This document shows positions 1-64,000 of a stretch of DNA of 64,000 nucleotides, one piece after another. The notes under the pieces were generated by a model. That model did not search any database and was not told the origin of the DNA. It worked only from the letters and a program-made list of their open reading frames with translations. The translations under genes and the position numbers were made by a program. The stretch is from an uncultured Anaerolineae bacterium (lineage in GTDB: Bacteria; Chloroflexota; Anaerolineae; Promineifilales; Promineifilaceae): positions 434,001 through 498,000 of the forward strand of contig CAJQMR010000007.1 in assembly GCA_905479495.1 (NCBI GenBank), written 5' to 3'. Position 1 is the first letter of the stretch. Every line of letters starts with the position of its first letter.

Positions 1-90
1 ACGAATCAACAACGATTATTCGGGTGAATCCCGCACCCACGCCGACCCCAGGGCCGTAATCGGTAATCCGTAAACGGTAGTTGGTTTTTT

Positions 91-156
91 ACCGCAAAGG
101 ACGCAAAGCGCGCAAAGAAACATAAAAATCTTTGCGTTCTTAGCGTCCTTTGCGGT
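91..156. repeat. Imperfect inverted repeat ACCGCAAAGGACGCAAAG...CTTTGCG..GCGTCCTTTGCGGT
   Basis: 27-nt arms 91-117 and 130-156 are near-perfect reverse complements; intergenic, upstream of rarD. Confidence 0.8.
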
Positions 157-190
157 TTACAACTTTGTAATTTGGAAGGAAGCATCAATT

Positions 191-1084
191 ATGAACAAAG
201 GAATGTTATACGCCATTGCTACCTATAGCATGTGGGGTCTGTTCCCCCTTTATTGGAAACTGTTGCAGCATGTGCCCGCACTGGAGATTTTGAGCCACCG
301 CATGATGTGGTCTTTGCTGTTTGTGCTGCTTCTGTTAATTGTGCGGCGGCGCTGGGCCTGGTTGAAAACGGCCGTTCATACGCCGCGCACAATTTTGCTT
401 TTTGTTGCCTCCGCTGCACTGCTTTCTACGAACTGGTTTGTTTACATTTGGGGGGTCAACGCCGGTCACATCGTGGAAACCAGCCTGGGTTACTTCATCA
501 ATCCACTGGTGAGTGTGTTAATGGGCGTCATCTTTTTAGATGAACGGCTGCGGCGCTGGCAGTGGCTGGCCATTACGCTGGCGGCAGCGGGCGTTATTTA
601 CCTCACTGTTCGCTATGGTGCCTTGCCCTGGATTTCTCTGACGTTGGCAGGCTCCTTTGCCCTGTATGGTCTCATTCGCAAAACGGCCCCCTTGGGATCG
701 CTAGAAGGTTTGTCTTTGGAAACGGCGCTGATGTTTTTTCCGGCGCTGGGCTATCTGATTTATCTGGAGGCGACGGGAACGGCCGCTTTTGGCCATGTGA
801 ATGGGTTGACGACGCTGCTGCTGGGGTTTGCCGGGGTAGCAACGGCCGTACCGCTGCTCTTTTTTGCGGCTGGAGCGCGCCTTATCAAGCTGGCTACCAT
901 TGGGATTTTGCAATACATTGCGCCCACGCTGCAATTCCTCATCGGTGTGTTCATTTACCATGAATCGTTTACGATGGATCGGCTGGTGGGGTTTAGTTTG
1001 ATCTGGCTGGCCCTGGTTATTTACTCTGGGGAAAACATTCTCTTCAGCCGACGGCATCCCCGCTTGCATCCTGTAAGCGATTAG
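191..1084 (+). CDS. rarD: EamA/RarD-type permease
   Basis: 297 aa; RarD-like N-terminus (MWGLFPLYWKLLQHVPALEILSHRMMWSLLF), multiple TM segments. Confidence 0.88.
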   Translation: MNKGMLYAIATYSMWGLFPLYWKLLQHVPALEILSHRMMWSLLFVLLLLIVRRRWAWLKTAVHTPRTILLFVASAALLSTNWFVYIWGVNAGHIVETSLGYFINPLVSVLMGVIFLDERLRRWQWLAITLAAAGVIYLTVRYGALPWISLTLAGSFALYGLIRKTAPLGSLEGLSLETALMFFPALGYLIYLEATGTAAFGHVNGLTTLLLGFAGVATAVPLLFFAAGARLIKLATIGILQYIAPTLQFLIGVFIYHESFTMDRLVGFSLIWLALVIYSGENILFSRRHPRLHPVSD

Positions 1085-1114
1085 GGACTGGGGATTATTT
1101 TAATCTCCAGTCTC
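1084..1114. terminator. Bidirectional hairpin between convergent genes (GGGACTGGGGATTA/TAATCTCCAGTCTC)
   Basis: inverted repeat between rarD stop and the convergent patatin gene stop. Confidence 0.6.
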
Positions 1115-1117
1115 TTG

Positions 1118-1966
1118 TTAACGTTTGAGGATGGCTTTAAGGGCGGGGATAACTTTTTGCGCCGCAGCTGCGCCCAGTGCCATGTACTGTTCGCTTTTTT
1201 TGCGGGAGAAATTGAAGTAGCTGTGTCCAGAAATATCGGGCTGGATGAGGCAGTCTGCTTCCTTGAAGCCCCCACCAGATTGCCGTACCAGCGTTTGGAT
1301 GGCGGCAGAGCCAGCTCCCAGCGGTCCTAACCGGCGCGAGTAGTGGGGCACAAATAAATCCACACCAATGACAAAATCGGCTCCCATCTGGCGCACTGCA
1401 TCCACGGGCAAATTATCAGCCACACCGCCATCGCAGTAGCAGTGACCGTCCAGTTCTACCGGTGTCACAAACCCAGGCACAGAGCAGCTGGCGCGAACGG
1501 CCGTTGCTAAGCGCCCTTCACGCAGCACTACCTGTTCGCCCCGATCTAAATCTGTGACCACCGTGGCAAACGGAATGGCCAGATCGCGGATGTCTAGCTC
1601 TCCCAGCCAATTTTCCAGCAGGGTTTCGATTTTGGCGAAGCTAACCAACCCATAACGGGGCAAAGTTAGGCTGGCCACATTGCGCCAGCCGAGGTTGGCA
1701 GACAGCTCCCGCATGGCGGGCAGAGGCAAGCCTGCACAGTACGCAGCCCCTACCAGAGAACCAGCACTGACGCCCGCCACAAAGTCTATGGGGATGCCTT
1801 CCTGCTCCAGCACAGAAAGTACACCGACATGGACAGGGCCTCTGGCCACACCGCCGCTAAGGGCTAAACCTACTTGGATTCGGCCGTTTTTGTTTCGCAT
1901 AACTTCGTCTGGTGAGATTGGACCAATTTTGAGCGATTGTCTGTTAAAAGCACCGTATCTTCTCAA
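1118..1966 (-). CDS. Patatin-like phospholipase family protein (RssA-like)
   Basis: GGVARGPVHVGVL oxyanion region, GVSAG nucleophile motif, DGGVADNLP catalytic Asp motif. Confidence 0.88.
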   Translation of the reverse strand: MRRYGAFNRQSLKIGPISPDEVMRNKNGRIQVGLALSGGVARGPVHVGVLSVLEQEGIPIDFVAGVSAGSLVGAAYCAGLPLPAMRELSANLGWRNVASLTLPRYGLVSFAKIETLLENWLGELDIRDLAIPFATVVTDLDRGEQVVLREGRLATAVRASCSVPGFVTPVELDGHCYCDGGVADNLPVDAVRQMGADFVIGVDLFVPHYSRRLGPLGAGSAAIQTLVRQSGGGFKEADCLIQPDISGHSYFNFSRKKSEQYMALGAAAAQKVIPALKAILKR

Positions 1967-1992
1967 ATTGGTCCAATCTTTACATTTGGCGG

Positions 1993-3162
1993 CTAAAAAT
2001 CGACGGAACGGCCGTCGAAAGCATACTGAAACAACTTCTCAATTTCATCAAATTCAGGAATACGGCGAGACATGAGCGTGTTGGTATCAATCATTACATG
2101 CTCAATCAGCGTCTCCAGATGCTCCTCAAGGTCGGCCGCAGAAATACCTGCTGCTTGCAGTGAGGTGGGCAAGTTTAGCTGCTGTATCAGATTGCGGGTG
2201 GCATTCGCCAGGTTTTGGGCGGCGGCCATCTCATCGTCGGCTGCCTGGCCGACCATCGCAGCCAGATCGGCATAACGACCCACGCCTCCGTTGGCTACAA
2301 ATTCAATGGTGTAGGGCAGAAAGATGGCGGTGATACGGCCGTGTGGAATCGTCTTGAATAGGGCACCCGCGCTGTGCCCCAAGGCGTGGGCCAGCGCTAC
2401 CTGGCTGTTACCCAGCGTGATGCCTGCGATGGAAGCGGCATTGGCCATTTTCTCACGAGCTTCTTCGTCGTTAGGGCCATCAGCCACGGCGCGAGGCAGG
2501 TAAGTGAATACCATGCGCGCTGCTTGCAAGCAGAGGCCATCAGTAAAGTCGTTGGCCCAGCCGCAGCTATACGCCTCGATAGCGTGGCTAAGTACATCAA
2601 TGCCGGTGTCGGCGGTGATGAAGGCCGGCAGATTTTTGGTAAACACGGGGTCCACAATGGCGATGTCAGGTGTGGCTTCACGGGATCCGAGGGTGAGCTT
2701 GCGTTTTTCGGCCGTGTCGGTGAGTACAATGCCGTAGTTGGATTCGGAGCCAGTGCCCGCCGTGGTAGGAATGCAGATGAGCCGCGCCTTCTGGCGCAGT
2801 CCTAAATCTTCCATAGGGCTGATCGATTCTGGCTCGATGTCAGGCCGCTCATACAAGATCCACATTGCTTTGGCGGCGTCCATGCTAGAACCGCCCCCCA
2901 GCCCAATGATCCAATCTGGTTCGTAACTGAGCATTGCTTCTGCCCCGCGTTGGACTGTTTGCAGGGAAGGGTCTGGTTCCACTTCGGCAAAAATCTGGCT
3001 GTCGATGTTGGCGCTGGCCAATGCATTTTGTACCAAATCCGGGAAGCCCAGCTTGGCAATATTGGCATCGGTGACAATGAAGGCGCGCTTGCCGGGTAGC
3101 ATTTCCAGCTGGCTCAGGGCGTCTTCACCAAAGAAAAATTCGGGACATTTAAAGAACCACAT
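1993..3162 (-). CDS. Iron-containing alcohol dehydrogenase
   Basis: 389 aa; GGGSSMDAAKA, PTTAGTGSE, HALGHSAGALFKTIPHG motifs. Confidence 0.9.
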   Translation of the reverse strand: MWFFKCPEFFFGEDALSQLEMLPGKRAFIVTDANIAKLGFPDLVQNALASANIDSQIFAEVEPDPSLQTVQRGAEAMLSYEPDWIIGLGGGSSMDAAKAMWILYERPDIEPESISPMEDLGLRQKARLICIPTTAGTGSESNYGIVLTDTAEKRKLTLGSREATPDIAIVDPVFTKNLPAFITADTGIDVLSHAIEAYSCGWANDFTDGLCLQAARMVFTYLPRAVADGPNDEEAREKMANAASIAGITLGNSQVALAHALGHSAGALFKTIPHGRITAIFLPYTIEFVANGGVGRYADLAAMVGQAADDEMAAAQNLANATRNLIQQLNLPTSLQAAGISAADLEEHLETLIEHVMIDTNTLMSRRIPEFDEIEKLFQYAFDGRSVDF

Positions 3163-3194
3163 GGTTTACGGCCGTATCCTTTGCAACGCTAAAT

Positions 3195-3608
3195 TTATGC
3201 TTCTGGCCAGGCTGTATCCAGCTGGGCACAAGCTTCTACCAATTCAATCGCTGCTTTGGGTGCTTTCATCACCTTCATCATGGGGCCTTTGAGCTTCAGT
3301 CGGCGGGTAACCAATCCCTGAATTGGGTCGATTTTCTTTTCCAGGACGCCGCGCCAAACCTTGAGTGGGGCACTCAGCTCAAATACGGGCGATTTTTGGC
3401 TGTAGTCTTCTACTTTGAAGGCATCGCGGCATTGTCCATGCCACAAATCCATGTAGAGGTAGATGGTTTCCGGTACGCTTGGTCCTTCATCGATGACGAA
3501 GTAGAAATCACCCTCCCAATTTTTAGCCGCTTCCGCGTAGCCAGGGCTTTCGTTGAGGGCAGCCATGACGGCTTTGACCCATTCATCGGTTCCAAATTGA
3601 ATCCCCAT
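3195..3608 (-). CDS. SCP2 sterol-binding domain protein
   Basis: 137 aa; SCP2-like pattern, GRFKV-like central part and C-terminal LKGPMMKVMKAPKAAIELV. Confidence 0.65.
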   Translation of the reverse strand: MGIQFGTDEWVKAVMAALNESPGYAEAAKNWEGDFYFVIDEGPSVPETIYLYMDLWHGQCRDAFKVEDYSQKSPVFELSAPLKVWRGVLEKKIDPIQGLVTRRLKLKGPMMKVMKAPKAAIELVEACAQLDTAWPEA

Positions 3609-3689
3609 TTTAACCTCCAGGTACGTGTGGGTAGTGGTTTGCTTACAGTAAAACTTAAGAGCTTGTTTCGAGGGTAAAAGATAGCACAG

Positions 3690-5072
3690 CTACCTCTTTA
3701 TTGCCAGTGGGCCAGGCGGATTTGTCCTGCGTTTTTGGGGAGAATCTGGCTGTAATTTTGGAGATTCTTTTGCCGGGGAGGGGCTGAGCTGATGGAGGGT
3801 GGTCAGTAGACCCAGCAAGAACCAAAAAGCCACACCGGTCTTTGAACCTAGCGCCAGTACATCCCCTAAACCGTAAATGTGGAAGGCAATCAATCCTGCA
3901 AGCAGGCCCAAGGCATACGGCCGTAATTTGGCGTTGTGGCGGGCGGCTTGCCAGCCAAGCCCCAAAACCAGGCCAATGAGTGCCAGATAGATGATGAGGC
4001 CGGGGATTCCAATGTCTACGGCCGTGTGAAAGAAAATGTTGTGTGCATGGGCCACATCGTAACCTGGTTCAATAGCTAATGGGTAAAGACGGCGAACGAC
4101 ACGCCGGAAACTGCCTAGACCGACACCGGTAAAGGGGAAATCTTGAATAGCAACAATGGTCCAGCGCCATACTTCTTGTCGGAAACCGAGGGACCCCAGG
4201 GAGCCAACGGCCGTTTCCTGCGCTGGGTCTTGCCACAGAGAAATGAGTCGTTCAGGACCGATGAGTACCAGGCCAATGACGCCAACTAGTGTCAGCAGGC
4301 CAGCTAAGGCGAATAAATTGCGTTGTTTACGGCTTCCCTTTGCCACGGTAAATGCCCACAGAATGGTCAGGCAAAAAATGGCGGCCGCACCGCCCAGCCA
4401 ACCTGATCGTGACTGGGTAAGCAGTAAAGCCAGCGTGCCAAGCAGCGTTAGACCCAACCAGAGCCAGTTGAACCAATTCACTTTAGACCACTGCTGCCCA
4501 ATAAGAACTGACCAGAGCAAGGGAAAATAGAACAACAATGTTCCTGCAATTTGGTTGGGGTGAATCCCTTCGCTGGGCTGCCCTGGCACAGCAACGATCT
4601 GGTTGGGCAGACGATTGAGGATAGGTGTAAATGCCTCGATTTTATTAAGCCACGCGGCATTGAGGATGCCGAGTGAAACAAAGCCGAGCCCCAGCAGACC
4701 AAAAATAGCTAGAGCAATAAACCATGCTTTTGTTGTTTGTACCGTACGATTTAAATAGCGCCAGAGGAAAAGGCCAAACAGCACGCCCATCGCTTTGTCT
4801 AACGTCAGGTCTGGATCGGCCGTAATGAGAATGCTAACGCCTAGAACAAGGCCGAATAACAATAAGGGAATATCAAGTGGAGAAGGCGACTGTATTGGCC
4901 GCCATTTCAGCAGTACGGGCAAGGTTTCAATAAAAATCAGGCCGAACAGTGCCAGCAGCGTGCCTATAATGGTTTGGTTGGGAAACAATGAAAAGGGCAG
5001 GGCGACAGCTAAAATGAATCCTTCTAGCAGCCAGGTTTTATTGCCATAGGCCCAGACCCATTTAGTAGGCAC
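3690..5072 (-). CDS. O-antigen ligase/polymerase (Wzy/WaaL) family membrane protein
   Basis: 460 aa, many TM segments, conserved region GVGLGSFRRVVRRLYP..AHNIFFHTAVDIGIPGL. Confidence 0.85.
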   Translation of the reverse strand: MPTKWVWAYGNKTWLLEGFILAVALPFSLFPNQTIIGTLLALFGLIFIETLPVLLKWRPIQSPSPLDIPLLLFGLVLGVSILITADPDLTLDKAMGVLFGLFLWRYLNRTVQTTKAWFIALAIFGLLGLGFVSLGILNAAWLNKIEAFTPILNRLPNQIVAVPGQPSEGIHPNQIAGTLLFYFPLLWSVLIGQQWSKVNWFNWLWLGLTLLGTLALLLTQSRSGWLGGAAAIFCLTILWAFTVAKGSRKQRNLFALAGLLTLVGVIGLVLIGPERLISLWQDPAQETAVGSLGSLGFRQEVWRWTIVAIQDFPFTGVGLGSFRRVVRRLYPLAIEPGYDVAHAHNIFFHTAVDIGIPGLIIYLALIGLVLGLGWQAARHNAKLRPYALGLLAGLIAFHIYGLGDVLALGSKTGVAFWFLLGLLTTLHQLSPSPAKESPKLQPDSPQKRRTNPPGPLAIKR

Positions 5073-6471
5073 CCTTGCCTCGCAAGACGACCCAGGGGGT
5101 TTTCAGCAAGATGTAGATGTCCATCCAAATGGAGTAGTTTTGGACGTAATAGAGGTCATCTTCGGTGTGGAGGTGGAGCGGTTTGTCGGAACGGCCGTTC
5201 ACTTGCCACCAACCCGTCATGCCTTGCGGCACGGCAAACCGTTTGCGCTGCCACGGCTCGTATTGGTCCACCAACCAAGGCAGCTCGGGGCGGGGACCAA
5301 CCAGGCTCATATCGCCCAGCAGGACGTTAAACAGCTGCGGGAGTTCATCAAGGCTGGTGCGGCGCAAAAAGCGGCCAATGCGGGTGACACGGGGGTCGTC
5401 GGGACGTTTTTTAAAGAGAATACGGCCGTTTTGCGGGTTAATTTCTGTAATTTGATCCCGTTGAGAATCGGCATTGGGTACCATGGTGCGGAATTTGAAC
5501 ATTTTGAAGATACGGCCGTTTTCGCCGATGCGTTCTTGCCGAAAAATAACAGGGCCATGGGAATCTAATTTGACGAGCAGACCAATAATGACCAGTATGG
5601 GCGAGATAGTGAGGGTCATGATCCCGCCGACAATCAAATCAAAAAGCCGTTTCACCAGTCGCTGCACCTCATTCAAGGCTGGATCGCGCAGATTGATCAT
5701 GGGGATGCCCCCAAAATCATCGACGGAGGCGCGATACAGAGCCAGGCTGAAATAGTCTGGTACCACGCGAACGTGAACGGGTAAATCATGTAGAGTCATA
5801 GTGAGTTGATTGATTTGCCCATAGGCACGCTGTGGTAAAGCCACCACAACATCCTCGATATGATGTTTTTCAACTACAGCGCGTACATCGGCCACGCTCC
5901 CCAAAATGAGTAAGCTATTCTTCTTCTGTAGATTGTCATCCAGGTAACCTACCAAATTGAGGCCGGCCCAATGGTATTCTTGCATTAAATTGCCCACGCT
6001 GCGGCCTGTTTTACCCGCCCCTACTATGAGCACCCGGCGTTCCCGTGAGGGTTGATGCCAGAGGCGAAAGCTCATTCTTAACAGAACGCGCCAGCCAAGA
6101 ATAAATACCGTATTGATAAAGACGAATGAAGCAAAAAGCCAGCGGGAAAATTCACGGAAGCCCAAATACAAAATTCCTGCACAAATCATAGCTGCGACTG
6201 CTTCAGCAATAACGATGGTTTGTACTTCATCAGTAATTTTGTAAATGCGTTTGGGATCGTAAACAGAAGAAAGCAAGAAGGTTAGCACCCAGACAGAAGG
6301 GACAATAATGTATAGAGTTTGCGATAGGGTGAGCTGATTAACGGGAACGAGGTAGGGGAATTGGGGGAGAAACGGCCGTATGACCACCGCCAAATATAAT
6401 GCCAGTAAGGTTAGACAAGCATCCATACCTATGGAAAATATTGCAAAGTTAACGCTAAATCTTCGGAACAT
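5062..6471 (-). CDS. Undecaprenyl-phosphate sugar phosphotransferase (polyprenyl glycosylphosphotransferase)
   Basis: 469 aa; N-terminal TMs, Rossmann region, C-terminal [10 protein letters not shown]...FKMFKFRTM...[27 protein letters not shown]. Confidence 0.95.
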
Positions 6472-6676
6472 ACAACTAATTCTTTAATTAAACTAAATGA
6501 AATGTTTACTAGGCGACTGTTGTTAAGCAATCCAAATCCCTCAAATTATAGCGGGAATACACTTCCATGCAATGCGACTAGATCCGTGAAATTGGTTTAG
6601 CTTTATCGATAGTTAAGTTCATAGTTCAACATTTAGAGTTATTGCAAGTAAATGTAACCTGAGTTAGAAGATTATA

Positions 6677-7405
6677 TTACTTGATTGCCTCTACATATAT
6701 CGATTCGGGTTTATATTGGTTTCCGTATTCATCAGTATCAAGGGCATATTCATTCCAATTAGGGATTAAGCTCCTATTATATTTTTGAACACAAAACTCT
6801 TTATAACCAAGATCAGTTAATAATTTATGTAAATTAATTTTATCGTACATCCATTGATGTGTTTCTCCTCTTTTTCTAGCATCGCCTAAAACTATATTTT
6901 CAATGAATTTCCTAAAAGGTTTTTGTTGGCGTGTACCAAAAGATTCTTTTCGCACACATTGCTCAATTATTGCTGCTATATAAGAATCATGATTATTGGC
7001 TTCATTAGGATTGTTTTCACAAACAGTTATGTGTTCAATATAAGCTTTACATGCTTTTTGTAAATCAGGAACCACAATACGATGAATACCTCCTGGCTTT
7101 AATACTCGCTTTACTTCTTTTAAGAAACCCACGGCAATATCTCTGTCCAAATGTTCAAAGAGGTGAGAATGGTAAACTACATCTATAGAATTAGATTCAA
7201 ACGGAATTCCCTTTGCTAAATTGTGAACAAGGATATTGTCAGGCAGAGAATTAAACTTGGTTAACCGATCTTCGTTAAAAATAATGGGGGCGAAAAGCCA
7301 CAATACTCGATTATGTTTAATTCGTAAGTATATAGACCAATCTATATTAACTATTTCGGGCTTATTACTGGTTTTAGTACCACATCCTAAGTTTAATATT
7401 TTCAT
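6677..7405 (-). CDS. Class I SAM-dependent methyltransferase
   Basis: LNLGCGTK motif I, VYHSHLFEHLDRD, LKEVKRVLKPGGIHRIVVPDL. Confidence 0.88.
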   Translation of the reverse strand: MKILNLGCGTKTSNKPEIVNIDWSIYLRIKHNRVLWLFAPIIFNEDRLTKFNSLPDNILVHNLAKGIPFESNSIDVVYHSHLFEHLDRDIAVGFLKEVKRVLKPGGIHRIVVPDLQKACKAYIEHITVCENNPNEANNHDSYIAAIIEQCVRKESFGTRQQKPFRKFIENIVLGDARKRGETHQWMYDKINLHKLLTDLGYKEFCVQKYNRSLIPNWNEYALDTDEYGNQYKPESIYVEAIK

Positions 7406-7501
7406 TCTTTCTTTTTCCAGTTAGCGACATTTAAGTATTGGCATTCAACAACCATAATATATTCCCCATAAAATAAATATACCTAGATGGATTAACTAGG
7501 A

Positions 7502-8308
7502 TTATCCATAACGAAGTTCGTGGGTTGGTTCAACTGGCTGGGTGAAGCGATAATGATTATATTGTAAACGCTGTTGAAGTAACAACCAAAGGTAATGAGG
7601 GTTTCGCAAGAGATACCTTTTCCATAGGCGAGATGGCTCGTGTAAAAATCGGTAGAGCCACTCAAAGCCGTTTTTTTGCCAACCTGTTGGAGCTTGAGGA
7701 AGGGTTCCCGCATGAAAATCGAAAGCTGCGCCAACAGCTAACATGGGCATTGGGAGATGTAAGCGGTGTTCATAAACCCAAATTTCTTGTCTTGGACAAC
7801 CTAATCCAACAAGGATAAGCTTTGCTTCACTAGCTCGTATTGTTTTTATCATCTCAGCTTTTTCATAAGCTGAGATTTGCCGAAACTTTGAAGGCATCAT
7901 GCCAGCAATTTTTAGTTCTGGAAATTTAGATTGCAAATTTTCAGAAAGTTTTCCTAAAACGCTCAACTTGCTTCCAAAAAGAAAAATAGGCAGACTTTCT
8001 AGAGCTGCATGTTGACATACACGGAGTGTTAGCTCTGGACCATATACTCGGTCGGTAAGTGTAGTATGATGTAAGAAATTCAGTCCCCAGCGTACCGGCT
8101 GCCCATCTGGCACGACCAAATCAAGATTGTTTAAGCGATAAAGATGTACAGGATCTAGAACACCTGTCATTACGCCATGGACAGCAAGGGCAGAAACGGT
8201 AAAGGGTTGTCCTTGTTTTGCAGCTGAAATAATCTTAAAAACGGCCGTTTCGTAATCAACAGCGTCTATATGAACACCAAGCAGATTGTGTTTTCCTTTA
8301 TCTATCAT
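7502..8308 (-). CDS. WecB/TagA/CpsF family glycosyltransferase
   Basis: LDLVVPDGQPVRWGLNFL, LVGLGCPRQEIWVYEHR, VGAAFDFHAGTLPQAPTGWQKNGFEWLYRFLHEPSRLWKRYL. Confidence 0.93.
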   Translation of the reverse strand: MIDKGKHNLLGVHIDAVDYETAVFKIISAAKQGQPFTVSALAVHGVMTGVLDPVHLYRLNNLDLVVPDGQPVRWGLNFLHHTTLTDRVYGPELTLRVCQHAALESLPIFLFGSKLSVLGKLSENLQSKFPELKIAGMMPSKFRQISAYEKAEMIKTIRASEAKLILVGLGCPRQEIWVYEHRLHLPMPMLAVGAAFDFHAGTLPQAPTGWQKNGFEWLYRFLHEPSRLWKRYLLRNPHYLWLLLQQRLQYNHYRFTQPVEPTHELRYG

Positions 8309-8326
8309 AATTTGAATAGCTGAGCA

Positions 8327-9412
8327 TCAAATAGCAACTATCTCATTTGTTGACCATTTATCTAGATTTGTCTCGTAAATTTCTTCAAGAATGTTAGAAA
8401 CATTATATGTCAATTGCCAATGAGGAAAATGGCTTTGGAATTTGCTATTATCACTGATCCACCACATATGGTCACCAGTGCGATTGGTTTCTGAATAGTT
8501 CCAAATCAATTCGTTGCCGGTGATAGTTTGACAAAGCTCAATTGCTTCAGTCATAGAGCAATTACTGTAACGACCACCACCGATATTGTAAACTTCTCCT
8601 ATTCTAGGAGTTTTAAAAAATTCATAAAATGCATTAATGAGGTCATTGCTATGTATATTATCTCTTACTTGCTTCCCCTTGTAGCCAAAAATAGTATAAG
8701 GAGTTTGGGTAGTGGCACATTTCATTAAATAAGCTAAAAACCCATGTAGCTGAGCACCTGAATGATTAGGACCTGTTAAACAACCACCGCGAAAACAAGC
8801 TGTGAACATGCCAAAATAACGACCATATTCCTGTACGAGTACGTCAGCTCCTACCTTTGACGCTCCAAATAAACTGTGCAATGTTTGGTCAATAGACATA
8901 TCCTCACGGATACCATTGTAATAGGTATGACTTGGTTCGATTTCCCAACGCGAATCCATTTCGATGAAGGGTAACCGATTAGGCGTATCCCCGTATACTT
9001 TATTTGTAGATGTAAAAATAAAAGGAGCAGTTGGCGCAAATCGCCGTGTAGCTTCCAGAAGATTTAGTGTACCGTGTGCATTAATTGTAAAATCTGTATG
9101 TGGATCTTTGGCAGCCCAATCATGGGAGGGTTGTGCGGCGGCATGGATAACTAATTTTATCTGGTTGCCATACTCCTTAAATAAACGTTCAATTGCCTGT
9201 TGATCACGGATATCAATATTATTATGCATATATTTGGTGCGAAGGTTCTGGATTAATCTTTTCCGATTCCATTCAGTAGACGCCTCTTTTCCAAAAAAGT
9301 AGCTGCGCATGTCGTTGTCAATGCCAACAACATCAAAACCTAGCTCTGCAAAAAAAGAGCTTGCTTCAGATCCAATCAAACCGGCAGAACCAGTAACTAT
9401 AATAACGGCCAT
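8327..9412 (-). CDS. NAD-dependent epimerase/dehydratase (extended SDR)
   Basis: [13 protein letters not shown] Rossmann motif, sugar-nucleotide SDR features; ATG at 9412 preferred over the upstream ORF start. Confidence 0.85.
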
Positions 9413-9498
9413 AAGATTATTTTCTCCAATTTTAGATGCAAGGATCATATTCAACGCAACGGGTATTGCCAAAGTTCTAATTTAGGACATAGACTCTG

Positions 9499-10941
9499 TT
9501 AATCTAAGTATCCAAGCGCGCGCAAATGTTCACGTGTAGCATCATCAATTTCTGGATTGTATTGATCAGCTTCTAACAGCAATGCTTGTTCTTTGCAGGC
9601 TGTTTTCCATGATTCAATAATGTGTCGCAGTTTTTGACTTTGCTCGGGTAATTTTTGGGCAAGATTATGAATTTCCTCAGGATCTTTAATGAGATCGTAA
9701 AGTTCTTCCTCATCTCCCCTCATTTGTCTATTGAAGTAAAATTTAGGGTTTTTTGCAATAGCAAATAACAAAGGCCACAATTTGCCACTTGAAAACAATG
9801 ATCTCAATCGTTTAAAAAACTGTTGTTTTTCTACATAAATATATTTCCATTTTAAGGAAAGGACTGAATATAATGCATTATTGTAATGGGTAGCTTGAGT
9901 TTCCGTAAAAACCATCTCATGGGTGCCAGCACCCTCTGAATTCTCGAAATGTAATAAACTTTCCCCATGGAAAGAGGCAGTATCAAATGAAATATCGGCA
10001 AGCTCTAATATTGTGGGAACTATGTCTAATAAGCTTACAAGTCCATGGAAATGGCTGCCTGCATTCTGTTGCTTTGGCAATTTTATGAGTAGAGGTACAC
10101 GAATGATCTCATTATAGGGTAGATGCCCATGAAGCATTTGCCCATGATCGCCAAATGCTTCTCCGTGATCACCGAGCAGTAAAATTGCTGTATCTTGATA
10201 TAGGTTATGTTTTTTGAGATATTGTAGGAGTTTTCCGAATGTGTGGTCGGTATATTGAATTTCGCCGTCGTAAAGGTTTACTAAATGGGCAATATCGGCG
10301 GCTGACTTGGCTTGCTTTGCAAGTTCCCGGGTACCGTCCATTGGCCCACTATATGTTGGTGACACAAATGAATTCCACCCCTTAGGGGGTAAATATGGAT
10401 CATGTGGATCTAAAATCCACATGAAGGCAAATACGTTGTTGCTTTGCTTCTGGTTTTCGATCCAGGTGAAGAAATAATCATTGACATCTTCAGCAAGCGG
10501 GAATACCACTTTCCCTTGTTGTTCCAGGTGCAACTTTTCTGATACAACATTTGCTAACGGCCGTTTAGCCAATAAAGCTGGTTCCTTAAATAAGTCAATA
10601 AATGTATCAAATCCACGAGCATAACCTAACGAAGAAGAAACATTGCCGATTGCAGAGATGCCTAACGTTTCATAATTATGCTTTTGCAATATTTCTGGTA
10701 ATACGGTCAATTGATTCTTTATGCCATCATTACGAGTACGAACACCATGTGAAGGCGGATACAGGCCTGAGAGAATGGATGCTGATACTGGCTTTGTCCA
10801 TGTTGATGGTGAATAAGCATTATGGAAAACCATACAATCTTGAGCAAACTCATCAATATTAGGAGAAGTCTTCCGTTCATATCCATAAAGGGACAAATGA
10901 TCTGATCGCAAAGAATCTATAACATATGTAATAAAAATCAT
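9499..10941 (-). CDS. Sulfatase-fold (alkaline phosphatase superfamily) hydrolase lacking the CXPXR sulfatase signature
   Basis: 480 aa; DSLRSDHLSLYGY, SPSTWTKPVSASILSGLYPPSHGV, LLGDHGEAFGDHG. Confidence 0.85.
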   Translation of the reverse strand: MIFITYVIDSLRSDHLSLYGYERKTSPNIDEFAQDCMVFHNAYSPSTWTKPVSASILSGLYPPSHGVRTRNDGIKNQLTVLPEILQKHNYETLGISAIGNVSSSLGYARGFDTFIDLFKEPALLAKRPLANVVSEKLHLEQQGKVVFPLAEDVNDYFFTWIENQKQSNNVFAFMWILDPHDPYLPPKGWNSFVSPTYSGPMDGTRELAKQAKSAADIAHLVNLYDGEIQYTDHTFGKLLQYLKKHNLYQDTAILLLGDHGEAFGDHGQMLHGHLPYNEIIRVPLLIKLPKQQNAGSHFHGLVSLLDIVPTILELADISFDTASFHGESLLHFENSEGAGTHEMVFTETQATHYNNALYSVLSLKWKYIYVEKQQFFKRLRSLFSSGKLWPLLFAIAKNPKFYFNRQMRGDEEELYDLIKDPEEIHNLAQKLPEQSQKLRHIIESWKTACKEQALLLEADQYNPEIDDATREHLRALGYLD

Positions 10942-10958
10942 TAATAAATGGCCTTGGC

Positions 10959-12077
10959 CTACAATTGTTCTAATAAAGAATTGTAAACTTGTTCGATACG
11001 TTTGATGAAGGCTTTAACAGTGTAAATTTGTGTATACCGTTCTTGTGAATTGCGACTCATAGAATAATATTTACTGGGATTATTAAGGATTTCACAGACT
11101 GCCTCACAAATTGCTTCAGGGTTGTTTTTCTCAATGAGCAACCCATTTTTATTATGAATAATTGTTTCTTCAATTGTTCCTTGACGTGTAGTAACTATAG
11201 GCAATCCAGCTGCCATAGCTTCTAAAAGTACAAGAGGCTGGCCTTCATAAGGATAAAATGTAGGCATGACAAAGATGTGGGCTTCACGGAAAAAGTTAAG
11301 TTTAGCTTCCTTTATGACGGGTGCTCGTATTTCAACATATGAGCTTAAGTCGAGTTCCGTGATGATTTGCTGTGCCTCCTGATAATCAACCTCTTCCCCT
11401 TTATTTCCGGCAAGAACACATTGTATCTCTGGGATATGCTGTTTGATGTCTGGCATTGCCTTAATTAAGTCAATAAATCCTTTTTCCTTAATAAGGTTAC
11501 TTAAAAAAATTATTTTAGGCGATTCTATTGTTCGTTGTGGAATTTGTGCAAGTTCATCACCCTCTATGCCGTAAGGGATAATGAAAATCCTATCATTGCG
11601 GATAAAATCTGCAAAAATGTGCCTCAAATTCTCACCGAGGACAATACTGGCTAATACCCGTCGTAGCGTTTGACGAACCCACCATTTTTTAAGGCGGGAA
11701 CTTTTGTTGAAAAACTTATGGAAGTAACCGCCATGCAAATGAATGACTACAGGTATATGGAAAAATGCTGCGATCCAAATAAAGCCTGAATCTTTGATAA
11801 ATGCTGGAAAGTTTTGTCCAATAGGTAAATGCACAAAATCAGGTCGTTGTTTAATAATGATAAGAATAAATCGTAACCAATACTTGAGCCCTAAATAAAC
11901 ATTGGTTAAATCTATTTTTCCAAGTGTATTGATGGGACGAGGATCGGCCGTATCTAAATGCAACAAGTTGAATTTAGATCTAGTTGGCCAAAATCGAACA
12001 ATATATTCATTGGCAACGTTCCGTCCATGATATGGGGGAGGAACAGAACTTACTAATAAAATTTTTTGTTTTTGCAA
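10959..12077 (-). CDS. Glycosyltransferase family 4
   Basis: 372 aa; FVMPTFYPYEGQPLVLLEAMAAGLPIVTTRQG C-terminal GT4 motif. Confidence 0.9.
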   Translation of the reverse strand: MQKQKILLVSSVPPPYHGRNVANEYIVRFWPTRSKFNLLHLDTADPRPINTLGKIDLTNVYLGLKYWLRFILIIIKQRPDFVHLPIGQNFPAFIKDSGFIWIAAFFHIPVVIHLHGGYFHKFFNKSSRLKKWWVRQTLRRVLASIVLGENLRHIFADFIRNDRIFIIPYGIEGDELAQIPQRTIESPKIIFLSNLIKEKGFIDLIKAMPDIKQHIPEIQCVLAGNKGEEVDYQEAQQIITELDLSSYVEIRAPVIKEAKLNFFREAHIFVMPTFYPYEGQPLVLLEAMAAGLPIVTTRQGTIEETIIHNKNGLLIEKNNPEAICEAVCEILNNPSKYYSMSRNSQERYTQIYTVKAFIKRIEQVYNSLLEQL

Positions 12078-12172
12078 AAAAGCATCTCCAATTCATTGAA
12101 AACATAGGAATGAAATTGAGTATCCAATGATGGACGTTAGTGTAGACTAGTCAGTACAATACTATTTTGAAA

Positions 12173-13288
12173 TCATCTTTCATATAATGGAAGTAGATTT
12201 GTTTTTACTATTTTATCCCAACTATACTGATGTGCATCTTCTCTTGCGAGGTTACCCATTTTGAGAGAGTGGTTCTTGTTTTCTAGAAGCTGGCAAATTG
12301 CATTTGCGAAAGCGTTTGAATTGTCGTCGGCTAATAAGCCGTTTTTTTTATGATTAATCAGCTCTCGATTGGCATAAGTAGCTGTTGCAATTGTTGGTAA
12401 ACCAGAGGCCATATACTCTAAGGTTTTTGTCGGTGGCTGAAAATTAAAGTAAGGTGTAATGGGAATGTATGATAAAGCAGCATCGGCTGTTTGCAGATAT
12501 TTGGGAACATCTTCGTATGGCACGTGACCTAAGAACTTGACACAATTTTCGATGCCAAGTGTATTAACTTGCTTTATTAATATTGGTAAGCTTGGCCCAT
12601 CCCCCAATATTAAGAGTTGTATCCCTTTATTAATTGAAGTTGCAAAGTGGAATGACGAAATTATATTCTCAAGTTTACGCACCGGCCGCAATGTACCACA
12701 GTAAACAAATATAAATTCATGATCTTGGTAGCCAAGTTTTACTCTGGTGTCTTTGGAATTAGCTGGGTGGAATGTGGTTACATTTACACCAAGTGGAATT
12801 GTATGCCACGTTAATGATGGCCCAAAAATTGTTTCTCCTACTTTTTCTGCAATAGCAATACGTTCGTGGAAGCACCTGCTTTCTAATCGTGTAATAATGT
12901 GACTTGTTTTGCCTCGAAAACCGAGAGCCATACTGACCGTTCGGACGTCAATGACCCATTTATGAGATGCATGTTTATATAAGATCGGCAAAAGTCCGAC
13001 ACCACGAAAAGCGTGTGCATGTATTACATCAAAAGGTGTATTTTGAGACAAGAATCGTTTTAAGTTAAAAACAAAGGAATATTGTGCTTGGAACCTGCTT
13101 TGGATGATATTGGCAGAGGAAAGTAGACGGTTTACATGAACGCCTTTAATTGTTTCATAAGGCTTGTCTTTTTCCTTGCCCAAGGCAATAACCTCAACAT
13201 GATGCCCTTGTTTTGCTAGGTTGGTGCAATATTCATATATTGCTGCATATTGTGGATAGTAGGCGAAAGTAATGTGACAAATTTTCAT
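12173..13288 (-). CDS. Glycosyltransferase family 4
   Basis: 371 aa; FVYCGTLRPVRKLENII, KTLEYMASGLPTIATATYANRELI. Confidence 0.9.
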   Translation of the reverse strand: MKICHITFAYYPQYAAIYEYCTNLAKQGHHVEVIALGKEKDKPYETIKGVHVNRLLSSANIIQSRFQAQYSFVFNLKRFLSQNTPFDVIHAHAFRGVGLLPILYKHASHKWVIDVRTVSMALGFRGKTSHIITRLESRCFHERIAIAEKVGETIFGPSLTWHTIPLGVNVTTFHPANSKDTRVKLGYQDHEFIFVYCGTLRPVRKLENIISSFHFATSINKGIQLLILGDGPSLPILIKQVNTLGIENCVKFLGHVPYEDVPKYLQTADAALSYIPITPYFNFQPPTKTLEYMASGLPTIATATYANRELINHKKNGLLADDNSNAFANAICQLLENKNHSLKMGNLAREDAHQYSWDKIVKTNLLPLYER

Positions 13289-13293
13289 AATGC

Positions 13294-14670
13294 TTAAGGC
13301 AGGGTAGATGTTGTGAGCTCAATATGTTTGTCCATGTCAATATTTTTATATGCAAAACCAACGGTAATAAAAAACCATACAGTTAAAGAAATTTGTTGGA
13401 CTTCAAAGATCGGATTTGTACCTATTCCTGCGAGATAAGCCATCAAAGCGCCAATTGCGGACAAGGTCAAACCATGCGCAATATGTGGCTTAAGTCTTTT
13501 GGTTTTTTTTTGTAAAGAAATAAAAACCAAAATATATACTAGAAAGATTAAGCTTGTTCCAATAATACCGTATTCTGTTATTGTAAGGCTAAGCTGGCTG
13601 CCACGTGAGAAAGAGTTTTTAAAGGGAAAATCTCGTTTGTATTCATCATAAAGGGGTGAACCCAAGGTAGAAGCTGTCTTACTAACATACCAGCCTGGCC
13701 CCACACCAATTAAAGGGGATGCGTGTGACTTTAATTTATCCCAACTATACAGAAAGAAACCAATGCGACCGGCTGAAGGCCTTTCTTCGGAAATCGCGAG
13801 CTGAGCTTTTACAATTGGCTCCAATTTATATGCTACTGGTGTGGTTAAGGGGGATTGTAGATAGGCATAAATAGCACCAACAAAAAACCCAATTCCTAAA
13901 AGAGCATACAGAACGTGTTTTGGTTTTAGAGATTGGGATATCACAAATAGGAGGAGTAACAATGGCATTAGGTAATATAAAGCGCGTGTACTTGTAAAAG
14001 CAATAGTAAGCATAGGAATTATGATCTGTTTGTAGTCGTTTTTGATTCCCGACCAGTTATTGCCAATGCCAATTAATAACATGATACCAGCAAAATACCC
14101 TAGCTTATGCGCACCGTTGGGCCCCATTATTCCTGTTGCAAAATCTTCTAAAAAGATGTCTCCTGTTTTTAAGAAAGAAACGATCATTTGTAGGAGGAGT
14201 ACGAAAAAATTCGAATACAAAAAGAACCAAAATAATCGAACCAATTTATCCAAGAACGAAGAAGATACTCTTAATTGAATGATTGCATAAAAAAGCAAAA
14301 CATATTGGAATGTGTCACGGAAGGCAAAAATTACATTGAAAGGATGCACGCTATTAATTATTGCAGCGAAAAAAGTAAAGATAATAAATAGCAGAAAGGG
14401 AAAATCTATTGGCGTGCGTACAAACGGCCGTTTATACAGCACAATTTTCAAAACCCAATTTAAGGTTAGCCCTACTAATAGAAATTCATCTAATAGGTCT
14501 ACATTCTTTAATAATCCAGGTAGTGGTAAATAGAGAAATAAATCTTGAAGAAAAGTAAAAATAATAAGCAGAAACAAAGAAAGTTTGGGGGCATTTAAAC
14601 ACAGCAAAATTCCGAAAACTGCAACCATAAAGAAGCTTGGTAGAATGAGAAATGTAAGGAGAGTATCCAT
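13294..14670 (-). CDS. O-antigen polymerase (Wzy)-like membrane protein
   Basis: 458 aa, about 10 TM, PLIGVGPGWYVSK...SQLSLTITEYGIIGTSL. Confidence 0.75.
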   Translation of the reverse strand: MDTLLTFLILPSFFMVAVFGILLCLNAPKLSLFLLIIFTFLQDLFLYLPLPGLLKNVDLLDEFLLVGLTLNWVLKIVLYKRPFVRTPIDFPFLLFIIFTFFAAIINSVHPFNVIFAFRDTFQYVLLFYAIIQLRVSSSFLDKLVRLFWFFLYSNFFVLLLQMIVSFLKTGDIFLEDFATGIMGPNGAHKLGYFAGIMLLIGIGNNWSGIKNDYKQIIIPMLTIAFTSTRALYYLMPLLLLLFVISQSLKPKHVLYALLGIGFFVGAIYAYLQSPLTTPVAYKLEPIVKAQLAISEERPSAGRIGFFLYSWDKLKSHASPLIGVGPGWYVSKTASTLGSPLYDEYKRDFPFKNSFSRGSQLSLTITEYGIIGTSLIFLVYILVFISLQKKTKRLKPHIAHGLTLSAIGALMAYLAGIGTNPIFEVQQISLTVWFFITVGFAYKNIDMDKHIELTTSTLP

Positions 14671-14673
14671 GAA

Positions 14674-15786
14674 TTAAGTTGAGTACTTCTCTATTGCTTG
14701 TTGGAATGAATGCCCAACGGCCGTTGCTAAATATCTCTCCTGTATATGCTGATACGCATTGACTCCAAGTGTAGTTCTGTACAGATCATCATTTAATAGC
14801 TTTCGTGTTGCTTCAAGCACTGCTGTTAAATCTTTACTATCTACAAGAAGCCCTGTTTTATTATGAACTATTTGTTCTTTCATGCCGCCAAATTGATTGG
14901 CAAGGCACGGTTTTTGACTTGCGGCTGCTTCTAAAATCACATTGCCGAAGCTTTCCGCATATGAAAAATGAAGCAAAAAATCGCAGGCAAGATACCAATT
15001 TCTAATATGGTTGGAACGACCAATCATTTGAATACGAGATGAGTTGTTTGCTGCTTTTTCAAATTGATCCTTATAGCTCATATAGTAATATCCGCTGCCC
15101 ACAATCACCCACCGAACATGTTGATATTCATTACTTATGTGCTGAAACACAGGTAAATAATCCCATAGTCCCCGCGCCTTATTCTGAAAATTAAAATTGG
15201 TGACCGTTAAGATAATACGGTCCTCAGAATTTAAGCGCAATGTATTTTTTGCCCTTTGTATTTTTTCCTGAGAGCTTTCTTGAAAATATGATGTAGCAAT
15301 AAAAACAGGCACAACGATCTCTCTTGGCGAGCGAGTTGGGATATGTTGTGCTATCGTTTTCAAGAGGAAATGGGAGACAGGCAACAGAAAGTCGGCGCGT
15401 TTCACCAGAAGGTTTGCGACGTGAAGAAGTAACCAACTCTTGATTTTCTTAAAAATAGAGACGTCGCTTGTTAGCAGCTCCCTTGTTTCCAACCAAACAT
15501 CCCCTCTCAACCGTGCAGCAAATTGTATACCAAAAAGACGGGCCGCTAAAAAGAGAAAAAGCGCATAAAATCCAAACATGTCAACAATGATTAACCATGG
15601 TCGCGAGCGCTTTTGAAGGAAAGAAAGGATCCTAAAAAGCTTTTGTAATCGTTGCAGTTTCGATTTATCTGTCAGTTCAAAATAAGCTATTGTCCATTTA
15701 GTATTTTCTAGAGCAGCCTTTAATTTATGTCCTCGTGATCCAGCCACGAAGAGGATGGTTTCATTGGTTTGTTTTATTCTATGCAC
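14674..15786 (-). CDS. Glycosyltransferase family 4
   Basis: 370 aa; SYAESFGNVILEAAASQKPCLANQFGGMKEQIVHNKTGLLVD. Confidence 0.9.
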   Translation of the reverse strand: MHRIKQTNETILFVAGSRGHKLKAALENTKWTIAYFELTDKSKLQRLQKLFRILSFLQKRSRPWLIIVDMFGFYALFLFLAARLFGIQFAARLRGDVWLETRELLTSDVSIFKKIKSWLLLHVANLLVKRADFLLPVSHFLLKTIAQHIPTRSPREIVVPVFIATSYFQESSQEKIQRAKNTLRLNSEDRIILTVTNFNFQNKARGLWDYLPVFQHISNEYQHVRWVIVGSGYYYMSYKDQFEKAANNSSRIQMIGRSNHIRNWYLACDFLLHFSYAESFGNVILEAAASQKPCLANQFGGMKEQIVHNKTGLLVDSKDLTAVLEATRKLLNDDLYRTTLGVNAYQHIQERYLATAVGHSFQQAIEKYST

Positions 15787-15798
15787 CAGTTTCCTATG

Positions 15799-17076
15799 TC
15801 AGATAATCTTTGCTCTTATGTAGATAAACATTGTTGTAAAACCAACAAAATAGCTAATGACTGTTACGATAGCTGCCCCAATGAAACTCCATTGGGGGAT
15901 TAAAATTAGGTTGAGGACCACATTAACAATGGCAACAAGACCTGTAATGTACATGGTTGCTTTTTGATGATTGGTAGCGTTTAAGAATATGCCACAGGTG
16001 CTGCTGAGGGACAAGAAGAAGATGGCCCAAGCCAGAATTCGTAGAGCCTTATCACTTTGCCCCACAAAGGCATCCCCAAAAAATAGCGTGATTATTTGTG
16101 TTGCTCCAACTGTTGTGACCACAGCGGCAAGTAGTCCAAAGATAAACATGATGCCTAAACTATTGTAGAAAAGTTTACGTAACGCTACTTTATCATTGAC
16201 AGCTTTAGAAAATCGGGGAAAAACTGAGGCGAAAAATGCAGATGAAATAGCTGAAGTACCAGCCATAAAACTGTAGGCGGCATTATAAATACCAACAGCT
16301 TCTTCATTCGAGTAGATGGATAACATTACAGAATCAATCCGAAAATATAGAATAGCAAAGATGGATATAAAGGCGAGTGGGTACGCTTCAATGATAAGTG
16401 CTCCCCAGAACTTCATGTCAAAAGCAAGTCGAGGCCTCACAAATCTGGTAATCATAAAATAATTGCTTTGCAAAAACTTACTAATAGCAATGATTAGCAA
16501 GAGTAAAATAAACCACCATAGGTTCCCACCCAACGCAAATATGATAGGAGTAAATATTAGAAGGAGAACCCCCCGAATCAAGATAACAACCGCTTCTAAC
16601 TCCATGGATTCATGCGCTTCGATCACCGCAAAGAATAATAGAGTTACGTAATCAACGGCCGTTATCAATGAAATGCTTAGGATGACAAGCTTAGTTTCCA
16701 GGCTATAACCAATAATGGTTGTAATAATGTAAGCGATGGCGAGTGCCAGAATAGAGCTAAGTAAACGTATACCCAAGGCATTACTTAAATACTTTTGAGT
16801 GATTGTTTTGTCGCGGGCGACTTCTCTGCGAATGATAATTTCTAGGCCAAATTCTACGATGCTAAAGATAATGACGGCCCATGTCATGCCTAATGAATAG
16901 AGTCCAAAATCTTTGACACCCAGATTCCTACCAATCCACGCACTAAAAATAAAGGCGACTGCCTTTGTAAACATCCTGGCAATACCTAATACTCCGATGT
17001 TTTTGACAAGTATTTTATTGTTGGTGATAAAAGGAATCTTCCATTCCTTGATGCCGAGAAATTTATAGTTAGACAC
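15799..17076 (-). CDS. Oligosaccharide flippase (Wzx/MATE-like)
   Basis: 425 aa, ~12 TM, IARMFTKAVAFIFSAWIGRNLGVKDFGLYSLGMTW polysaccharide synthase/flippase pattern. Confidence 0.9.
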   Translation of the reverse strand: MSNYKFLGIKEWKIPFITNNKILVKNIGVLGIARMFTKAVAFIFSAWIGRNLGVKDFGLYSLGMTWAVIIFSIVEFGLEIIIRREVARDKTITQKYLSNALGIRLLSSILALAIAYIITTIIGYSLETKLVILSISLITAVDYVTLLFFAVIEAHESMELEAVVILIRGVLLLIFTPIIFALGGNLWWFILLLLIIAISKFLQSNYFMITRFVRPRLAFDMKFWGALIIEAYPLAFISIFAILYFRIDSVMLSIYSNEEAVGIYNAAYSFMAGTSAISSAFFASVFPRFSKAVNDKVALRKLFYNSLGIMFIFGLLAAVVTTVGATQIITLFFGDAFVGQSDKALRILAWAIFFLSLSSTCGIFLNATNHQKATMYITGLVAIVNVVLNLILIPQWSFIGAAIVTVISYFVGFTTMFIYIRAKII

Positions 17077-17077
17077 G

Positions 17078-18127
17078 TCAATGGCCTCTAATAATTGCTA
17101 ATTGACTTTGTGCATATTGATTCTTGGGCTCTATATTTAATATAGCCGTATACATATTTGCGGCTTGTGTCCACTTTTCCTGCTGGTTATATAAATCTCC
17201 GAGTAAACGATATGCTTGCATATTTTGGGGATCGATTTGAACGGCCGTTTGCCATAAAGCTTCCGTTTTCTGAACATCATGGTAAGTTTCAAAATAAACC
17301 ATACCCAGCCAAATATGGGCCTGATAATGGATAGGATGAATCTTGATTGCTTCTTGCATATAAGTGATAGCGGCTTGGGGATTGTTTGTTTGCCATTTGG
17401 CATAACCCAACAAAAAATGCGCCTGAGCTTCTGACCATGAAGTTGAGAATTGATTTGCTGTTAATGCTGCTTCGTATGTTTGCAATATCAATGGCCAGTT
17501 TGGCAATGTCGCGTGATCTCGATACAAATTGCCGAGTTCCCAGTACACGTCACTGAGCTTGGTGTCAATGATGGTGAAGTTATTATTTTGCACGGCCGTT
17601 TCAAAGGCAGTCATCGCCTTTTCCCAATCCATTTGATAGATATATATTTTTCCTAATAAGTACCAAGGTGTACTTCGGGTTTTATCGTACAGAGTTGCAT
17701 AACCTAACCAACGCTCTGCATAATCATACGCTTCAAGATCCATTGCTAGTTGACCCCAGGCAATAAGATCCGATGAGGGCACATACCCCTTTTCCCACTC
17801 TTCCAATGCAAGCTTTTGATTATCTTCAATGAAAAAAAGATAACCAGAAATGCGATGAGCATATGGAGCCGTTCCATATGAAGTTGCACGATCAATCCTA
17901 TCTCTTAACATTTCTATTCTGGCAGGAGATAATACGCTTTCCCATTCCAAAAAGTTTTTAGTTACATCTACCCCGATTAAGGCATGGCTCCAGGTTAACC
18001 ATAGTTGATTTTTGTAATATTGATTTGGTAAGTCTGCAGCATTTAAGACAATAAACGCAAAAATGAAAGCAGACAAAAATTTTAAAATTGAGTGATGATC
18101 AATAGTCGATACAAACTTAAGTCTCAT
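17078..18127 (-). CDS. TPR-repeat protein with N-terminal membrane segment
   Basis: 349 aa, repeated TPR units (AITYMQEAIKIHPIHYQAHIWLGMVYFE; AYRLLGDLYNQQEKWTQAANMYTAILNIEPKN). Confidence 0.85.
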   Translation of the reverse strand: MRLKFVSTIDHHSILKFLSAFIFAFIVLNAADLPNQYYKNQLWLTWSHALIGVDVTKNFLEWESVLSPARIEMLRDRIDRATSYGTAPYAHRISGYLFFIEDNQKLALEEWEKGYVPSSDLIAWGQLAMDLEAYDYAERWLGYATLYDKTRSTPWYLLGKIYIYQMDWEKAMTAFETAVQNNNFTIIDTKLSDVYWELGNLYRDHATLPNWPLILQTYEAALTANQFSTSWSEAQAHFLLGYAKWQTNNPQAAITYMQEAIKIHPIHYQAHIWLGMVYFETYHDVQKTEALWQTAVQIDPQNMQAYRLLGDLYNQQEKWTQAANMYTAILNIEPKNQYAQSQLAIIRGH

Positions 18128-18200
18128 CTTGATCTGCTGTTCATTCGTTTATGTAAATAGAAAATTTTGTAAATTGGGGTACTTGCAAGAACTGGGGATT

Positions 18201-19124
18201 TTAATGACTTTGCTGCCATTTAGTAAACCATGAATAAGTTGCCCTTAACCCTTCTTCCAATGAAACTTGAGGCTCCCAGTTGAGCTCGCGCTTAACCTTG
18301 CTGATGGCTGAGTAATTCTTCCTAATATCTCCTTGACGCCCGGGTCCCTGTTTGATGGAGATTGGAGAACTGATAGTGTGTTGAATCATTTGGGCAAGTT
18401 CTTGAATGCTAGTTTCTTTGCCTGTAGCAATTTGAAAGATTTCCCCACCAATATCACTTGTTAATGCTTTGATGATCACATCACATAAATCTTTTACGTA
18501 AATAAAATCTCTAGTTTGTTCTCCATCGCCGTCAATAGTGATTTCACCGCGTTCCACAATATCTTTTAAGAATTGGGCAACCACACTATTTTTGTGAATA
18601 GAAAATGGGCCATATAAATTTGCAAATCGCAAAACAACTGTGTTCACTCCCCAAGATCCGTGATAGGCTAAACAGTACCCTTCTCCAGCTAATTTGCTTG
18701 CACCGTAAGGTGAAATTGGTAATGGGGCTTTGTCTTCGGTTGCTGGCGGAGATTGCTTGCCTAGTGGTGCATTGGAAGATGCATATACAAACTTTTTGAT
18801 ATTATGTATGCGACAAGCTTCTAGTAAATTTAACGTGCCAACTATATTTAGCTGACAATCATGATATGGGTCCTCAATAGAACCTATGACCCCCGTTTGT
18901 GCAGCTAGATGAACAATAGCGTCAATATTAGAAACGGCCGTTTCTACATCCGACTTATTCAAAATGTCTCCACGAATTATCATTACATCTTTAGGCAAGT
19001 AATCTCGCTGGCCTGTACTGAAATTATCCAATATTCGTACATCGAAACCTGCGTCCAGCAAAGCTGATACGACATTAGCTCCTACAAATCCAGCACCACC
19101 AGTCACTAATACATGCAGACCCAT
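18201..19124 (-). CDS. NAD-dependent epimerase/dehydratase (UDP-glucose 4-epimerase-like)
   Basis: VTGGAGFVGANVV, YGASKLAGE, RFANLYGP. Confidence 0.88.
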   Translation of the reverse strand: MGLHVLVTGGAGFVGANVVSALLDAGFDVRILDNFSTGQRDYLPKDVMIIRGDILNKSDVETAVSNIDAIVHLAAQTGVIGSIEDPYHDCQLNIVGTLNLLEACRIHNIKKFVYASSNAPLGKQSPPATEDKAPLPISPYGASKLAGEGYCLAYHGSWGVNTVVLRFANLYGPFSIHKNSVVAQFLKDIVERGEITIDGDGEQTRDFIYVKDLCDVIIKALTSDIGGEIFQIATGKETSIQELAQMIQHTISSPISIKQGPGRQGDIRKNYSAISKVKRELNWEPQVSLEEGLRATYSWFTKWQQSH

Positions 19125-19262
19125 AATTCAAAAAACCTTTCATTAACATACAAATAGCTATAAATTATTCAGGTACGATGCAACTGTTTGAAGAAAGCTA
19201 TACTAAAACGAGTACATCGGGCCTTTATACCTTTCAAGGATGGGGCTTGCATTCAGTCCTGT

Positions 19263-20411
19263 TTACTTCCAACGAACACGGGGCATTATTTTCCCGGTGT
19301 CAATCTGCTCTTTATATTGGATGACCTTTTCTAGCATTTGTGCAAGAACCGCATCATTCATGTAATTGGGTTCTAATCCAAGGTCTATTAGGCCAGAATG
19401 TGCTGGATTGTAATAATGATCTTCAGATTCCTTGCGTGGATTCTCGATCTGCTTCACGCTTACATCTAGCCCCAACAAAAGCCCCGCCTTCTGCACTCGA
19501 CTGGCTAACTCATTAACAGAGAAAGTTTCCGTAAATTGATTAAGGATTCGTAGCTGACCTTTTTTAGCAGGATTATTTATAGCTAACTCAATGCATTGCA
19601 ACGTGTCTTTTAAGTTGAGATACCCACGAACTTGGCCGCCTTGCCCGTAAACAGTTAATGGAACCTTTGCTACTGCTTGTACCAAAAACCGATTCACAAC
19701 CGTGCCAAAAATATCGTCATAATGGAAGTTTGGCAGAAGACGATCATCCTGGACTGATTCATTAGTGGATAGTCCATAAACAGGACCTTGCATCAAATCT
19801 GTTACCCGGATGCCGAAAGTACGAACATAAAACCATAGCAAGTCGGTATCCAGCACCTTAGTTGTATGGTAAAGGCTGCCAGCTTGACGCGGAAATAAAA
19901 ACTTATCTGACCGGCCTTTATGCTCAATGTCAATCCAGCCTTCTTCAATATCAATATTAGGTGTGCCATATTCACCCATGGTTCCTAATTTGATGATGTG
20001 ACAATCCGGCACATACTCCAAAACTGCCATAATCAAATTAAAAGTTGCATTCAAATTATTATTCAATGTCAACTTTGCTTCATCAAACCCAATCATAGAA
20101 TAGGGTGCAGAAGGTTGCTCCGCGTAATGAACTACGGCCTCAGGCTGAAAATCCTCAAAAATGCGGCTCATCGTACGAAAATCAGTTACATCACCAATTT
20201 CTACGCGTATTTGATAATTGGATATAGACTGAAAAATAGCTGCTCTGTTATGTAAATTAGGCGTTGGTATAAGTGCTTCTGATTGAGTTTGCTGAGCAAT
20301 ATTTCGCCGTAAGTAATTATCAATTACAAATACATCATGCCCTTTAGCAGCAAACGACATGGCTGTTGGCCAACCTAAATAACCATCTCCACCGAGAATT
20401 AAAATACGCAT
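19263..20411 (-). CDS. UDP-sulfoquinovose synthase (SQD1/SqdB-like)
   Basis: GGDGYLGWPTA, EQPSAPYSMI, KLGTMGEYGTPNIDIEEG, YHTTK, VYGQGGQVRGYLNLKDTLQCIELAINNPAKKGQLRILNQFTETFSVNELA, HYYNPAHSGLIDLGLEPNY; extensive recalled similarity to plant SQD1. Confidence 0.9.
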   Translation of the reverse strand: MRILILGGDGYLGWPTAMSFAAKGHDVFVIDNYLRRNIAQQTQSEALIPTPNLHNRAAIFQSISNYQIRVEIGDVTDFRTMSRIFEDFQPEAVVHYAEQPSAPYSMIGFDEAKLTLNNNLNATFNLIMAVLEYVPDCHIIKLGTMGEYGTPNIDIEEGWIDIEHKGRSDKFLFPRQAGSLYHTTKVLDTDLLWFYVRTFGIRVTDLMQGPVYGLSTNESVQDDRLLPNFHYDDIFGTVVNRFLVQAVAKVPLTVYGQGGQVRGYLNLKDTLQCIELAINNPAKKGQLRILNQFTETFSVNELASRVQKAGLLLGLDVSVKQIENPRKESEDHYYNPAHSGLIDLGLEPNYMNDAVLAQMLEKVIQYKEQIDTGKIMPRVRWK

Positions 20412-20432
20412 AAATTTTCCTCTTCAAAAATC

Positions 20433-21476
20433 TTATAAAAGTTTATGTTCATAAAGAAACTGACGTAGTTCTTTTTTCGACATTGCTTTTTCTATTGCTG
20501 AATTATATGGATTTTCCACCCCGGTGCGAATCATTTCTGGATACTCATAATCAATTTCCCCGTAAACTGATTTGAATGCAGGCAACACCACAAAATATCG
20601 TGGCAATTCAACTGTCCGTCTAATTTCTTCGTCATTCAATAATTCTTCATATAACTTTTCACCGGGTTTGCTACCAATGATCTTTATCTGAACATCTTTT
20701 TGCTCGTCGTTATTCTCTTGAGTTAGCGCTTCAATCATAACCTCTGCAAGTATCGAAATGCCAACAACCGGCATTTTGGTCACAAATACTTCTCCGCCTC
20801 GTGCCAACATTGTGGATTCCATTACTAATTGTACCGCTTCCTCAAGCGTCATAATAAAACGTGTCATACGCGGATCTGTTAGTGTGACTGGCCCACCCTG
20901 AGCGATTTGACGTTTGAATAATGGAATAACTGATCCGTGTGACCCTAAAACATTGCCAAAACGTGTTGAGGCAAATATGGGGCCTGAACCACGACGATAG
21001 GCATTCGCAGCAGTCATCAGACGCTCACCCATCAATTTCGATGTTCCCATTACATTTGTGGGGTTAACGGCTTTGTCTGAAGATGTGAACAGGACACGTT
21101 TCACTTGTTTTTGGATGGCCGCTTCAATAATGTTTTGAACGCCGAGGATATTAGTTTGTACTGCATCTGTAGGTGATTTTTCACATAAAATCACATGCTT
21201 TAATGCTGCTGAATGCAAGACTATATCTATTCCATCTATTAAATGGGTCAATCTGTCACGGTCTCGTAAATCCCCTAAATAAAGATTAACCGAAGCATTA
21301 TCCCTATACTCTTCACTTAGGAAGAACAGTGCGCTCTCATTATTATCAATACCAATGATTTCGGACGGTTGGTGAGTAAGAACTTGTTTAAGTAATTCTC
21401 TGCCAACCGTACCGCATACACCGGTGATGAGTACACGTTGGTCTTTCCAAGTGTTGTTAGTCATATGGTTCATCAA
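20433..21476 (-). CDS. UDP-N-acetylglucosamine 4,6-dehydratase-like (CapD/FlaA1 family short form)
   Basis: LITGVCGTVGRELLKQVL, SSDKAVNPTNVMGTSKLMGE, RFGNVLGSHGSVIPLFKRQIAQGGPVTLTDPRMTRFIMT. Confidence 0.92.
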   Translation of the reverse strand: MMNHMTNNTWKDQRVLITGVCGTVGRELLKQVLTHQPSEIIGIDNNESALFFLSEEYRDNASVNLYLGDLRDRDRLTHLIDGIDIVLHSAALKHVILCEKSPTDAVQTNILGVQNIIEAAIQKQVKRVLFTSSDKAVNPTNVMGTSKLMGERLMTAANAYRRGSGPIFASTRFGNVLGSHGSVIPLFKRQIAQGGPVTLTDPRMTRFIMTLEEAVQLVMESTMLARGGEVFVTKMPVVGISILAEVMIEALTQENNDEQKDVQIKIIGSKPGEKLYEELLNDEEIRRTVELPRYFVVLPAFKSVYGEIDYEYPEMIRTGVENPYNSAIEKAMSKKELRQFLYEHKLL

Positions 21477-21507
21477 TTGCCTCGTTTTTCAAAGTGTTGT
21501 ATTGCGC

Positions 21508-22494
21508 TTAATCTAGTTTCATGGATTGGTTTGGCAATATAGAAATATTTTGAAATTGAGCTATCAATTCAGCAAGTCCATGTTCAAGAGAGATTTTTGG
21601 CTGCCAGCCATGAGTACGCAATAGGTGGTTATTGGCAGAGAATGATAAGTGGGTGCGAATATCTTGTTCTGTAAAATGCAAAGCCGTCTCGATGGAAAGA
21701 GATTGAATAATATTTGCAACTCGGATGACAGATATATTTTCATCTACAAGATTAAAGGTCTTGCTGTTTGTTTGATTTGGATGGGTTAAGGCAAGGCAAA
21801 TGGCTTCGCTTGCATTTCGCACATGTGTTAAGGAGCGCTTCTGCTTTCCATCGCCAAAAATAGATAGCGGACGACCAATTCCGGCTAAATATGCAAATCT
21901 GTTAGCAAAAGACGTAAACCTTGTTATTGGGGCTAATCCATAAAGAACACCTAACCGAAAAATTGTATATTGGATACCTCTTTCACTTGTGATGGTAATT
22001 GCTGCTTCCGCCTTTCGTTTGGTCTGAGCATAAATACCTTGTGGAAAACATGCTTCATTTTCATTAACAAGTTGATTACTAGGGCCATATACGGCCGTTG
22101 TACTCGTGAAAATAAATCGTTGTACTTTTGCCTCTAAACACGCTTCCAATAAATGAACGGTTCCCCAGTGGTTAACTTGTTCCACCCAAGCACTGCGATC
22201 AAAACTCATGGGTGTATGTTCAATAGCTGCAAGGTGGATAACAGTAGAAACTCCTTCTAGAGCACGTCGAGTGACATTAGGATCTAAAATATCTCCCTCA
22301 ATAAACTCATAGGTTCCCTTTGCAGGCAAATTCATAATTGCTTGATAATCTCCAGAATGGAGATTATCCAAAATACGCACGGTGATTTCTGAATTTAAAG
22401 CAACAATATCCCTTATTAGCTGAGAGCCAAGATAACCTAAGCCACCTGTAACAAGAACGATTTTACTTTTCGCGTTATGTGTTGAATGTTTCAT
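21508..22494 (-). CDS. NAD-dependent epimerase/dehydratase
   Basis: VTGGLGYLGSQLI, IFTSTTAVYG, YAQTKRKAE. Confidence 0.88.
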   Translation of the reverse strand: MKHSTHNAKSKIVLVTGGLGYLGSQLIRDIVALNSEITVRILDNLHSGDYQAIMNLPAKGTYEFIEGDILDPNVTRRALEGVSTVIHLAAIEHTPMSFDRSAWVEQVNHWGTVHLLEACLEAKVQRFIFTSTTAVYGPSNQLVNENEACFPQGIYAQTKRKAEAAITITSERGIQYTIFRLGVLYGLAPITRFTSFANRFAYLAGIGRPLSIFGDGKQKRSLTHVRNASEAICLALTHPNQTNSKTFNLVDENISVIRVANIIQSLSIETALHFTEQDIRTHLSFSANNHLLRTHGWQPKISLEHGLAELIAQFQNISILPNQSMKLD

Positions 22495-22545
22495 ATCTAA
22501 TTAGGATTGAGAACACTAGGAGGACATCGCCTAAATTGTATAAGC

Positions 22546-23292
22546 TTATTCTTTCCCAAATGGTTTACCATCCACATGCTCATGTAGATGGTTCAATTGA
22601 TTTCCTCTAAGTAAGGTATGCAATCCGCACTCAACCTTGTTATTATTTACCCATCTTCCTGCACGATCGTTATTCTCATCCTGTTCAAAAACGGGGCGCG
22701 TGCAGGGTTTGCAGCCTATACTCAGATATCCTTGAGAAAGTAATGGATGTTCGGGTAATTGATGTTTGGTAATATATTGCCAAACATCTTTTTTTGTCCA
22801 GTTGGCGAGAGGATGAATTCTAAGGCATCCTTGAGGTAACCTTTCTATCAATTCAATATTGGCTCTATTAAGCGTTTGATCTCGGCGAATACCACTGATC
22901 CACCCTGACAGATTTGCAAGCATATCTTGAAGAGGTCTCGTCTTGTTTGCATAACAGCAAGCATCGGGGTCTTTGATATATAACGGCGTATGAGAAGTAT
23001 TGTTTGACTGTGAGCCGCTGTTAGAGGGATAAATAACATGCAGATTTAGCCCCCATTGTTTAACAATTTGATCGCGAAAGAGTAAGGTTTCTGGAAAATG
23101 GTAACCTGTGTCCAAGAAAAAAATTGGTAAATCAGGGATTGTTTGGGAAACAATATGAAGTAAGGGCATCCCCTGAGTCTGAAAAGATGATGTCATTGCA
23201 AGTGGTTGTATATTGCTCCATGCCCATATTAGCATCTCTTGTACAGATAAAGGAGCTAATTTTTTATTGAGGTTTACTACGTCTTGGTGCAT
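22546..23292 (-). CDS. cysH: APS/PAPS reductase (CysH family, [4Fe-4S] cysteine pattern)
   Basis: FLDTGYHFPETL, DACCYANKTRPL, SGIRRDQT, HPLANWTKKDVWQY, SIGCKPCTRP, C-terminal ECGLH. Confidence 0.92.
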   Translation of the reverse strand: MHQDVVNLNKKLAPLSVQEMLIWAWSNIQPLAMTSSFQTQGMPLLHIVSQTIPDLPIFFLDTGYHFPETLLFRDQIVKQWGLNLHVIYPSNSGSQSNNTSHTPLYIKDPDACCYANKTRPLQDMLANLSGWISGIRRDQTLNRANIELIERLPQGCLRIHPLANWTKKDVWQYITKHQLPEHPLLSQGYLSIGCKPCTRPVFEQDENNDRAGRWVNNNKVECGLHTLLRGNQLNHLHEHVDGKPFGKE

Positions 23293-23370
23293 ATAATTGT
23301 TGATCCTAAGTTTTTATATAGCGTTACAATATATGTATGGTAATCAGTTGCTTGACTATGTCCTGTATCG

Positions 23371-24591
23371 TTAATCACGAGTGTATGAATCCCACCAAAA
23401 TTTTATTACCAATATGAATATGGATCCAAATAGACCAAGGAAAATAGCTGCAGCTATAAGGACTAACTTTTGTGATGAAACTGCATGATTTGGCACGGTT
23501 GCTTCACTCGCTAAACGAATATTTTGTATTGTATTTTGCGCTGTGATTCTTTTTTCTTGTACTTTTGTTGCCAATGCCAAATAAGTTTCTTCGGCAACTT
23601 GCACCTTTCGTGAAAGACGCACATATTCAGTGTTAGCTTCTAGCAATTGCTTTTGTAGCTGTTGTATTTGTGAATCAAGTTTCTCTAACTCCCCTGTAAG
23701 TTTTGTGGAACGAACCTCGATAACTCCAATAAGCGAGTCTAATAAAGCGATTTGGTTTGCAGGGGATAGGTTTCCCAAACCTGCGGTGTTGTCTACAGTA
23801 AACAGAAGGGGTACGATTTTTTCACTATGAAAGGTGCGCAATTGTAAAGTTAAGGTTGTTAGTTCGGATATGAAATAATTATTTTGATTATCTATTGCTG
23901 ATATTTGGGTGCGCAATTCATTGGCATCCTGTTGTAGGGTGATTAAATCCTGTTTTTCTTGCAAATAAGCTCTTTGAGCATTGCTGTAAGTGTTTAATGT
24001 ATTGCTGATAGTTTCAGATGGATTGATACCTTCATAAGTGATGAGAGCTTCTTCAGCAGTTTCTAAATTTTCTTGAGCCATTGCCAACTGTTCTTCAAAA
24101 AAAACAACTTCTACTTCACTCTGGTCGCTATAAATTGAATTTGCCCAAGGCACAAATTCGGATGCCCAATTATTCGCAATTCGAGCTGCCATTTGGGGGT
24201 CTTGGTCTGTTACCGTAAGGAGTAATAATGAGTGATCTGCACCTTGCTCGACAGATAATTTTGCCGCTAACTGCTGAATATCTTTGATCTCAGGAATATT
24301 AGCTCTGTTTAGTACAAGATTTAGAATTGCGTCACTTTTAGCGAGCTCAGGAAATGCATTTAAAGGCTGCATTGTAGCTGTTTCCCGGAACCGGGGATCG
24401 AATTCGATTACATTATCTGATTGTACAATTGTTACGATAGCGGTTGCTACATAATTAGGCGGTATGAAAGATGAAGCAATAAATGCCAGAATGCCAGCAA
24501 CAAAACCAGCTCCCAAAACCCATATCCATTTATTGAGAATTATCTTAATATACGGCCGTAAATTAATTTCCTCTTCCAACTTATCCTCCAT
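23371..24591 (-). CDS. Wzz/chain-length determinant protein (no fused BY-kinase)
   Basis: two flanking TM helices, coiled coil, N-terminal EEEINLRPYIKIILNKW. Confidence 0.85.
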   Translation of the reverse strand: MEDKLEEEINLRPYIKIILNKWIWVLGAGFVAGILAFIASSFIPPNYVATAIVTIVQSDNVIEFDPRFRETATMQPLNAFPELAKSDAILNLVLNRANIPEIKDIQQLAAKLSVEQGADHSLLLLTVTDQDPQMAARIANNWASEFVPWANSIYSDQSEVEVVFFEEQLAMAQENLETAEEALITYEGINPSETISNTLNTYSNAQRAYLQEKQDLITLQQDANELRTQISAIDNQNNYFISELTTLTLQLRTFHSEKIVPLLFTVDNTAGLGNLSPANQIALLDSLIGVIEVRSTKLTGELEKLDSQIQQLQKQLLEANTEYVRLSRKVQVAEETYLALATKVQEKRITAQNTIQNIRLASEATVPNHAVSSQKLVLIAAAIFLGLFGSIFILVIKFWWDSYTRD

Positions 24592-25085
24592 CAAAAAAAT
24601 CAATCATATCTGAAATCAAAATCAGGGCAAATAGCGAAAAAGCGCCGATTTTAAGCATATTCTGCCTGATTTTAGGCTCAATTTTATCCGGTTTGGTGGA
24701 GATTACCTGTTGCGTAATTGCAATCTGAAGAGATTGCCGTATAGGGAACCATCGGCTGATTTAAGGTGGTGCCCACAAGACTGGAGCAAAGTCAATCAAC
24801 TCGTTTTCGTAAGATGTTGTGTAACTTTGATAACCTATCGTATTAGGACTAAAGTACCTTCAATAGATGAAAGTATGGAAGATTTAACATGATTGCAATT
24901 TTGTGATTAGTATTTAGATTGGCAACAATATTTTGAAATAAAAATAGCTTTTGGTGTTGCCGATTCCTCAAGGAAGACGCACATATCTACTCAAATTTTG
25001 CACATTTTACCTAAATTTCGTAATGTGAATACCGTAATAGACAGAATGGAATTATCATAATAGGATGTAATTGGAGATTTTATTT

Positions 25086-26783
25086 ATGAAACTCAAATTT
25101 AGTAAAGACAATAAATTGAAGCATCTAATACTCAAGGGCCGTTTCCCTCTAGGTGCCTTGCTTCTTATGATTGTACTTATCGCTCCAATTTCCTTTGTGC
25201 AACCTGCTGTTGCAGCTTCTCCACAAGCATCTTATGCACCTCCAGGGTTATCTTGCGTAGACTTTTCTACAATAGCTGTCGGTAGCAGTGTTGAAGGACT
25301 TGGTACAGTACACCCAGACTTGGCAATTAATACTAGCTCTGGTTCAGCTGTGGCTGTCGCTGAAGGAGTTTTCCCAAGCGCTTATGGTGGCCCTAATGGC
25401 ACAAATAGTATTCCGAATGGTGGAATGGGTATCTTACAGGGATTTTATGACAAATCACGAGTTCATGATTATGTCTTTACCTTTAGACCTGGAAAAACAG
25501 TAAACGTTTTTTCTATTAAATCATTGGATTTTGGTGACTTGAATGCGCCACGGGCAACAGAACATGAGATGTCTCTAGTTGCTTATGATTCATTAGGCAA
25601 TGTTTTGGATACACATACACTGGCTTTTACGAGTGATGGTTTAGGTTTCCCTCGTGATGGTTCTGCTGGTGATTTGTGGATTACAGGTGATGCTAGCGCA
25701 GAGGAAGGTCAACCTGGCAATTTTACCTTTACTGTTTCCGGTAATGATATTAGCCGGGTTGAAATGCATTACAATAGTAATAGCGATACGCCTGAACTGC
25801 CCACAGACCCATATTTTGGCTTGACACTCCTTTGCTTTGAAGAGGTTGTGCCACCAGCATCGCTATGTGCAGATTTTGCCACGCTTGAGCCTGACACAAG
25901 CGTAGAAGGCTTAGGTACTATTCACCCGGATTTAGAAATTCGTACGGGTTCTGGCTCTGCTGTGGCTGTTCATGAAGGTGTAACACCAGGTGCTTATGGT
26001 GGTCCAAATGGAGGCGGCAGCATTCCTAACGTGGGTATGGGTGTATTGCAAGGGTTTTATGACAAATCACGAATCCATGATTATGTCTTTACATTTGGAC
26101 CGAATCAAAGTGTAAGTGTTTTTACGCTAAAAATGCTGGATTTTGGTGACCTAAATGAACAACTGGCTACAGAACATGAAGTTTCTTTGGATGCTTATAA
26201 TGCAAATGGGGATATTGTAGATTCACAGGTTCTCTGGTTTACAAGTGATGGCAAAGGCTTCCCTCGAGGTGGTTCTGCTGGTGATTTGTGGATTACAGGT
26301 GATGCTACAGCCGAAGAGGGTGAGCCTGGAAATTATACATTTGTTGTGGATGCCCCAGGAATTGTGCGGGTGGAAATGCATTTTGACAGTAACGGGGATA
26401 CCCCCAATCTTCCTACGGACCCATATTTTGGATTGGCCGTGCTCTGCTTTGAACCAGAAACCACCGTACCTGAACTCGACCCACCTACGGCCGATTTAAC
26501 CCTTCTTCGCTCGAAAACAGCACCGACTATTGGTGGTAAGTACCTGGTTGAGTATGCTTGCAGCGACACGGCCCCCAATCTGGTTTCGGCAACGATTAAC
26601 GGCTACGATGTGGTGAATGGGCAGGATGTCAATCTGGTGATAGGGGAGCATGAATCAGCCCGGATTGTGGATGATATGCTGCTCTGGCTCTTTGCCCCTG
26701 AATTCAGTTTTGATGTGACTTGTGCTGATGATAGTGGTAATCAAATCTCAACTACCGTTGTGCCTGAATTTAATATTCCGTAA
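25086..26783 (+). CDS. Secreted protein with two tandem ~195-aa homologous domains
   Basis: signal peptide; repeats LSCVDFSTIAVGSSVEGLGTVHPDLAI...DPYFGLTLLCFE and LCADFATLEPDTSVEGLGTIHPDLEI...DPYFGLAVLCFE; RBS-like GGAG upstream of 25086. Confidence 0.85.
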   Translation: MKLKFSKDNKLKHLILKGRFPLGALLLMIVLIAPISFVQPAVAASPQASYAPPGLSCVDFSTIAVGSSVEGLGTVHPDLAINTSSGSAVAVAEGVFPSAYGGPNGTNSIPNGGMGILQGFYDKSRVHDYVFTFRPGKTVNVFSIKSLDFGDLNAPRATEHEMSLVAYDSLGNVLDTHTLAFTSDGLGFPRDGSAGDLWITGDASAEEGQPGNFTFTVSGNDISRVEMHYNSNSDTPELPTDPYFGLTLLCFEEVVPPASLCADFATLEPDTSVEGLGTIHPDLEIRTGSGSAVAVHEGVTPGAYGGPNGGGSIPNVGMGVLQGFYDKSRIHDYVFTFGPNQSVSVFTLKMLDFGDLNEQLATEHEVSLDAYNANGDIVDSQVLWFTSDGKGFPRGGSAGDLWITGDATAEEGEPGNYTFVVDAPGIVRVEMHFDSNGDTPNLPTDPYFGLAVLCFEPETTVPELDPPTADLTLLRSKTAPTIGGKYLVEYACSDTAPNLVSATINGYDVVNGQDVNLVIGEHESARIVDDMLLWLFAPEFSFDVTCADDSGNQISTTVVPEFNIP

Positions 26784-26806
26784 CGTTTGAATTGTTTAAT
26801 CTTTAG

Positions 26807-26843
26807 AAGAGCGGATGGCTTGATGGCCATCCGCTCTTTTTGT
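26807..26843 (+). terminator. Rho-independent terminator AAGAGCGGATGGC-TTGA-TGGCCATCCGCTCTT + T-tract
   Basis: strong GC hairpin followed by TTTTTG, 23 nt after the preceding stop. Confidence 0.92.
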
Positions 26844-27018
26844 TTATAATCAGCTCCAATTGAGTATGTTGCTATCTGCAACTAGAATCATGTTCGTTTT
26901 GCGTCCTTGTTGTGGGCGCTAGTACCTCGGCCATAGCCGGAAAAGTGGCTTGAACCAAACGGCCGTTCCCCGCTATACTCCACTCATTCTGCCATGTTAA
27001 GGAATAGTACCCAATCGT

Positions 27019-28329
27019 ATGAAAAAAAAAGATGAGCTTTTACAAAGGATTGAAAACCGACAGGCCCCAATTGGTGTGGTTGGTTTAGGTTATGTTGGCC
27101 TGCCGCTGGCTGTTGCTTTTGCTCAGGCAGGCTTTTATGTCATTGGGGTTGATGTAGACCCCAACAAAGTTGAGCAGTTGCAGCGGGGTCAAAGCTATAT
27201 TGCCGATGTGCCCGCTGCCGAAATTGCGCCCCTGGTGGCCAACGGCCGTTTCCAACCTACCACCGACTATAATCAGCTGGCCGACACGGATGCCATCTCC
27301 ATTTGTGTGCCTACACCGCTGCGCAAAACCAAAGACCCAGACATCTCTTACATCATCAACGCTGCTGAAAATATCTCCCGCGTGGGGGCGACGGGCAAGC
27401 TGGTGGTCCTGGAATCGACTACCTATCCGGGTACCACTGAAGAAGTTATCTTGCCCCGGCTCATTACCAACGGGGATAAAGTAGGTCAGGACTTTTTCCT
27501 CGCTTTTTCGCCGGAACGCATCGATCCAGGCCGTACCGACTACACCGTCTACAACACGCCTAAGGTGATTGGTGGCATGACGCCTGCCTGCCAGGAAACG
27601 GCCGTTGCCCTTTACAGCACCATCGTGGCCCAACCGGTGCCTGTTTCCAGCACCGCTGCCGCCGAAATGGTGAAGCTGCTGGAAAATACCTTCCGGGCCG
27701 TCAACATTGGGCTGGTCAATGAGATGGCCTTGATGTGCGACCGGTTGGGGTTGAACGTGTGGGAAGTGGTCGAAGCGGCTGCCACTAAGCCGTATGGTTT
27801 CATGCCGTTTTATCCTGGCCCTGGGCTGGGTGGCCATTGCATTCCCATCGATCCGCATTACCTTAGCTGGAAATTGCGTACGCTTAACTACACTGCCCGC
27901 TTCATTGAACTGGCCGCCGAGGTGAACAGCGCCATGCCTGCCTACGTTGTCAGCAAGATTGCCGCCGGACTCAACGAATTTCGCAAGGCGGTCAACGGCA
28001 GCCGGGTGCTGCTGCTGGGCGTGGCTTACAAGCCCAACGTCGCCGACGTGCGTGAAAGCCCGGCGATGGACATTATTCATTTACTGCAAGCCCAGGGTGC
28101 AGCAATTAGCTATCACGATCCGCATGTTTCCACCCTGACGCTGGATGATTTTACGGCCGAATCCGTCCCGCTCACGGCCGTTTCCCTGCAACAAGCCGAT
28201 TGTGTCGTCATCGTTACGAATCATGCCGCTTTCGACTGGCCGCTCATCGCCCAACATGCCCCGCTCATTGTCGATACCCGCAACGCGCTAAAAGCGGGTG
28301 ACGTAAACGGCCGTCTTCTCACGCTGTGA
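27019..28329 (+). CDS. Nucleotide sugar dehydrogenase (UDP-ManNAc/GlcNAc/Glc 6-dehydrogenase type)
   Basis: GVVGLGYVGLPLAVAFAQAGF, ESTTYPGTTEEV, PGPGLGGHCIPIDPHYLSWK. Confidence 0.93.
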   Translation: MKKKDELLQRIENRQAPIGVVGLGYVGLPLAVAFAQAGFYVIGVDVDPNKVEQLQRGQSYIADVPAAEIAPLVANGRFQPTTDYNQLADTDAISICVPTPLRKTKDPDISYIINAAENISRVGATGKLVVLESTTYPGTTEEVILPRLITNGDKVGQDFFLAFSPERIDPGRTDYTVYNTPKVIGGMTPACQETAVALYSTIVAQPVPVSSTAAAEMVKLLENTFRAVNIGLVNEMALMCDRLGLNVWEVVEAAATKPYGFMPFYPGPGLGGHCIPIDPHYLSWKLRTLNYTARFIELAAEVNSAMPAYVVSKIAAGLNEFRKAVNGSRVLLLGVAYKPNVADVRESPAMDIIHLLQAQGAAISYHDPHVSTLTLDDFTAESVPLTAVSLQQADCVVIVTNHAAFDWPLIAQHAPLIVDTRNALKAGDVNGRLLTL

Positions 28330-28392
28330 GACTGGAGATTAGAGATTGGAGATTGGCTGCGACTAATCTCCAGTCTCCAGTCTCCAATCTCT
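28330..28392. repeat. Long inverted repeat of GGAGATT/GGAGACT units between convergent genes
   Basis: left arm 28330-28356 pairs with right arm 28363-28392; same family as 1084-1114. Confidence 0.75.
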
Positions 28393-29817
28393 GTTTCGCC
28401 TCAAGCCACGCGGATAATGGTTTTTCAGACGGCCGTTCACCCGCTTGCCCCAACCAAGAACAAAGCCATCCACCGCTACCAACAGCCAGCCATCTGGCCC
28501 TTTGCTAGGCAAATCCAATCCCTGCCAGTAGGCGGCAATCTCATCTGAATTGGCGGCGAAGGTGACGACATCAGCCGCATCTTCCGGGGTGAGTGCCAAA
28601 GCCAGGGCGTGATCGGGCCGGAAATACCCTTTACGAATCTCACCCAGCAGCAGGCCGTAACGAATCAGGTGCAGCTTGCCGGTTTCCAGGGCTAGTTCCG
28701 GCAGCAGGTAAAGACGGCCGTTTACCAACAACAATCTTTCCTCTGCAAAATCGGCCTGTAAAAATTCTCGGGCAAATAATTGCCAAATCGCTAAATCTTT
28801 TTTACCCGGCGGCGTAAACTCCATGGGTTTCCCAAACCCTTGGGGTTTTTCATCGCCCACATGCTGCATCACGGCAATAAAATGCCCTTCGCCGGGGAAT
28901 TGGTGTGGCCAGAGACGGACACATTTTTGCAACGTTTCATCGGCCAGCGAATCGTTTAGCCAAGACGGCCGTCCTCGCCCAAACCCGGCAAAGCGCGGCG
29001 GATCGATCAGTTCAAATTGGGGAAATTCGTGCAAAAAGTGGGCAATGACCGCCTCATCTTCCTCTGGGGCGAAGGTGCAGGTCGCATAGACAAGCCGCCC
29101 GCCTGATTTTACAAGCGTGGCGGCGGTGTGCAGAACGGCCGTTTGCCGCCGCGCACAAGCCAACACCATTTCCTCGCTCCATGCAAATGGCTCCTGCTTG
29201 CTCACGGACTGTTGTTTGCCCGCAAACTGCTGTTTGCGAAACATGCCCTCGCCAGAACAGGGTGCATCCACCAGCACCCGATCAAAAATCGGGCCAAACT
29301 GTGTGGCCAGATGCGTCGGCTCTGCACTGGTGATGAGTGTGTTGCGCGCGCCCCAACGGGTCATGTTTTCCGCCAGCAGCCGCGCGCGCCCGGTGTGGAT
29401 GTCGTTGGCGACCAGCAGGCCACGACCCTGCATTTGTGCTGCCAGATGGCTGGCTTTGCCGCCTGGTGCGGCCGCCAAATCCAGCACCAATTCACCTGGC
29501 TGGGCGGCCACCAGCCCGCCCACCACCATCGCCGATGGCTCCTGCAGATAGTACAATCCTGCCCCGTGGTAAGGATGACTGCCCGGCTTGCTGTCGTCTG
29601 TTACTAAAAATCCGGCTGGTTCATGTGCCCCCACCGCTTTCAGCGCAAACGGCGAAAGGGTGCTAAAATCGTTGGCGCTTACCTTCAGTGTATTCACCCG
29701 CAGCCCGATGGCTGGTGGTTCACTGTAGCTTTGCTCGAATTGGTTAAATTCATCTCCCAACAGCTCGGCCATTTTGGCCATAAAATCGGGTGGGAGAGCT
29801 TGTGAATTGGTTGACAT
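28363..29817 (-). CDS. RsmF/RsmB-like 16S rRNA m5C methyltransferase (NOL1/NOP2/sun family)
   Basis: LDLAAAPGGKASHLAAQMQGRGLLVANDIH, VDAPCSGEGMFRK, YATCTFAPEEDEAVI, C-terminal RsmF-type region. Confidence 0.92.
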   Translation of the reverse strand: MSTNSQALPPDFMAKMAELLGDEFNQFEQSYSEPPAIGLRVNTLKVSANDFSTLSPFALKAVGAHEPAGFLVTDDSKPGSHPYHGAGLYYLQEPSAMVVGGLVAAQPGELVLDLAAAPGGKASHLAAQMQGRGLLVANDIHTGRARLLAENMTRWGARNTLITSAEPTHLATQFGPIFDRVLVDAPCSGEGMFRKQQFAGKQQSVSKQEPFAWSEEMVLACARRQTAVLHTAATLVKSGGRLVYATCTFAPEEDEAVIAHFLHEFPQFELIDPPRFAGFGRGRPSWLNDSLADETLQKCVRLWPHQFPGEGHFIAVMQHVGDEKPQGFGKPMEFTPPGKKDLAIWQLFAREFLQADFAEERLLLVNGRLYLLPELALETGKLHLIRYGLLLGEIRKGYFRPDHALALALTPEDAADVVTFAANSDEIAAYWQGLDLPSKGPDGWLLVAVDGFVLGWGKRVNGRLKNHYPRGLRRNRDWRLETGD

Positions 29818-29828
29818 AAATTATCCGG

Positions 29829-30929
29829 ATGCTTTCTGAATTAAAATTGCCTCACGGCACGCTCCAACTTCCCATCTTTTTGCCCGATGGCACCCAAGGG
29901 GTGGTGCGTACGCTGGACGCCCGCGATGTGGAAGACGCGCACATTCAGGCCGTGCAGATGAATGCTTTCCATCTGATGCAGCGCCCTGGCTCCTCCACAA
30001 TTCAGGCGTTGGGTGGCTTGCATCGCATGGCAGGCTGGAACCGGCCTATCTTTACCGATTCCGGCGGCTTTCAAGTCTATTCACTTTTGCGCCAAAACGC
30101 GAAAAGCGGCTCGATTAGCGACAAGGGTGCAACGTTTCGTCCCGAAGGCTCTGATCGCAAATTTAACCTGACGCCCGAAAAGAGCGTTCAGCTTCAGCTT
30201 AGTTACGGCTCCGACGTGGTGATTTGTTTTGATGACTGCACCCATGTGGACGATCCGCTGGTGGAGCAGGAAAAATCGGTGGCGCGGACGGTGCAATGGG
30301 CGGCACGCTGCAAGGCGGAGTTTGAAAAGATTGTGGGGCAGCGAGAGTTGGCGGAAGGGGAACGGCCGTATCTCATTGCCGTCGTGCAAGGTGGTGCAGC
30401 GCTTCATTTGCGGCAGCAATGTGCGGAACAGCTGCTGGCGATTGGCTTTGATGGCTACGGCTACGGCGGTTGGCCATTGGACGCTGACAACAATCTACTG
30501 ACTGATGTTTTGGCTTACACACGAGAACTTATCCCCGACCAGTTCACCCTGCATGCCCTGGGCGTAGGCCATCCGGCCAACGTCGTGGTGAGCGCCCGGC
30601 TGGGCTACAATATTTTTGACAGCACCATGCCAACCAGAGATGCACGACACGGCCGTTTGATGATTTTCACCACCGACCCACGCAGCAGCCATCTGGATGA
30701 TGCCGGCCATTTTTTCCGCTACATCTACATCAAAGACAAAAAGCACGTCAAAACCAATTTGCCCCTCTCTGAATATTGCGACTGCTTCACCTGCACCCGC
30801 TACAGCCTAGGCTACCTGCACCACCTCTACAATATTAACGACGTGCTCTACCAGCGGCTGGCCACGCTGCACAATCTGCGCTTCATGACCCAACTGATGC
30901 AAAACTTGCGGGGGGAGAGGGGAAAATAG
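29829..30929 (+). CDS. tgt: tRNA-guanine/queuine transglycosylase family
   Basis: LPHGTLQLPIFLPDGTQGVVRTL, TDSGGFQVYSL, CDCFTCTRYSLGYLHHL zinc motif. Confidence 0.9.
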   Translation: MLSELKLPHGTLQLPIFLPDGTQGVVRTLDARDVEDAHIQAVQMNAFHLMQRPGSSTIQALGGLHRMAGWNRPIFTDSGGFQVYSLLRQNAKSGSISDKGATFRPEGSDRKFNLTPEKSVQLQLSYGSDVVICFDDCTHVDDPLVEQEKSVARTVQWAARCKAEFEKIVGQRELAEGERPYLIAVVQGGAALHLRQQCAEQLLAIGFDGYGYGGWPLDADNNLLTDVLAYTRELIPDQFTLHALGVGHPANVVVSARLGYNIFDSTMPTRDARHGRLMIFTTDPRSSHLDDAGHFFRYIYIKDKKHVKTNLPLSEYCDCFTCTRYSLGYLHHLYNINDVLYQRLATLHNLRFMTQLMQNLRGERGK

Positions 30930-31007
30930 GACGCGGATTACTCTGATTTTCCTGATCTTTTTTATCAGGTTAATTAGGCAAATCTGCGTTCTATATATCT
31001 TTTTAGT

Positions 31008-31817
31008 ATGTCTGAAGAAATGCTTGAAACGTTGACAGAACAGGTTTTGCTGGGAGCCAAGTATCGAGAGATTGCCCCAGATTTAGTGCGGCGTATTGGG
31101 GCGCAGGAGCTGGAAAAGCGGCGCTCGCTTAAAGAGGCGGTGAAGGCCACCAAAAACAAGCTGCATCAGGTGGGCGGGGCGTACCAGCCAGGCCGAATCG
31201 ATTATGAAAAAGGGCTGGCGCTGCTGCGGGAAACGGCCGTTTCCTCCCCCGATCAGTTCCGCGCCGCCTGCAATAACCTGATGCAATCCCACGCTTCCAC
31301 CCGAGAGCGCTTGCCCATCCTCGACGACTTTTACCAGACCATTCTGGCTGATTTGCCGCCCGTGCATACTGTGCTGGATTTGGCTTGTGGGTTGAATCCG
31401 CTGGCCTATCCTTGGCTACCCTTACCACTAGATGTGCAGTACACGTCTGTAGACATCTATGGGGATATGCTCGCATTTATTCAGGGCTTTTTTGAGATTG
31501 CGGGCATAAACGGCCGTACCCAACAGCGCGACATTATCGGCAATCCGCCAACCGAACCCGCTGACCTCATTTTGTTGCTCAAAACGCTGCCTTGCCTGGA
31601 ACAGGTAGACAAAACGGCCGCGGCCAACCTGATTGAGGCGTTAAACGGCCGTTTTCTCCTCATCAGTTATCCAGCACAAAGTTTGGGCGGACGCAGCAAG
31701 GGGATGGTGGAAAATTACACTCGGCAGTTTGAAGAATTAGCAAACGGACGGAACTGGCGGGTACGGCCGTTTGAATTTGCCACAGAACTTGCCTTTTTAG
31801 TCACAACCGAGCCTTAA
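31008..31817 (+). CDS. ArmA/RmtB-like 16S rRNA (guanine-N7) methyltransferase homologue
   Basis: KLHQVGGAYQ, SHASTRERLPILDDFYQTI, VLDLACGLNPLA, ILLLKTLPCLEQVD, LISYPAQSLGGRSKGMVENY match recalled ArmA/Rmt family motifs in order. Confidence 0.85.
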   Translation: MSEEMLETLTEQVLLGAKYREIAPDLVRRIGAQELEKRRSLKEAVKATKNKLHQVGGAYQPGRIDYEKGLALLRETAVSSPDQFRAACNNLMQSHASTRERLPILDDFYQTILADLPPVHTVLDLACGLNPLAYPWLPLPLDVQYTSVDIYGDMLAFIQGFFEIAGINGRTQQRDIIGNPPTEPADLILLLKTLPCLEQVDKTAAANLIEALNGRFLLISYPAQSLGGRSKGMVENYTRQFEELANGRNWRVRPFEFATELAFLVTTEP

Positions 31818-32833
31818 ACCGGCCCCCAGCCTTCATTGATACAACCCGCATCTTCAGGGGAAAATCCTTCCGGCCAGATTGTATGTTCGTTGTAACGCGC
31901 TTCCGATAAATCCGTGCCATTCAAATTAGCGTCGGTTAGCTTGGCCCACCCCAAACGCGCCTGCTGCAAATTAGCATGGCGCAAATCTGCCTGCGAAAAA
32001 TCGACCCAGTTTAAATCTGCCCTGGCCAGATTCGCTTCGACGAGGTTGGCATTCTGCAAAACGGCTCCATTCAGGATCGCTTCTTCTAAATTTGCCTTCT
32101 CCAGATTTGAATCTGTCATGATTGAACCAATGAGATTGGCCTGAAACAAGTTCGCCCCTTGCATCTGGCTGTTGCTCAAGTCGGCCCATTCCAGATGCGA
32201 GGCGGCCATATTTGCCTCGGTTAAATGCGTGGCGCGAAGCTCCGCTCCTTGTAAATTCACCTGAGTCAGGTCGCTAAAAGATAAATCGGTATAGCTAAGA
32301 ACGGCATCTTCTAAAGGCACCTGATCGACTGTTGGATGATTGGCAAAACGCACCGCGATTTTTTGGGCCCAGGCGCGGATGGCTTCCCAATTACGATAAT
32401 CACCCTGAGGACCGTCGCCAACCATAATTGCCTGGCGTGCCGGGTCCAGCGCACCAGCAAAAAGCCCCAGACCAATGGGCTTAATGTCTGGCGCAATTTT
32501 CACCAGCAGCGGTTCCATATAGTTCAGCACGGTTTGTCGATTCTTTTTTGTGTCGTCCACCATTGTGAGGCACGTTGTAAAATAGGCAACGGGCCTTTCA
32601 CCCACTTCGGTTTTAATGCGTTCCAGGCAGTCAATGGCGTCCGGCAGCCAGCGCCCAATCCGAATAGAGCTGCCAATAACAACACCGCTGTATGAGGCAA
32701 TACTGTCCACCTCACTGACATTTTGCACAACGGTGCGCAGGCCTTCTTTTTCGATTTCAGCGGCAACGGCTTCAGCGACTTCACCCGTAGAACCACTACC
32801 GCTAGCGTAAGCGATTAAGATTTTTGTATCCAT
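31814..32833 (-). CDS. Flavodoxin-domain protein with C-terminal pentapeptide repeats
   Basis: N-terminal YASGSGSTGEVAEAVA flavodoxin FMN loop; C-terminal A(D/N)LxxAxL repeats. Confidence 0.88.
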   Translation of the reverse strand: MDTKILIAYASGSGSTGEVAEAVAAEIEKEGLRTVVQNVSEVDSIASYSGVVIGSSIRIGRWLPDAIDCLERIKTEVGERPVAYFTTCLTMVDDTKKNRQTVLNYMEPLLVKIAPDIKPIGLGLFAGALDPARQAIMVGDGPQGDYRNWEAIRAWAQKIAVRFANHPTVDQVPLEDAVLSYTDLSFSDLTQVNLQGAELRATHLTEANMAASHLEWADLSNSQMQGANLFQANLIGSIMTDSNLEKANLEEAILNGAVLQNANLVEANLARADLNWVDFSQADLRHANLQQARLGWAKLTDANLNGTDLSEARYNEHTIWPEGFSPEDAGCINEGWGPV

Positions 32834-33360
32834 GGTTTGTTCCTTGGCTTTGGTTAACTTGTAATAGGTGTTCTGTAAATGGCAAAAGCGTTTGCAGTAT
32901 GCTTCATTCTAGAATAACACTATACATGCCCCGTCCAAGTTCATCAACTTCATGGATACTGGTATAGCTCGGACCTTTTTACAATTTTTGCAAGGTAACT
33001 GTTTTAGAATGGTGAATGGGAAGAAGAGTAATACATTCTCAGGTGTTGAACCATTTGTTTGGCTAACGACATCTGAGAATGTACGGGGAACAACAATCCA
33101 TTTTACCCCACCAGTTATAACAAAATAGGAAGCGTACATGTTGCCATCATTTTGATCACCCTTGAGGTGTATTTTGTGACCTTTTGTGCCAGAAAGGTAC
33201 TAAAAATGGCGAAATAAAACGGTGGACGCTATTATCTTAACAAGCATTGTTAGTTTGATCGGCCATCTTTACCATTGGGGAATGTACAAATCTTGCTGGG
33301 CAAAATGATGCCTGGCCGATGAGAAGTTATAGACTTAACTAGAATCACCTTGAAAAGCTT

Positions 33361-35805
33361 ATGTCGCAACAAGTTATTAGTGAACATACTGGGTATATTG
33401 CAGATCCAGACTTTGGCACAATCATTACAGAGGAGCTTGCGTATCGACCAGTTCCTTATGTGGAAGTGGATGAAAGAAAACAGCCAGTTTGGCGGGTGCG
33501 TTTCTCCTTAACGGACGAAAAGAAGCAGCTTGGTCTGGAAATTAACGATGAGATTCATTTAGGGCGGGGCAAGAATGAAAGCGATCTCATCGATCTCACA
33601 CCGTACGATGCAGAAAAATTAGGTGTATCTCGACAGCATGTGGCGTTACGGCCGACCGCATCTAATTTGTTTGTGATTGACCTGGGCAGCACCAATGGCA
33701 CACGGCGCAACGGCCGTTCCATTGGCCTGAATACACCCTACGCTTTGGCTGATGGGGATGTGCTTACCCTGGGTAATTTGCAGCTGACGGTTCATATTGT
33801 GAAACGGCCGTACATGCAAACCACCCCACTCAAAAATCGCCCCGACCTTGTTGATGCCCTGGCCCAAATTGGGCAGGCAATTACCTCCCAACTTGATCTG
33901 GATGAAGTGTTAAATCAGGTGGTTTCTACTGCCATGACCATTACCTCTGCGGGCGAAACGTCCATTTGGCTGGTAGACGAGGCCACGGGTGAGCTTTTTC
34001 TGGAAGCGCGCAAGGGCATTGATGACACCAGGTTACGTCGTACACGCCTGCCCATCAATGAAAATACGCCTGCCGGGCGCGTCATTCAAACGGGCAAGGC
34101 GATTCGCACAAAATCAGAACCGGGAGAAGTTTCTCAGCAGGTCATGACGGGGTATTTGGTTGAAGCCCTGGCTTATGTGCCTATTGCCCTGGGGGGCGTG
34201 ACGTTTGGCGTGTTGGCTGCGGCTCATCGGGAGCCTGGCAAATCGTTTGATGATTATGACGAACGCCTGCTGAATGCTGTGGCTGATTACGCGGCGATTG
34301 CTATTCAAAACGCGCGATTGTACCAGGCGACTGATAAAGCGTTGAATGAACGCGTGAAGGAGCTGGGGGCCATCAATGAACTGGCCAGAACCGTTTCTGC
34401 TTCGTTGGATATGCGCGAGGTTTATCAGGTGCTGGTAGAGCAGGTCAAGCGGCACATGCCCGTGGCCGAGGTTCATGTTTATTTGCGTGATGAGAAGCGC
34501 CCGGTGTTACGGCCGTTTGGCAAGGCACCAGAACTGCCCAATTATCCGCTGGAACGAGGCATCTTGGGCCAGGTTGTTGCCCAGGGTGAATCCATCATCA
34601 CCAACAATATTGCCGCTTACCCTAGCTTCGATGAACAGCTGGATGCCATTGCGCCCCAGGCCGAAGTGCCTATGGCGGCTGTCCCCCTGAAAGTAAAAGG
34701 AGAGGTAGCCGGGGTTTTGGTATTGCACAGCCAGCCTGGGACGCTTTTTTCTGAAGAGGACGCAGCGCTGCTGCGAGCCTTTGCTAATCCGGTGGCTACG
34801 GCCGTTGAAAATGCCCGCCTTTATGCCAATTCCACCCGGCAGCAAAAAGCCATTTTGGCCATGGGTAACACGCTCTCCGAGCCGCTCACAATTTTGGACG
34901 ATATTGGCAATGTGCTGGTTTCTAATGAAGCGGCGCAGCGGCTGCTGGAAACCAATATGTCGCAGTTTTTTGCGGCGATTAGCAGCAGCGTAGGGCGGAC
35001 CATTGAAGTGCAGATTGGCGACGAAACGTATCTTTCTACGACAGAACATGTGGCAGAGATCGGCACCATTGCCATGATGCAAGACATTACGTATGTGAAG
35101 CAGCTGGAGCAAGACCGTTCCGAGTTTATGCACATGCTGTCCCACGATCTAAAAAATCCCTTGATGGCCGTCACCGGCTATGCCAATTTGCTGGAGCGGA
35201 CGGAAACCTTGGGCGAAAAGGGGCAGCGTTTCCTGGATGAGATCAACGTGGCCGCTGACAGAATGCTGGACATGATTACGCATTTGTTGGACACGGTTGC
35301 CCATGATGAAGCGATTCAGCTGGTGCAAGAGGTGGTTGATCTACAGCAAACGGTGGCCCAGGTGGTGCGCGATACGGAAGGGGCTGCCTTGCCAAAGTCG
35401 ATTCAGGTAACGGCCGTAACCGAACACACGCCTTACCCAATCAATGGGGATAGCTTACGTCTCTATCACATGATCCTCAACCTGGTGGACAACGCCATCA
35501 AATATTCCCCCGAGGCCACGGAAGTGACCGTGAGAACCTGCTATGGTCCAGAAAAATTGGTGATTGAAGTAGCCGATCAGGGGCCGGGCATTCCAGAAAA
35601 AGATTTACCCCGCGTCTTTGACAAATTTTACCGTGGCATTCAGGAAAGCTTGCCCACTAAAGGCTCTGGTGTGGGATTGTCTGCTGTCAAGGGGATTGTC
35701 ACGGCGCATCAGGGAACCATCTGGGTCGAAAATCGGCCAGAACGCGGTGCCCAGTTCACTATTGAACTCCCTGTTACGCTGCGCGCCGCTGATGGTAATC
35801 CGTAA
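33361..35805 (+). CDS. FHA-GAF-GAF sensor histidine kinase
   Basis: FHA: LGRGKN..SRQHVAL..DLGSTNGTRRNGR; two GAF regions; HMLSHDLKNPLMAVTGY H-box; DNAIKYSPE, DQGPGIPEKDLPRVFDKFYRG, GSGVGLSAVK. Confidence 0.92.
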   Translation: MSQQVISEHTGYIADPDFGTIITEELAYRPVPYVEVDERKQPVWRVRFSLTDEKKQLGLEINDEIHLGRGKNESDLIDLTPYDAEKLGVSRQHVALRPTASNLFVIDLGSTNGTRRNGRSIGLNTPYALADGDVLTLGNLQLTVHIVKRPYMQTTPLKNRPDLVDALAQIGQAITSQLDLDEVLNQVVSTAMTITSAGETSIWLVDEATGELFLEARKGIDDTRLRRTRLPINENTPAGRVIQTGKAIRTKSEPGEVSQQVMTGYLVEALAYVPIALGGVTFGVLAAAHREPGKSFDDYDERLLNAVADYAAIAIQNARLYQATDKALNERVKELGAINELARTVSASLDMREVYQVLVEQVKRHMPVAEVHVYLRDEKRPVLRPFGKAPELPNYPLERGILGQVVAQGESIITNNIAAYPSFDEQLDAIAPQAEVPMAAVPLKVKGEVAGVLVLHSQPGTLFSEEDAALLRAFANPVATAVENARLYANSTRQQKAILAMGNTLSEPLTILDDIGNVLVSNEAAQRLLETNMSQFFAAISSSVGRTIEVQIGDETYLSTTEHVAEIGTIAMMQDITYVKQLEQDRSEFMHMLSHDLKNPLMAVTGYANLLERTETLGEKGQRFLDEINVAADRMLDMITHLLDTVAHDEAIQLVQEVVDLQQTVAQVVRDTEGAALPKSIQVTAVTEHTPYPINGDSLRLYHMILNLVDNAIKYSPEATEVTVRTCYGPEKLVIEVADQGPGIPEKDLPRVFDKFYRGIQESLPTKGSGVGLSAVKGIVTAHQGTIWVENRPERGAQFTIELPVTLRAADGNP

Positions 35806-35846
35806 TCGGTTACCGATGCCCGTTTACCGTTCACCGATTACCGAAT
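35794..35846. repeat. GTAATCGGTAACC/TACCGATTACC palindromic repeat
   Basis: ggtaatccgtaatcggttaccgat...accgttcaccgattacc; shared with loci at 56-84, 52560-52611, 53801-53836, 61388-61460. Confidence 0.75.
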
Positions 35847-37696
35847 TAGGGGGCTGTCATGGCACAGCGGAAGCCCAGATTGTCTCGCTTGACGGTGGGA
35901 TCGTATGAACTGCGGGTGACCACGCGCAAATCTTCGGCGGGCGAGAGCCAGGAGCCGCCGCGAATGGCTTTAAACTCACCTTCCGGTGGCCCTAGGGGAT
36001 TGGTATCTGTGCTGCTTTCATAGTAGCGGGGATCGTACCAATCACTGACCCACTCCATCACATTCCCCGCCATGTCGTACGCGCCAATGGGGGAACGGCC
36101 GTCAGCAAAACTGCCTACAGGCGCGGTGCTGCGATGGCCATCATCCACACTGCTGTCACGCACACCCAAGGTGCAATTCTCGTCGCAAAAATTGGCTTTT
36201 GTGCCGTCAAAGGCATCGCCCCACGGATAGCGCAAGACGATCGATTGATTGGGGTCAAAGGCCGCTGCCATCTCCCACTCTGCTTCAGACGGCAATCGTG
36301 CGTCACGCCAGTCGCAAAATGTCTCCGCATCATACCACGACACCTGAATCACTGGATAATCGTCATAGGCGGGATCACCATAGTAGGCTGGGTGAAAGGG
36401 GGCGGCATTGCTGCCCGGCGAGGCACAGGTGCCTGCTGTCACACATTGGGCATACTGCCCGTTGGTCACTTCCGTTTCATCGATGAAAAACGGGTCCATA
36501 CGCACCAGATGAGACGGCCGTTCATCGGCTTCACCTTCATCCGTGCCCATGCGGAACAAACCGCCGGGCATAAACACCATGCGCGCACCTGTGTCGGTGA
36601 TGAGCGGTTCTGGGCTGGGTGTGGGCGGCAAGGTAGGTGCGGGCAGCGGCGAAGGGGTGGGAGCAATCGACGTGAGCGCTGCCACAATGGCTGATTCCAA
36701 GGTAGCGGTGGCTTCGGCCTCGGCTGTCTCGTCATTCTTCCGCAAACCTGGCAATGTAAAAATGGTCCCGATGAGCAGCAGCACAACCAGCAGCACAACC
36801 AGCGCAATGATGGTGCGCTGTTCTATTTGCCGCCGGGTACGCGGCGATAGACGCGGCGGTGGTGGGCTGCCCAGCTGTCTAGACGGGCTGCGGCGTGGTT
36901 CGGTGGGAGGGGGCGCTGGCTGGCTGTTGGGTTTGGTCAGGGCGTTGGCAAAGGATTCGGCCGTATCGTACCGGGCATCGGCGCGTAAAGAGAGCGCTCG
37001 ATTGGCGACCAGCGAAAGATAAGGCGGTACGTCTGTGTTTATTTCACGCGCCGGAATCAAATCGGCCAGTCCGGTTTCGCGACTGAGCGCGTTAGGCGGT
37101 ACCTGATTGGTCAGCAGCGCATAGAGCGTTGCTCCCAAACTGTAGATGTCGCTGGCGGCGGAAACTTCCTGCTGGGCCTGCTGTTCTGGCGACCCATATC
37201 CCTGGTTGTGCAGAGGGACACCCATGCCTGGCAGTCCACTATCTACCAGAAAAACGGTGCCTTCTGGGGTCACGCGGATGTTGGCTGGTTTGATGTTGAG
37301 GTGGAACTGATTTTTGTTGTGTAAATAGGTAAGCGGCTGGCAAACAGCTTGCAGCCATTCAATGATACGTTCGTGAGGGAGACGGCCGTATTGATCCAAC
37401 AAGCTCTGCAAATCAATGCCGTCTATGTAATTGCTCACCAGATATTGTCCGTTTTGCTCAATGGCAAAATGGTCCAGCACGTCTGGTAGCTGCGGGTGTG
37501 AAAGATCGCTCAGGCGGCGGGCTTCCTGGCGGAACCGCTTTTGCATCTCGACTGAGCTGTCGAGATACTCCTTCACCGCCACATCGCGGTTATCCACCAC
37601 GTCGCGCGCCCGGTAGACGGCACCGTACTGCCCTTCGGCCAGCAAATTGATGATGCGATACCGTTTGTTGAGAAGCTCACCAGGAAATAATGGCAT
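35846..37696 (-). CDS. Ser/Thr kinase-like (predicted pseudokinase) + TM + FGE/SUMF1-like domain
   Basis: VAVKEYLD (Lys), FHLNIKPANIRV (HRD Asp replaced by Asn), VDSGLPG (DFG altered), TM, MVFMPGGLFRMGTDEGEADERP...NLGFRCAM. Confidence 0.88.
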   Translation of the reverse strand: MPLFPGELLNKRYRIINLLAEGQYGAVYRARDVVDNRDVAVKEYLDSSVEMQKRFRQEARRLSDLSHPQLPDVLDHFAIEQNGQYLVSNYIDGIDLQSLLDQYGRLPHERIIEWLQAVCQPLTYLHNKNQFHLNIKPANIRVTPEGTVFLVDSGLPGMGVPLHNQGYGSPEQQAQQEVSAASDIYSLGATLYALLTNQVPPNALSRETGLADLIPAREINTDVPPYLSLVANRALSLRADARYDTAESFANALTKPNSQPAPPPTEPRRSPSRQLGSPPPPRLSPRTRRQIEQRTIIALVVLLVVLLLIGTIFTLPGLRKNDETAEAEATATLESAIVAALTSIAPTPSPLPAPTLPPTPSPEPLITDTGARMVFMPGGLFRMGTDEGEADERPSHLVRMDPFFIDETEVTNGQYAQCVTAGTCASPGSNAAPFHPAYYGDPAYDDYPVIQVSWYDAETFCDWRDARLPSEAEWEMAAAFDPNQSIVLRYPWGDAFDGTKANFCDENCTLGVRDSSVDDGHRSTAPVGSFADGRSPIGAYDMAGNVMEWVSDWYDPRYYESSTDTNPLGPPEGEFKAIRGGSWLSPAEDLRVVTRSSYDPTVKRDNLGFRCAMTAP

Positions 37697-37704
37697 GATG
37701 CTTG

Positions 37705-39642
37705 TTATCCATCCAAACGCAGCGTAACTTCTTCTAGGCTGCTGCTTTTGCCTACAATTGTAACCCGATCCCCCAATTCAAGCTGCGTATAGCCGTGCGA
37801 GATAATGGTGTGACCCTTGCGATGAACTGAGAGCACCAACGTGTCCAGCGGCAGTTGCAGCTCGCGCAAAGCAATGCCGTGCAGGGCCGGATTGCGCAGC
37901 TCGATGTCCATAATATCCTGGCCTTCTTCCATGCCCAGGAGCAGTGAAGCGGCCGAGGGAGAACGCACAAACTGTTCCAGCAGACCGATCATCGCTGTGG
38001 CTGGATCGATGATGAGCGCGCCTAGGGCATGGAATCGATCAAAATTGAGCCGATCGTTTAACCGAACCACAATCGTTTCCGTGCCAAATTGCTCATAGAG
38101 CATTTCACAGATCGCATAATTTTCTTCATCAGACAGCATAAGAACGGCCGCATCTGCCCGCTCGGTGTCTAGCGCATGTAAGCTCTCTAAGGATACGCTT
38201 TGGATGGGTATGAGGGTGACATCTGTTGATTCAGACTCTAACTCTCCGACAATCAGATTCGGCTCTAAACAGGCAACCTTCACTTCCCAATTGTGCCGCT
38301 GTAGCTGGCGTGCCAGCAGAATGGACGGCCCATCTACGCCGAAGATGATGACATCCCGTACACCGTCAAATTCGGATGCCTGGGCCTTGGTGCGGGATTC
38401 GCCAAGAAAGTTTATGGCCCATTTAAACGTCAGTGGACCAATGACCTGGTTAAGCACCACCACGGAGATGATGAGCGTAGCAAAATTGCTGCCTAAAAAG
38501 GGAAATTCGACAGCAACCTCTTTGGCCAGACCCAAGGCCACACCCGCATTGGTGATGAACGCCATCCATTTGACGCGGTTGTTACGCATGGGGTCATGGG
38601 CCAACACGCCACCAGCAAATGAGCCGATGATACGGGCTATCACCCGAATGGCGAACAGGGCCAGGGCAATTTTCCAGGCCTGCGCCAAGACATCTAACTC
38701 TAACGATTCGCCAGTCAGGGTGAAGAAGGCAACATAAATGTAGGGTGCTATGTCGTGCAGCCGTTGGGCATATTCGGCTCGAAACGGACTGTAATTATTG
38801 ACCAGAAAACTGGCTAACATACAGACCAGCAATGGTTCAACGAGCAGTTCAAAGGGTAGATTCTCGTGCGTGTAGTTGCGCAGCCAGGCCGAGAAGATAA
38901 AGACGCTGTAGCCTGTGAGCAAGATCAGGAAGGTTTTGAGGGGCGCGTTAAAATGACGACTTAGTATCCAGCGCAGTGCCCAGTAGATGATGAAGCCAAG
39001 CACGACAACAAGTAACAGTTCGACGACTAACAGGAAAATGAAGTTGAAGTTGAGGGGGACGTCCTCAAAAAGCGCATCGGCAACGGAGGAGCTGAGGGCG
39101 AACAGAATGATGACGGCAAAATCCATAATCACGGTGACGCCGAGAGACATTTGGGTATAGGGGCCGCGCGCGCGCAGTTCATTGACAACGGCGATGACGG
39201 AGGAGGGTGAACTGGCAGTGAGAATGGCAGCGGCAAGCAGGGCAACCGCAAAACGGCCGTCTCGCCCCATTGCCTGTATAAATGGAATTGAATCAGCCAA
39301 TAACAAAACGGCCGTAATAATAAAGGCCATTGTGGCGATGATTAAGCCAGCCGTGACCAGATTGATGCTGCGTAAGCGCCCCCGCAGCTCCGGAAGATAC
39401 AGCTCGCTCCCCGCCGCAAACGCAATAAACGCCAGTGAAATTTCATCAATAAAAAGCAGCTGGTCCAGCGACTCTTTACTGGCAAAGCCCAGCACAAACG
39501 GGCCAACAAGCAGGCCGGTGAACAGATAGCCCGTAATGAGTGGCAGACGCAATCGCTTAAAAAACTCGCCAATTTGGCGTGCAGCCAGCGTAACAACGCC
39601 AAACGCGACTAGAATAACAAAGAAGTCAGGTAATTGATCCAT
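37705..39642 (-). CDS. CPA2-type cation:proton antiporter with TrkA-N/TrkA-C domains
   Basis: 645 aa; Na_H_Exchanger TMs, DVIIFGVDGPSILLARQL Rossmann motif, C-terminal TrkA_C. Confidence 0.9.
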   Translation of the reverse strand: MDQLPDFFVILVAFGVVTLAARQIGEFFKRLRLPLITGYLFTGLLVGPFVLGFASKESLDQLLFIDEISLAFIAFAAGSELYLPELRGRLRSINLVTAGLIIATMAFIITAVLLLADSIPFIQAMGRDGRFAVALLAAAILTASSPSSVIAVVNELRARGPYTQMSLGVTVIMDFAVIILFALSSSVADALFEDVPLNFNFIFLLVVELLLVVVLGFIIYWALRWILSRHFNAPLKTFLILLTGYSVFIFSAWLRNYTHENLPFELLVEPLLVCMLASFLVNNYSPFRAEYAQRLHDIAPYIYVAFFTLTGESLELDVLAQAWKIALALFAIRVIARIIGSFAGGVLAHDPMRNNRVKWMAFITNAGVALGLAKEVAVEFPFLGSNFATLIISVVVLNQVIGPLTFKWAINFLGESRTKAQASEFDGVRDVIIFGVDGPSILLARQLQRHNWEVKVACLEPNLIVGELESESTDVTLIPIQSVSLESLHALDTERADAAVLMLSDEENYAICEMLYEQFGTETIVVRLNDRLNFDRFHALGALIIDPATAMIGLLEQFVRSPSAASLLLGMEEGQDIMDIELRNPALHGIALRELQLPLDTLVLSVHRKGHTIISHGYTQLELGDRVTIVGKSSSLEEVTLRLDG

Positions 39643-39679
39643 AAAAAAGTCTACCCTCTATTGAGGTAGATGTATTTTG

Positions 39680-41635
39680 CTAGGTAGATGCGTGTTGGCT
39701 TTCGAAGCGTAGGATGACTTCATCTAATCTTTCTGCCGCGCCAAACAGGGTGATTTTGTCGCTGAGCTTTAATTGGGTATGGCCGTGCGTAACCAGCACT
39801 TGCTGCCCCCGCCGCACGGACAAAATCAGCACGTCCAGCGGCAGGCGTAACTCACGCAGCGTGATGCCGTCCAAATCTGCATTGCGCATCTCGATATCCA
39901 CAATTTCTTGCCGATGTTCCTCACCCAACAGCAACATAGATGAAGAAGGGGCACGCACAAATTGCTCTAGCAGGGAGACAACGGCCGTATCCGGTTCCAC
40001 AATCAACGCGCCAAGCTCTTGCAGGGCGGGGCGCATTTCCCGATCACGGGAATGGACTACCACGGTTTCTGTGCCAAAATGTTCGTAGATTAACTCACAC
40101 ACCTGCAAATTTTCCTCGTCAGACAACATCAGCACAAAACTGTCTGCCTGGGCTGCTTCCAATGATTGCAGTGACGCCAGCGAAAAATCGGGCAGCAGGC
40201 GTACATCTAACGAATTGTCATCGAGCAGCGCCAGACGCGTTTGCATCCGTTCATTGTCTAAAGCGGCCACGCGTACCTGCCAATGGTGTGTCTGAAGCTG
40301 TCGGGCCAGTGTCACCGACTGCGGTGTAAGGCCAAGTACAATGGCATCGCGCACGCCATCGAAGGGAGCGGCCGTCGCCTGCACATGCGATTCGCCCATG
40401 CGGTTGAGCGCCAGCTTAAACAGGATTGGCCCAACAATCTCGTTCAGCACCACCATGGCGATGATGGTGGTGGCAAACGAATCCCCCCAACCGGGGAATT
40501 CCACAGCCACTTCTTTAGCCAGGCCCAAGGCCACGCCAGCCTGGGTCACAAACACCATCCATTTGTAACGATTACTCTGGCTGGAATCTCCGGCCAGCGT
40601 GCCGCCCGCAAAAGAGCCAATCAGAATCACCACGACCCGGATGACGGCTAAGGCCAGGGCAATGGGCCATACCTGGGCCAAAATGTCCAGCTTGAGGCCA
40701 GTGCCGACCAGTGTAAAAAAGGCCACATACACAAATGGCCCTACATCGTGCAGAATTTCGGAGAACTCCAGGCGGCATTCGCTGTAATTGTTAACCACAA
40801 AGCTGGCCACCATGCAGATGAGCAATGGCTCCAGCAGAATTTCGATGGGGAAGTTGGCGTGGGTATAGTCGCGTACCCAGGTAGAGAGCACAAAGACAGC
40901 AAAGCCGAGAATGAGAATAACGGCCGTTTTCACCCAAAGCTGCCAATGTTGATTTAAGACAACCAGCAGCAATCGGCTCAACAAATAGCCCAGACCAACC
41001 GACAGCGCGATTTCTACCGCCAGCAGCAAAAGCAGGCCCAGGTTAACCGAAACGCCTGTGAGTACTGCCCCGGCAATGTCGGCACTGATGGCAAACAGCA
41101 CAATGACCAACACGTCTGAGAGCACTGTGACGCCCAGCGCCATCTGGGTAAACGGCCCTCGTGACCGCAGTTCATTGATCAGGGCAATGGCTACCGAAGG
41201 CGACCGGGCGACCATAATGGTGCCAGCCATCAAGGCAATAACGATCTGGCCACTTACCGGGAATTCTTGCATGAAGGGAATAAAACGGGCCAGCATAAAA
41301 ACTGCCAGCGTCCCGCCCACCATCGTGACAAAAACAATGGTGGCGGTGACCACGCCAATGCTGCGCAGCCGTCCCCGCAGTTCCGGCAAGTACAGCTCGC
41401 TGCCCGCTGCAAAAGCAATAAATGCCAGCGAAATCTCATCAATAAAGCGGAGCGATTCGATTTCTGCGACGCTGGCAAAACCTAACACAAACGGCCCGGC
41501 CATGAGACCGGTAAACAAATAGCCGCTAATTTTGGGCAGATTAAAGGCAGAAAAGAGGCGTCCAATTTGCCAGGAGGCCAGTGCCATAAAAACAAAACTG
41601 AGGATCGTGAGGGGCAGTTCTTGAAATAGTTCCAT
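39680..41635 (-). CDS. CPA2-type cation:proton antiporter with TrkA-N/TrkA-C domains (paralogue)
   Basis: 651 aa, same architecture and many identical stretches as 37705-39642. Confidence 0.9.
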   Translation of the reverse strand: MELFQELPLTILSFVFMALASWQIGRLFSAFNLPKISGYLFTGLMAGPFVLGFASVAEIESLRFIDEISLAFIAFAAGSELYLPELRGRLRSIGVVTATIVFVTMVGGTLAVFMLARFIPFMQEFPVSGQIVIALMAGTIMVARSPSVAIALINELRSRGPFTQMALGVTVLSDVLVIVLFAISADIAGAVLTGVSVNLGLLLLLAVEIALSVGLGYLLSRLLLVVLNQHWQLWVKTAVILILGFAVFVLSTWVRDYTHANFPIEILLEPLLICMVASFVVNNYSECRLEFSEILHDVGPFVYVAFFTLVGTGLKLDILAQVWPIALALAVIRVVVILIGSFAGGTLAGDSSQSNRYKWMVFVTQAGVALGLAKEVAVEFPGWGDSFATTIIAMVVLNEIVGPILFKLALNRMGESHVQATAAPFDGVRDAIVLGLTPQSVTLARQLQTHHWQVRVAALDNERMQTRLALLDDNSLDVRLLPDFSLASLQSLEAAQADSFVLMLSDEENLQVCELIYEHFGTETVVVHSRDREMRPALQELGALIVEPDTAVVSLLEQFVRAPSSSMLLLGEEHRQEIVDIEMRNADLDGITLRELRLPLDVLILSVRRGQQVLVTHGHTQLKLSDKITLFGAAERLDEVILRFESQHAST

Positions 41636-41778
41636 ATTATTTGTAATGTCTCATTCCCAAGGCAGCATGACGATTAAAGATTCTTTCATCTTGCTTTGTG
41701 TTTAATTATTAGAATAGGGGAGTGGGCTGTCGGTGGCAAAAAGTCTATCTGAATTGTGTTTCTGCCGTTTGCAATATC

Positions 41779-42153
41779 TTACTTCAAATCTCTTGAATGC
41801 TCTCGCAAAATAACCGAATCAAAATATTTTTCTTGAAACTCTGTTTGGTTCCGAATTTGCTGATCGGTTAATAACTCACCCTGAGGAACCAACACAAGTT
41901 TATCATCATTATCGTTCAGGCGGTGGATAACGGCAATACATTCTCCCGTAAATTGCCGCAAAGGCACCGCGATATTTAGGATGTACACATCTAAATCCTC
42001 ACCATCTGGGGCGGGAACGCCGGGTAAAAAGCCGTAGTTCACGGGGTAGGTAAACCCCCAATCGGGATGCTGTGAATGCAGTGGTCGGTCAATTTCGGCC
42101 GTCACAATCTTGCCTAAAAACGAGGTGGCCTCTGGAAAATCTGATTTTGTCAT
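41779..42153 (-). CDS. Small inorganic pyrophosphatase-like protein
   Basis: 124 aa; FLGKIVTAEIDRPL..YPVNYGFLPGVPAPDGEDLDVYIL resembles family I PPase core. Confidence 0.6.
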   Translation of the reverse strand: MTKSDFPEATSFLGKIVTAEIDRPLHSQHPDWGFTYPVNYGFLPGVPAPDGEDLDVYILNIAVPLRQFTGECIAVIHRLNDNDDKLVLVPQGELLTDQQIRNQTEFQEKYFDSVILREHSRDLK

Positions 42154-42383
42154 AGATCATTCGTAGGGGCGATGCGATGGGATGATACCCTTGCCACACC
42201 TGTAACCAATTCTCCCATCGCGTCGCCCATTTGACGGCCGTATTTTTACGTGGCGCGTTGTCCGTTTGTTGGCCGGGATGTGGGTGAGGCAATTGGAGAT
42301 ACATTTATTCGTTTTTCGTAGGTTACACCCAATTGCCTTGCCCCTACATGATATGCGACGTGATTTTGATCACGTTTTATGCC

Positions 42384-44255
42384 TCACGCATCATTTTTGT
42401 TGGCGGTCTCTCTAAAATAATCCAACAGCAGCAGATGGACAAACATGTAACCGCCACCTACTTTGCGCAGCAGGTTGCGTTCAGCGGCGTAATCCAAAAA
42501 GTGAATGTAATCTGCGGGGGCCAGCTGCTGCTGGGCCAGCACACGGCTGAGCTGCCGCTGCTGCAAGGCAGCCAGGCCACCATAGGCCAGCCCGGCCGAG
42601 ATGCCCAGGTACAGGGATATGCCTACGGCAAAGGGCCAAAAGGTGGCCCCTGTCACCGGCATGTTGGCCCAGTTGGTGATGAGCCAGCCTAAGCCAAGCA
42701 GTACGGCCGTTCCCACCCCAGTCATAATGCCCACGAGACGGCCGTTCTGTGCCGACCGCACAAATCCCTGTCCTGGCGTCGTGCGCATCTTCATCTCATC
42801 TCGCTCTAGCGCGTGGGCCACCGTCTGGCTAATCAATCCAATCAATGCCAGCAGGATGACCCAGCCACCAGAGATGGGCGGCTCCAGGCCGCGCCCCGCT
42901 AGCCAAAGCAGCCCGCCCAGCAGCCCACCGCCCACCAGCCCCAGGCCACCACCCAGCAGCGCCCGCAGCCAGCGCCAGTTGAGCGTTTCCACCGTCTCAA
43001 TGCGGAACCAGGAAACCCGCGCCCACACCAGCAGCAGGCGGAAAAAGGCCAGCAAGCCGCCAGCCACAAGCCCGGCACCTAAACCAGCCAGCAAAGCGCG
43101 CCAATCGGACACAAACAGGCCAACTAAACCGGCCAGCAGCCCAACCAAGACAAAAACGCCAGCCAGACGGGTACGCATCGCGCTGGCAAACTGGCGCTGC
43201 TGTTCGCGCGGCAGCCAGTTGGGTTGCAAATTCTCCAGGAAGAAGATCGTCTGGTTGAACTGGGACATCTTTTGCGCCAGCCAGCCCAGCCATTGCACCG
43301 TCTGTTCTGGCTCGTAGAGCGATTCCCCGCCGCGATAGCGGGCCATGCGCTCCACGTACACGTCAAACAGCAGCGTGCGCCCCATTTTGCGGCTGCCCAG
43401 CGACAAGGCTACATTTTCTGGCATCCGGTAGTAGGCCAGGGTCATCATGCTGAGCATGAGGGGGGATTCGGCCAGCTCGCGCAGCGTCATGTCGTTTTGC
43501 AGCGCGGCGCGCAGCCCGGCCAGGCGCGGCCCCATGCTTTCCAGATATTGGTCAATTTGTTCCAGCGACAGCGGTTGCAACACAATCGCCTGGGCCAGAT
43601 TAAGCCGCGTGGCCAATGCCTCATAATCCTTGATGCGGCAGGTGACCACGGTGGGCATGGTCATATATCGTTGGCGGAACTGGTTGATCGCCTGGGCACA
43701 GTCCACGCGGTGCTCTTGCTCCACTTCGTCCAGGCCGTCCAGCAAGGGGAGTAGGTCGCCATTTTTGAGCCACAGCTGCCCCAGGCGGCGCGGCACCTCG
43801 TACCGGTTGGCCAGCTCGTTGACCATCCAGTCACCCAGAGGCATGTTGTTGGCCCAGCTGGCCAGGCTAAACACCACGGGAATGGGATGACGGCCGTCCA
43901 TCTGCGCCCGTAACAATAAATCGCTCACCAATTGCAAAAGGATGGTGGTTTTGCCCGCCCCCGGTTCGCCCATGATGAGCAGCGTGCCTTCCGCTTCATC
44001 GTACACCTCAGTGATGTTGGTGCCTATGGGCAGGGGGGTGTCAAATAGTTCGTCGGGCAGCAAGTTGTCTGGCTGGTGGTAATCGGCCTGGGCCCAGTTA
44101 GCTGCCACCGGACTGGCAACGGCGTTGGTACGGTAGGTCATGGCCAGGTCGATCAGCTCGGCCCCATGCAGCGACTCTTGCAGCACGCCGACGAGCCAAT
44201 ACGTTTTCACCCGCTGGAGCATCACCTGGCGGTTGTGGTTTGTTTGTACTTCCAT
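42384..44255 (-). CDS. NACHT-domain NTPase with C-terminal transmembrane helices
   Basis: GEPGAGKTTILLQL Walker A, LLPLLDGLDEV Walker B, N-terminal VKTYWLVGVLQESLH, several TM helices; ATG at 44255 preferred over TTG at 44300. Confidence 0.87.
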   Translation of the reverse strand: MEVQTNHNRQVMLQRVKTYWLVGVLQESLHGAELIDLAMTYRTNAVASPVAANWAQADYHQPDNLLPDELFDTPLPIGTNITEVYDEAEGTLLIMGEPGAGKTTILLQLVSDLLLRAQMDGRHPIPVVFSLASWANNMPLGDWMVNELANRYEVPRRLGQLWLKNGDLLPLLDGLDEVEQEHRVDCAQAINQFRQRYMTMPTVVTCRIKDYEALATRLNLAQAIVLQPLSLEQIDQYLESMGPRLAGLRAALQNDMTLRELAESPLMLSMMTLAYYRMPENVALSLGSRKMGRTLLFDVYVERMARYRGGESLYEPEQTVQWLGWLAQKMSQFNQTIFFLENLQPNWLPREQQRQFASAMRTRLAGVFVLVGLLAGLVGLFVSDWRALLAGLGAGLVAGGLLAFFRLLLVWARVSWFRIETVETLNWRWLRALLGGGLGLVGGGLLGGLLWLAGRGLEPPISGGWVILLALIGLISQTVAHALERDEMKMRTTPGQGFVRSAQNGRLVGIMTGVGTAVLLGLGWLITNWANMPVTGATFWPFAVGISLYLGISAGLAYGGLAALQQRQLSRVLAQQQLAPADYIHFLDYAAERNLLRKVGGGYMFVHLLLLDYFRETANKNDA

Positions 44256-44275
44256 AACTGGTTTGGTGAGGGGTT

Positions 44276-44337
44276 GCAAGTAAGAAGTTGCAGGTGGCAA
44301 GTGGTTTGACTTGCCACCTGCAACTTGCCACTTCTTA
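44276..44337. repeat. Hairpin repeat GCAAGTAAGAAGTTGCAGGTGGCAAG / CTTGCCACCTGCAACTTGCCACTTCTTAC
   Basis: 14-nt perfect inner arms plus extended pairing; contains the stop codon of the adjacent amidohydrolase. Confidence 0.8.
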
Positions 44338-45579
44338 CATGAGATTTTTCACGATACGGCCGTCTTTCATCACCAGCCGAATATTGTCCACATCTTCTAA
44401 ACTGCGAATGTCGGCCAGTGGGTCCGTTTGGCTGACGATGACGTCGGCCAGCTTGCCTACTTCTAATGTGCCGACCTGATCTTGCCAGCCCAGGCATTCA
44501 GCGGCCGTTTTGGTGGTGGCCACAATGGAATCCATCGGCGACAGGCCCACGTTGCACATCAGTCCCAGCTCGCGCAGGTTGGTGCCGTGCTTCATCACCC
44601 CGGCATCGGTGCCCATCGCCGTCTTCACCCCGGCCTTAAATGCTTTGCCGATGTTCTCGCTATGAATTTCAATCACCTCACGGGATTTACGGATGCCCCA
44701 TTCTGGCATGTTGCCGCCCGCTTCGGCCTGTTCCAAAACGGCCAGCGGGGCCAGCAGCGTGGGCACCAGAAAGGTACCTTTTTCCAGCATCAGCTCAATT
44801 GCCTCATCATCCACAAAAATGCCGTGCTCGATGGAGTGGATGCCCGCTCGCACCGCATTTTTGATGCCTTCGGCCCCTTGGGCATGGGCCATCACCTTGA
44901 CGCCGCGTCGGTAAGCGGCTTCTTGTACCATCACTTCCAGTTCTTCCGGGGTGAACTGGGTAAATTCAGGATGATCGGTGGGGCTGAGGACGCCGCCGGT
45001 GGAACACACTTTGATGATCTCGGCTCCGGCGCGCAGCACTTCACGCACCTTTTTGCGCACTTCTTCTACGCCGTCGCACAAGCCGCTGGGGCGGCCGGGC
45101 GTGGGGGGAATCAGGCCAAAATCCAGGCCAGAGGGCAGCCAGCTGTCGCCATGCCCGCCAGTGATGGTGAGCACAGAGATGCTAATTTGCATACGGGGTC
45201 CTTCGATGTAGCCTTGTTCTACCGCTTGCTTCATGCCTAAATCCACGCCACCGGCATCCCGCACGGAGGTGATGCCGGCTTCAAGTGTGCGCCGCATGGG
45301 GCCAATGGCTTTATAGTAGTTGAGGGAAAAAGGCGTGTTCATCTCTTCGATAAAGTTGACGCCATCAAAGATGAAATGGACGTGGGTGTCGATGAGGCCG
45401 GGCAAAATATGCCCCCCGTTGGCATCGATCATGTGCACGTCGCTGTTGGGCAGGCGGATGTCGCTTTTACGACCGACTTGCTCAATTTTGTTGTCGCGGA
45501 CGAGGACTGCACCGTTTTTCAGGGGGGAACGGCCGTTGCCGTCGATAACCGTACCGTTGTGGATCAGGGAATAAGACAT
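44335..45579 (-). CDS. Amidohydrolase family protein (imidazolonepropionase/prolidase-like)
   Basis: HILPGLIDTHVHF, KVMAHAQGAEGI, GTDAGVMKHGTNLRE, TLEVGKLADVIV. Confidence 0.92.
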   Translation of the reverse strand: MSYSLIHNGTVIDGNGRSPLKNGAVLVRDNKIEQVGRKSDIRLPNSDVHMIDANGGHILPGLIDTHVHFIFDGVNFIEEMNTPFSLNYYKAIGPMRRTLEAGITSVRDAGGVDLGMKQAVEQGYIEGPRMQISISVLTITGGHGDSWLPSGLDFGLIPPTPGRPSGLCDGVEEVRKKVREVLRAGAEIIKVCSTGGVLSPTDHPEFTQFTPEELEVMVQEAAYRRGVKVMAHAQGAEGIKNAVRAGIHSIEHGIFVDDEAIELMLEKGTFLVPTLLAPLAVLEQAEAGGNMPEWGIRKSREVIEIHSENIGKAFKAGVKTAMGTDAGVMKHGTNLRELGLMCNVGLSPMDSIVATTKTAAECLGWQDQVGTLEVGKLADVIVSQTDPLADIRSLEDVDNIRLVMKDGRIVKNLM

Positions 45580-45802
45580 GCGATCTCTCCAAATTTACTT
45601 GTAGCCGGAGTTTGGTTACGACGCTTGCTGGCGGAGAAGTACCCGCAGCTACAGATTGGTTTTATAAAACGACTTGTGATTGCCGCGATGCGGCCAGGAA
45701 AGTTTACCGGATGTTAGAAGGTGGGGCTACTGAAACGCGGGAATGGCTAAAGGAATTGCACTGCCCAAGGCGAAAGCTACACAAAGATCCTCAATCTATA
45801 AT

Positions 45803-45887
45803 AGAGTTGTTCCTGAATAAAATTCCGTTCCTGTCATTCCCGCGCAGGCATAACAATCATGTGTAGTTGTTAAATGGGAACAACTCT
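45803..45887. repeat. 85-bp element with 11-bp terminal inverted repeats AGAGTTGTTCC/GGAACAACTCT
   Basis: inverted ends at 45803-45813 and 45877-45887, intergenic. Confidence 0.6.
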
Positions 45888-45890
45888 AAT

Positions 45891-46709
45891 CTATAAATCA
45901 CCGCGTACGATGAGGATGGAACAGGGGGTGTTGTCAATGATTTTGGGTGTTACCTGGCCCATCAGCAGACTGCTGAGGACGTCGTATTCGGCACGAGCCC
46001 CAACCACAATTAAATCGTACCCGCCTTCCTGAGCCTCTGTGAGGATTTCATCAAGGGCGATGCCTCGCCGCAATTTTAACTCAGCCCGCACTTCGGCTTG
46101 CACCAGAAGTTCAGAGGCCCACCTGAGGTGTTGGGCCAGCGGCGTATCGGTTTGCAGAAGTTCTGGCAGGGTTTCTTCCATCTCATCCAGGCCCGCATAC
46201 ATGCCCGGTAGGGATTCGGTGATGTGGAGCAAGGTCACCTCCGCATGGGCGGCCTGCGCCAGAGCCACGCCGTTGCGGACGACAATTTCACTGTTGATAT
46301 AGCCGCTGGTGCAAATAAGCAGGCGGCGCAGCTGTGTGGGTTCACCACGGGCCACCAGGACGGAAACGGTGGCCTGGTTGGCTACTTTACGGGTGACCGA
46401 TTGCAGGAACTGATCCCACAAGTTGTGGATGGCGTGGGCCCCCACCACAATGAGGTCGTAGTTGCCGCTTTCGGCTTTGCGCAAGATTTCTTTGGCGGGG
46501 GTGCCCAGGGTAACGGCCGTTTCTGCCACAGGTTCCTCAATGAGTGCTTGCACTTCTTCTAAAGTGATAGCGGCCGTTTCCGCTTCCTCGGCATCGGTGA
46601 TAACTTTTAGCAGCGAAACGGGACGGCCCAACGCCCTGGCAACCAGGCCGCCCATGGTCACCGTGCTGTGGGCATGAGGGAGACTGCTGATACAAATGAG
46701 AACGTTCAT
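45891..46709 (-). CDS. Universal stress protein (two UspA domains)
   Basis: 272 aa; two copies of YDLIVVGAHA/YDLIVVGARA and C-terminal CSILIVRG. Confidence 0.92.
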   Translation of the reverse strand: MNVLICISSLPHAHSTVTMGGLVARALGRPVSLLKVITDAEEAETAAITLEEVQALIEEPVAETAVTLGTPAKEILRKAESGNYDLIVVGAHAIHNLWDQFLQSVTRKVANQATVSVLVARGEPTQLRRLLICTSGYINSEIVVRNGVALAQAAHAEVTLLHITESLPGMYAGLDEMEETLPELLQTDTPLAQHLRWASELLVQAEVRAELKLRRGIALDEILTEAQEGGYDLIVVGARAEYDVLSSLLMGQVTPKIIDNTPCSILIVRGDL

Positions 46710-46737
46710 AACAAATAATGACCTTTTACTGCAGAAC

Positions 46738-47646
46738 TTAAAATTCCGGCATCCCTCCGCCCAACAAACGAATCAGCACCAAAATTGCGCCAATCAGCGG
46801 CAAGATTGAGAAAAACAGGCGAATTCGTGGTCCGGCAAAATAGCGGGTGGACACCGCGCCTATTTGGGCACCCACGGCCGCACCCGTCTGCATGACCAAA
46901 GCCATTAACACATCCACGTTGCCTTTTATGGCGTGGGTCAGCGTGCCATAACCCGCCGAAAACACAATTTCAAACAGGTCTGTGCCGACGGCGACATGGG
47001 TAGGCACACCCAGCAGGTAAATGAGCATGGGCATCCGAATAAAGCCGCCGCCGACGCCCAGGGCACCGGCCAGCACGCCGGTAATCATCCCCACACCCAG
47101 AACCACCCACAAAGAAACTTCAGCAATGCCAGAACCAGGCAGAGATATCATGGGGGGGATACGAATGGTGTGTACGCGTTTGGAGATGTTGGCAAAAGCC
47201 ATCACCTCTTTCACACCCAGCTTTTCAGTGCGAATCATGCGCATCGCCTTAATGCTTTCCCAGGCGGTAAACAGACTGATGATGCATAAAATGACGATGT
47301 AGGTGATGCCAATTACCTGGTCGATATTGCCGGTATCCTCTAATGCTTCGATGATGTTGGCCCCAATTTCCACACCAATAATGGTGCCCACAATCATCAA
47401 AGCCCCAAGTTTTATGTCTACATGACCCAGGGTGCGGTGGCGTTTGGCAGCCACAATCGATTTGCCCGTCATATGGGCCAGATCGGTACCCACGACAAAA
47501 TTCATGGGCACGCCGGACCAAAACATGAGCGGCCCAGCCAGAAACCCACCGCCTACGCCAAAAAATCCGCCTAACAACCCAACGACAAACCCGATGCCAA
47601 TAAGGAAGAAGGGATCGATGGTGACGCCTGTAATGGGGAATTCCAT
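46738..47646 (-). CDS. TauE/SafE family membrane permease
   Basis: GFVVGLLGGFFGVGGGFLAGPLMFWSGVPMNFVVGTDL, GVLAGALGVGGGFIRMPML. Confidence 0.9.
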   Translation of the reverse strand: MEFPITGVTIDPFFLIGIGFVVGLLGGFFGVGGGFLAGPLMFWSGVPMNFVVGTDLAHMTGKSIVAAKRHRTLGHVDIKLGALMIVGTIIGVEIGANIIEALEDTGNIDQVIGITYIVILCIISLFTAWESIKAMRMIRTEKLGVKEVMAFANISKRVHTIRIPPMISLPGSGIAEVSLWVVLGVGMITGVLAGALGVGGGFIRMPMLIYLLGVPTHVAVGTDLFEIVFSAGYGTLTHAIKGNVDVLMALVMQTGAAVGAQIGAVSTRYFAGPRIRLFFSILPLIGAILVLIRLLGGGMPEF

Positions 47647-47650
47647 AACA

Positions 47651-47896
47651 TTACTCCAATTTCTCTAGACCGAGACGGGTAATGAGGAAGGAGGTGACCC
47701 ATTCCAAAAAGACCCCTTGGGCAACGATAAGCAGGAGCGTGGCCACGGCGTAAACCAGGAGGTTGAGATGAAAGAGTCTGTTGAGCGGCTCGCCCAAAAA
47801 GCGCAGCACACCCCAAAAGTACAGCAGCAGCAGCAGGGCATAAAGAACCAGTTCGATGAGGAAGTTTCTGAGCAGGATTTTGTGTTGCATTTTCAT
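47651..47896 (-). CDS. Small two-TM membrane protein
   Basis: 81 aa MKMQHKILLRNFLIELVLYALLLLLYFW...; 5 bp from tauE start, likely co-transcribed; ORF start at 48121 judged too long. Confidence 0.6.
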   Translation of the reverse strand: MKMQHKILLRNFLIELVLYALLLLLYFWGVLRFLGEPLNRLFHLNLLVYAVATLLLIVAQGVFLEWVTSFLITRLGLEKLE

Positions 47897-48192
47897 GATG
47901 ACTCCCTGGGTGAGGCTTAACTGATTGCAAGAAGACAGGACAACAACGGCGAATTGGATATTCCTTACTATTGTAGCATTTTCGGGTGAGGCTCTGTCAA
48001 TAGCGGAGTTACTAAATTTGGGGTGACATTCCTCAATCACTATCTTTGCACTTTTGATTTGCCATTCCCCCACCTTCGCGGGTATGACACGACCCCTGGT
48101 AAGATTGAAATCTGCAAACATAGTGCTTCAATGTTGTCGTTTAAGATTTAAATCGGGTAATCAGTATGCCAAAGGACGGCCAGATGTCGCCG

Positions 48193-48819
48193 TTAGCTGA
48201 GGAGTGCCTGGTACACATCATCCAGCCAGCGGTTTTGCGGAGAAACGACGGTGGGTTTGGGCTGTAAGTTGGCCCAAAAGGGCGAGAAGATGTGGTTGTT
48301 ATCACCGGGTAGCGACCAGTGGTCGGGGGTCTCTTCCTGGCAGCGCAGGTGGACGTAATGGCGGGTTTTGGTCTGGCTGAGCCACGCTTGCGGCAGCCAG
48401 CCATCAATATAGAGGGTGATGGCCTGGGGGTTGGGCAGCTGATCATATTCCAGATAGGTGATTTGGCGGAAACGGCCGTTCCTCTTCCCCACCTTAAACG
48501 TAACTCCCCGGGTAAACAGGGGCTGAAAGGGAATGGCATGTTCGTCTGGCTGGCTCAAAATCTGGCAGTTCCGGTTGAGGATCATTTCATTGGGGGCCAG
48601 CTCATTTTCAATCTGGCCTAGATAACGCTGGATGGTGAGCTGGGTCAGGTTGGTTTCTTCTTGAGCTTCGCGCAGAACGGCCGTTTGCCAATCTTCCCCA
48701 ACCTCCACCGTGCCCGCCGGAATTTGTACCCCCGCCTGCGGATGTTGAAACAGCAGCAGCTGTGGCTGCCCCTGCGGGCCAGTGCGGGTAATGAAGGCGG
48801 TCACTTTATGAACGGTCAT
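48193..48819 (-). CDS. NUDIX hydrolase
   Basis: GTVEVGEDWQTAVLREAQEETNL Nudix box. Confidence 0.92.
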   Translation of the reverse strand: MTVHKVTAFITRTGPQGQPQLLLFQHPQAGVQIPAGTVEVGEDWQTAVLREAQEETNLTQLTIQRYLGQIENELAPNEMILNRNCQILSQPDEHAIPFQPLFTRGVTFKVGKRNGRFRQITYLEYDQLPNPQAITLYIDGWLPQAWLSQTKTRHYVHLRCQEETPDHWSLPGDNNHIFSPFWANLQPKPTVVSPQNRWLDDVYQALLS

Positions 48820-48832
48820 AAGATTCGTCTGG

Positions 48833-48858
48833 TAGGGGCGGTTCGCGAACCGCCCCTA
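48833..48858. repeat. Perfect 26-bp palindrome TAGGGGCGGTTCGCGAACCGCCCCTA
   Basis: exact self-complementarity; includes the yihY-family gene stop codon. Confidence 0.9.
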
Positions 48859-49923
48859 CTTGCGCTTTAAGCTGCTTAAAAAGCCCAGCAGCAGTCCCGC
48901 TGCCAATCCCAGCAGCCCCGTCGCAGCAGGTTGACGCCAGCGGGTGGCGGGCTGGCGGCGGCGTGTTTCATCTTCAGGGGAGATGGTGACAATACGATAC
49001 GCCTGCGTCTCTTCTTCTGCTTGAGAAATGCCGGTGGCGTCTCGCCCCCGCCAGACGGCGTTGTTGGTTGGTCTCAGACGGGAGCCATATTTATTGGCGT
49101 ACACCTGGGTAAACTCCGCGCCAAACAGAAAAATCTGGGCCGAGTAATAGACAAAGAGCAAAATCAGCACCAGCGATCCGGCCGCGCCATAAGCCGACGT
49201 AGAAGAGCCATACGTGAGATACAGCTCAATGAGGTACCGTCCCAGCATGAAGAGCAGCGTGGTTACCGCCGCCCCCAACAGCACATCCTTCCAGGTAAGT
49301 TGGGCATCTGGCAGCACCTTAAACAGCAGGGCAAACAGAATGGTAAGGATGATCAGGGAGGCGAGAAAGTTGATTTGGGGCAGCAGCGAGCCGATGCTGG
49401 GGAGCCAGATGGCCAGACGGTCGCCAACGGCCGTAATCGCCGTGCTGGTGGCAAAAGAGAGCAGCATTAACAAGCCAACCACAAGGACCATGCCAAAAGC
49501 CAGCGCTCGCTGGCGGAAGACATTGAGGATGCCCGTCTGTGGCGCGGGCCGCAGCCCCCAGATCATATTCAGGGCACGCCGCAGTTGCGAAAAAAGCCCC
49601 GAGGCGGCCACCAGCAGCAATGCTGTACCGGCTACTGTAGCAATAGGGCCAGTTTCGGATTGGCTGGCATTGGTAATGAGGTCCTGGATAACCACGGCCG
49701 CTTCTTGCCCCACTTCATCCTGAATTTGGGCCACAATCTCGCCGCGCACGGCCGCATCGCCATAAACGATCCCCGCCACCGCCACGGCAATCACCAGCAG
49801 AGGGGCCAGGGCAAAGATGGTGTAATACGTCAACGCCGCCGCCAACAGCGAGGCGTTGTCTCGCGACCAACCCTGGCCGCTTTCCTTTAATAGTTCAAAT
49901 AGACCGGAAAAGAACGCTTTCAT
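48856..49923 (-). CDS. YihY/virulence factor BrkB family membrane protein
   Basis: AAALTYYTIFALAPLLVIAVAVAGIVYG, LIWTYYSAQIFLFGAEFTQVYA-like C-terminal motif. Confidence 0.92.
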   Translation of the reverse strand: MKAFFSGLFELLKESGQGWSRDNASLLAAALTYYTIFALAPLLVIAVAVAGIVYGDAAVRGEIVAQIQDEVGQEAAVVIQDLITNASQSETGPIATVAGTALLLVAASGLFSQLRRALNMIWGLRPAPQTGILNVFRQRALAFGMVLVVGLLMLLSFATSTAITAVGDRLAIWLPSIGSLLPQINFLASLIILTILFALLFKVLPDAQLTWKDVLLGAAVTTLLFMLGRYLIELYLTYGSSTSAYGAAGSLVLILLFVYYSAQIFLFGAEFTQVYANKYGSRLRPTNNAVWRGRDATGISQAEEETQAYRIVTISPEDETRRRQPATRWRQPAATGLLGLAAGLLLGFLSSLKRK

Positions 49924-50106
49924 AGCCTGATCTTAGGCGGTTCAGAGCCAGGGCGCAACTATTTCTCTGGAAACTTTACAGGGTGAAGCGTGATGCGTGA
50001 TGCGTGATAAGAGGCATCTCTGGCTCTATTTCTGGTTCCGGCTTCGCTTCTGGCTCCCGTGGCGGGCGCATCGCGACGCGCCCTTTGATGGGACGCCATG
50101 TTGTAA

Positions 50107-50130
50107 GGGCGACCCGCCGGGTCGCCCCTG
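50107..50130. repeat. Palindromic repeat AGGGCGACCCGCCGGGTCGCCCCT
   Basis: near-perfect inverted repeat between genes. Confidence 0.75.
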
Positions 50131-50132
50131 CG

Positions 50133-51182
50133 TCACGGTGTGGGGGTGGGCTGCGGGCTGCTGGGGATGGGATTGGCGAAAGCGTAGCTGCCAATCTGCT
50201 GGGGGTTGGCCGGGTCGGCAATGTCCACAATTTCCAAGCCGTTCCAGCCGACAAGATACGCTGTGTCACCCTGTATAGTCAGGTCGTGCAGGTAGTTGTC
50301 GGTGCTGTACTTGCCAAGTAACATCGGTGTAGTGGGCTGGCTAATGTCCAGCAAATGCAGGCCGTCGCCGTTTAGATTGTAAGCAATCTCCCCTTGTACC
50401 ACCACTCTGGCCGGGTAGAGGGCTTCATTGTCCATGGCATAACGGCCGTCTACCAGCAACGCCTCTTCATCTTGTAGATCCACCATCCACAGCCCCTTGC
50501 CCGCTACAAACGCAACATTGTTGGCCACGACAACATCGTGGCCCGGCAACTGGTCTGCTTGCATAGTGGTGATGGGATACGGCCGTAGCGGATTGGTCAC
50601 GTCATAAAGGTGCAGTTCGCCGCCGCAGTAGCCGGTACGGAAGCTGCACCCGCCGCTGCTGGCGTACAGCCGCGCCCCGCTCACAAAAACACTGTTGGCT
50701 CCACCCGTGATTAAAAAGGGGCTGGTGGGATTGTCTTTATCACGCACATCCACCACGGCAATATGATCCCAATCGGCGAGATAGGCCACATTGTCGCGCA
50801 CGGCCACATCGGTGGGGATGGCATTGGCCGGGAAGAAGCCGCGCCGCGTTGGCTGGGCTGGCTGGCTAATGTCCACAATTTGTAGCCCGGCGTCGGGTGG
50901 ACCAGTGGCTGTGTCCCAGCTGAGGGCGCTGGTGGTGTGGGCAATGTAGAGGAAACGGCCGTCTACCACCACCTTCACCACCTCGCCGGGCAGCGTCACG
51001 CTGCCCACCAGTTCCGGCCTGGCTTCGTCGGCGATGTTGAGCACCAGCACCCGGTTTTCATCAGAAATGTAGGCAAACTCCCCCTGCACAAACCCGATGG
51101 CCATTGGGGCTTCCTGTTTGCAGCCAGCAATAACAAGTAGGAAGAGCAGCCATAAAAAAATTGTCCAACGTCGCATAAGCAT
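50133..51182 (-). CDS. LVIVD-repeat (beta-propeller) lipoprotein
   Basis: lipobox LLVIAGC; repeated LxIVDISxPxxP units; start at 51182 preferred. Confidence 0.85.
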   Translation of the reverse strand: MLMRRWTIFLWLLFLLVIAGCKQEAPMAIGFVQGEFAYISDENRVLVLNIADEARPELVGSVTLPGEVVKVVVDGRFLYIAHTTSALSWDTATGPPDAGLQIVDISQPAQPTRRGFFPANAIPTDVAVRDNVAYLADWDHIAVVDVRDKDNPTSPFLITGGANSVFVSGARLYASSGGCSFRTGYCGGELHLYDVTNPLRPYPITTMQADQLPGHDVVVANNVAFVAGKGLWMVDLQDEEALLVDGRYAMDNEALYPARVVVQGEIAYNLNGDGLHLLDISQPTTPMLLGKYSTDNYLHDLTIQGDTAYLVGWNGLEIVDIADPANPQQIGSYAFANPIPSSPQPTPTP

Positions 51183-51277
51183 CCTCCAATTGGGCAAGTT
51201 CTTTAAATTATCTGGCAAGGTAGGCAAGGGTGCTGAACGGCCGTCCGACGTTTTCGGCACGAATTGTGCCTGGTCCA

Positions 51278-51373
51278 AAACCTGACAGGTTTACAAAACG
51301 GGCTTGAAATCAAGCTAATTTTGCATGGCAAAGCATCATTTTGACGAGGTTTTGCCGCAAACCTGTCAGGTTT
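51278..51373. mobile_element. MITE-like 96-bp element, copy 1
   Basis: ends AAACCTGACAGGTTT / AAACCTGTCAGGTTT; homologous interior with 57629-57725 (inverted). Confidence 0.75.
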
Positions 51374-51384
51374 AGTTTCTCCAG

Positions 51385-52536
51385 TTAAAGCCGGTTCAGC
51401 ACACCCTTCAAATCATTGATCAAATCCTGGGCGTTTTCAATGCCCACGGAAACCCGTACCAGACCGGGATCGATGGCCAGCGGTGAGTCGGCTACAGAAG
51501 CGTGGGTCATGGGCGCGGGCAGCTCGATGAGCGATTCCACCCCGCCCAGCGATTCCGCCAGGGTAAAGAGCTGGGTGTCGCGGGCTACCAGCCGGGCGGC
51601 AGCTTCACCCCCATGCAAAATGAAGGAGATCATGCCGCCCGGCCCGCGCATTTGCCGCTGAGCCAGCTCATACTGCGGATGGCTTTCCAAGCCAGGGTAG
51701 ATCACCTCGGCCACGGCGGGGTGGTCGGCCAGGAATTGGGCGATTTGCATGGCGTTGTGGCAGTGCTGGGCCATGCGAATGGCCAGGGTTTTGATGCCAC
51801 GCAGCGTGAGGAAGCAGTCCATTGGCCCCGGCACCGCGCCCACGGCATTTTGCAGGAACTTGAGCCGTTCATAGATTGCCGTGTCGTTTAAGATAATCGC
51901 CCCGCCCACCACATCGGAATGGCCGCCGATGTATTTGGTGGTGCTGTGCAGCACAAAGTCGGCCCCCAGCGCCAGCGGGTTTTGCAGGGCAGGAGAGGCG
52001 AAGGTGTTGTCTACGCCCAACCAGGCCCCGGCGGCGTGGGCGATGGTGGCCATGGCGGCAATGTCGGACAGGCGCAGCATGGGGTTGGTGGGGGTCTCCA
52101 GCCAGACAAGTTTGGTGTTAGGTTGAATGGCGTTGGCAACGGCCGTTTCATCCGTCGTGTTGGCAAAAGTGAACTCAATGCCGTAGCCAGACAGCACCTT
52201 GTCGAACAACCTGAATGTGCCGCCATACACATCATTGCCAGACAAAACGTGGTCCCCTGGCTTAATCAGCCGCAAAATCGTATCAATCGCTGCCATGCCG
52301 GAGGCAAAAGCCAGGGCGTGCTGGCCGCCTTCCAGCGCGGCCAGCGCCCCATGCAGCGCCGTGCGCGTGGGGTTGTCTGATCGGGAATAATCGTAGCCTT
52401 TATGCTGGGCCACATCGGTTTGAGCAAAGGTAGAGGTCTGGTAGATGGGCGTCATCACTGCGCCGGTTAATGGATCAGGTTCAACGCCCGCGTGGACGGC
52501 CAGGGTTTCTAAGTGGAAATCAGGGGATTGGGTCAT
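51385..52536 (-). CDS. Cystathionine gamma-synthase/lyase-type PLP enzyme
   Basis: 383 aa; HSTTKYIGGHSDVVGG PLP-Lys motif, Cys/Met metabolism family C-terminus ESLGGVESLIELPAPMTHASV. Confidence 0.93.
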   Translation of the reverse strand: MTQSPDFHLETLAVHAGVEPDPLTGAVMTPIYQTSTFAQTDVAQHKGYDYSRSDNPTRTALHGALAALEGGQHALAFASGMAAIDTILRLIKPGDHVLSGNDVYGGTFRLFDKVLSGYGIEFTFANTTDETAVANAIQPNTKLVWLETPTNPMLRLSDIAAMATIAHAAGAWLGVDNTFASPALQNPLALGADFVLHSTTKYIGGHSDVVGGAIILNDTAIYERLKFLQNAVGAVPGPMDCFLTLRGIKTLAIRMAQHCHNAMQIAQFLADHPAVAEVIYPGLESHPQYELAQRQMRGPGGMISFILHGGEAAARLVARDTQLFTLAESLGGVESLIELPAPMTHASVADSPLAIDPGLVRVSVGIENAQDLINDLKGVLNRL

Positions 52537-52800
52537 CGGTTTGGTGCTCCTTTGATTGGTGTTCGGTAATTCGTAATCGGTAATTGGCGGTCAGTAATCA
52601 GTGATCAGTGGATGATGCCCGATTGTATCAACTTTTGTGGGGTTTGCTGGTATAGGGCAATTTATTAAGAAGGGAGGAAGGCAGGAAGGAACAAAGCGTT
52701 GTTTTCTTTGTCTCTTTATTTCTTCATTCCTTTGTATAAAGAATCAAGACGTCTCAAATTATTACCAGGGAGATTCAGGAAGGGGTACAATAGGCGCAGT

Positions 52801-55800
52801 ATGGACACTGAACGACATCTGCCAGCTTCTGCGTCTTCTGCCCGACTTTCTTATTTCTCCAACCACCTTTCCTTTTTCCTCTTGACCTTTGTGGGCTGGC
52901 TGGCGGCGAGCCGTATTTTGTATGAAGGGTTGTTTCCCCGCTGGCTGTGGCTGGGACGGCCGTTCTTCACCCTCACCCTCACCGCCGTACTCACCTTCCT
53001 GACCTGGCTGCTGTGGCAGCGCGGGTGGAGGCAGAATGTGTCGCCTGTACAGTTGTCGCCGCTGCTGCTCAATCTCATCTACCTGGCTGATTCGGTGGTG
53101 GATTTGGGGCGCAGCCGCTTGATTTTTGGCGCGGCGCTGTGGCTGGTGCTGCTGTTGTGGTCGAGTAGAAGGTGGCGAAGGGATACGGCCGTTTGGCGTT
53201 GGTTGGGGCCGCTGCTGGTGGCGCTGGCCTTGCTGCCCGTCTACCTCAGCACGATGTCACGCACGGTGGGGCAGGCAGACACGTTTGAGTTCCAGGTGGT
53301 GGCCCCGCAGTTGGGCATTGCCCATCCCACGGGCTATCCGCTTTATTTGCTGCTGGGCAAGCTGTTTAGCCTGCTGCCGGTTGGTTCGGTGGCCTGGCGC
53401 ATCAATGTGGGCACGGCCGTTTTGGCTACCCTGGCTCTCATCTTCTTTTTTAAGTTTTTGTGGGAATTGTGGGGTGAGGTGGAAACGGCCGTACTGGGTG
53501 CGGTCGTCATGGGCCTCACCAGCACCCTGTGGAGCCAGGCCATTGCTGCTGAAGTGTATGCGCTGCATGCACTTATTGTTTGTGTGGCGCTTTGGCTCAT
53601 GTTGCAAGTGGCAAGTTCAAACTCTCTGCGGTTAAATCTTTTCCTACTAGCATTTGTCATTGGGTTGGGCTTGACCAACCACCTGACAACTGTTTTTTTA
53701 CTGCCGCCAGCGGCGCTTACTGTGGTTTTGGCTCTGTGGCGAGGAAAAAGCGGAACACAGAGGGGCGCAGAGAAGGCACAGAGCTACGCAGAGATTGATT
53801 TCCGAATACTGATAACGGATTACCGATTACTGATCCAACTCGCCCTTGCCTTTACACTCCCGCTCCTGCTCTACCTTTACCTGCCCCTGCGTTGGCAGGC
53901 GGTGAATGGGGAGCCGATGGGCTTAAGCCGCTTTGTGGATTGGGTGGTGGGCGGCCGTTTTCAGGGGGCGCTGCAATGGGGTGCCTGGCTGAATGACACG
54001 GCCCGCTATGGCATTGTGGGGCGGCTGTTTGTGGAAAATTGGGGCGAGTTCAACTTGGTAGTGGCCCTGTTGGGGGTAGGCTACCTGGCCTGGCGCAACT
54101 GGCGGTTAGCGGCTGTTTTGCTGTTGACCTGGCTGGGCTTTACCTTTTACTGCCTCAACTATTACGTGCCTGATCTGGCCGTTTTTCTCATTCCGGCGCA
54201 GCTGGTGGTGGGATTATTTTGGGCTAGCGGGGTGACGGCCGTTTTCCAACTTATCAGCCAACGCCTAAACCACGACAGCCAGCCGCTGGTACCCTTGGTG
54301 CGTACGGCCGTCTTGCTCCTCATTCTCTTACCCACCTTGCTGCTGATCGTAAACAACCGCGCTCGACTGGACAGCTCAATGACCGACGGCCGTACCGTCT
54401 GGGGGCAGGGCGTGTTGCAGCAGCCGCTGGCTGGCAACGCGGCCATCCTGGCCGACAGCGACAAATTTCCACCGCTCTATTATTTGCAGCAGGCAGAAGG
54501 ATTGCGGCCCGACCTGGACATCATGGTGCTGCCAGATGAAGCTGCTTATCGTGCCGAGCTGGATGCCCGGCTGGCGGCCGGGCAAACGGTCTATCTGGCT
54601 CGTTTTTTGCCTGGGCTGGCAGGGCTTTATCATTTGCGTGCGGCCGGGCCATTAACTGAAGTCAGCACTGAGCCATTGCGGGAACGGCCGTCTACCGTTG
54701 ATCCCGTGCAGATCGATTTTGGGCCGATGCAGCTGGTGGGTGTGGGCCTGGTGCCAGAAGACCCCAGCGATCCAACCGCCACAGCGGCCACCCTGGTGTG
54801 GCAAACCGCTGCACCGATCAGCGAAACGCGGCACATTTTTGTGCGCTGGGCGGGCGGGCGTTACGTGGGCGAGCCGGACGTGGCCACCGGGCAGCACGCC
54901 GTCCACAACAATTACCCCACTGTGGCCTGGCGGCCGGGTGAGCTGGTGGTGGATGTTCACAGCTGGCCCCGCCCGCTGCTGGCCGAGGCGCAGACGCTGG
55001 ATTTGCAGGTGGCCGTGGCGCCGCCCTTTACGCCGTTGGCAGCGCTGGATTGGCAAACGGTGGCCAGCCATGATTTCTTTACGGCACCCGTGCGCTCGCT
55101 GGCCCAGCCGGTGCGGGCGCAGGTGGGCCAGGCGCTGCTGACCGGTGTGGCGTTCCCGGCGCAGGTTCGCCCCGAAACGGATTTGCCTGTCCTGTTTGCC
55201 GGAGATGGCAGTTCGGTACTGCTTGATTTTGAGCTGCAGGAGCGTGTGGAGTTGCAGCCCAAGCCAGGGCTGGCTCCGGAAATGATGGTGCCTTTTAATC
55301 GCTCCTTTACTAACCAAATTAATGTGGCAACGCCGACGGAAAACGGCCGTTACCAAATCCTGGCCCAGCATCCCAGCGGGCAGGCGCAGTGCGGCTGGAT
55401 GCGCCCCGTGACCAGCTTCTGCGTGGTAGGCGAGGTGCTGGTAAGCGGCGTGCCGCTGCCTGAAGGGGCGACCAATTTTGAGGACAAAATTGCCCTGCTT
55501 GATGTCGATTTACCCGACACGACCTTGCAGCCGGGCGGCCTGCTCGATTTGTCGCTGACCTGGCAGGCGTTGGCTCCGCTGGCAGAAGATTACACCGTTT
55601 TTGTGCAGGTGCTGGACGCCAATGACCAAATCGTAGGGCAGGTGGATAGCTGGCCTGTTCAAGGAACGTACCCAACCAGCCAGTGGACGCCGGGCGAACC
55701 CGTGGTGGATCGTTACCAGGTGCAGCTGGCCAGCGAGCTGCCGTCAGGGCCGTACCGGGTGCAGGTGGGATTTTACCTGCTGCAAACGTTACGCCGACTT

Positions 55801-55869
55801 TCTGTTTTGGATGGCACAGGAACGGCCGTTGATGATAAACTGCTGCTAACGGGCTTAACCGTGAAATAG
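52801..55869 (+). CDS. DUF2723 large membrane protein (GT-C-like) with C-terminal soluble domain
   Basis: STMSRTVGQADTFEFQVVAPQLGIAHPTGYPLYLLLGKLFSLLPVGSVAWRIN; start ATG 52801 preferred. Confidence 0.88.
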   Translation: MDTERHLPASASSARLSYFSNHLSFFLLTFVGWLAASRILYEGLFPRWLWLGRPFFTLTLTAVLTFLTWLLWQRGWRQNVSPVQLSPLLLNLIYLADSVVDLGRSRLIFGAALWLVLLLWSSRRWRRDTAVWRWLGPLLVALALLPVYLSTMSRTVGQADTFEFQVVAPQLGIAHPTGYPLYLLLGKLFSLLPVGSVAWRINVGTAVLATLALIFFFKFLWELWGEVETAVLGAVVMGLTSTLWSQAIAAEVYALHALIVCVALWLMLQVASSNSLRLNLFLLAFVIGLGLTNHLTTVFLLPPAALTVVLALWRGKSGTQRGAEKAQSYAEIDFRILITDYRLLIQLALAFTLPLLLYLYLPLRWQAVNGEPMGLSRFVDWVVGGRFQGALQWGAWLNDTARYGIVGRLFVENWGEFNLVVALLGVGYLAWRNWRLAAVLLLTWLGFTFYCLNYYVPDLAVFLIPAQLVVGLFWASGVTAVFQLISQRLNHDSQPLVPLVRTAVLLLILLPTLLLIVNNRARLDSSMTDGRTVWGQGVLQQPLAGNAAILADSDKFPPLYYLQQAEGLRPDLDIMVLPDEAAYRAELDARLAAGQTVYLARFLPGLAGLYHLRAAGPLTEVSTEPLRERPSTVDPVQIDFGPMQLVGVGLVPEDPSDPTATAATLVWQTAAPISETRHIFVRWAGGRYVGEPDVATGQHAVHNNYPTVAWRPGELVVDVHSWPRPLLAEAQTLDLQVAVAPPFTPLAALDWQTVASHDFFTAPVRSLAQPVRAQVGQALLTGVAFPAQVRPETDLPVLFAGDGSSVLLDFELQERVELQPKPGLAPEMMVPFNRSFTNQINVATPTENGRYQILAQHPSGQAQCGWMRPVTSFCVVGEVLVSGVPLPEGATNFEDKIALLDVDLPDTTLQPGGLLDLSLTWQALAPLAEDYTVFVQVLDANDQIVGQVDSWPVQGTYPTSQWTPGEPVVDRYQVQLASELPSGPYRVQVGFYLLQTLRRLSVLDGTGTAVDDKLLLTGLTVK

Positions 55870-55887
55870 AAATTCATCGCAGAGAAC

Positions 55888-56991
55888 GTGGTGGAAAATT
55901 TAAACCAGATGCGGATGAGAACACAAAGACGATATCATCATCACAGAAACGGCCGTTTGCGGCGGCTGCGAGCTATTTGGCGGGATACCCTGCTGCTGGT
56001 GCGTGAATTTATACGGCCGTTATCCGTTTTTGCTTTGGCGATCATTGGCGGCGGGGTGCTGTACTTTCAACTGGCCCGTTTTTTTGGTGAAGAAGTGGGC
56101 GGCAATAATTTGGTAGAAGCCACCTACCAGGTGCTGGGCCTGACGTTTTTGCAGCCACTGGGCGATCATTTGCCCAATCATTTGCCTTTACAGCTGTTTT
56201 ATTTTGTCATGCCCATCATTGGCATCTCCATTTTGGCCCAGGGCTTAACCGATTTTGGGCTACTTTTTTTTAACCGGCGGGAACGGAGCAAGGAGTGGGA
56301 AATGGCCGTAGCCTCTACTTTTCAGGATCATATTGTGTTGGTGGGTCTAGGGCATCTGGGCTACCGAGTCACGCAAAAACTGTTTGAGCTGGATCGGGAC
56401 GTGGCCGTGATTGAGCTGAATCCTGACGAAGATTTAATTGCGGAAACGCAGTCGATGGGCATCCCGGTGATAAAGGACGATGCCCGGCGCGAGGTGGCGC
56501 TGCAAGGTGTAGGCGTGGCCAAAGCACGGGCCATCATTTTATGTACCCAAAACGACAGCATGAATTTGCAAATTGCCTTCAAGGCGCGTCGCCTCAATCC
56601 CCAAATTCGGGTGGTATTGCGTATTTTTGACGACGATTTTGGCCAGTCGCTGCAAGAGCAGTTTGGTTTCCGGGCGATGAGCGCCACGGGCATGGCGGCT
56701 CCCACCTTTGCTGCCGCCGCCGCCGATGTGGACGTGACGCGTCCCATCACGGTAGAAGGCGAGGCGCTTAGCCTGGCGCGCCTCAAGTTAGGGGGTGATT
56801 CTGGTCTGTTGGATTGTTCTGTCTCGGAGATTGAGCAAAATTATGAGGTGAGCGTGGTGCTGCTGCGGGAAGACGGCCGTTCCGACTTCCATCCTGCAGG
56901 CACACGTACCCTAAAACAGGGACATGTCCTTGGCATTTTGGGTGGTCCAGAGCAAATCAACCGGCTGGTGGATGCCAACCACAACCGGTAG
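55888..56991 (+). CDS. Ion-channel-like protein with TrkA-N (RCK) domain
   Basis: two N-terminal TMs, DHIVLVGLGHLGYRVTQKLFELDRDVAVIELNPD Rossmann motif, TrkA_C-like tail; GTG start or ATG 55909. Confidence 0.85.
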   Translation: MVENLNQMRMRTQRRYHHHRNGRLRRLRAIWRDTLLLVREFIRPLSVFALAIIGGGVLYFQLARFFGEEVGGNNLVEATYQVLGLTFLQPLGDHLPNHLPLQLFYFVMPIIGISILAQGLTDFGLLFFNRRERSKEWEMAVASTFQDHIVLVGLGHLGYRVTQKLFELDRDVAVIELNPDEDLIAETQSMGIPVIKDDARREVALQGVGVAKARAIILCTQNDSMNLQIAFKARRLNPQIRVVLRIFDDDFGQSLQEQFGFRAMSATGMAAPTFAAAAADVDVTRPITVEGEALSLARLKLGGDSGLLDCSVSEIEQNYEVSVVLLREDGRSDFHPAGTRTLKQGHVLGILGGPEQINRLVDANHNR

Positions 56992-57105
56992 CGCAGAACC
57001 TACACGAGCTATCGAAAACCTCTACACATTGCCTACATATTTGCCTGATACGCTTCTCACTATAAATGAAAGCGAATTTTGGGCAGCAATATATGGAGGC
57101 AGGAA

Positions 57106-57618
57106 ATGCGAAAAAGAATCAAACGGTTGATTAAAGGGCTACTTAAAACAGGTGGCTTGTTTGTTCTGATTGGAATTGGCGTCATCATTGGCCTGGTCAT
57201 TGGGGTGAATACGGTCGATAGAGGCGAAACCATTATTATTCGTGGTGATGGGTTTAGTCAGATGGGGAGCGAGCTGGCTCCGGTTATTGAGCAGCGTGTT
57301 GAGGACCAGATTGCGCGGCAGGTGGAAGAACGTATTCAAGAACAAATTGTGATTCCGCCCATTCCTACCATCCCGCCCATTCCCACGGTGCCGCCGATTC
57401 CGGCAATTCCCACCATTCCTCCCATCCCCACGATTCCGCCAATCCCGGACATTTCTAGCCACACGGTCTACGTTGATCATTCACCCTCCTTTCTTGAGGT
57501 AGTGAACGGGATTGGGACGGTATTGGCCTCGTTAGGTTTGATTGGCCTGGGCGTAGTAATGATTGTACGTGGGCGGCGCGCCCCGAAAGAAAAGACGCCG
57601 GAATCGTTGAATAAGTAA
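57106..57618 (+). CDS. Two-TM protein with Pro/Ile-rich (IPPIPT)n spacer
   Basis: GGAGG RBS before ATG 57106; VIPPIPTIPPIPTVPPIPAIPTIPPIPTIPPIPDIS between TM helices. Confidence 0.75.
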   Translation: MRKRIKRLIKGLLKTGGLFVLIGIGVIIGLVIGVNTVDRGETIIIRGDGFSQMGSELAPVIEQRVEDQIARQVEERIQEQIVIPPIPTIPPIPTVPPIPAIPTIPPIPTIPPIPDISSHTVYVDHSPSFLEVVNGIGTVLASLGLIGLGVVMIVRGRRAPKEKTPESLNK

Positions 57619-57628
57619 GGAAGTTACC

Positions 57629-57725
57629 AAACCTGACAGGTTTACACCGGAAATTAGTGGGAAATGGTTCTTTGCAATGCAAAATAAGCCTGATTTCACG
57701 CTCGTTTTGTAAACCTGTCAGGTTT
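57629..57725. mobile_element. MITE-like 97-bp element, copy 2 (inverted relative to copy 1)
   Basis: ends AAACCTGACAGGTTT (57629-57643) and AAACCTGTCAGGTTT (57711-57725). Confidence 0.75.
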
Positions 57726-57760
57726 ATTCCCTAATCTCTTATGATAAAATCCCCAGACTG

Positions 57761-58459
57761 ATGAGCGATAAAATTTTGATTGTAGAAGATGAAGTACGGA
57801 TTGTGCGCACCTTGCGGCTCTATTTGGAGCAGGCGGGGTTTGCTGTAACGGCCGTTCACGATGGTGCGCAGGCGGTTCCGGCATTTCGGCAGGAACGGCC
57901 GTCTCTCGTTTTGCTCGATCTCAATTTGCCCGGTCAGGACGGGTTGGACGTGTGCCGCAGCCTGCGCCGCCTGGGGGACGTGCCCATCATCATGCTCACC
58001 GCCCGTACCGAAGAAATGGATCGCCTGATTGGCTTAGAACTGGGCGCAGATGATTACATCAGCAAGCCGTTTTCACCGCGTGAGGTCGTGGCGCGAGTGC
58101 GTGCAGTGTTGCGCCGTACGCAGGGAGGCCTGACTAACGCCAACCTGCTGCAAGCCGGGGCGCTCCAGCTGGACCTGGCGGCGTACCGCGTCTGGATCGA
58201 TGGGCAGCTGTTGGACCTAACCCAAACCGAGTTTGAGCTGCTGGCCACGCTGATGCGGCACAAAGGACACGTGCTGAGTCGGGCGCAGCTGCTTGAAGCG
58301 CTCCAGGGCGTGGCCCACGAGGAGTTGGAACGAGCCATCGACCAGCACATCAAAAATGTGCGGCGCAAGCTTAAAGAAGCGGTGGGGGATGTGACGATTA
58401 TCAACACCATTTATGGCGTGGGCTACCGGCTGGACGAGGTGGAGCTGCCTCATGCGTGA
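57761..58459 (+). CDS. OmpR/PhoB-family response regulator
   Basis: KILIVEDEVRIVRTLRLYLEQAGF, LLDLNLPGQDGLDVC, winged-helix C-terminus NVRRKL..INTIYGVGYRLD. Confidence 0.95.
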   Translation: MSDKILIVEDEVRIVRTLRLYLEQAGFAVTAVHDGAQAVPAFRQERPSLVLLDLNLPGQDGLDVCRSLRRLGDVPIIMLTARTEEMDRLIGLELGADDYISKPFSPREVVARVRAVLRRTQGGLTNANLLQAGALQLDLAAYRVWIDGQLLDLTQTEFELLATLMRHKGHVLSRAQLLEALQGVAHEELERAIDQHIKNVRRKLKEAVGDVTIINTIYGVGYRLDEVELPHA

Positions 58460-60098
58460 GCGACTGAACAAATTACGGCCGTCTTACTGGCTGCGTCGTC
58501 TGTTTAAGCGGCAGCGCGGACGACGTATTTCGCCCAAAGAGTGGCGCTTTGGTGATGAACTGGTCCTGCTCAAAGAGGAGACCACGCGCTTTGGTCGGTT
58601 GCGACGGCCATTTCGTTGGCTGCGACGGCCGTTTGGTTGGCTGTGGCGGGTGCTGGGCTGGTTGTTCCGGCTACTGCGCCACGCCTGGGGCCGCTTCCGC
58701 TGGATGACGCGCAGCCTTTGGTTTCGGCTAATGGGTGCCTTTGCTGTGGTCATTTTCCTTATGCTGTTCATCGTCACCAACGTTGTGGGGGAGATCACCT
58801 CACGTGCCTTTAGCCAATACATCGACCAGCGTAACAACTATATCCGCACCGTTTTGCCCACCGTGGTTGCCCCAGACGCTTTAGAAGATGCCGAAATCAT
58901 CATTCGCGACGATCAGGTCATTATTCAGCGCCCCCAAGTTGAGCCGCTGCCAACGCCCGAACCGTTTGAATCCGCTGAATCGCGTGAACTGCTGCCGCTG
59001 GAGGAACTGCCTGAGCTTCCTTCGGCAGCCGCCCCAACCGTTGCCCCCAACTTTGAACCAACCATTGAAGACAGCCGAATCGTTGCCGAAACCGCTGAAC
59101 AGGTTATTGTCGAAGAGGTGATTAACATTCCTTTGCTGGACTTGCTGGCTCCGAATTCGCCAGAGGCGTTGGGTCTTTCTTTTTTGTCTGATGTACAGGA
59201 GGCGGCGCAAACGGCCGTTATCGCCGCTGGGGCTGTCTCGCTGGTATTAGGCACGATTATCTTCTGGCAAATCACCCGGCCCATGTCCCAAATGCGGCGT
59301 GCCTCGCAAGCCCTGGCCGCTGGCGAACCGAACGTGCGCGTGCCGGTGCGCTCACAAGATGAGCTGGGCAAGGTGGCTGAAGCGTTTAACCAGATGGCCA
59401 GCAAAATTTCTGAACAGGAGCAGCAGCGGCGGCAAATGGTGGCCGATGTGGCCCACGAACTGCGCACGCCGCTCACCGTCATGCAGGCCAACCTGGAAGC
59501 GATGTTGGATGGCCTCCTCGAACCCAATCCGACTGAGCTACAGGAGCTAAACGACGAGGTTCATCGTCTCTCTCGCCTCATTGACGATTTGCGCCTGCTG
59601 TCATTGGCTGACTCTGGCCAGCTCTCCCTGGCGCTGCAAAAAGTGGACGTGCGCGCATTAACAGCCATTGTGGTGGCTCGACTGGCTCCCCTGGCCGACA
59701 CAAGCAACGTCAAGCTGGTCGATGATGCGCCAGCGCAGCCCCTCTTCATTTTGGCTGATGCGGATCGGGTGCAGCAGGCGCTAACCAATCTAGTAGCCAA
59801 CGGGATTCGCCATACGCCGAAAGGGGGACGGGTGCGGGTAACGGCCGTTCAAGAAAAGAAAACCGTCCACCTTTCTGTGATCGACAGCGGCCCCGGCATT
59901 CCCCCGGCCGATCTGCCCTATGTATTTGACCGCTTTTGGCGTGGTGACAAGTCGCGCAGCCGCCACAGCGGCGGCTCTGGCCTGGGGCTGGCCATTGTCA
60001 AGCAAATTGCCGAGCTGCACCAGGGCCAGGTGACGGCGCTTTCCCCCAACAACAGCGGCGCGATTTTCACCCTTTCCCTGCCTGCTGACCTTTCCTAA
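58452..60098 (+). CDS. HAMP sensor histidine kinase
   Basis: start overlaps the regulator stop; HAMP RPMSQMRRASQALAAGEPNVRV, DVAHELRTPLTVMQANLEAM H-box, DSGPGIPPADLPYVFDRFWRG. Confidence 0.93.
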   Translation: MRERLNKLRPSYWLRRLFKRQRGRRISPKEWRFGDELVLLKEETTRFGRLRRPFRWLRRPFGWLWRVLGWLFRLLRHAWGRFRWMTRSLWFRLMGAFAVVIFLMLFIVTNVVGEITSRAFSQYIDQRNNYIRTVLPTVVAPDALEDAEIIIRDDQVIIQRPQVEPLPTPEPFESAESRELLPLEELPELPSAAAPTVAPNFEPTIEDSRIVAETAEQVIVEEVINIPLLDLLAPNSPEALGLSFLSDVQEAAQTAVIAAGAVSLVLGTIIFWQITRPMSQMRRASQALAAGEPNVRVPVRSQDELGKVAEAFNQMASKISEQEQQRRQMVADVAHELRTPLTVMQANLEAMLDGLLEPNPTELQELNDEVHRLSRLIDDLRLLSLADSGQLSLALQKVDVRALTAIVVARLAPLADTSNVKLVDDAPAQPLFILADADRVQQALTNLVANGIRHTPKGGRVRVTAVQEKKTVHLSVIDSGPGIPPADLPYVFDRFWRGDKSRSRHSGGSGLGLAIVKQIAELHQGQVTALSPNNSGAIFTLSLPADLS

Positions 60099-60129
60099 AA
60101 CAATCGTAGGGAAAGGATGGCGCAGAAAG

Positions 60130-60155
60130 TAGTGTCATTCCCGCGAAAACGGGAA
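60130..60155. repeat. TCATTCCCGCGAAAACGGGAATCC hairpin repeat
   Basis: inverted repeat ATTCCCG-CGAAAA-CGGGAAT between convergent genes. Confidence 0.7.
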
Positions 60156-60206
60156 TCCACACGTCTGGACTCCGCCTGCGCGAGAGTAACAAGCTGAGAT
60201 GGCTGG

Positions 60207-61289
60207 TTAAGGCAAGGGTGGTGGGGCGAATTTCCAGATGCTGTTGCCTGCCTGGTTACTGACCCAAACGTTACCCTCTGAATCAAAAGCGACAGCCACG
60301 GGGCGGCTGAAACGGCCGCTTTCCCCGCCGGTCCAATCCATAATAAACTCGCCATCAGCCGTGAAGATTTCTACCCGTGCCCGGTCATAATCGGTGATGT
60401 AAATACGGCCGTTGGCATCAATGCCAATCCCTTCCGGTACGCCAGCTGGATTCACCGCCATGCCCCAGCTCAATAAAAAATTCCCTTCGCTGTCGAATTT
60501 TTGCACCCGTCTGAGCTGATAGTCGGCTACGTAAACGTGGCCTTCGTCGTCCACCGCAATGCCAGTGGGATGCTGGAACTGGCCATCCTCGACCCCTCGG
60601 CTGCCGAACTTGCGCAGGAAGTTGCCATCGTTGTCGAATACCTGAATTTCAGGACGGCCGTCATCGGACACATACACATTCCCAGCGGTGTCAATGGCAA
60701 TGCCGATAGCCCGCTTAAACTGCCCATTGCGTAGCCCTTCGCTGCCCCATTCGGTGACAAAATTACCGCCGCTGTCCAACTTTTGAATGCGGTGGTTGCC
60801 ATTATCGACCACAAATAGATTATCGTTGGCGTCAATGGCAATGCCGCCAAAGCCCAGCGAATCGAACGCGCCAGGGCCGCTGCCGCGCGTATCCCAGGTG
60901 TGCAGCAGCATCCCGTCGCTGCTGAATTTGAGCAAACGGTCATTGCCCGCATCCAAAACATACAAGTTGTCCTGGCTGTCCACGGCAATGCCGTACGGAT
61001 TTTTCAACGAATCGGGGGCGTCTTCAATGGCGAGCAGTTCGGTGAAGGTAGGTTCTGGGGTTGGGGTCATGGTTGGCTCCTGGGTGGCGGTTGGTGCGGC
61101 TGTGGCCGTCGCTGTCGGGTCTGGGGTGCTGGTTGGGGCAGCCGTCGCTGTTTGGGTTGGGGCGATGGTTGGTTCCGGTTCGGCGGTGGTTTGGGAGACG
61201 GCCGTTTCCGTTTCCCCGGTGCTGCAAGCCAGTAAACCAGGCAAAAGCAGCAGTGCTGCCAGCAGGTAAAAAACAGGGGTCCATTTCAT
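60207..61289 (-). CDS. NHL-repeat beta-propeller lipoprotein
   Basis: lipobox LLPGLLACS, Thr/Pro-rich linker, NHL repeats (GxxxDxxGNVYVSD). Confidence 0.9.
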   Translation of the reverse strand: MKWTPVFYLLAALLLLPGLLACSTGETETAVSQTTAEPEPTIAPTQTATAAPTSTPDPTATATAAPTATQEPTMTPTPEPTFTELLAIEDAPDSLKNPYGIAVDSQDNLYVLDAGNDRLLKFSSDGMLLHTWDTRGSGPGAFDSLGFGGIAIDANDNLFVVDNGNHRIQKLDSGGNFVTEWGSEGLRNGQFKRAIGIAIDTAGNVYVSDDGRPEIQVFDNDGNFLRKFGSRGVEDGQFQHPTGIAVDDEGHVYVADYQLRRVQKFDSEGNFLLSWGMAVNPAGVPEGIGIDANGRIYITDYDRARVEIFTADGEFIMDWTGGESGRFSRPVAVAFDSEGNVWVSNQAGNSIWKFAPPPLP

Positions 61290-61387
61290 TCGTACACTCT
61301 CCAACTTATTGCTATGATCGAATAAAAGTCGATGATAAAAGCAGCTGCATGAAAAAAATGGTGCTAATTCGTACCACTTTTCCTGAC

Positions 61388-61460
61388 AGTAATCAGTTAT
61401 CGGTAGATCGGTAATCAGTCATGCTTTTACTGATTACTGAACACTGATTACCGATTACGG
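61388..61460. repeat. GTAATCGGTAATCAGT / ACTGATTACCGATTAC palindromic cluster
   Basis: multiple inverted copies of CGGTAATCAGT upstream of the NB-ARC gene. Confidence 0.7.
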
Positions 61461-61470
61461 CAAAGAGTTG

Positions 61471-63843
61471 ATGCGCGATCCAGACCAATTCACCACAGTC
61501 TTGAACCAATTTGTCCAGCGCTCGGCGTACACGCCGGGGCAGCTGGCTAGCCTATCCAGCGTGCCGAAAATGACGATTGTGAATTGGCTTAACGGCCGTG
61601 TGGTGCGGCCTAGGGGATGGCAAGGCGTGGTGGCGCTGGCGGCGGCCATGCGTCTGACAGAAGCAGAAGCCAATCAGCTGCTGGCTGCGGCCCAACAGCC
61701 GACTGTTCAAGAATTGCGAACCCTGACAGCAGATACAAAGGATCAAGCGTTGTTGCGGTTTTGGCAAACGGCCATTTTCTCCGAATTCTCCCCACCTTTC
61801 CAGACCATCGCCCTGCCGCCATACCTGGTGGGTCGGGAGGAAGAGCGGGCGCTTTTGCGAACTTACTTGATGGCCAAACGGCAAACGGCCGTAATCTGCC
61901 TGCATGGCATGGCGGGCGTTGGCAAAACCAGCCTGGCGGCACAGCTGGCCTATGATTTGCAGGATCATTTTGCTGATGGTGTGCTGTGGGCCCGACTGGA
62001 CAGCTCCGACACGCTCTCCATTTTGGCCACGTTTGCCGCTGCTTACCAGCAAGACGTCAGCCAATTTTATGACGTGGCCAGCCGCAGCCGGGTGGTGCGC
62101 GATCTGCTGCGAGGCAAACAAGCACTCATTATTTTGGACAATGCCCAGACGAGCGCCCAGATTGAACCGCTGCTGCCACCCACCGGGAACTGTGCCGTGC
62201 TGGTGACCACACGGCGGCAAGATTTGTCTGTTCTGGCCGGGGCGCAGCGGGTTGCGTTACGGCCGTTTCCCTCCGAAGCCACCACCTCGCTCAGCCTGTT
62301 TGAACAAATATTAGGCCGTGCCCGCGTACAGGCCGAGCCAGATGCCCTGCGCCAAATTGCCGATGCATTGGGCCATTTGCCCCTGGCGCTGGTCATCGCT
62401 GCCAGCCGATTGGCGTACGAGCCGGGCTGGCAGATTGCCCAGTTTCAGCAGCGACTGGCGCAGGTGGAGCAGCGGCTGCCTGCGCTGCGCTACGAGGTGC
62501 AAAATGTGCGGCGCTCGTTTCAGCTGAGCTATGAACTGCTGGACGCGCCCGCGCAGCAGCTTTTTGCCGCCATCGGGCTGCTGGGGCGGCAAGATTTTTC
62601 GGTGGCAGCGGCGGCAGCCCTGGTGGCTGGTGACGCAGATGCTGTGGCGGATGGCTTGCGGCAGCTTTACACGCTTTCTTTGTTGCAGGGTAGGACGAAC
62701 GGCCGTTACCAGCTGCATCCCCTGCTGCACGATTTTGCTCAAAGCTTGCCCGCGCCGGACAGTGCGACGGACCGATTTGTGGCCTATTGGGCGGCGTTTG
62801 TGGCTGAGCATCGGTTGGCTTATGGAATGGTGGCAAAGGAGATTGGGCATATTGGGGCGGCGTTGGAAACGGCCGTGCGCGAGCGGTGGCTGCGGCCGTG
62901 GCTCAACCTTCTGGAAAACCTGATGCCATTCTGGCTGGTGCGCGGGGCTTATCTTCAAGCTGAACAATGTCTGGCTGAAGCGCAAACGGTGTTGCAATCA
63001 TTTGGTGACGATGTTGGGCTTAGCCACGTGCAATTGTGGTGGGGCCAGTTGCTGCGCCAGCGGCAGGAATTGGCCGCTGCTGAAGAATATTTGCAGGCGG
63101 GCTTGCAGCTGGCCCAAAAACAGGGGGACAAGAGGCAAATCGGCCGTTTTCTGGCTGAGATTGGCATTGTTCACAATTGTCACGAGCAGTATGCTTCGGC
63201 CAAAGTATATTTGGCTGAGGCGTTAACTCTGGCCCGGCAGGTGGATGATGTAGATTGTTTGCTGCTGTTGTTGGAGGAATTGGGCGTTTTGGCTTTGATG
63301 GAAGGGGAAACGGCCGTTGCCCGGCAGTATCAACAAGAAGGGTTCGATCTGGCGCAGGTTCACAAGCATGAGGCGCAGGCGGTGCTGTTCCGCAAAAGTT
63401 TGGGCGCGTTAAGCCATTTGGCGCAGGACCGGGAGAAAGCGCGGCAGCAGTTTGCCCAGGGATATGCCTTGGCGCAAAAGATAGGTTTTCGCAAAGGCAT
63501 GATGCTGCTAAGTAACAATTTGGGCGTGGTTGATTTTTATGCGGGGAACATGGCGCAGGCGGCAGATTATTTGCAGGCTTCCCTGGCTGAGGCTGAGCGG
63601 CTGAACGATTTTCAGGCGCTCAGCCTGGTGCTGCAAAATTTGGCGCGCCTGGCTCGGCAGAACGGCCGTTTTGCTGCCGCACGGTCTTACTTCAATCAGC
63701 TGCTGGCCTTGGCCAAACGCCGTGAATGGCCTGAGGTGGTGGCTCAGGTGCAGCATGCGTTGTTGTCTTTGGCGGAGTTGGAAGAGGCAAACGGCCGTAA
63801 TCAGGCCAAAGCTGGGCAAGAACATCTCAGAGTATTTATTTAA
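61471..63843 (+). CDS. HTH (XRE-like) + NB-ARC (STAND) + TPR protein
   Basis: LASLSSVPKMTIVNWLNGRVVRPRGW HTH-like, HGMAGVGKTSLAAQLA P-loop, ALIILDNAQ Walker B, GHLPLALVIAASRL, C-terminal TPRs. Confidence 0.9.
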   Translation: MRDPDQFTTVLNQFVQRSAYTPGQLASLSSVPKMTIVNWLNGRVVRPRGWQGVVALAAAMRLTEAEANQLLAAAQQPTVQELRTLTADTKDQALLRFWQTAIFSEFSPPFQTIALPPYLVGREEERALLRTYLMAKRQTAVICLHGMAGVGKTSLAAQLAYDLQDHFADGVLWARLDSSDTLSILATFAAAYQQDVSQFYDVASRSRVVRDLLRGKQALIILDNAQTSAQIEPLLPPTGNCAVLVTTRRQDLSVLAGAQRVALRPFPSEATTSLSLFEQILGRARVQAEPDALRQIADALGHLPLALVIAASRLAYEPGWQIAQFQQRLAQVEQRLPALRYEVQNVRRSFQLSYELLDAPAQQLFAAIGLLGRQDFSVAAAAALVAGDADAVADGLRQLYTLSLLQGRTNGRYQLHPLLHDFAQSLPAPDSATDRFVAYWAAFVAEHRLAYGMVAKEIGHIGAALETAVRERWLRPWLNLLENLMPFWLVRGAYLQAEQCLAEAQTVLQSFGDDVGLSHVQLWWGQLLRQRQELAAAEEYLQAGLQLAQKQGDKRQIGRFLAEIGIVHNCHEQYASAKVYLAEALTLARQVDDVDCLLLLLEELGVLALMEGETAVARQYQQEGFDLAQVHKHEAQAVLFRKSLGALSHLAQDREKARQQFAQGYALAQKIGFRKGMMLLSNNLGVVDFYAGNMAQAADYLQASLAEAERLNDFQALSLVLQNLARLARQNGRFAAARSYFNQLLALAKRREWPEVVAQVQHALLSLAELEEANGRNQAKAGQEHLRVFI

Positions 63844-63870
63844 CAGCCGATTTTTGGGAGCTTATCTTCT

Positions 63871-64000
63871 TTATTGGGTAACAAACTTGAGAATATCCAG
63901 AGTGATGTCGTATGGGTTGGGCGGTTTCATTTTGGGGAAGTTGTGATCGCCGGGAATTTCGCGGTAAGTCACAGGGCCAGCCAGCCGGGTGATGAGCTGG
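63871..64000 (-). CDS. Partial CDS, C-terminal end of possible alpha/beta hydrolase
   Basis: reverse strand reads QLITRLAGPVTYREIPGDHNFPKMKPPNPYDITLDILKFVTQ*, open to the window edge. Confidence 0.55.
   Translation of the reverse strand, partial: QLITRLAGPVTYREIPGDHNFPKMKPPNPYDITLDILKFVTQ

Follow-up and report, generated by a model that had tools for sequence, protein, structure and literature searches.

Methyltransferases that form m7G at position 1405 of 16S rRNA are familiar both as a means of producer self-protection and as hospital resistance genes. Described members include the actinomycete enzymes FmrO, GrmA, KgmB and Sgm (PF07091), of which Sgm is a producer's resistance gene, and the acquired m7G1405 methyltransferases ArmA and RmtA-H. 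The 16S rRNA m5C methyltransferase RsmF (YebU) acts at C1407, neighbouring G1405, and Sgm, RmtC and ArmA interfere with adjacent native modifications (PMC12406665). A different kind of RNA-modifying enzyme is the bacterial tRNA-guanine transglycosylase (Tgt) of the queuosine pathway. In Tgt of Zymomonas mobilis, a flip of the Leu231/Ala232 peptide discriminates guanine from preQ1; Glu235 stabilises the peptide in both orientations, and it is the amide of Ala232 that lies opposite guanine N7 (PMC3660597).

The locus described here lies in a 64-kb window (the whole stretch of DNA that was analysed) and brings homologues of all three enzymes together. Its genes, and one neighbour, are as follows.

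28363..29817, minus strand: RsmF-type 16S rRNA m5C methyltransferase (Thermus-type), divergent from TGT2 (PF01189, PF17125, PF13636, PF17126)
29829..30929, plus strand: TGT2, divergent second protein of the tRNA-guanine-transglycosylase family (366 aa; PF01702, 316 bits), separated by 78 bp from FmrO1 downstream
31008..31817, plus strand: FmrO1, FmrO/Rmt-family SAM-dependent 16S rRNA methyltransferase homologue of 269 aa, predicted to form m7G1405
31814..32833, minus strand: fusion of a flavodoxin domain with pentapeptide repeats, convergent with FmrO1; a neighbour outside the module

FmrO1 belongs to the aminoglycoside resistance methyltransferase family

The FmrO1 reading frame has an ATG start and 269 codons, and five family landmarks follow one another in the claimed order: KLHQVGGAY (residues 51-59), HASTRERLPILDDFY (95-109), VLDLACGLNPLA (122-133), LLLKTLPCLEQ (189-199) and SYPAQSLGGRSKGMVENY (220-237). 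The Pfam model FmrO (PF07091) matched residues 17-261 at 202.8 bits (cut-off 27; E 8e-60), and a PDB search returned Sgm as the top match (3lcu/3lcv, E 2.7e-52), with Rmt enzymes next. All of the family-invariant residues H53, H95, S97, E100, R101, D124, D149, K192, P195, G232, M233, Y237 and E260 are found in FmrO1, and the invariant residues, which make up the SAM motif and the target loop, are kept in at least 90% of 116 FmrO1 sequences. The target loop residues G232, M233 and Y237 are common to Sgm and the clinical Rmt enzymes. The Pfam match, the PDB match and the invariant residues bear out the membership in the ArmA/Rmt/Sgm family that the first-pass annotation had proposed. Judged by its sequence, FmrO1 is thus a member of the enzyme family that gives hospital bacteria their aminoglycoside resistance: it shares fold family, full-length alignment, invariant residues and target loop with Sgm and the actinomycete FmrO, GrmA and KgmB, and family and invariant residues with ArmA and RmtA-H. 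The close parallel to ArmA and RmtB that had also been claimed did not hold, with an identity of only 27-33% (28-34% across plasmid-borne RmtB, RmtC, RmtF, RmtG and ArmA) and a score of 221 bits against the generic NCBIfam Rmt model, which is under its cut-off of 250.

The presumed target nucleotide is available, since the genome's own partial 16S sequence and 19 others all contain CCGCCCGTCAC and hence G1405. Between genomes with and without FmrO, the helix-44 positions 1400-1409 showed no sequence difference (20 16S sequences). We consider it likely that FmrO1 methylates G1405. Family membership alone leaves the target nucleotide unfixed, and the link with a TGT could also point to a tRNA substrate for FmrO1.

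The window FmrO1 lies in a separate Chloroflexota clade

In a 97-row tree, 62 FmrO1 sequences fell into one clade (SH-aLRT 99) that was separate from Sgm, ArmA, RmtB/C/E/F/G, seven divergent FmrO1 sequences, and FmrO2, a second FmrO paralogue that itself forms a single clade with a support of 100. At least three of the seven divergent FmrO1 sequences come from loci in which FmrO precedes TGT2 (L158, L160 and L165; also L245, from the same genome as L128). A careful 52-row tree concurred on the FmrO1 clade (94/90) and placed Sgm, the sole actinomycete sequence, next to four divergent Chloroflexota FmrO1 sequences (97/90); ArmA, RmtC and RmtE have long branches in these trees. A single clade of the window gene and all seven resistance enzymes was rejected (AU p 0.0038), and one of Sgm and the clinical enzymes was not (AU p 0.27). 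The first-pass annotation had taken a position outside the Arm/Rmt/Kgm clade as grounds against its own proposal, and by this AU value that is where the window gene lies, in a Chloroflexota clade. Its suggestion of an ancestral reservoir of clinical genes is not supported, given the same separation. As a source or close kin of ArmA or RmtB the window gene is ruled out by both identity and the AU test.

TGT2 is a second TGT with an altered base-switch loop

The upstream neighbour had been called tgt, which is correct as to the family and incorrect as to the housekeeping gene. Besides TGT2 (PF01702, 316 bits) the genome contains one other TGT gene, which is canonical and lies at C8:169764-170819 (529 bits); at 303.1 bits, TGT2 falls short of the 306.75 cut-off of the NCBIfam Tgt equivalog. 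Because the canonical copy lies elsewhere and the base-switch loop is changed, we rejected 29829-30929 as the canonical housekeeping tgt.

For a residue comparison, 89 TGT2 sequences were set against eight canonical TGTs of the same phylum, using Zymomonas numbering. All or nearly all TGT2 proteins keep the nucleophile Asp280, Asp156, Gln203, Gly229/230, Arg286/289 and the zinc ligands, and the TGT RNA-contact motif PTRxARHG is retained. TGT2 therefore resembles bacterial Tgt in its catalytic Asp, its D156/Q203/G230 base contacts and its zinc site, but it is a paralogue that exists beside canonical Tgt and differs in the loop at positions 231-235. Here the canonical enzymes have Leu231-Ala/Ser232-Val233-Gly234-Glu235, whereas TGT2 has Trp (87/89), Pro (89/89), Leu (82/89), Asp (85/89) and then, at 235, a variable residue whose commonest choices do not include Glu (LAVGE to WPLDx; in the window gene, GGLAVGE to GGWPLD). 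Since a proline at 232 has no amide NH, we infer that TGT2 is barred from the normal guanine/preQ1 switch. It would then be catalytically competent and switch-locked, a transglycosylase with an altered base pocket that works on another base or leaving group.

TGT2 further differs from bacterial Tgt in occurring only where FmrO is present, and in being found in genomes that lack QueA. Its retention in QueA-less Chloroflexus/Roseiflexus-like genomes means that it is not simply a component of queuosine synthesis. In four genomes of this kind (G308, G421, G382 and G352) canonical TGT is present and QueA absent, as expected of queuine salvage rather than queuosine synthesis. The window's own genome has, besides canonical QueA, a second and divergent QueA (257 bits) at G000:C12:30304-31344, as do some Ktedonobacteria-like genomes; it was rejected as a partner of TGT2 because its presence is uncorrelated. 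No QueF above cut-off was found in the window's own genome. In G037, G050, G501 and G188, TGT2 has an in-frame stop or a split frame, from decay or sequencing error.

TGT2 is found only together with FmrO

The most interesting result of this analysis is the dependence of TGT2 on FmrO. TGT2 was identified with a profile built from 30 sequences, which separated TGT2 (at least 360 bits) from canonical TGT (about 318 bits and below); the TGT2 of G188 is a partial match that was assigned by position. In a sample of 400 Chloroflexota genomes, FmrO was present in 77 and TGT2 in 70, and every one of the 70 TGT2 genomes had FmrO. The same was true of 198 relatives, a sample that partly overlaps the first (TGT2 in 47, FmrO in 47/47 of these). 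Within the window's own family (52 genomes), 28 genomes had both genes, 17 neither, seven only FmrO and none only TGT2. Canonical TGT was present in 30/30 genomes checked, and those without FmrO held canonical TGT only. Fisher tests gave p values of 1e-70 and 6e-34, uncorrected for phylogeny; an RpoB tree of 29 genomes offered only 4-6 independent contrasts, none of them contrary to the association (p > 0.1).

The dependence is not reciprocal. Seven genomes of the phylum sample appeared to have FmrO only, of which two are cut off by contig ends, and G245 and G480 proved to be false cases in which TGT2 was found on inspection. Real cases in complete or near-complete genomes include G121 and the single-contig G362, with G168 among the relatives, and FmrO1 therefore does not need TGT2. 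The patchy distribution of the module likewise means that it is not essential phylum-wide.

The two genes are also close neighbours. Of the 70 pairs, 57 adjoin on the same strand, with TGT2 first in 48 and FmrO first in nine. Loci with TGT2 ahead of FmrO number 103, and in 68 of them the two reading frames overlap; the median gap is -4 nt. A few of these loci represent one genome from two collections. The TGT2 and FmrO trees mirror one another (mirror-tree r 0.69, 0/500 permutations). The pair is maintained even where its genes are not neighbours, whether on different contigs or at a distance of 319 kb (G026), and it was seen across Anaerolineae, Ktedonobacteria and Chloroflexus/Roseiflexus-like genomes. 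A literature search, with most subscription journals outside its reach, found no report of an FmrO-TGT linkage or of Rmt/FmrO in Chloroflexota.

RsmF and a second FmrO often join the pair

Among 80 loci from named genomes, TGT2 precedes FmrO in the same orientation in 69, in 66 of them within 600 bp. An RsmF-type gene was present in 23 of the 80 loci. It either stands divergent beside TGT2, the arrangement of the window, and is then Thermus-type, or lies downstream of FmrO2, where its best model is E. coli RsmF; in G026 RsmF still adjoins TGT2 although FmrO has moved away. The window gene at 28363-29817 carries RsmB/F catalytic, RsmF N-terminal and PUA-like domains (Pfam); its best NCBIfam model, the Thermus RsmF NF041567, gave 395 bits, below the cut-off of 690. 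RsmF/YebU is an already known enzyme outside the FmrO family that modifies the same helix-44 region, and the association of two RsmF lineages with the module, in two arrangements, points to helix 44 of 16S rRNA.

FmrO2 was found in 22 of the 80 loci, in tandem with FmrO1 in all but one. Its SAM motif is intact and Pro195, Leu197, Gly232 and Met233 are changed; with these target-loop changes, FmrO2 probably has a different target or a regulatory role. The tandem is often followed by RsmF (in about 20 loci FmrO2 stands in tandem with FmrO1). In the window's genome, FmrO2 lies on another contig than FmrO1:

L150 9864-10670, minus strand (G000:C15:62902-63669): FmrO2

A probable decoding-site module as the best explanation

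The reading that we favour, with a probability of roughly 0.6, is that of an intrinsic, probably housekeeping module of the decoding site, in which FmrO1 would form m7G (likeliest at G1405) and TGT2 would perform a linked base exchange. Of the options offered by the first-pass annotation, a housekeeping rRNA modification fits best. An old chromosomal gene that is nearly always paired with TGT2 looks like one half of an undescribed RNA-modification pair and not like acquired resistance. FmrO1 would methylate a decoding-site guanine in helix 44, most likely G1405 at N7, and with the paralogous TGT2 would make up the two halves of a Chloroflexota RNA-modification module, often joined by RsmF (m5C1404/1407-type) and the diverged FmrO paralogue. 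TGT2, its pocket locked against the guanine/preQ1 switch, would exchange a base in an RNA whose maturation depends on, or coincides with, FmrO. The module would serve intrinsic ribosome or decoding maturation, with a side effect in the form of insensitivity to 4,6-disubstituted deoxystreptamine aminoglycosides. The data establish the family and the intact residues of FmrO1, what TGT2 is, and that the two genes co-occur and adjoin; catalysis, G1405 as the target, the base and RNA on which TGT2 acts and the role in the cell are predictions. A resident, TGT-coupled enzyme of the m7G1405 type suggests a non-resistance function for the family and supplies a testable partner gene. Environmental metagenome annotations that label genes of this kind as resistance determinants would then overstate risk.

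Alternatively, FmrO1 may have been retargeted, so that it acts with TGT2 on one tRNA (for example at an anticodon-loop G) and not on 16S rRNA. The TGT RNA-contact motif in TGT2 and the strict dependence of TGT2 on FmrO both speak for such a shared tRNA; however, FmrO1 has the Sgm/Rmt target loop that FmrO2 has lost, and the RsmF genes that cluster with the pair favour helix 44, which together make this explanation unlikely.

Somewhat less probable still is that m7G1405 is made to block aminoglycosides, as intrinsic resistance or self-protection, and that the TGT neighbour is incidental. This would agree with the intact invariant residues and with Sgm, a producer's resistance gene, as the nearest solved homologue. 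Unlike Sgm, FmrO1 is chromosomal phylum-wide, tied to TGT2 and separate in the tree, and unlike ArmA and RmtA-H it lies outside their clade, has no mobile element and scores below the NCBIfam Rmt cut-off. A resistance gene needs no transglycosylase companion, yet FmrO occurs with TGT2 in Anaerolineae, Ktedonobacteria and Chloroflexus/Roseiflexus-like genomes alike, and the 40 window ORFs that were scanned contain no aminoglycoside-biosynthesis domain or mobile element.

Doubtful to a slightly greater degree is an extended version of the favoured module, in which TGT2 exchanges a base in rRNA (or the m7G made by FmrO) in a two-enzyme write-and-swap process at the decoding site, and the actinomycete resistance methyltransferases descend from the module. 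The descent is suggested by the position of Sgm, as a single sequence, beside divergent and mostly FmrO-then-TGT2 Chloroflexota sequences (97/90). Should the target of TGT2 be rRNA, this would to our knowledge be the first base exchange known in rRNA.

We regard as quite improbable that TGT2 uses the FmrO product as such, excising m7G and putting another base in its place, so that a single site would first receive m7G from FmrO and then have it swapped or erased by TGT2. As a base m7G leaves readily, and the idea would explain the asymmetry by which TGT2 never occurs without FmrO and FmrO sometimes occurs without TGT2. Pro232 leaves guanine N7 without the NH opposite it (PMC3660597), which suits a cationic or donor group there, but preQ1 or queuine would fit this pocket argument equally. 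Moreover, known TGT sites are UGU in tRNA loops, whereas G1405 is in a helix and in the context CGU. Mere co-inheritance of TGT2 and FmrO in one conserved neighbourhood, with no common function, is very improbable: some double losses may be single deletions and the independent contrasts on the RpoB tree are few, but both gene orders exist, the pair survives separation, and neither sample contained a TGT2-only genome.

Window context and an iterated palindrome

Returning to the preferred decoding-site module, its wider surroundings were also inspected. The claim that FmrO1 is chromosomal, non-mobile and long resident is supported, with no transposase among the 40 window ORFs scanned. Their other content comprises a polysaccharide cluster, signalling proteins and transporters. 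The cluster (3690-24603, minus strand) encodes Wzy, Bac_transf, glycosyltransferases, epimerases and Wzz, and also holds a sulfatase and a PAPS-reductase-domain protein. A Ser/Thr protein kinase fused to an FGE-sulfatase (SUMF1-like) domain is found at 35846-37696 (minus strand), and an NB-ARC plus TPR protein at 61468-63843 (plus strand). The flavodoxin-pentapeptide fusion adjoins FmrO1 also in the close relatives L023 and L039. A phage or defence origin was rejected: PHROG gave no match, and PADLOC returned only 17.7-bit cross-matches to DpdA and mads_2, besides a match of RsmF to a methylase model (62.7 bits).

The four copies of ACGGCCGT to which the first-pass annotation drew attention in the FmrO1 gene are located as it said, at offsets 225, 502, 637 and 755, which cover all three codon phases. 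The window contains 95 instances of this word where 0.8 would be expected, and the 7.28-Mb genome 11,512, compared with 99 of the reversed word that served as control. Being abundant genome-wide and present in all three phases, ACGGCCGT is uninformative on the FmrO1 gene or its residence time, and the copies do not stand as evidence on the gene. A literature search found no paper linking such iterated palindromes to Chloroflexota. As a highly iterated palindrome, ACGGCCGT resembles the cyanobacterial HIP1 (GCGATCGC), from which the word itself differs.
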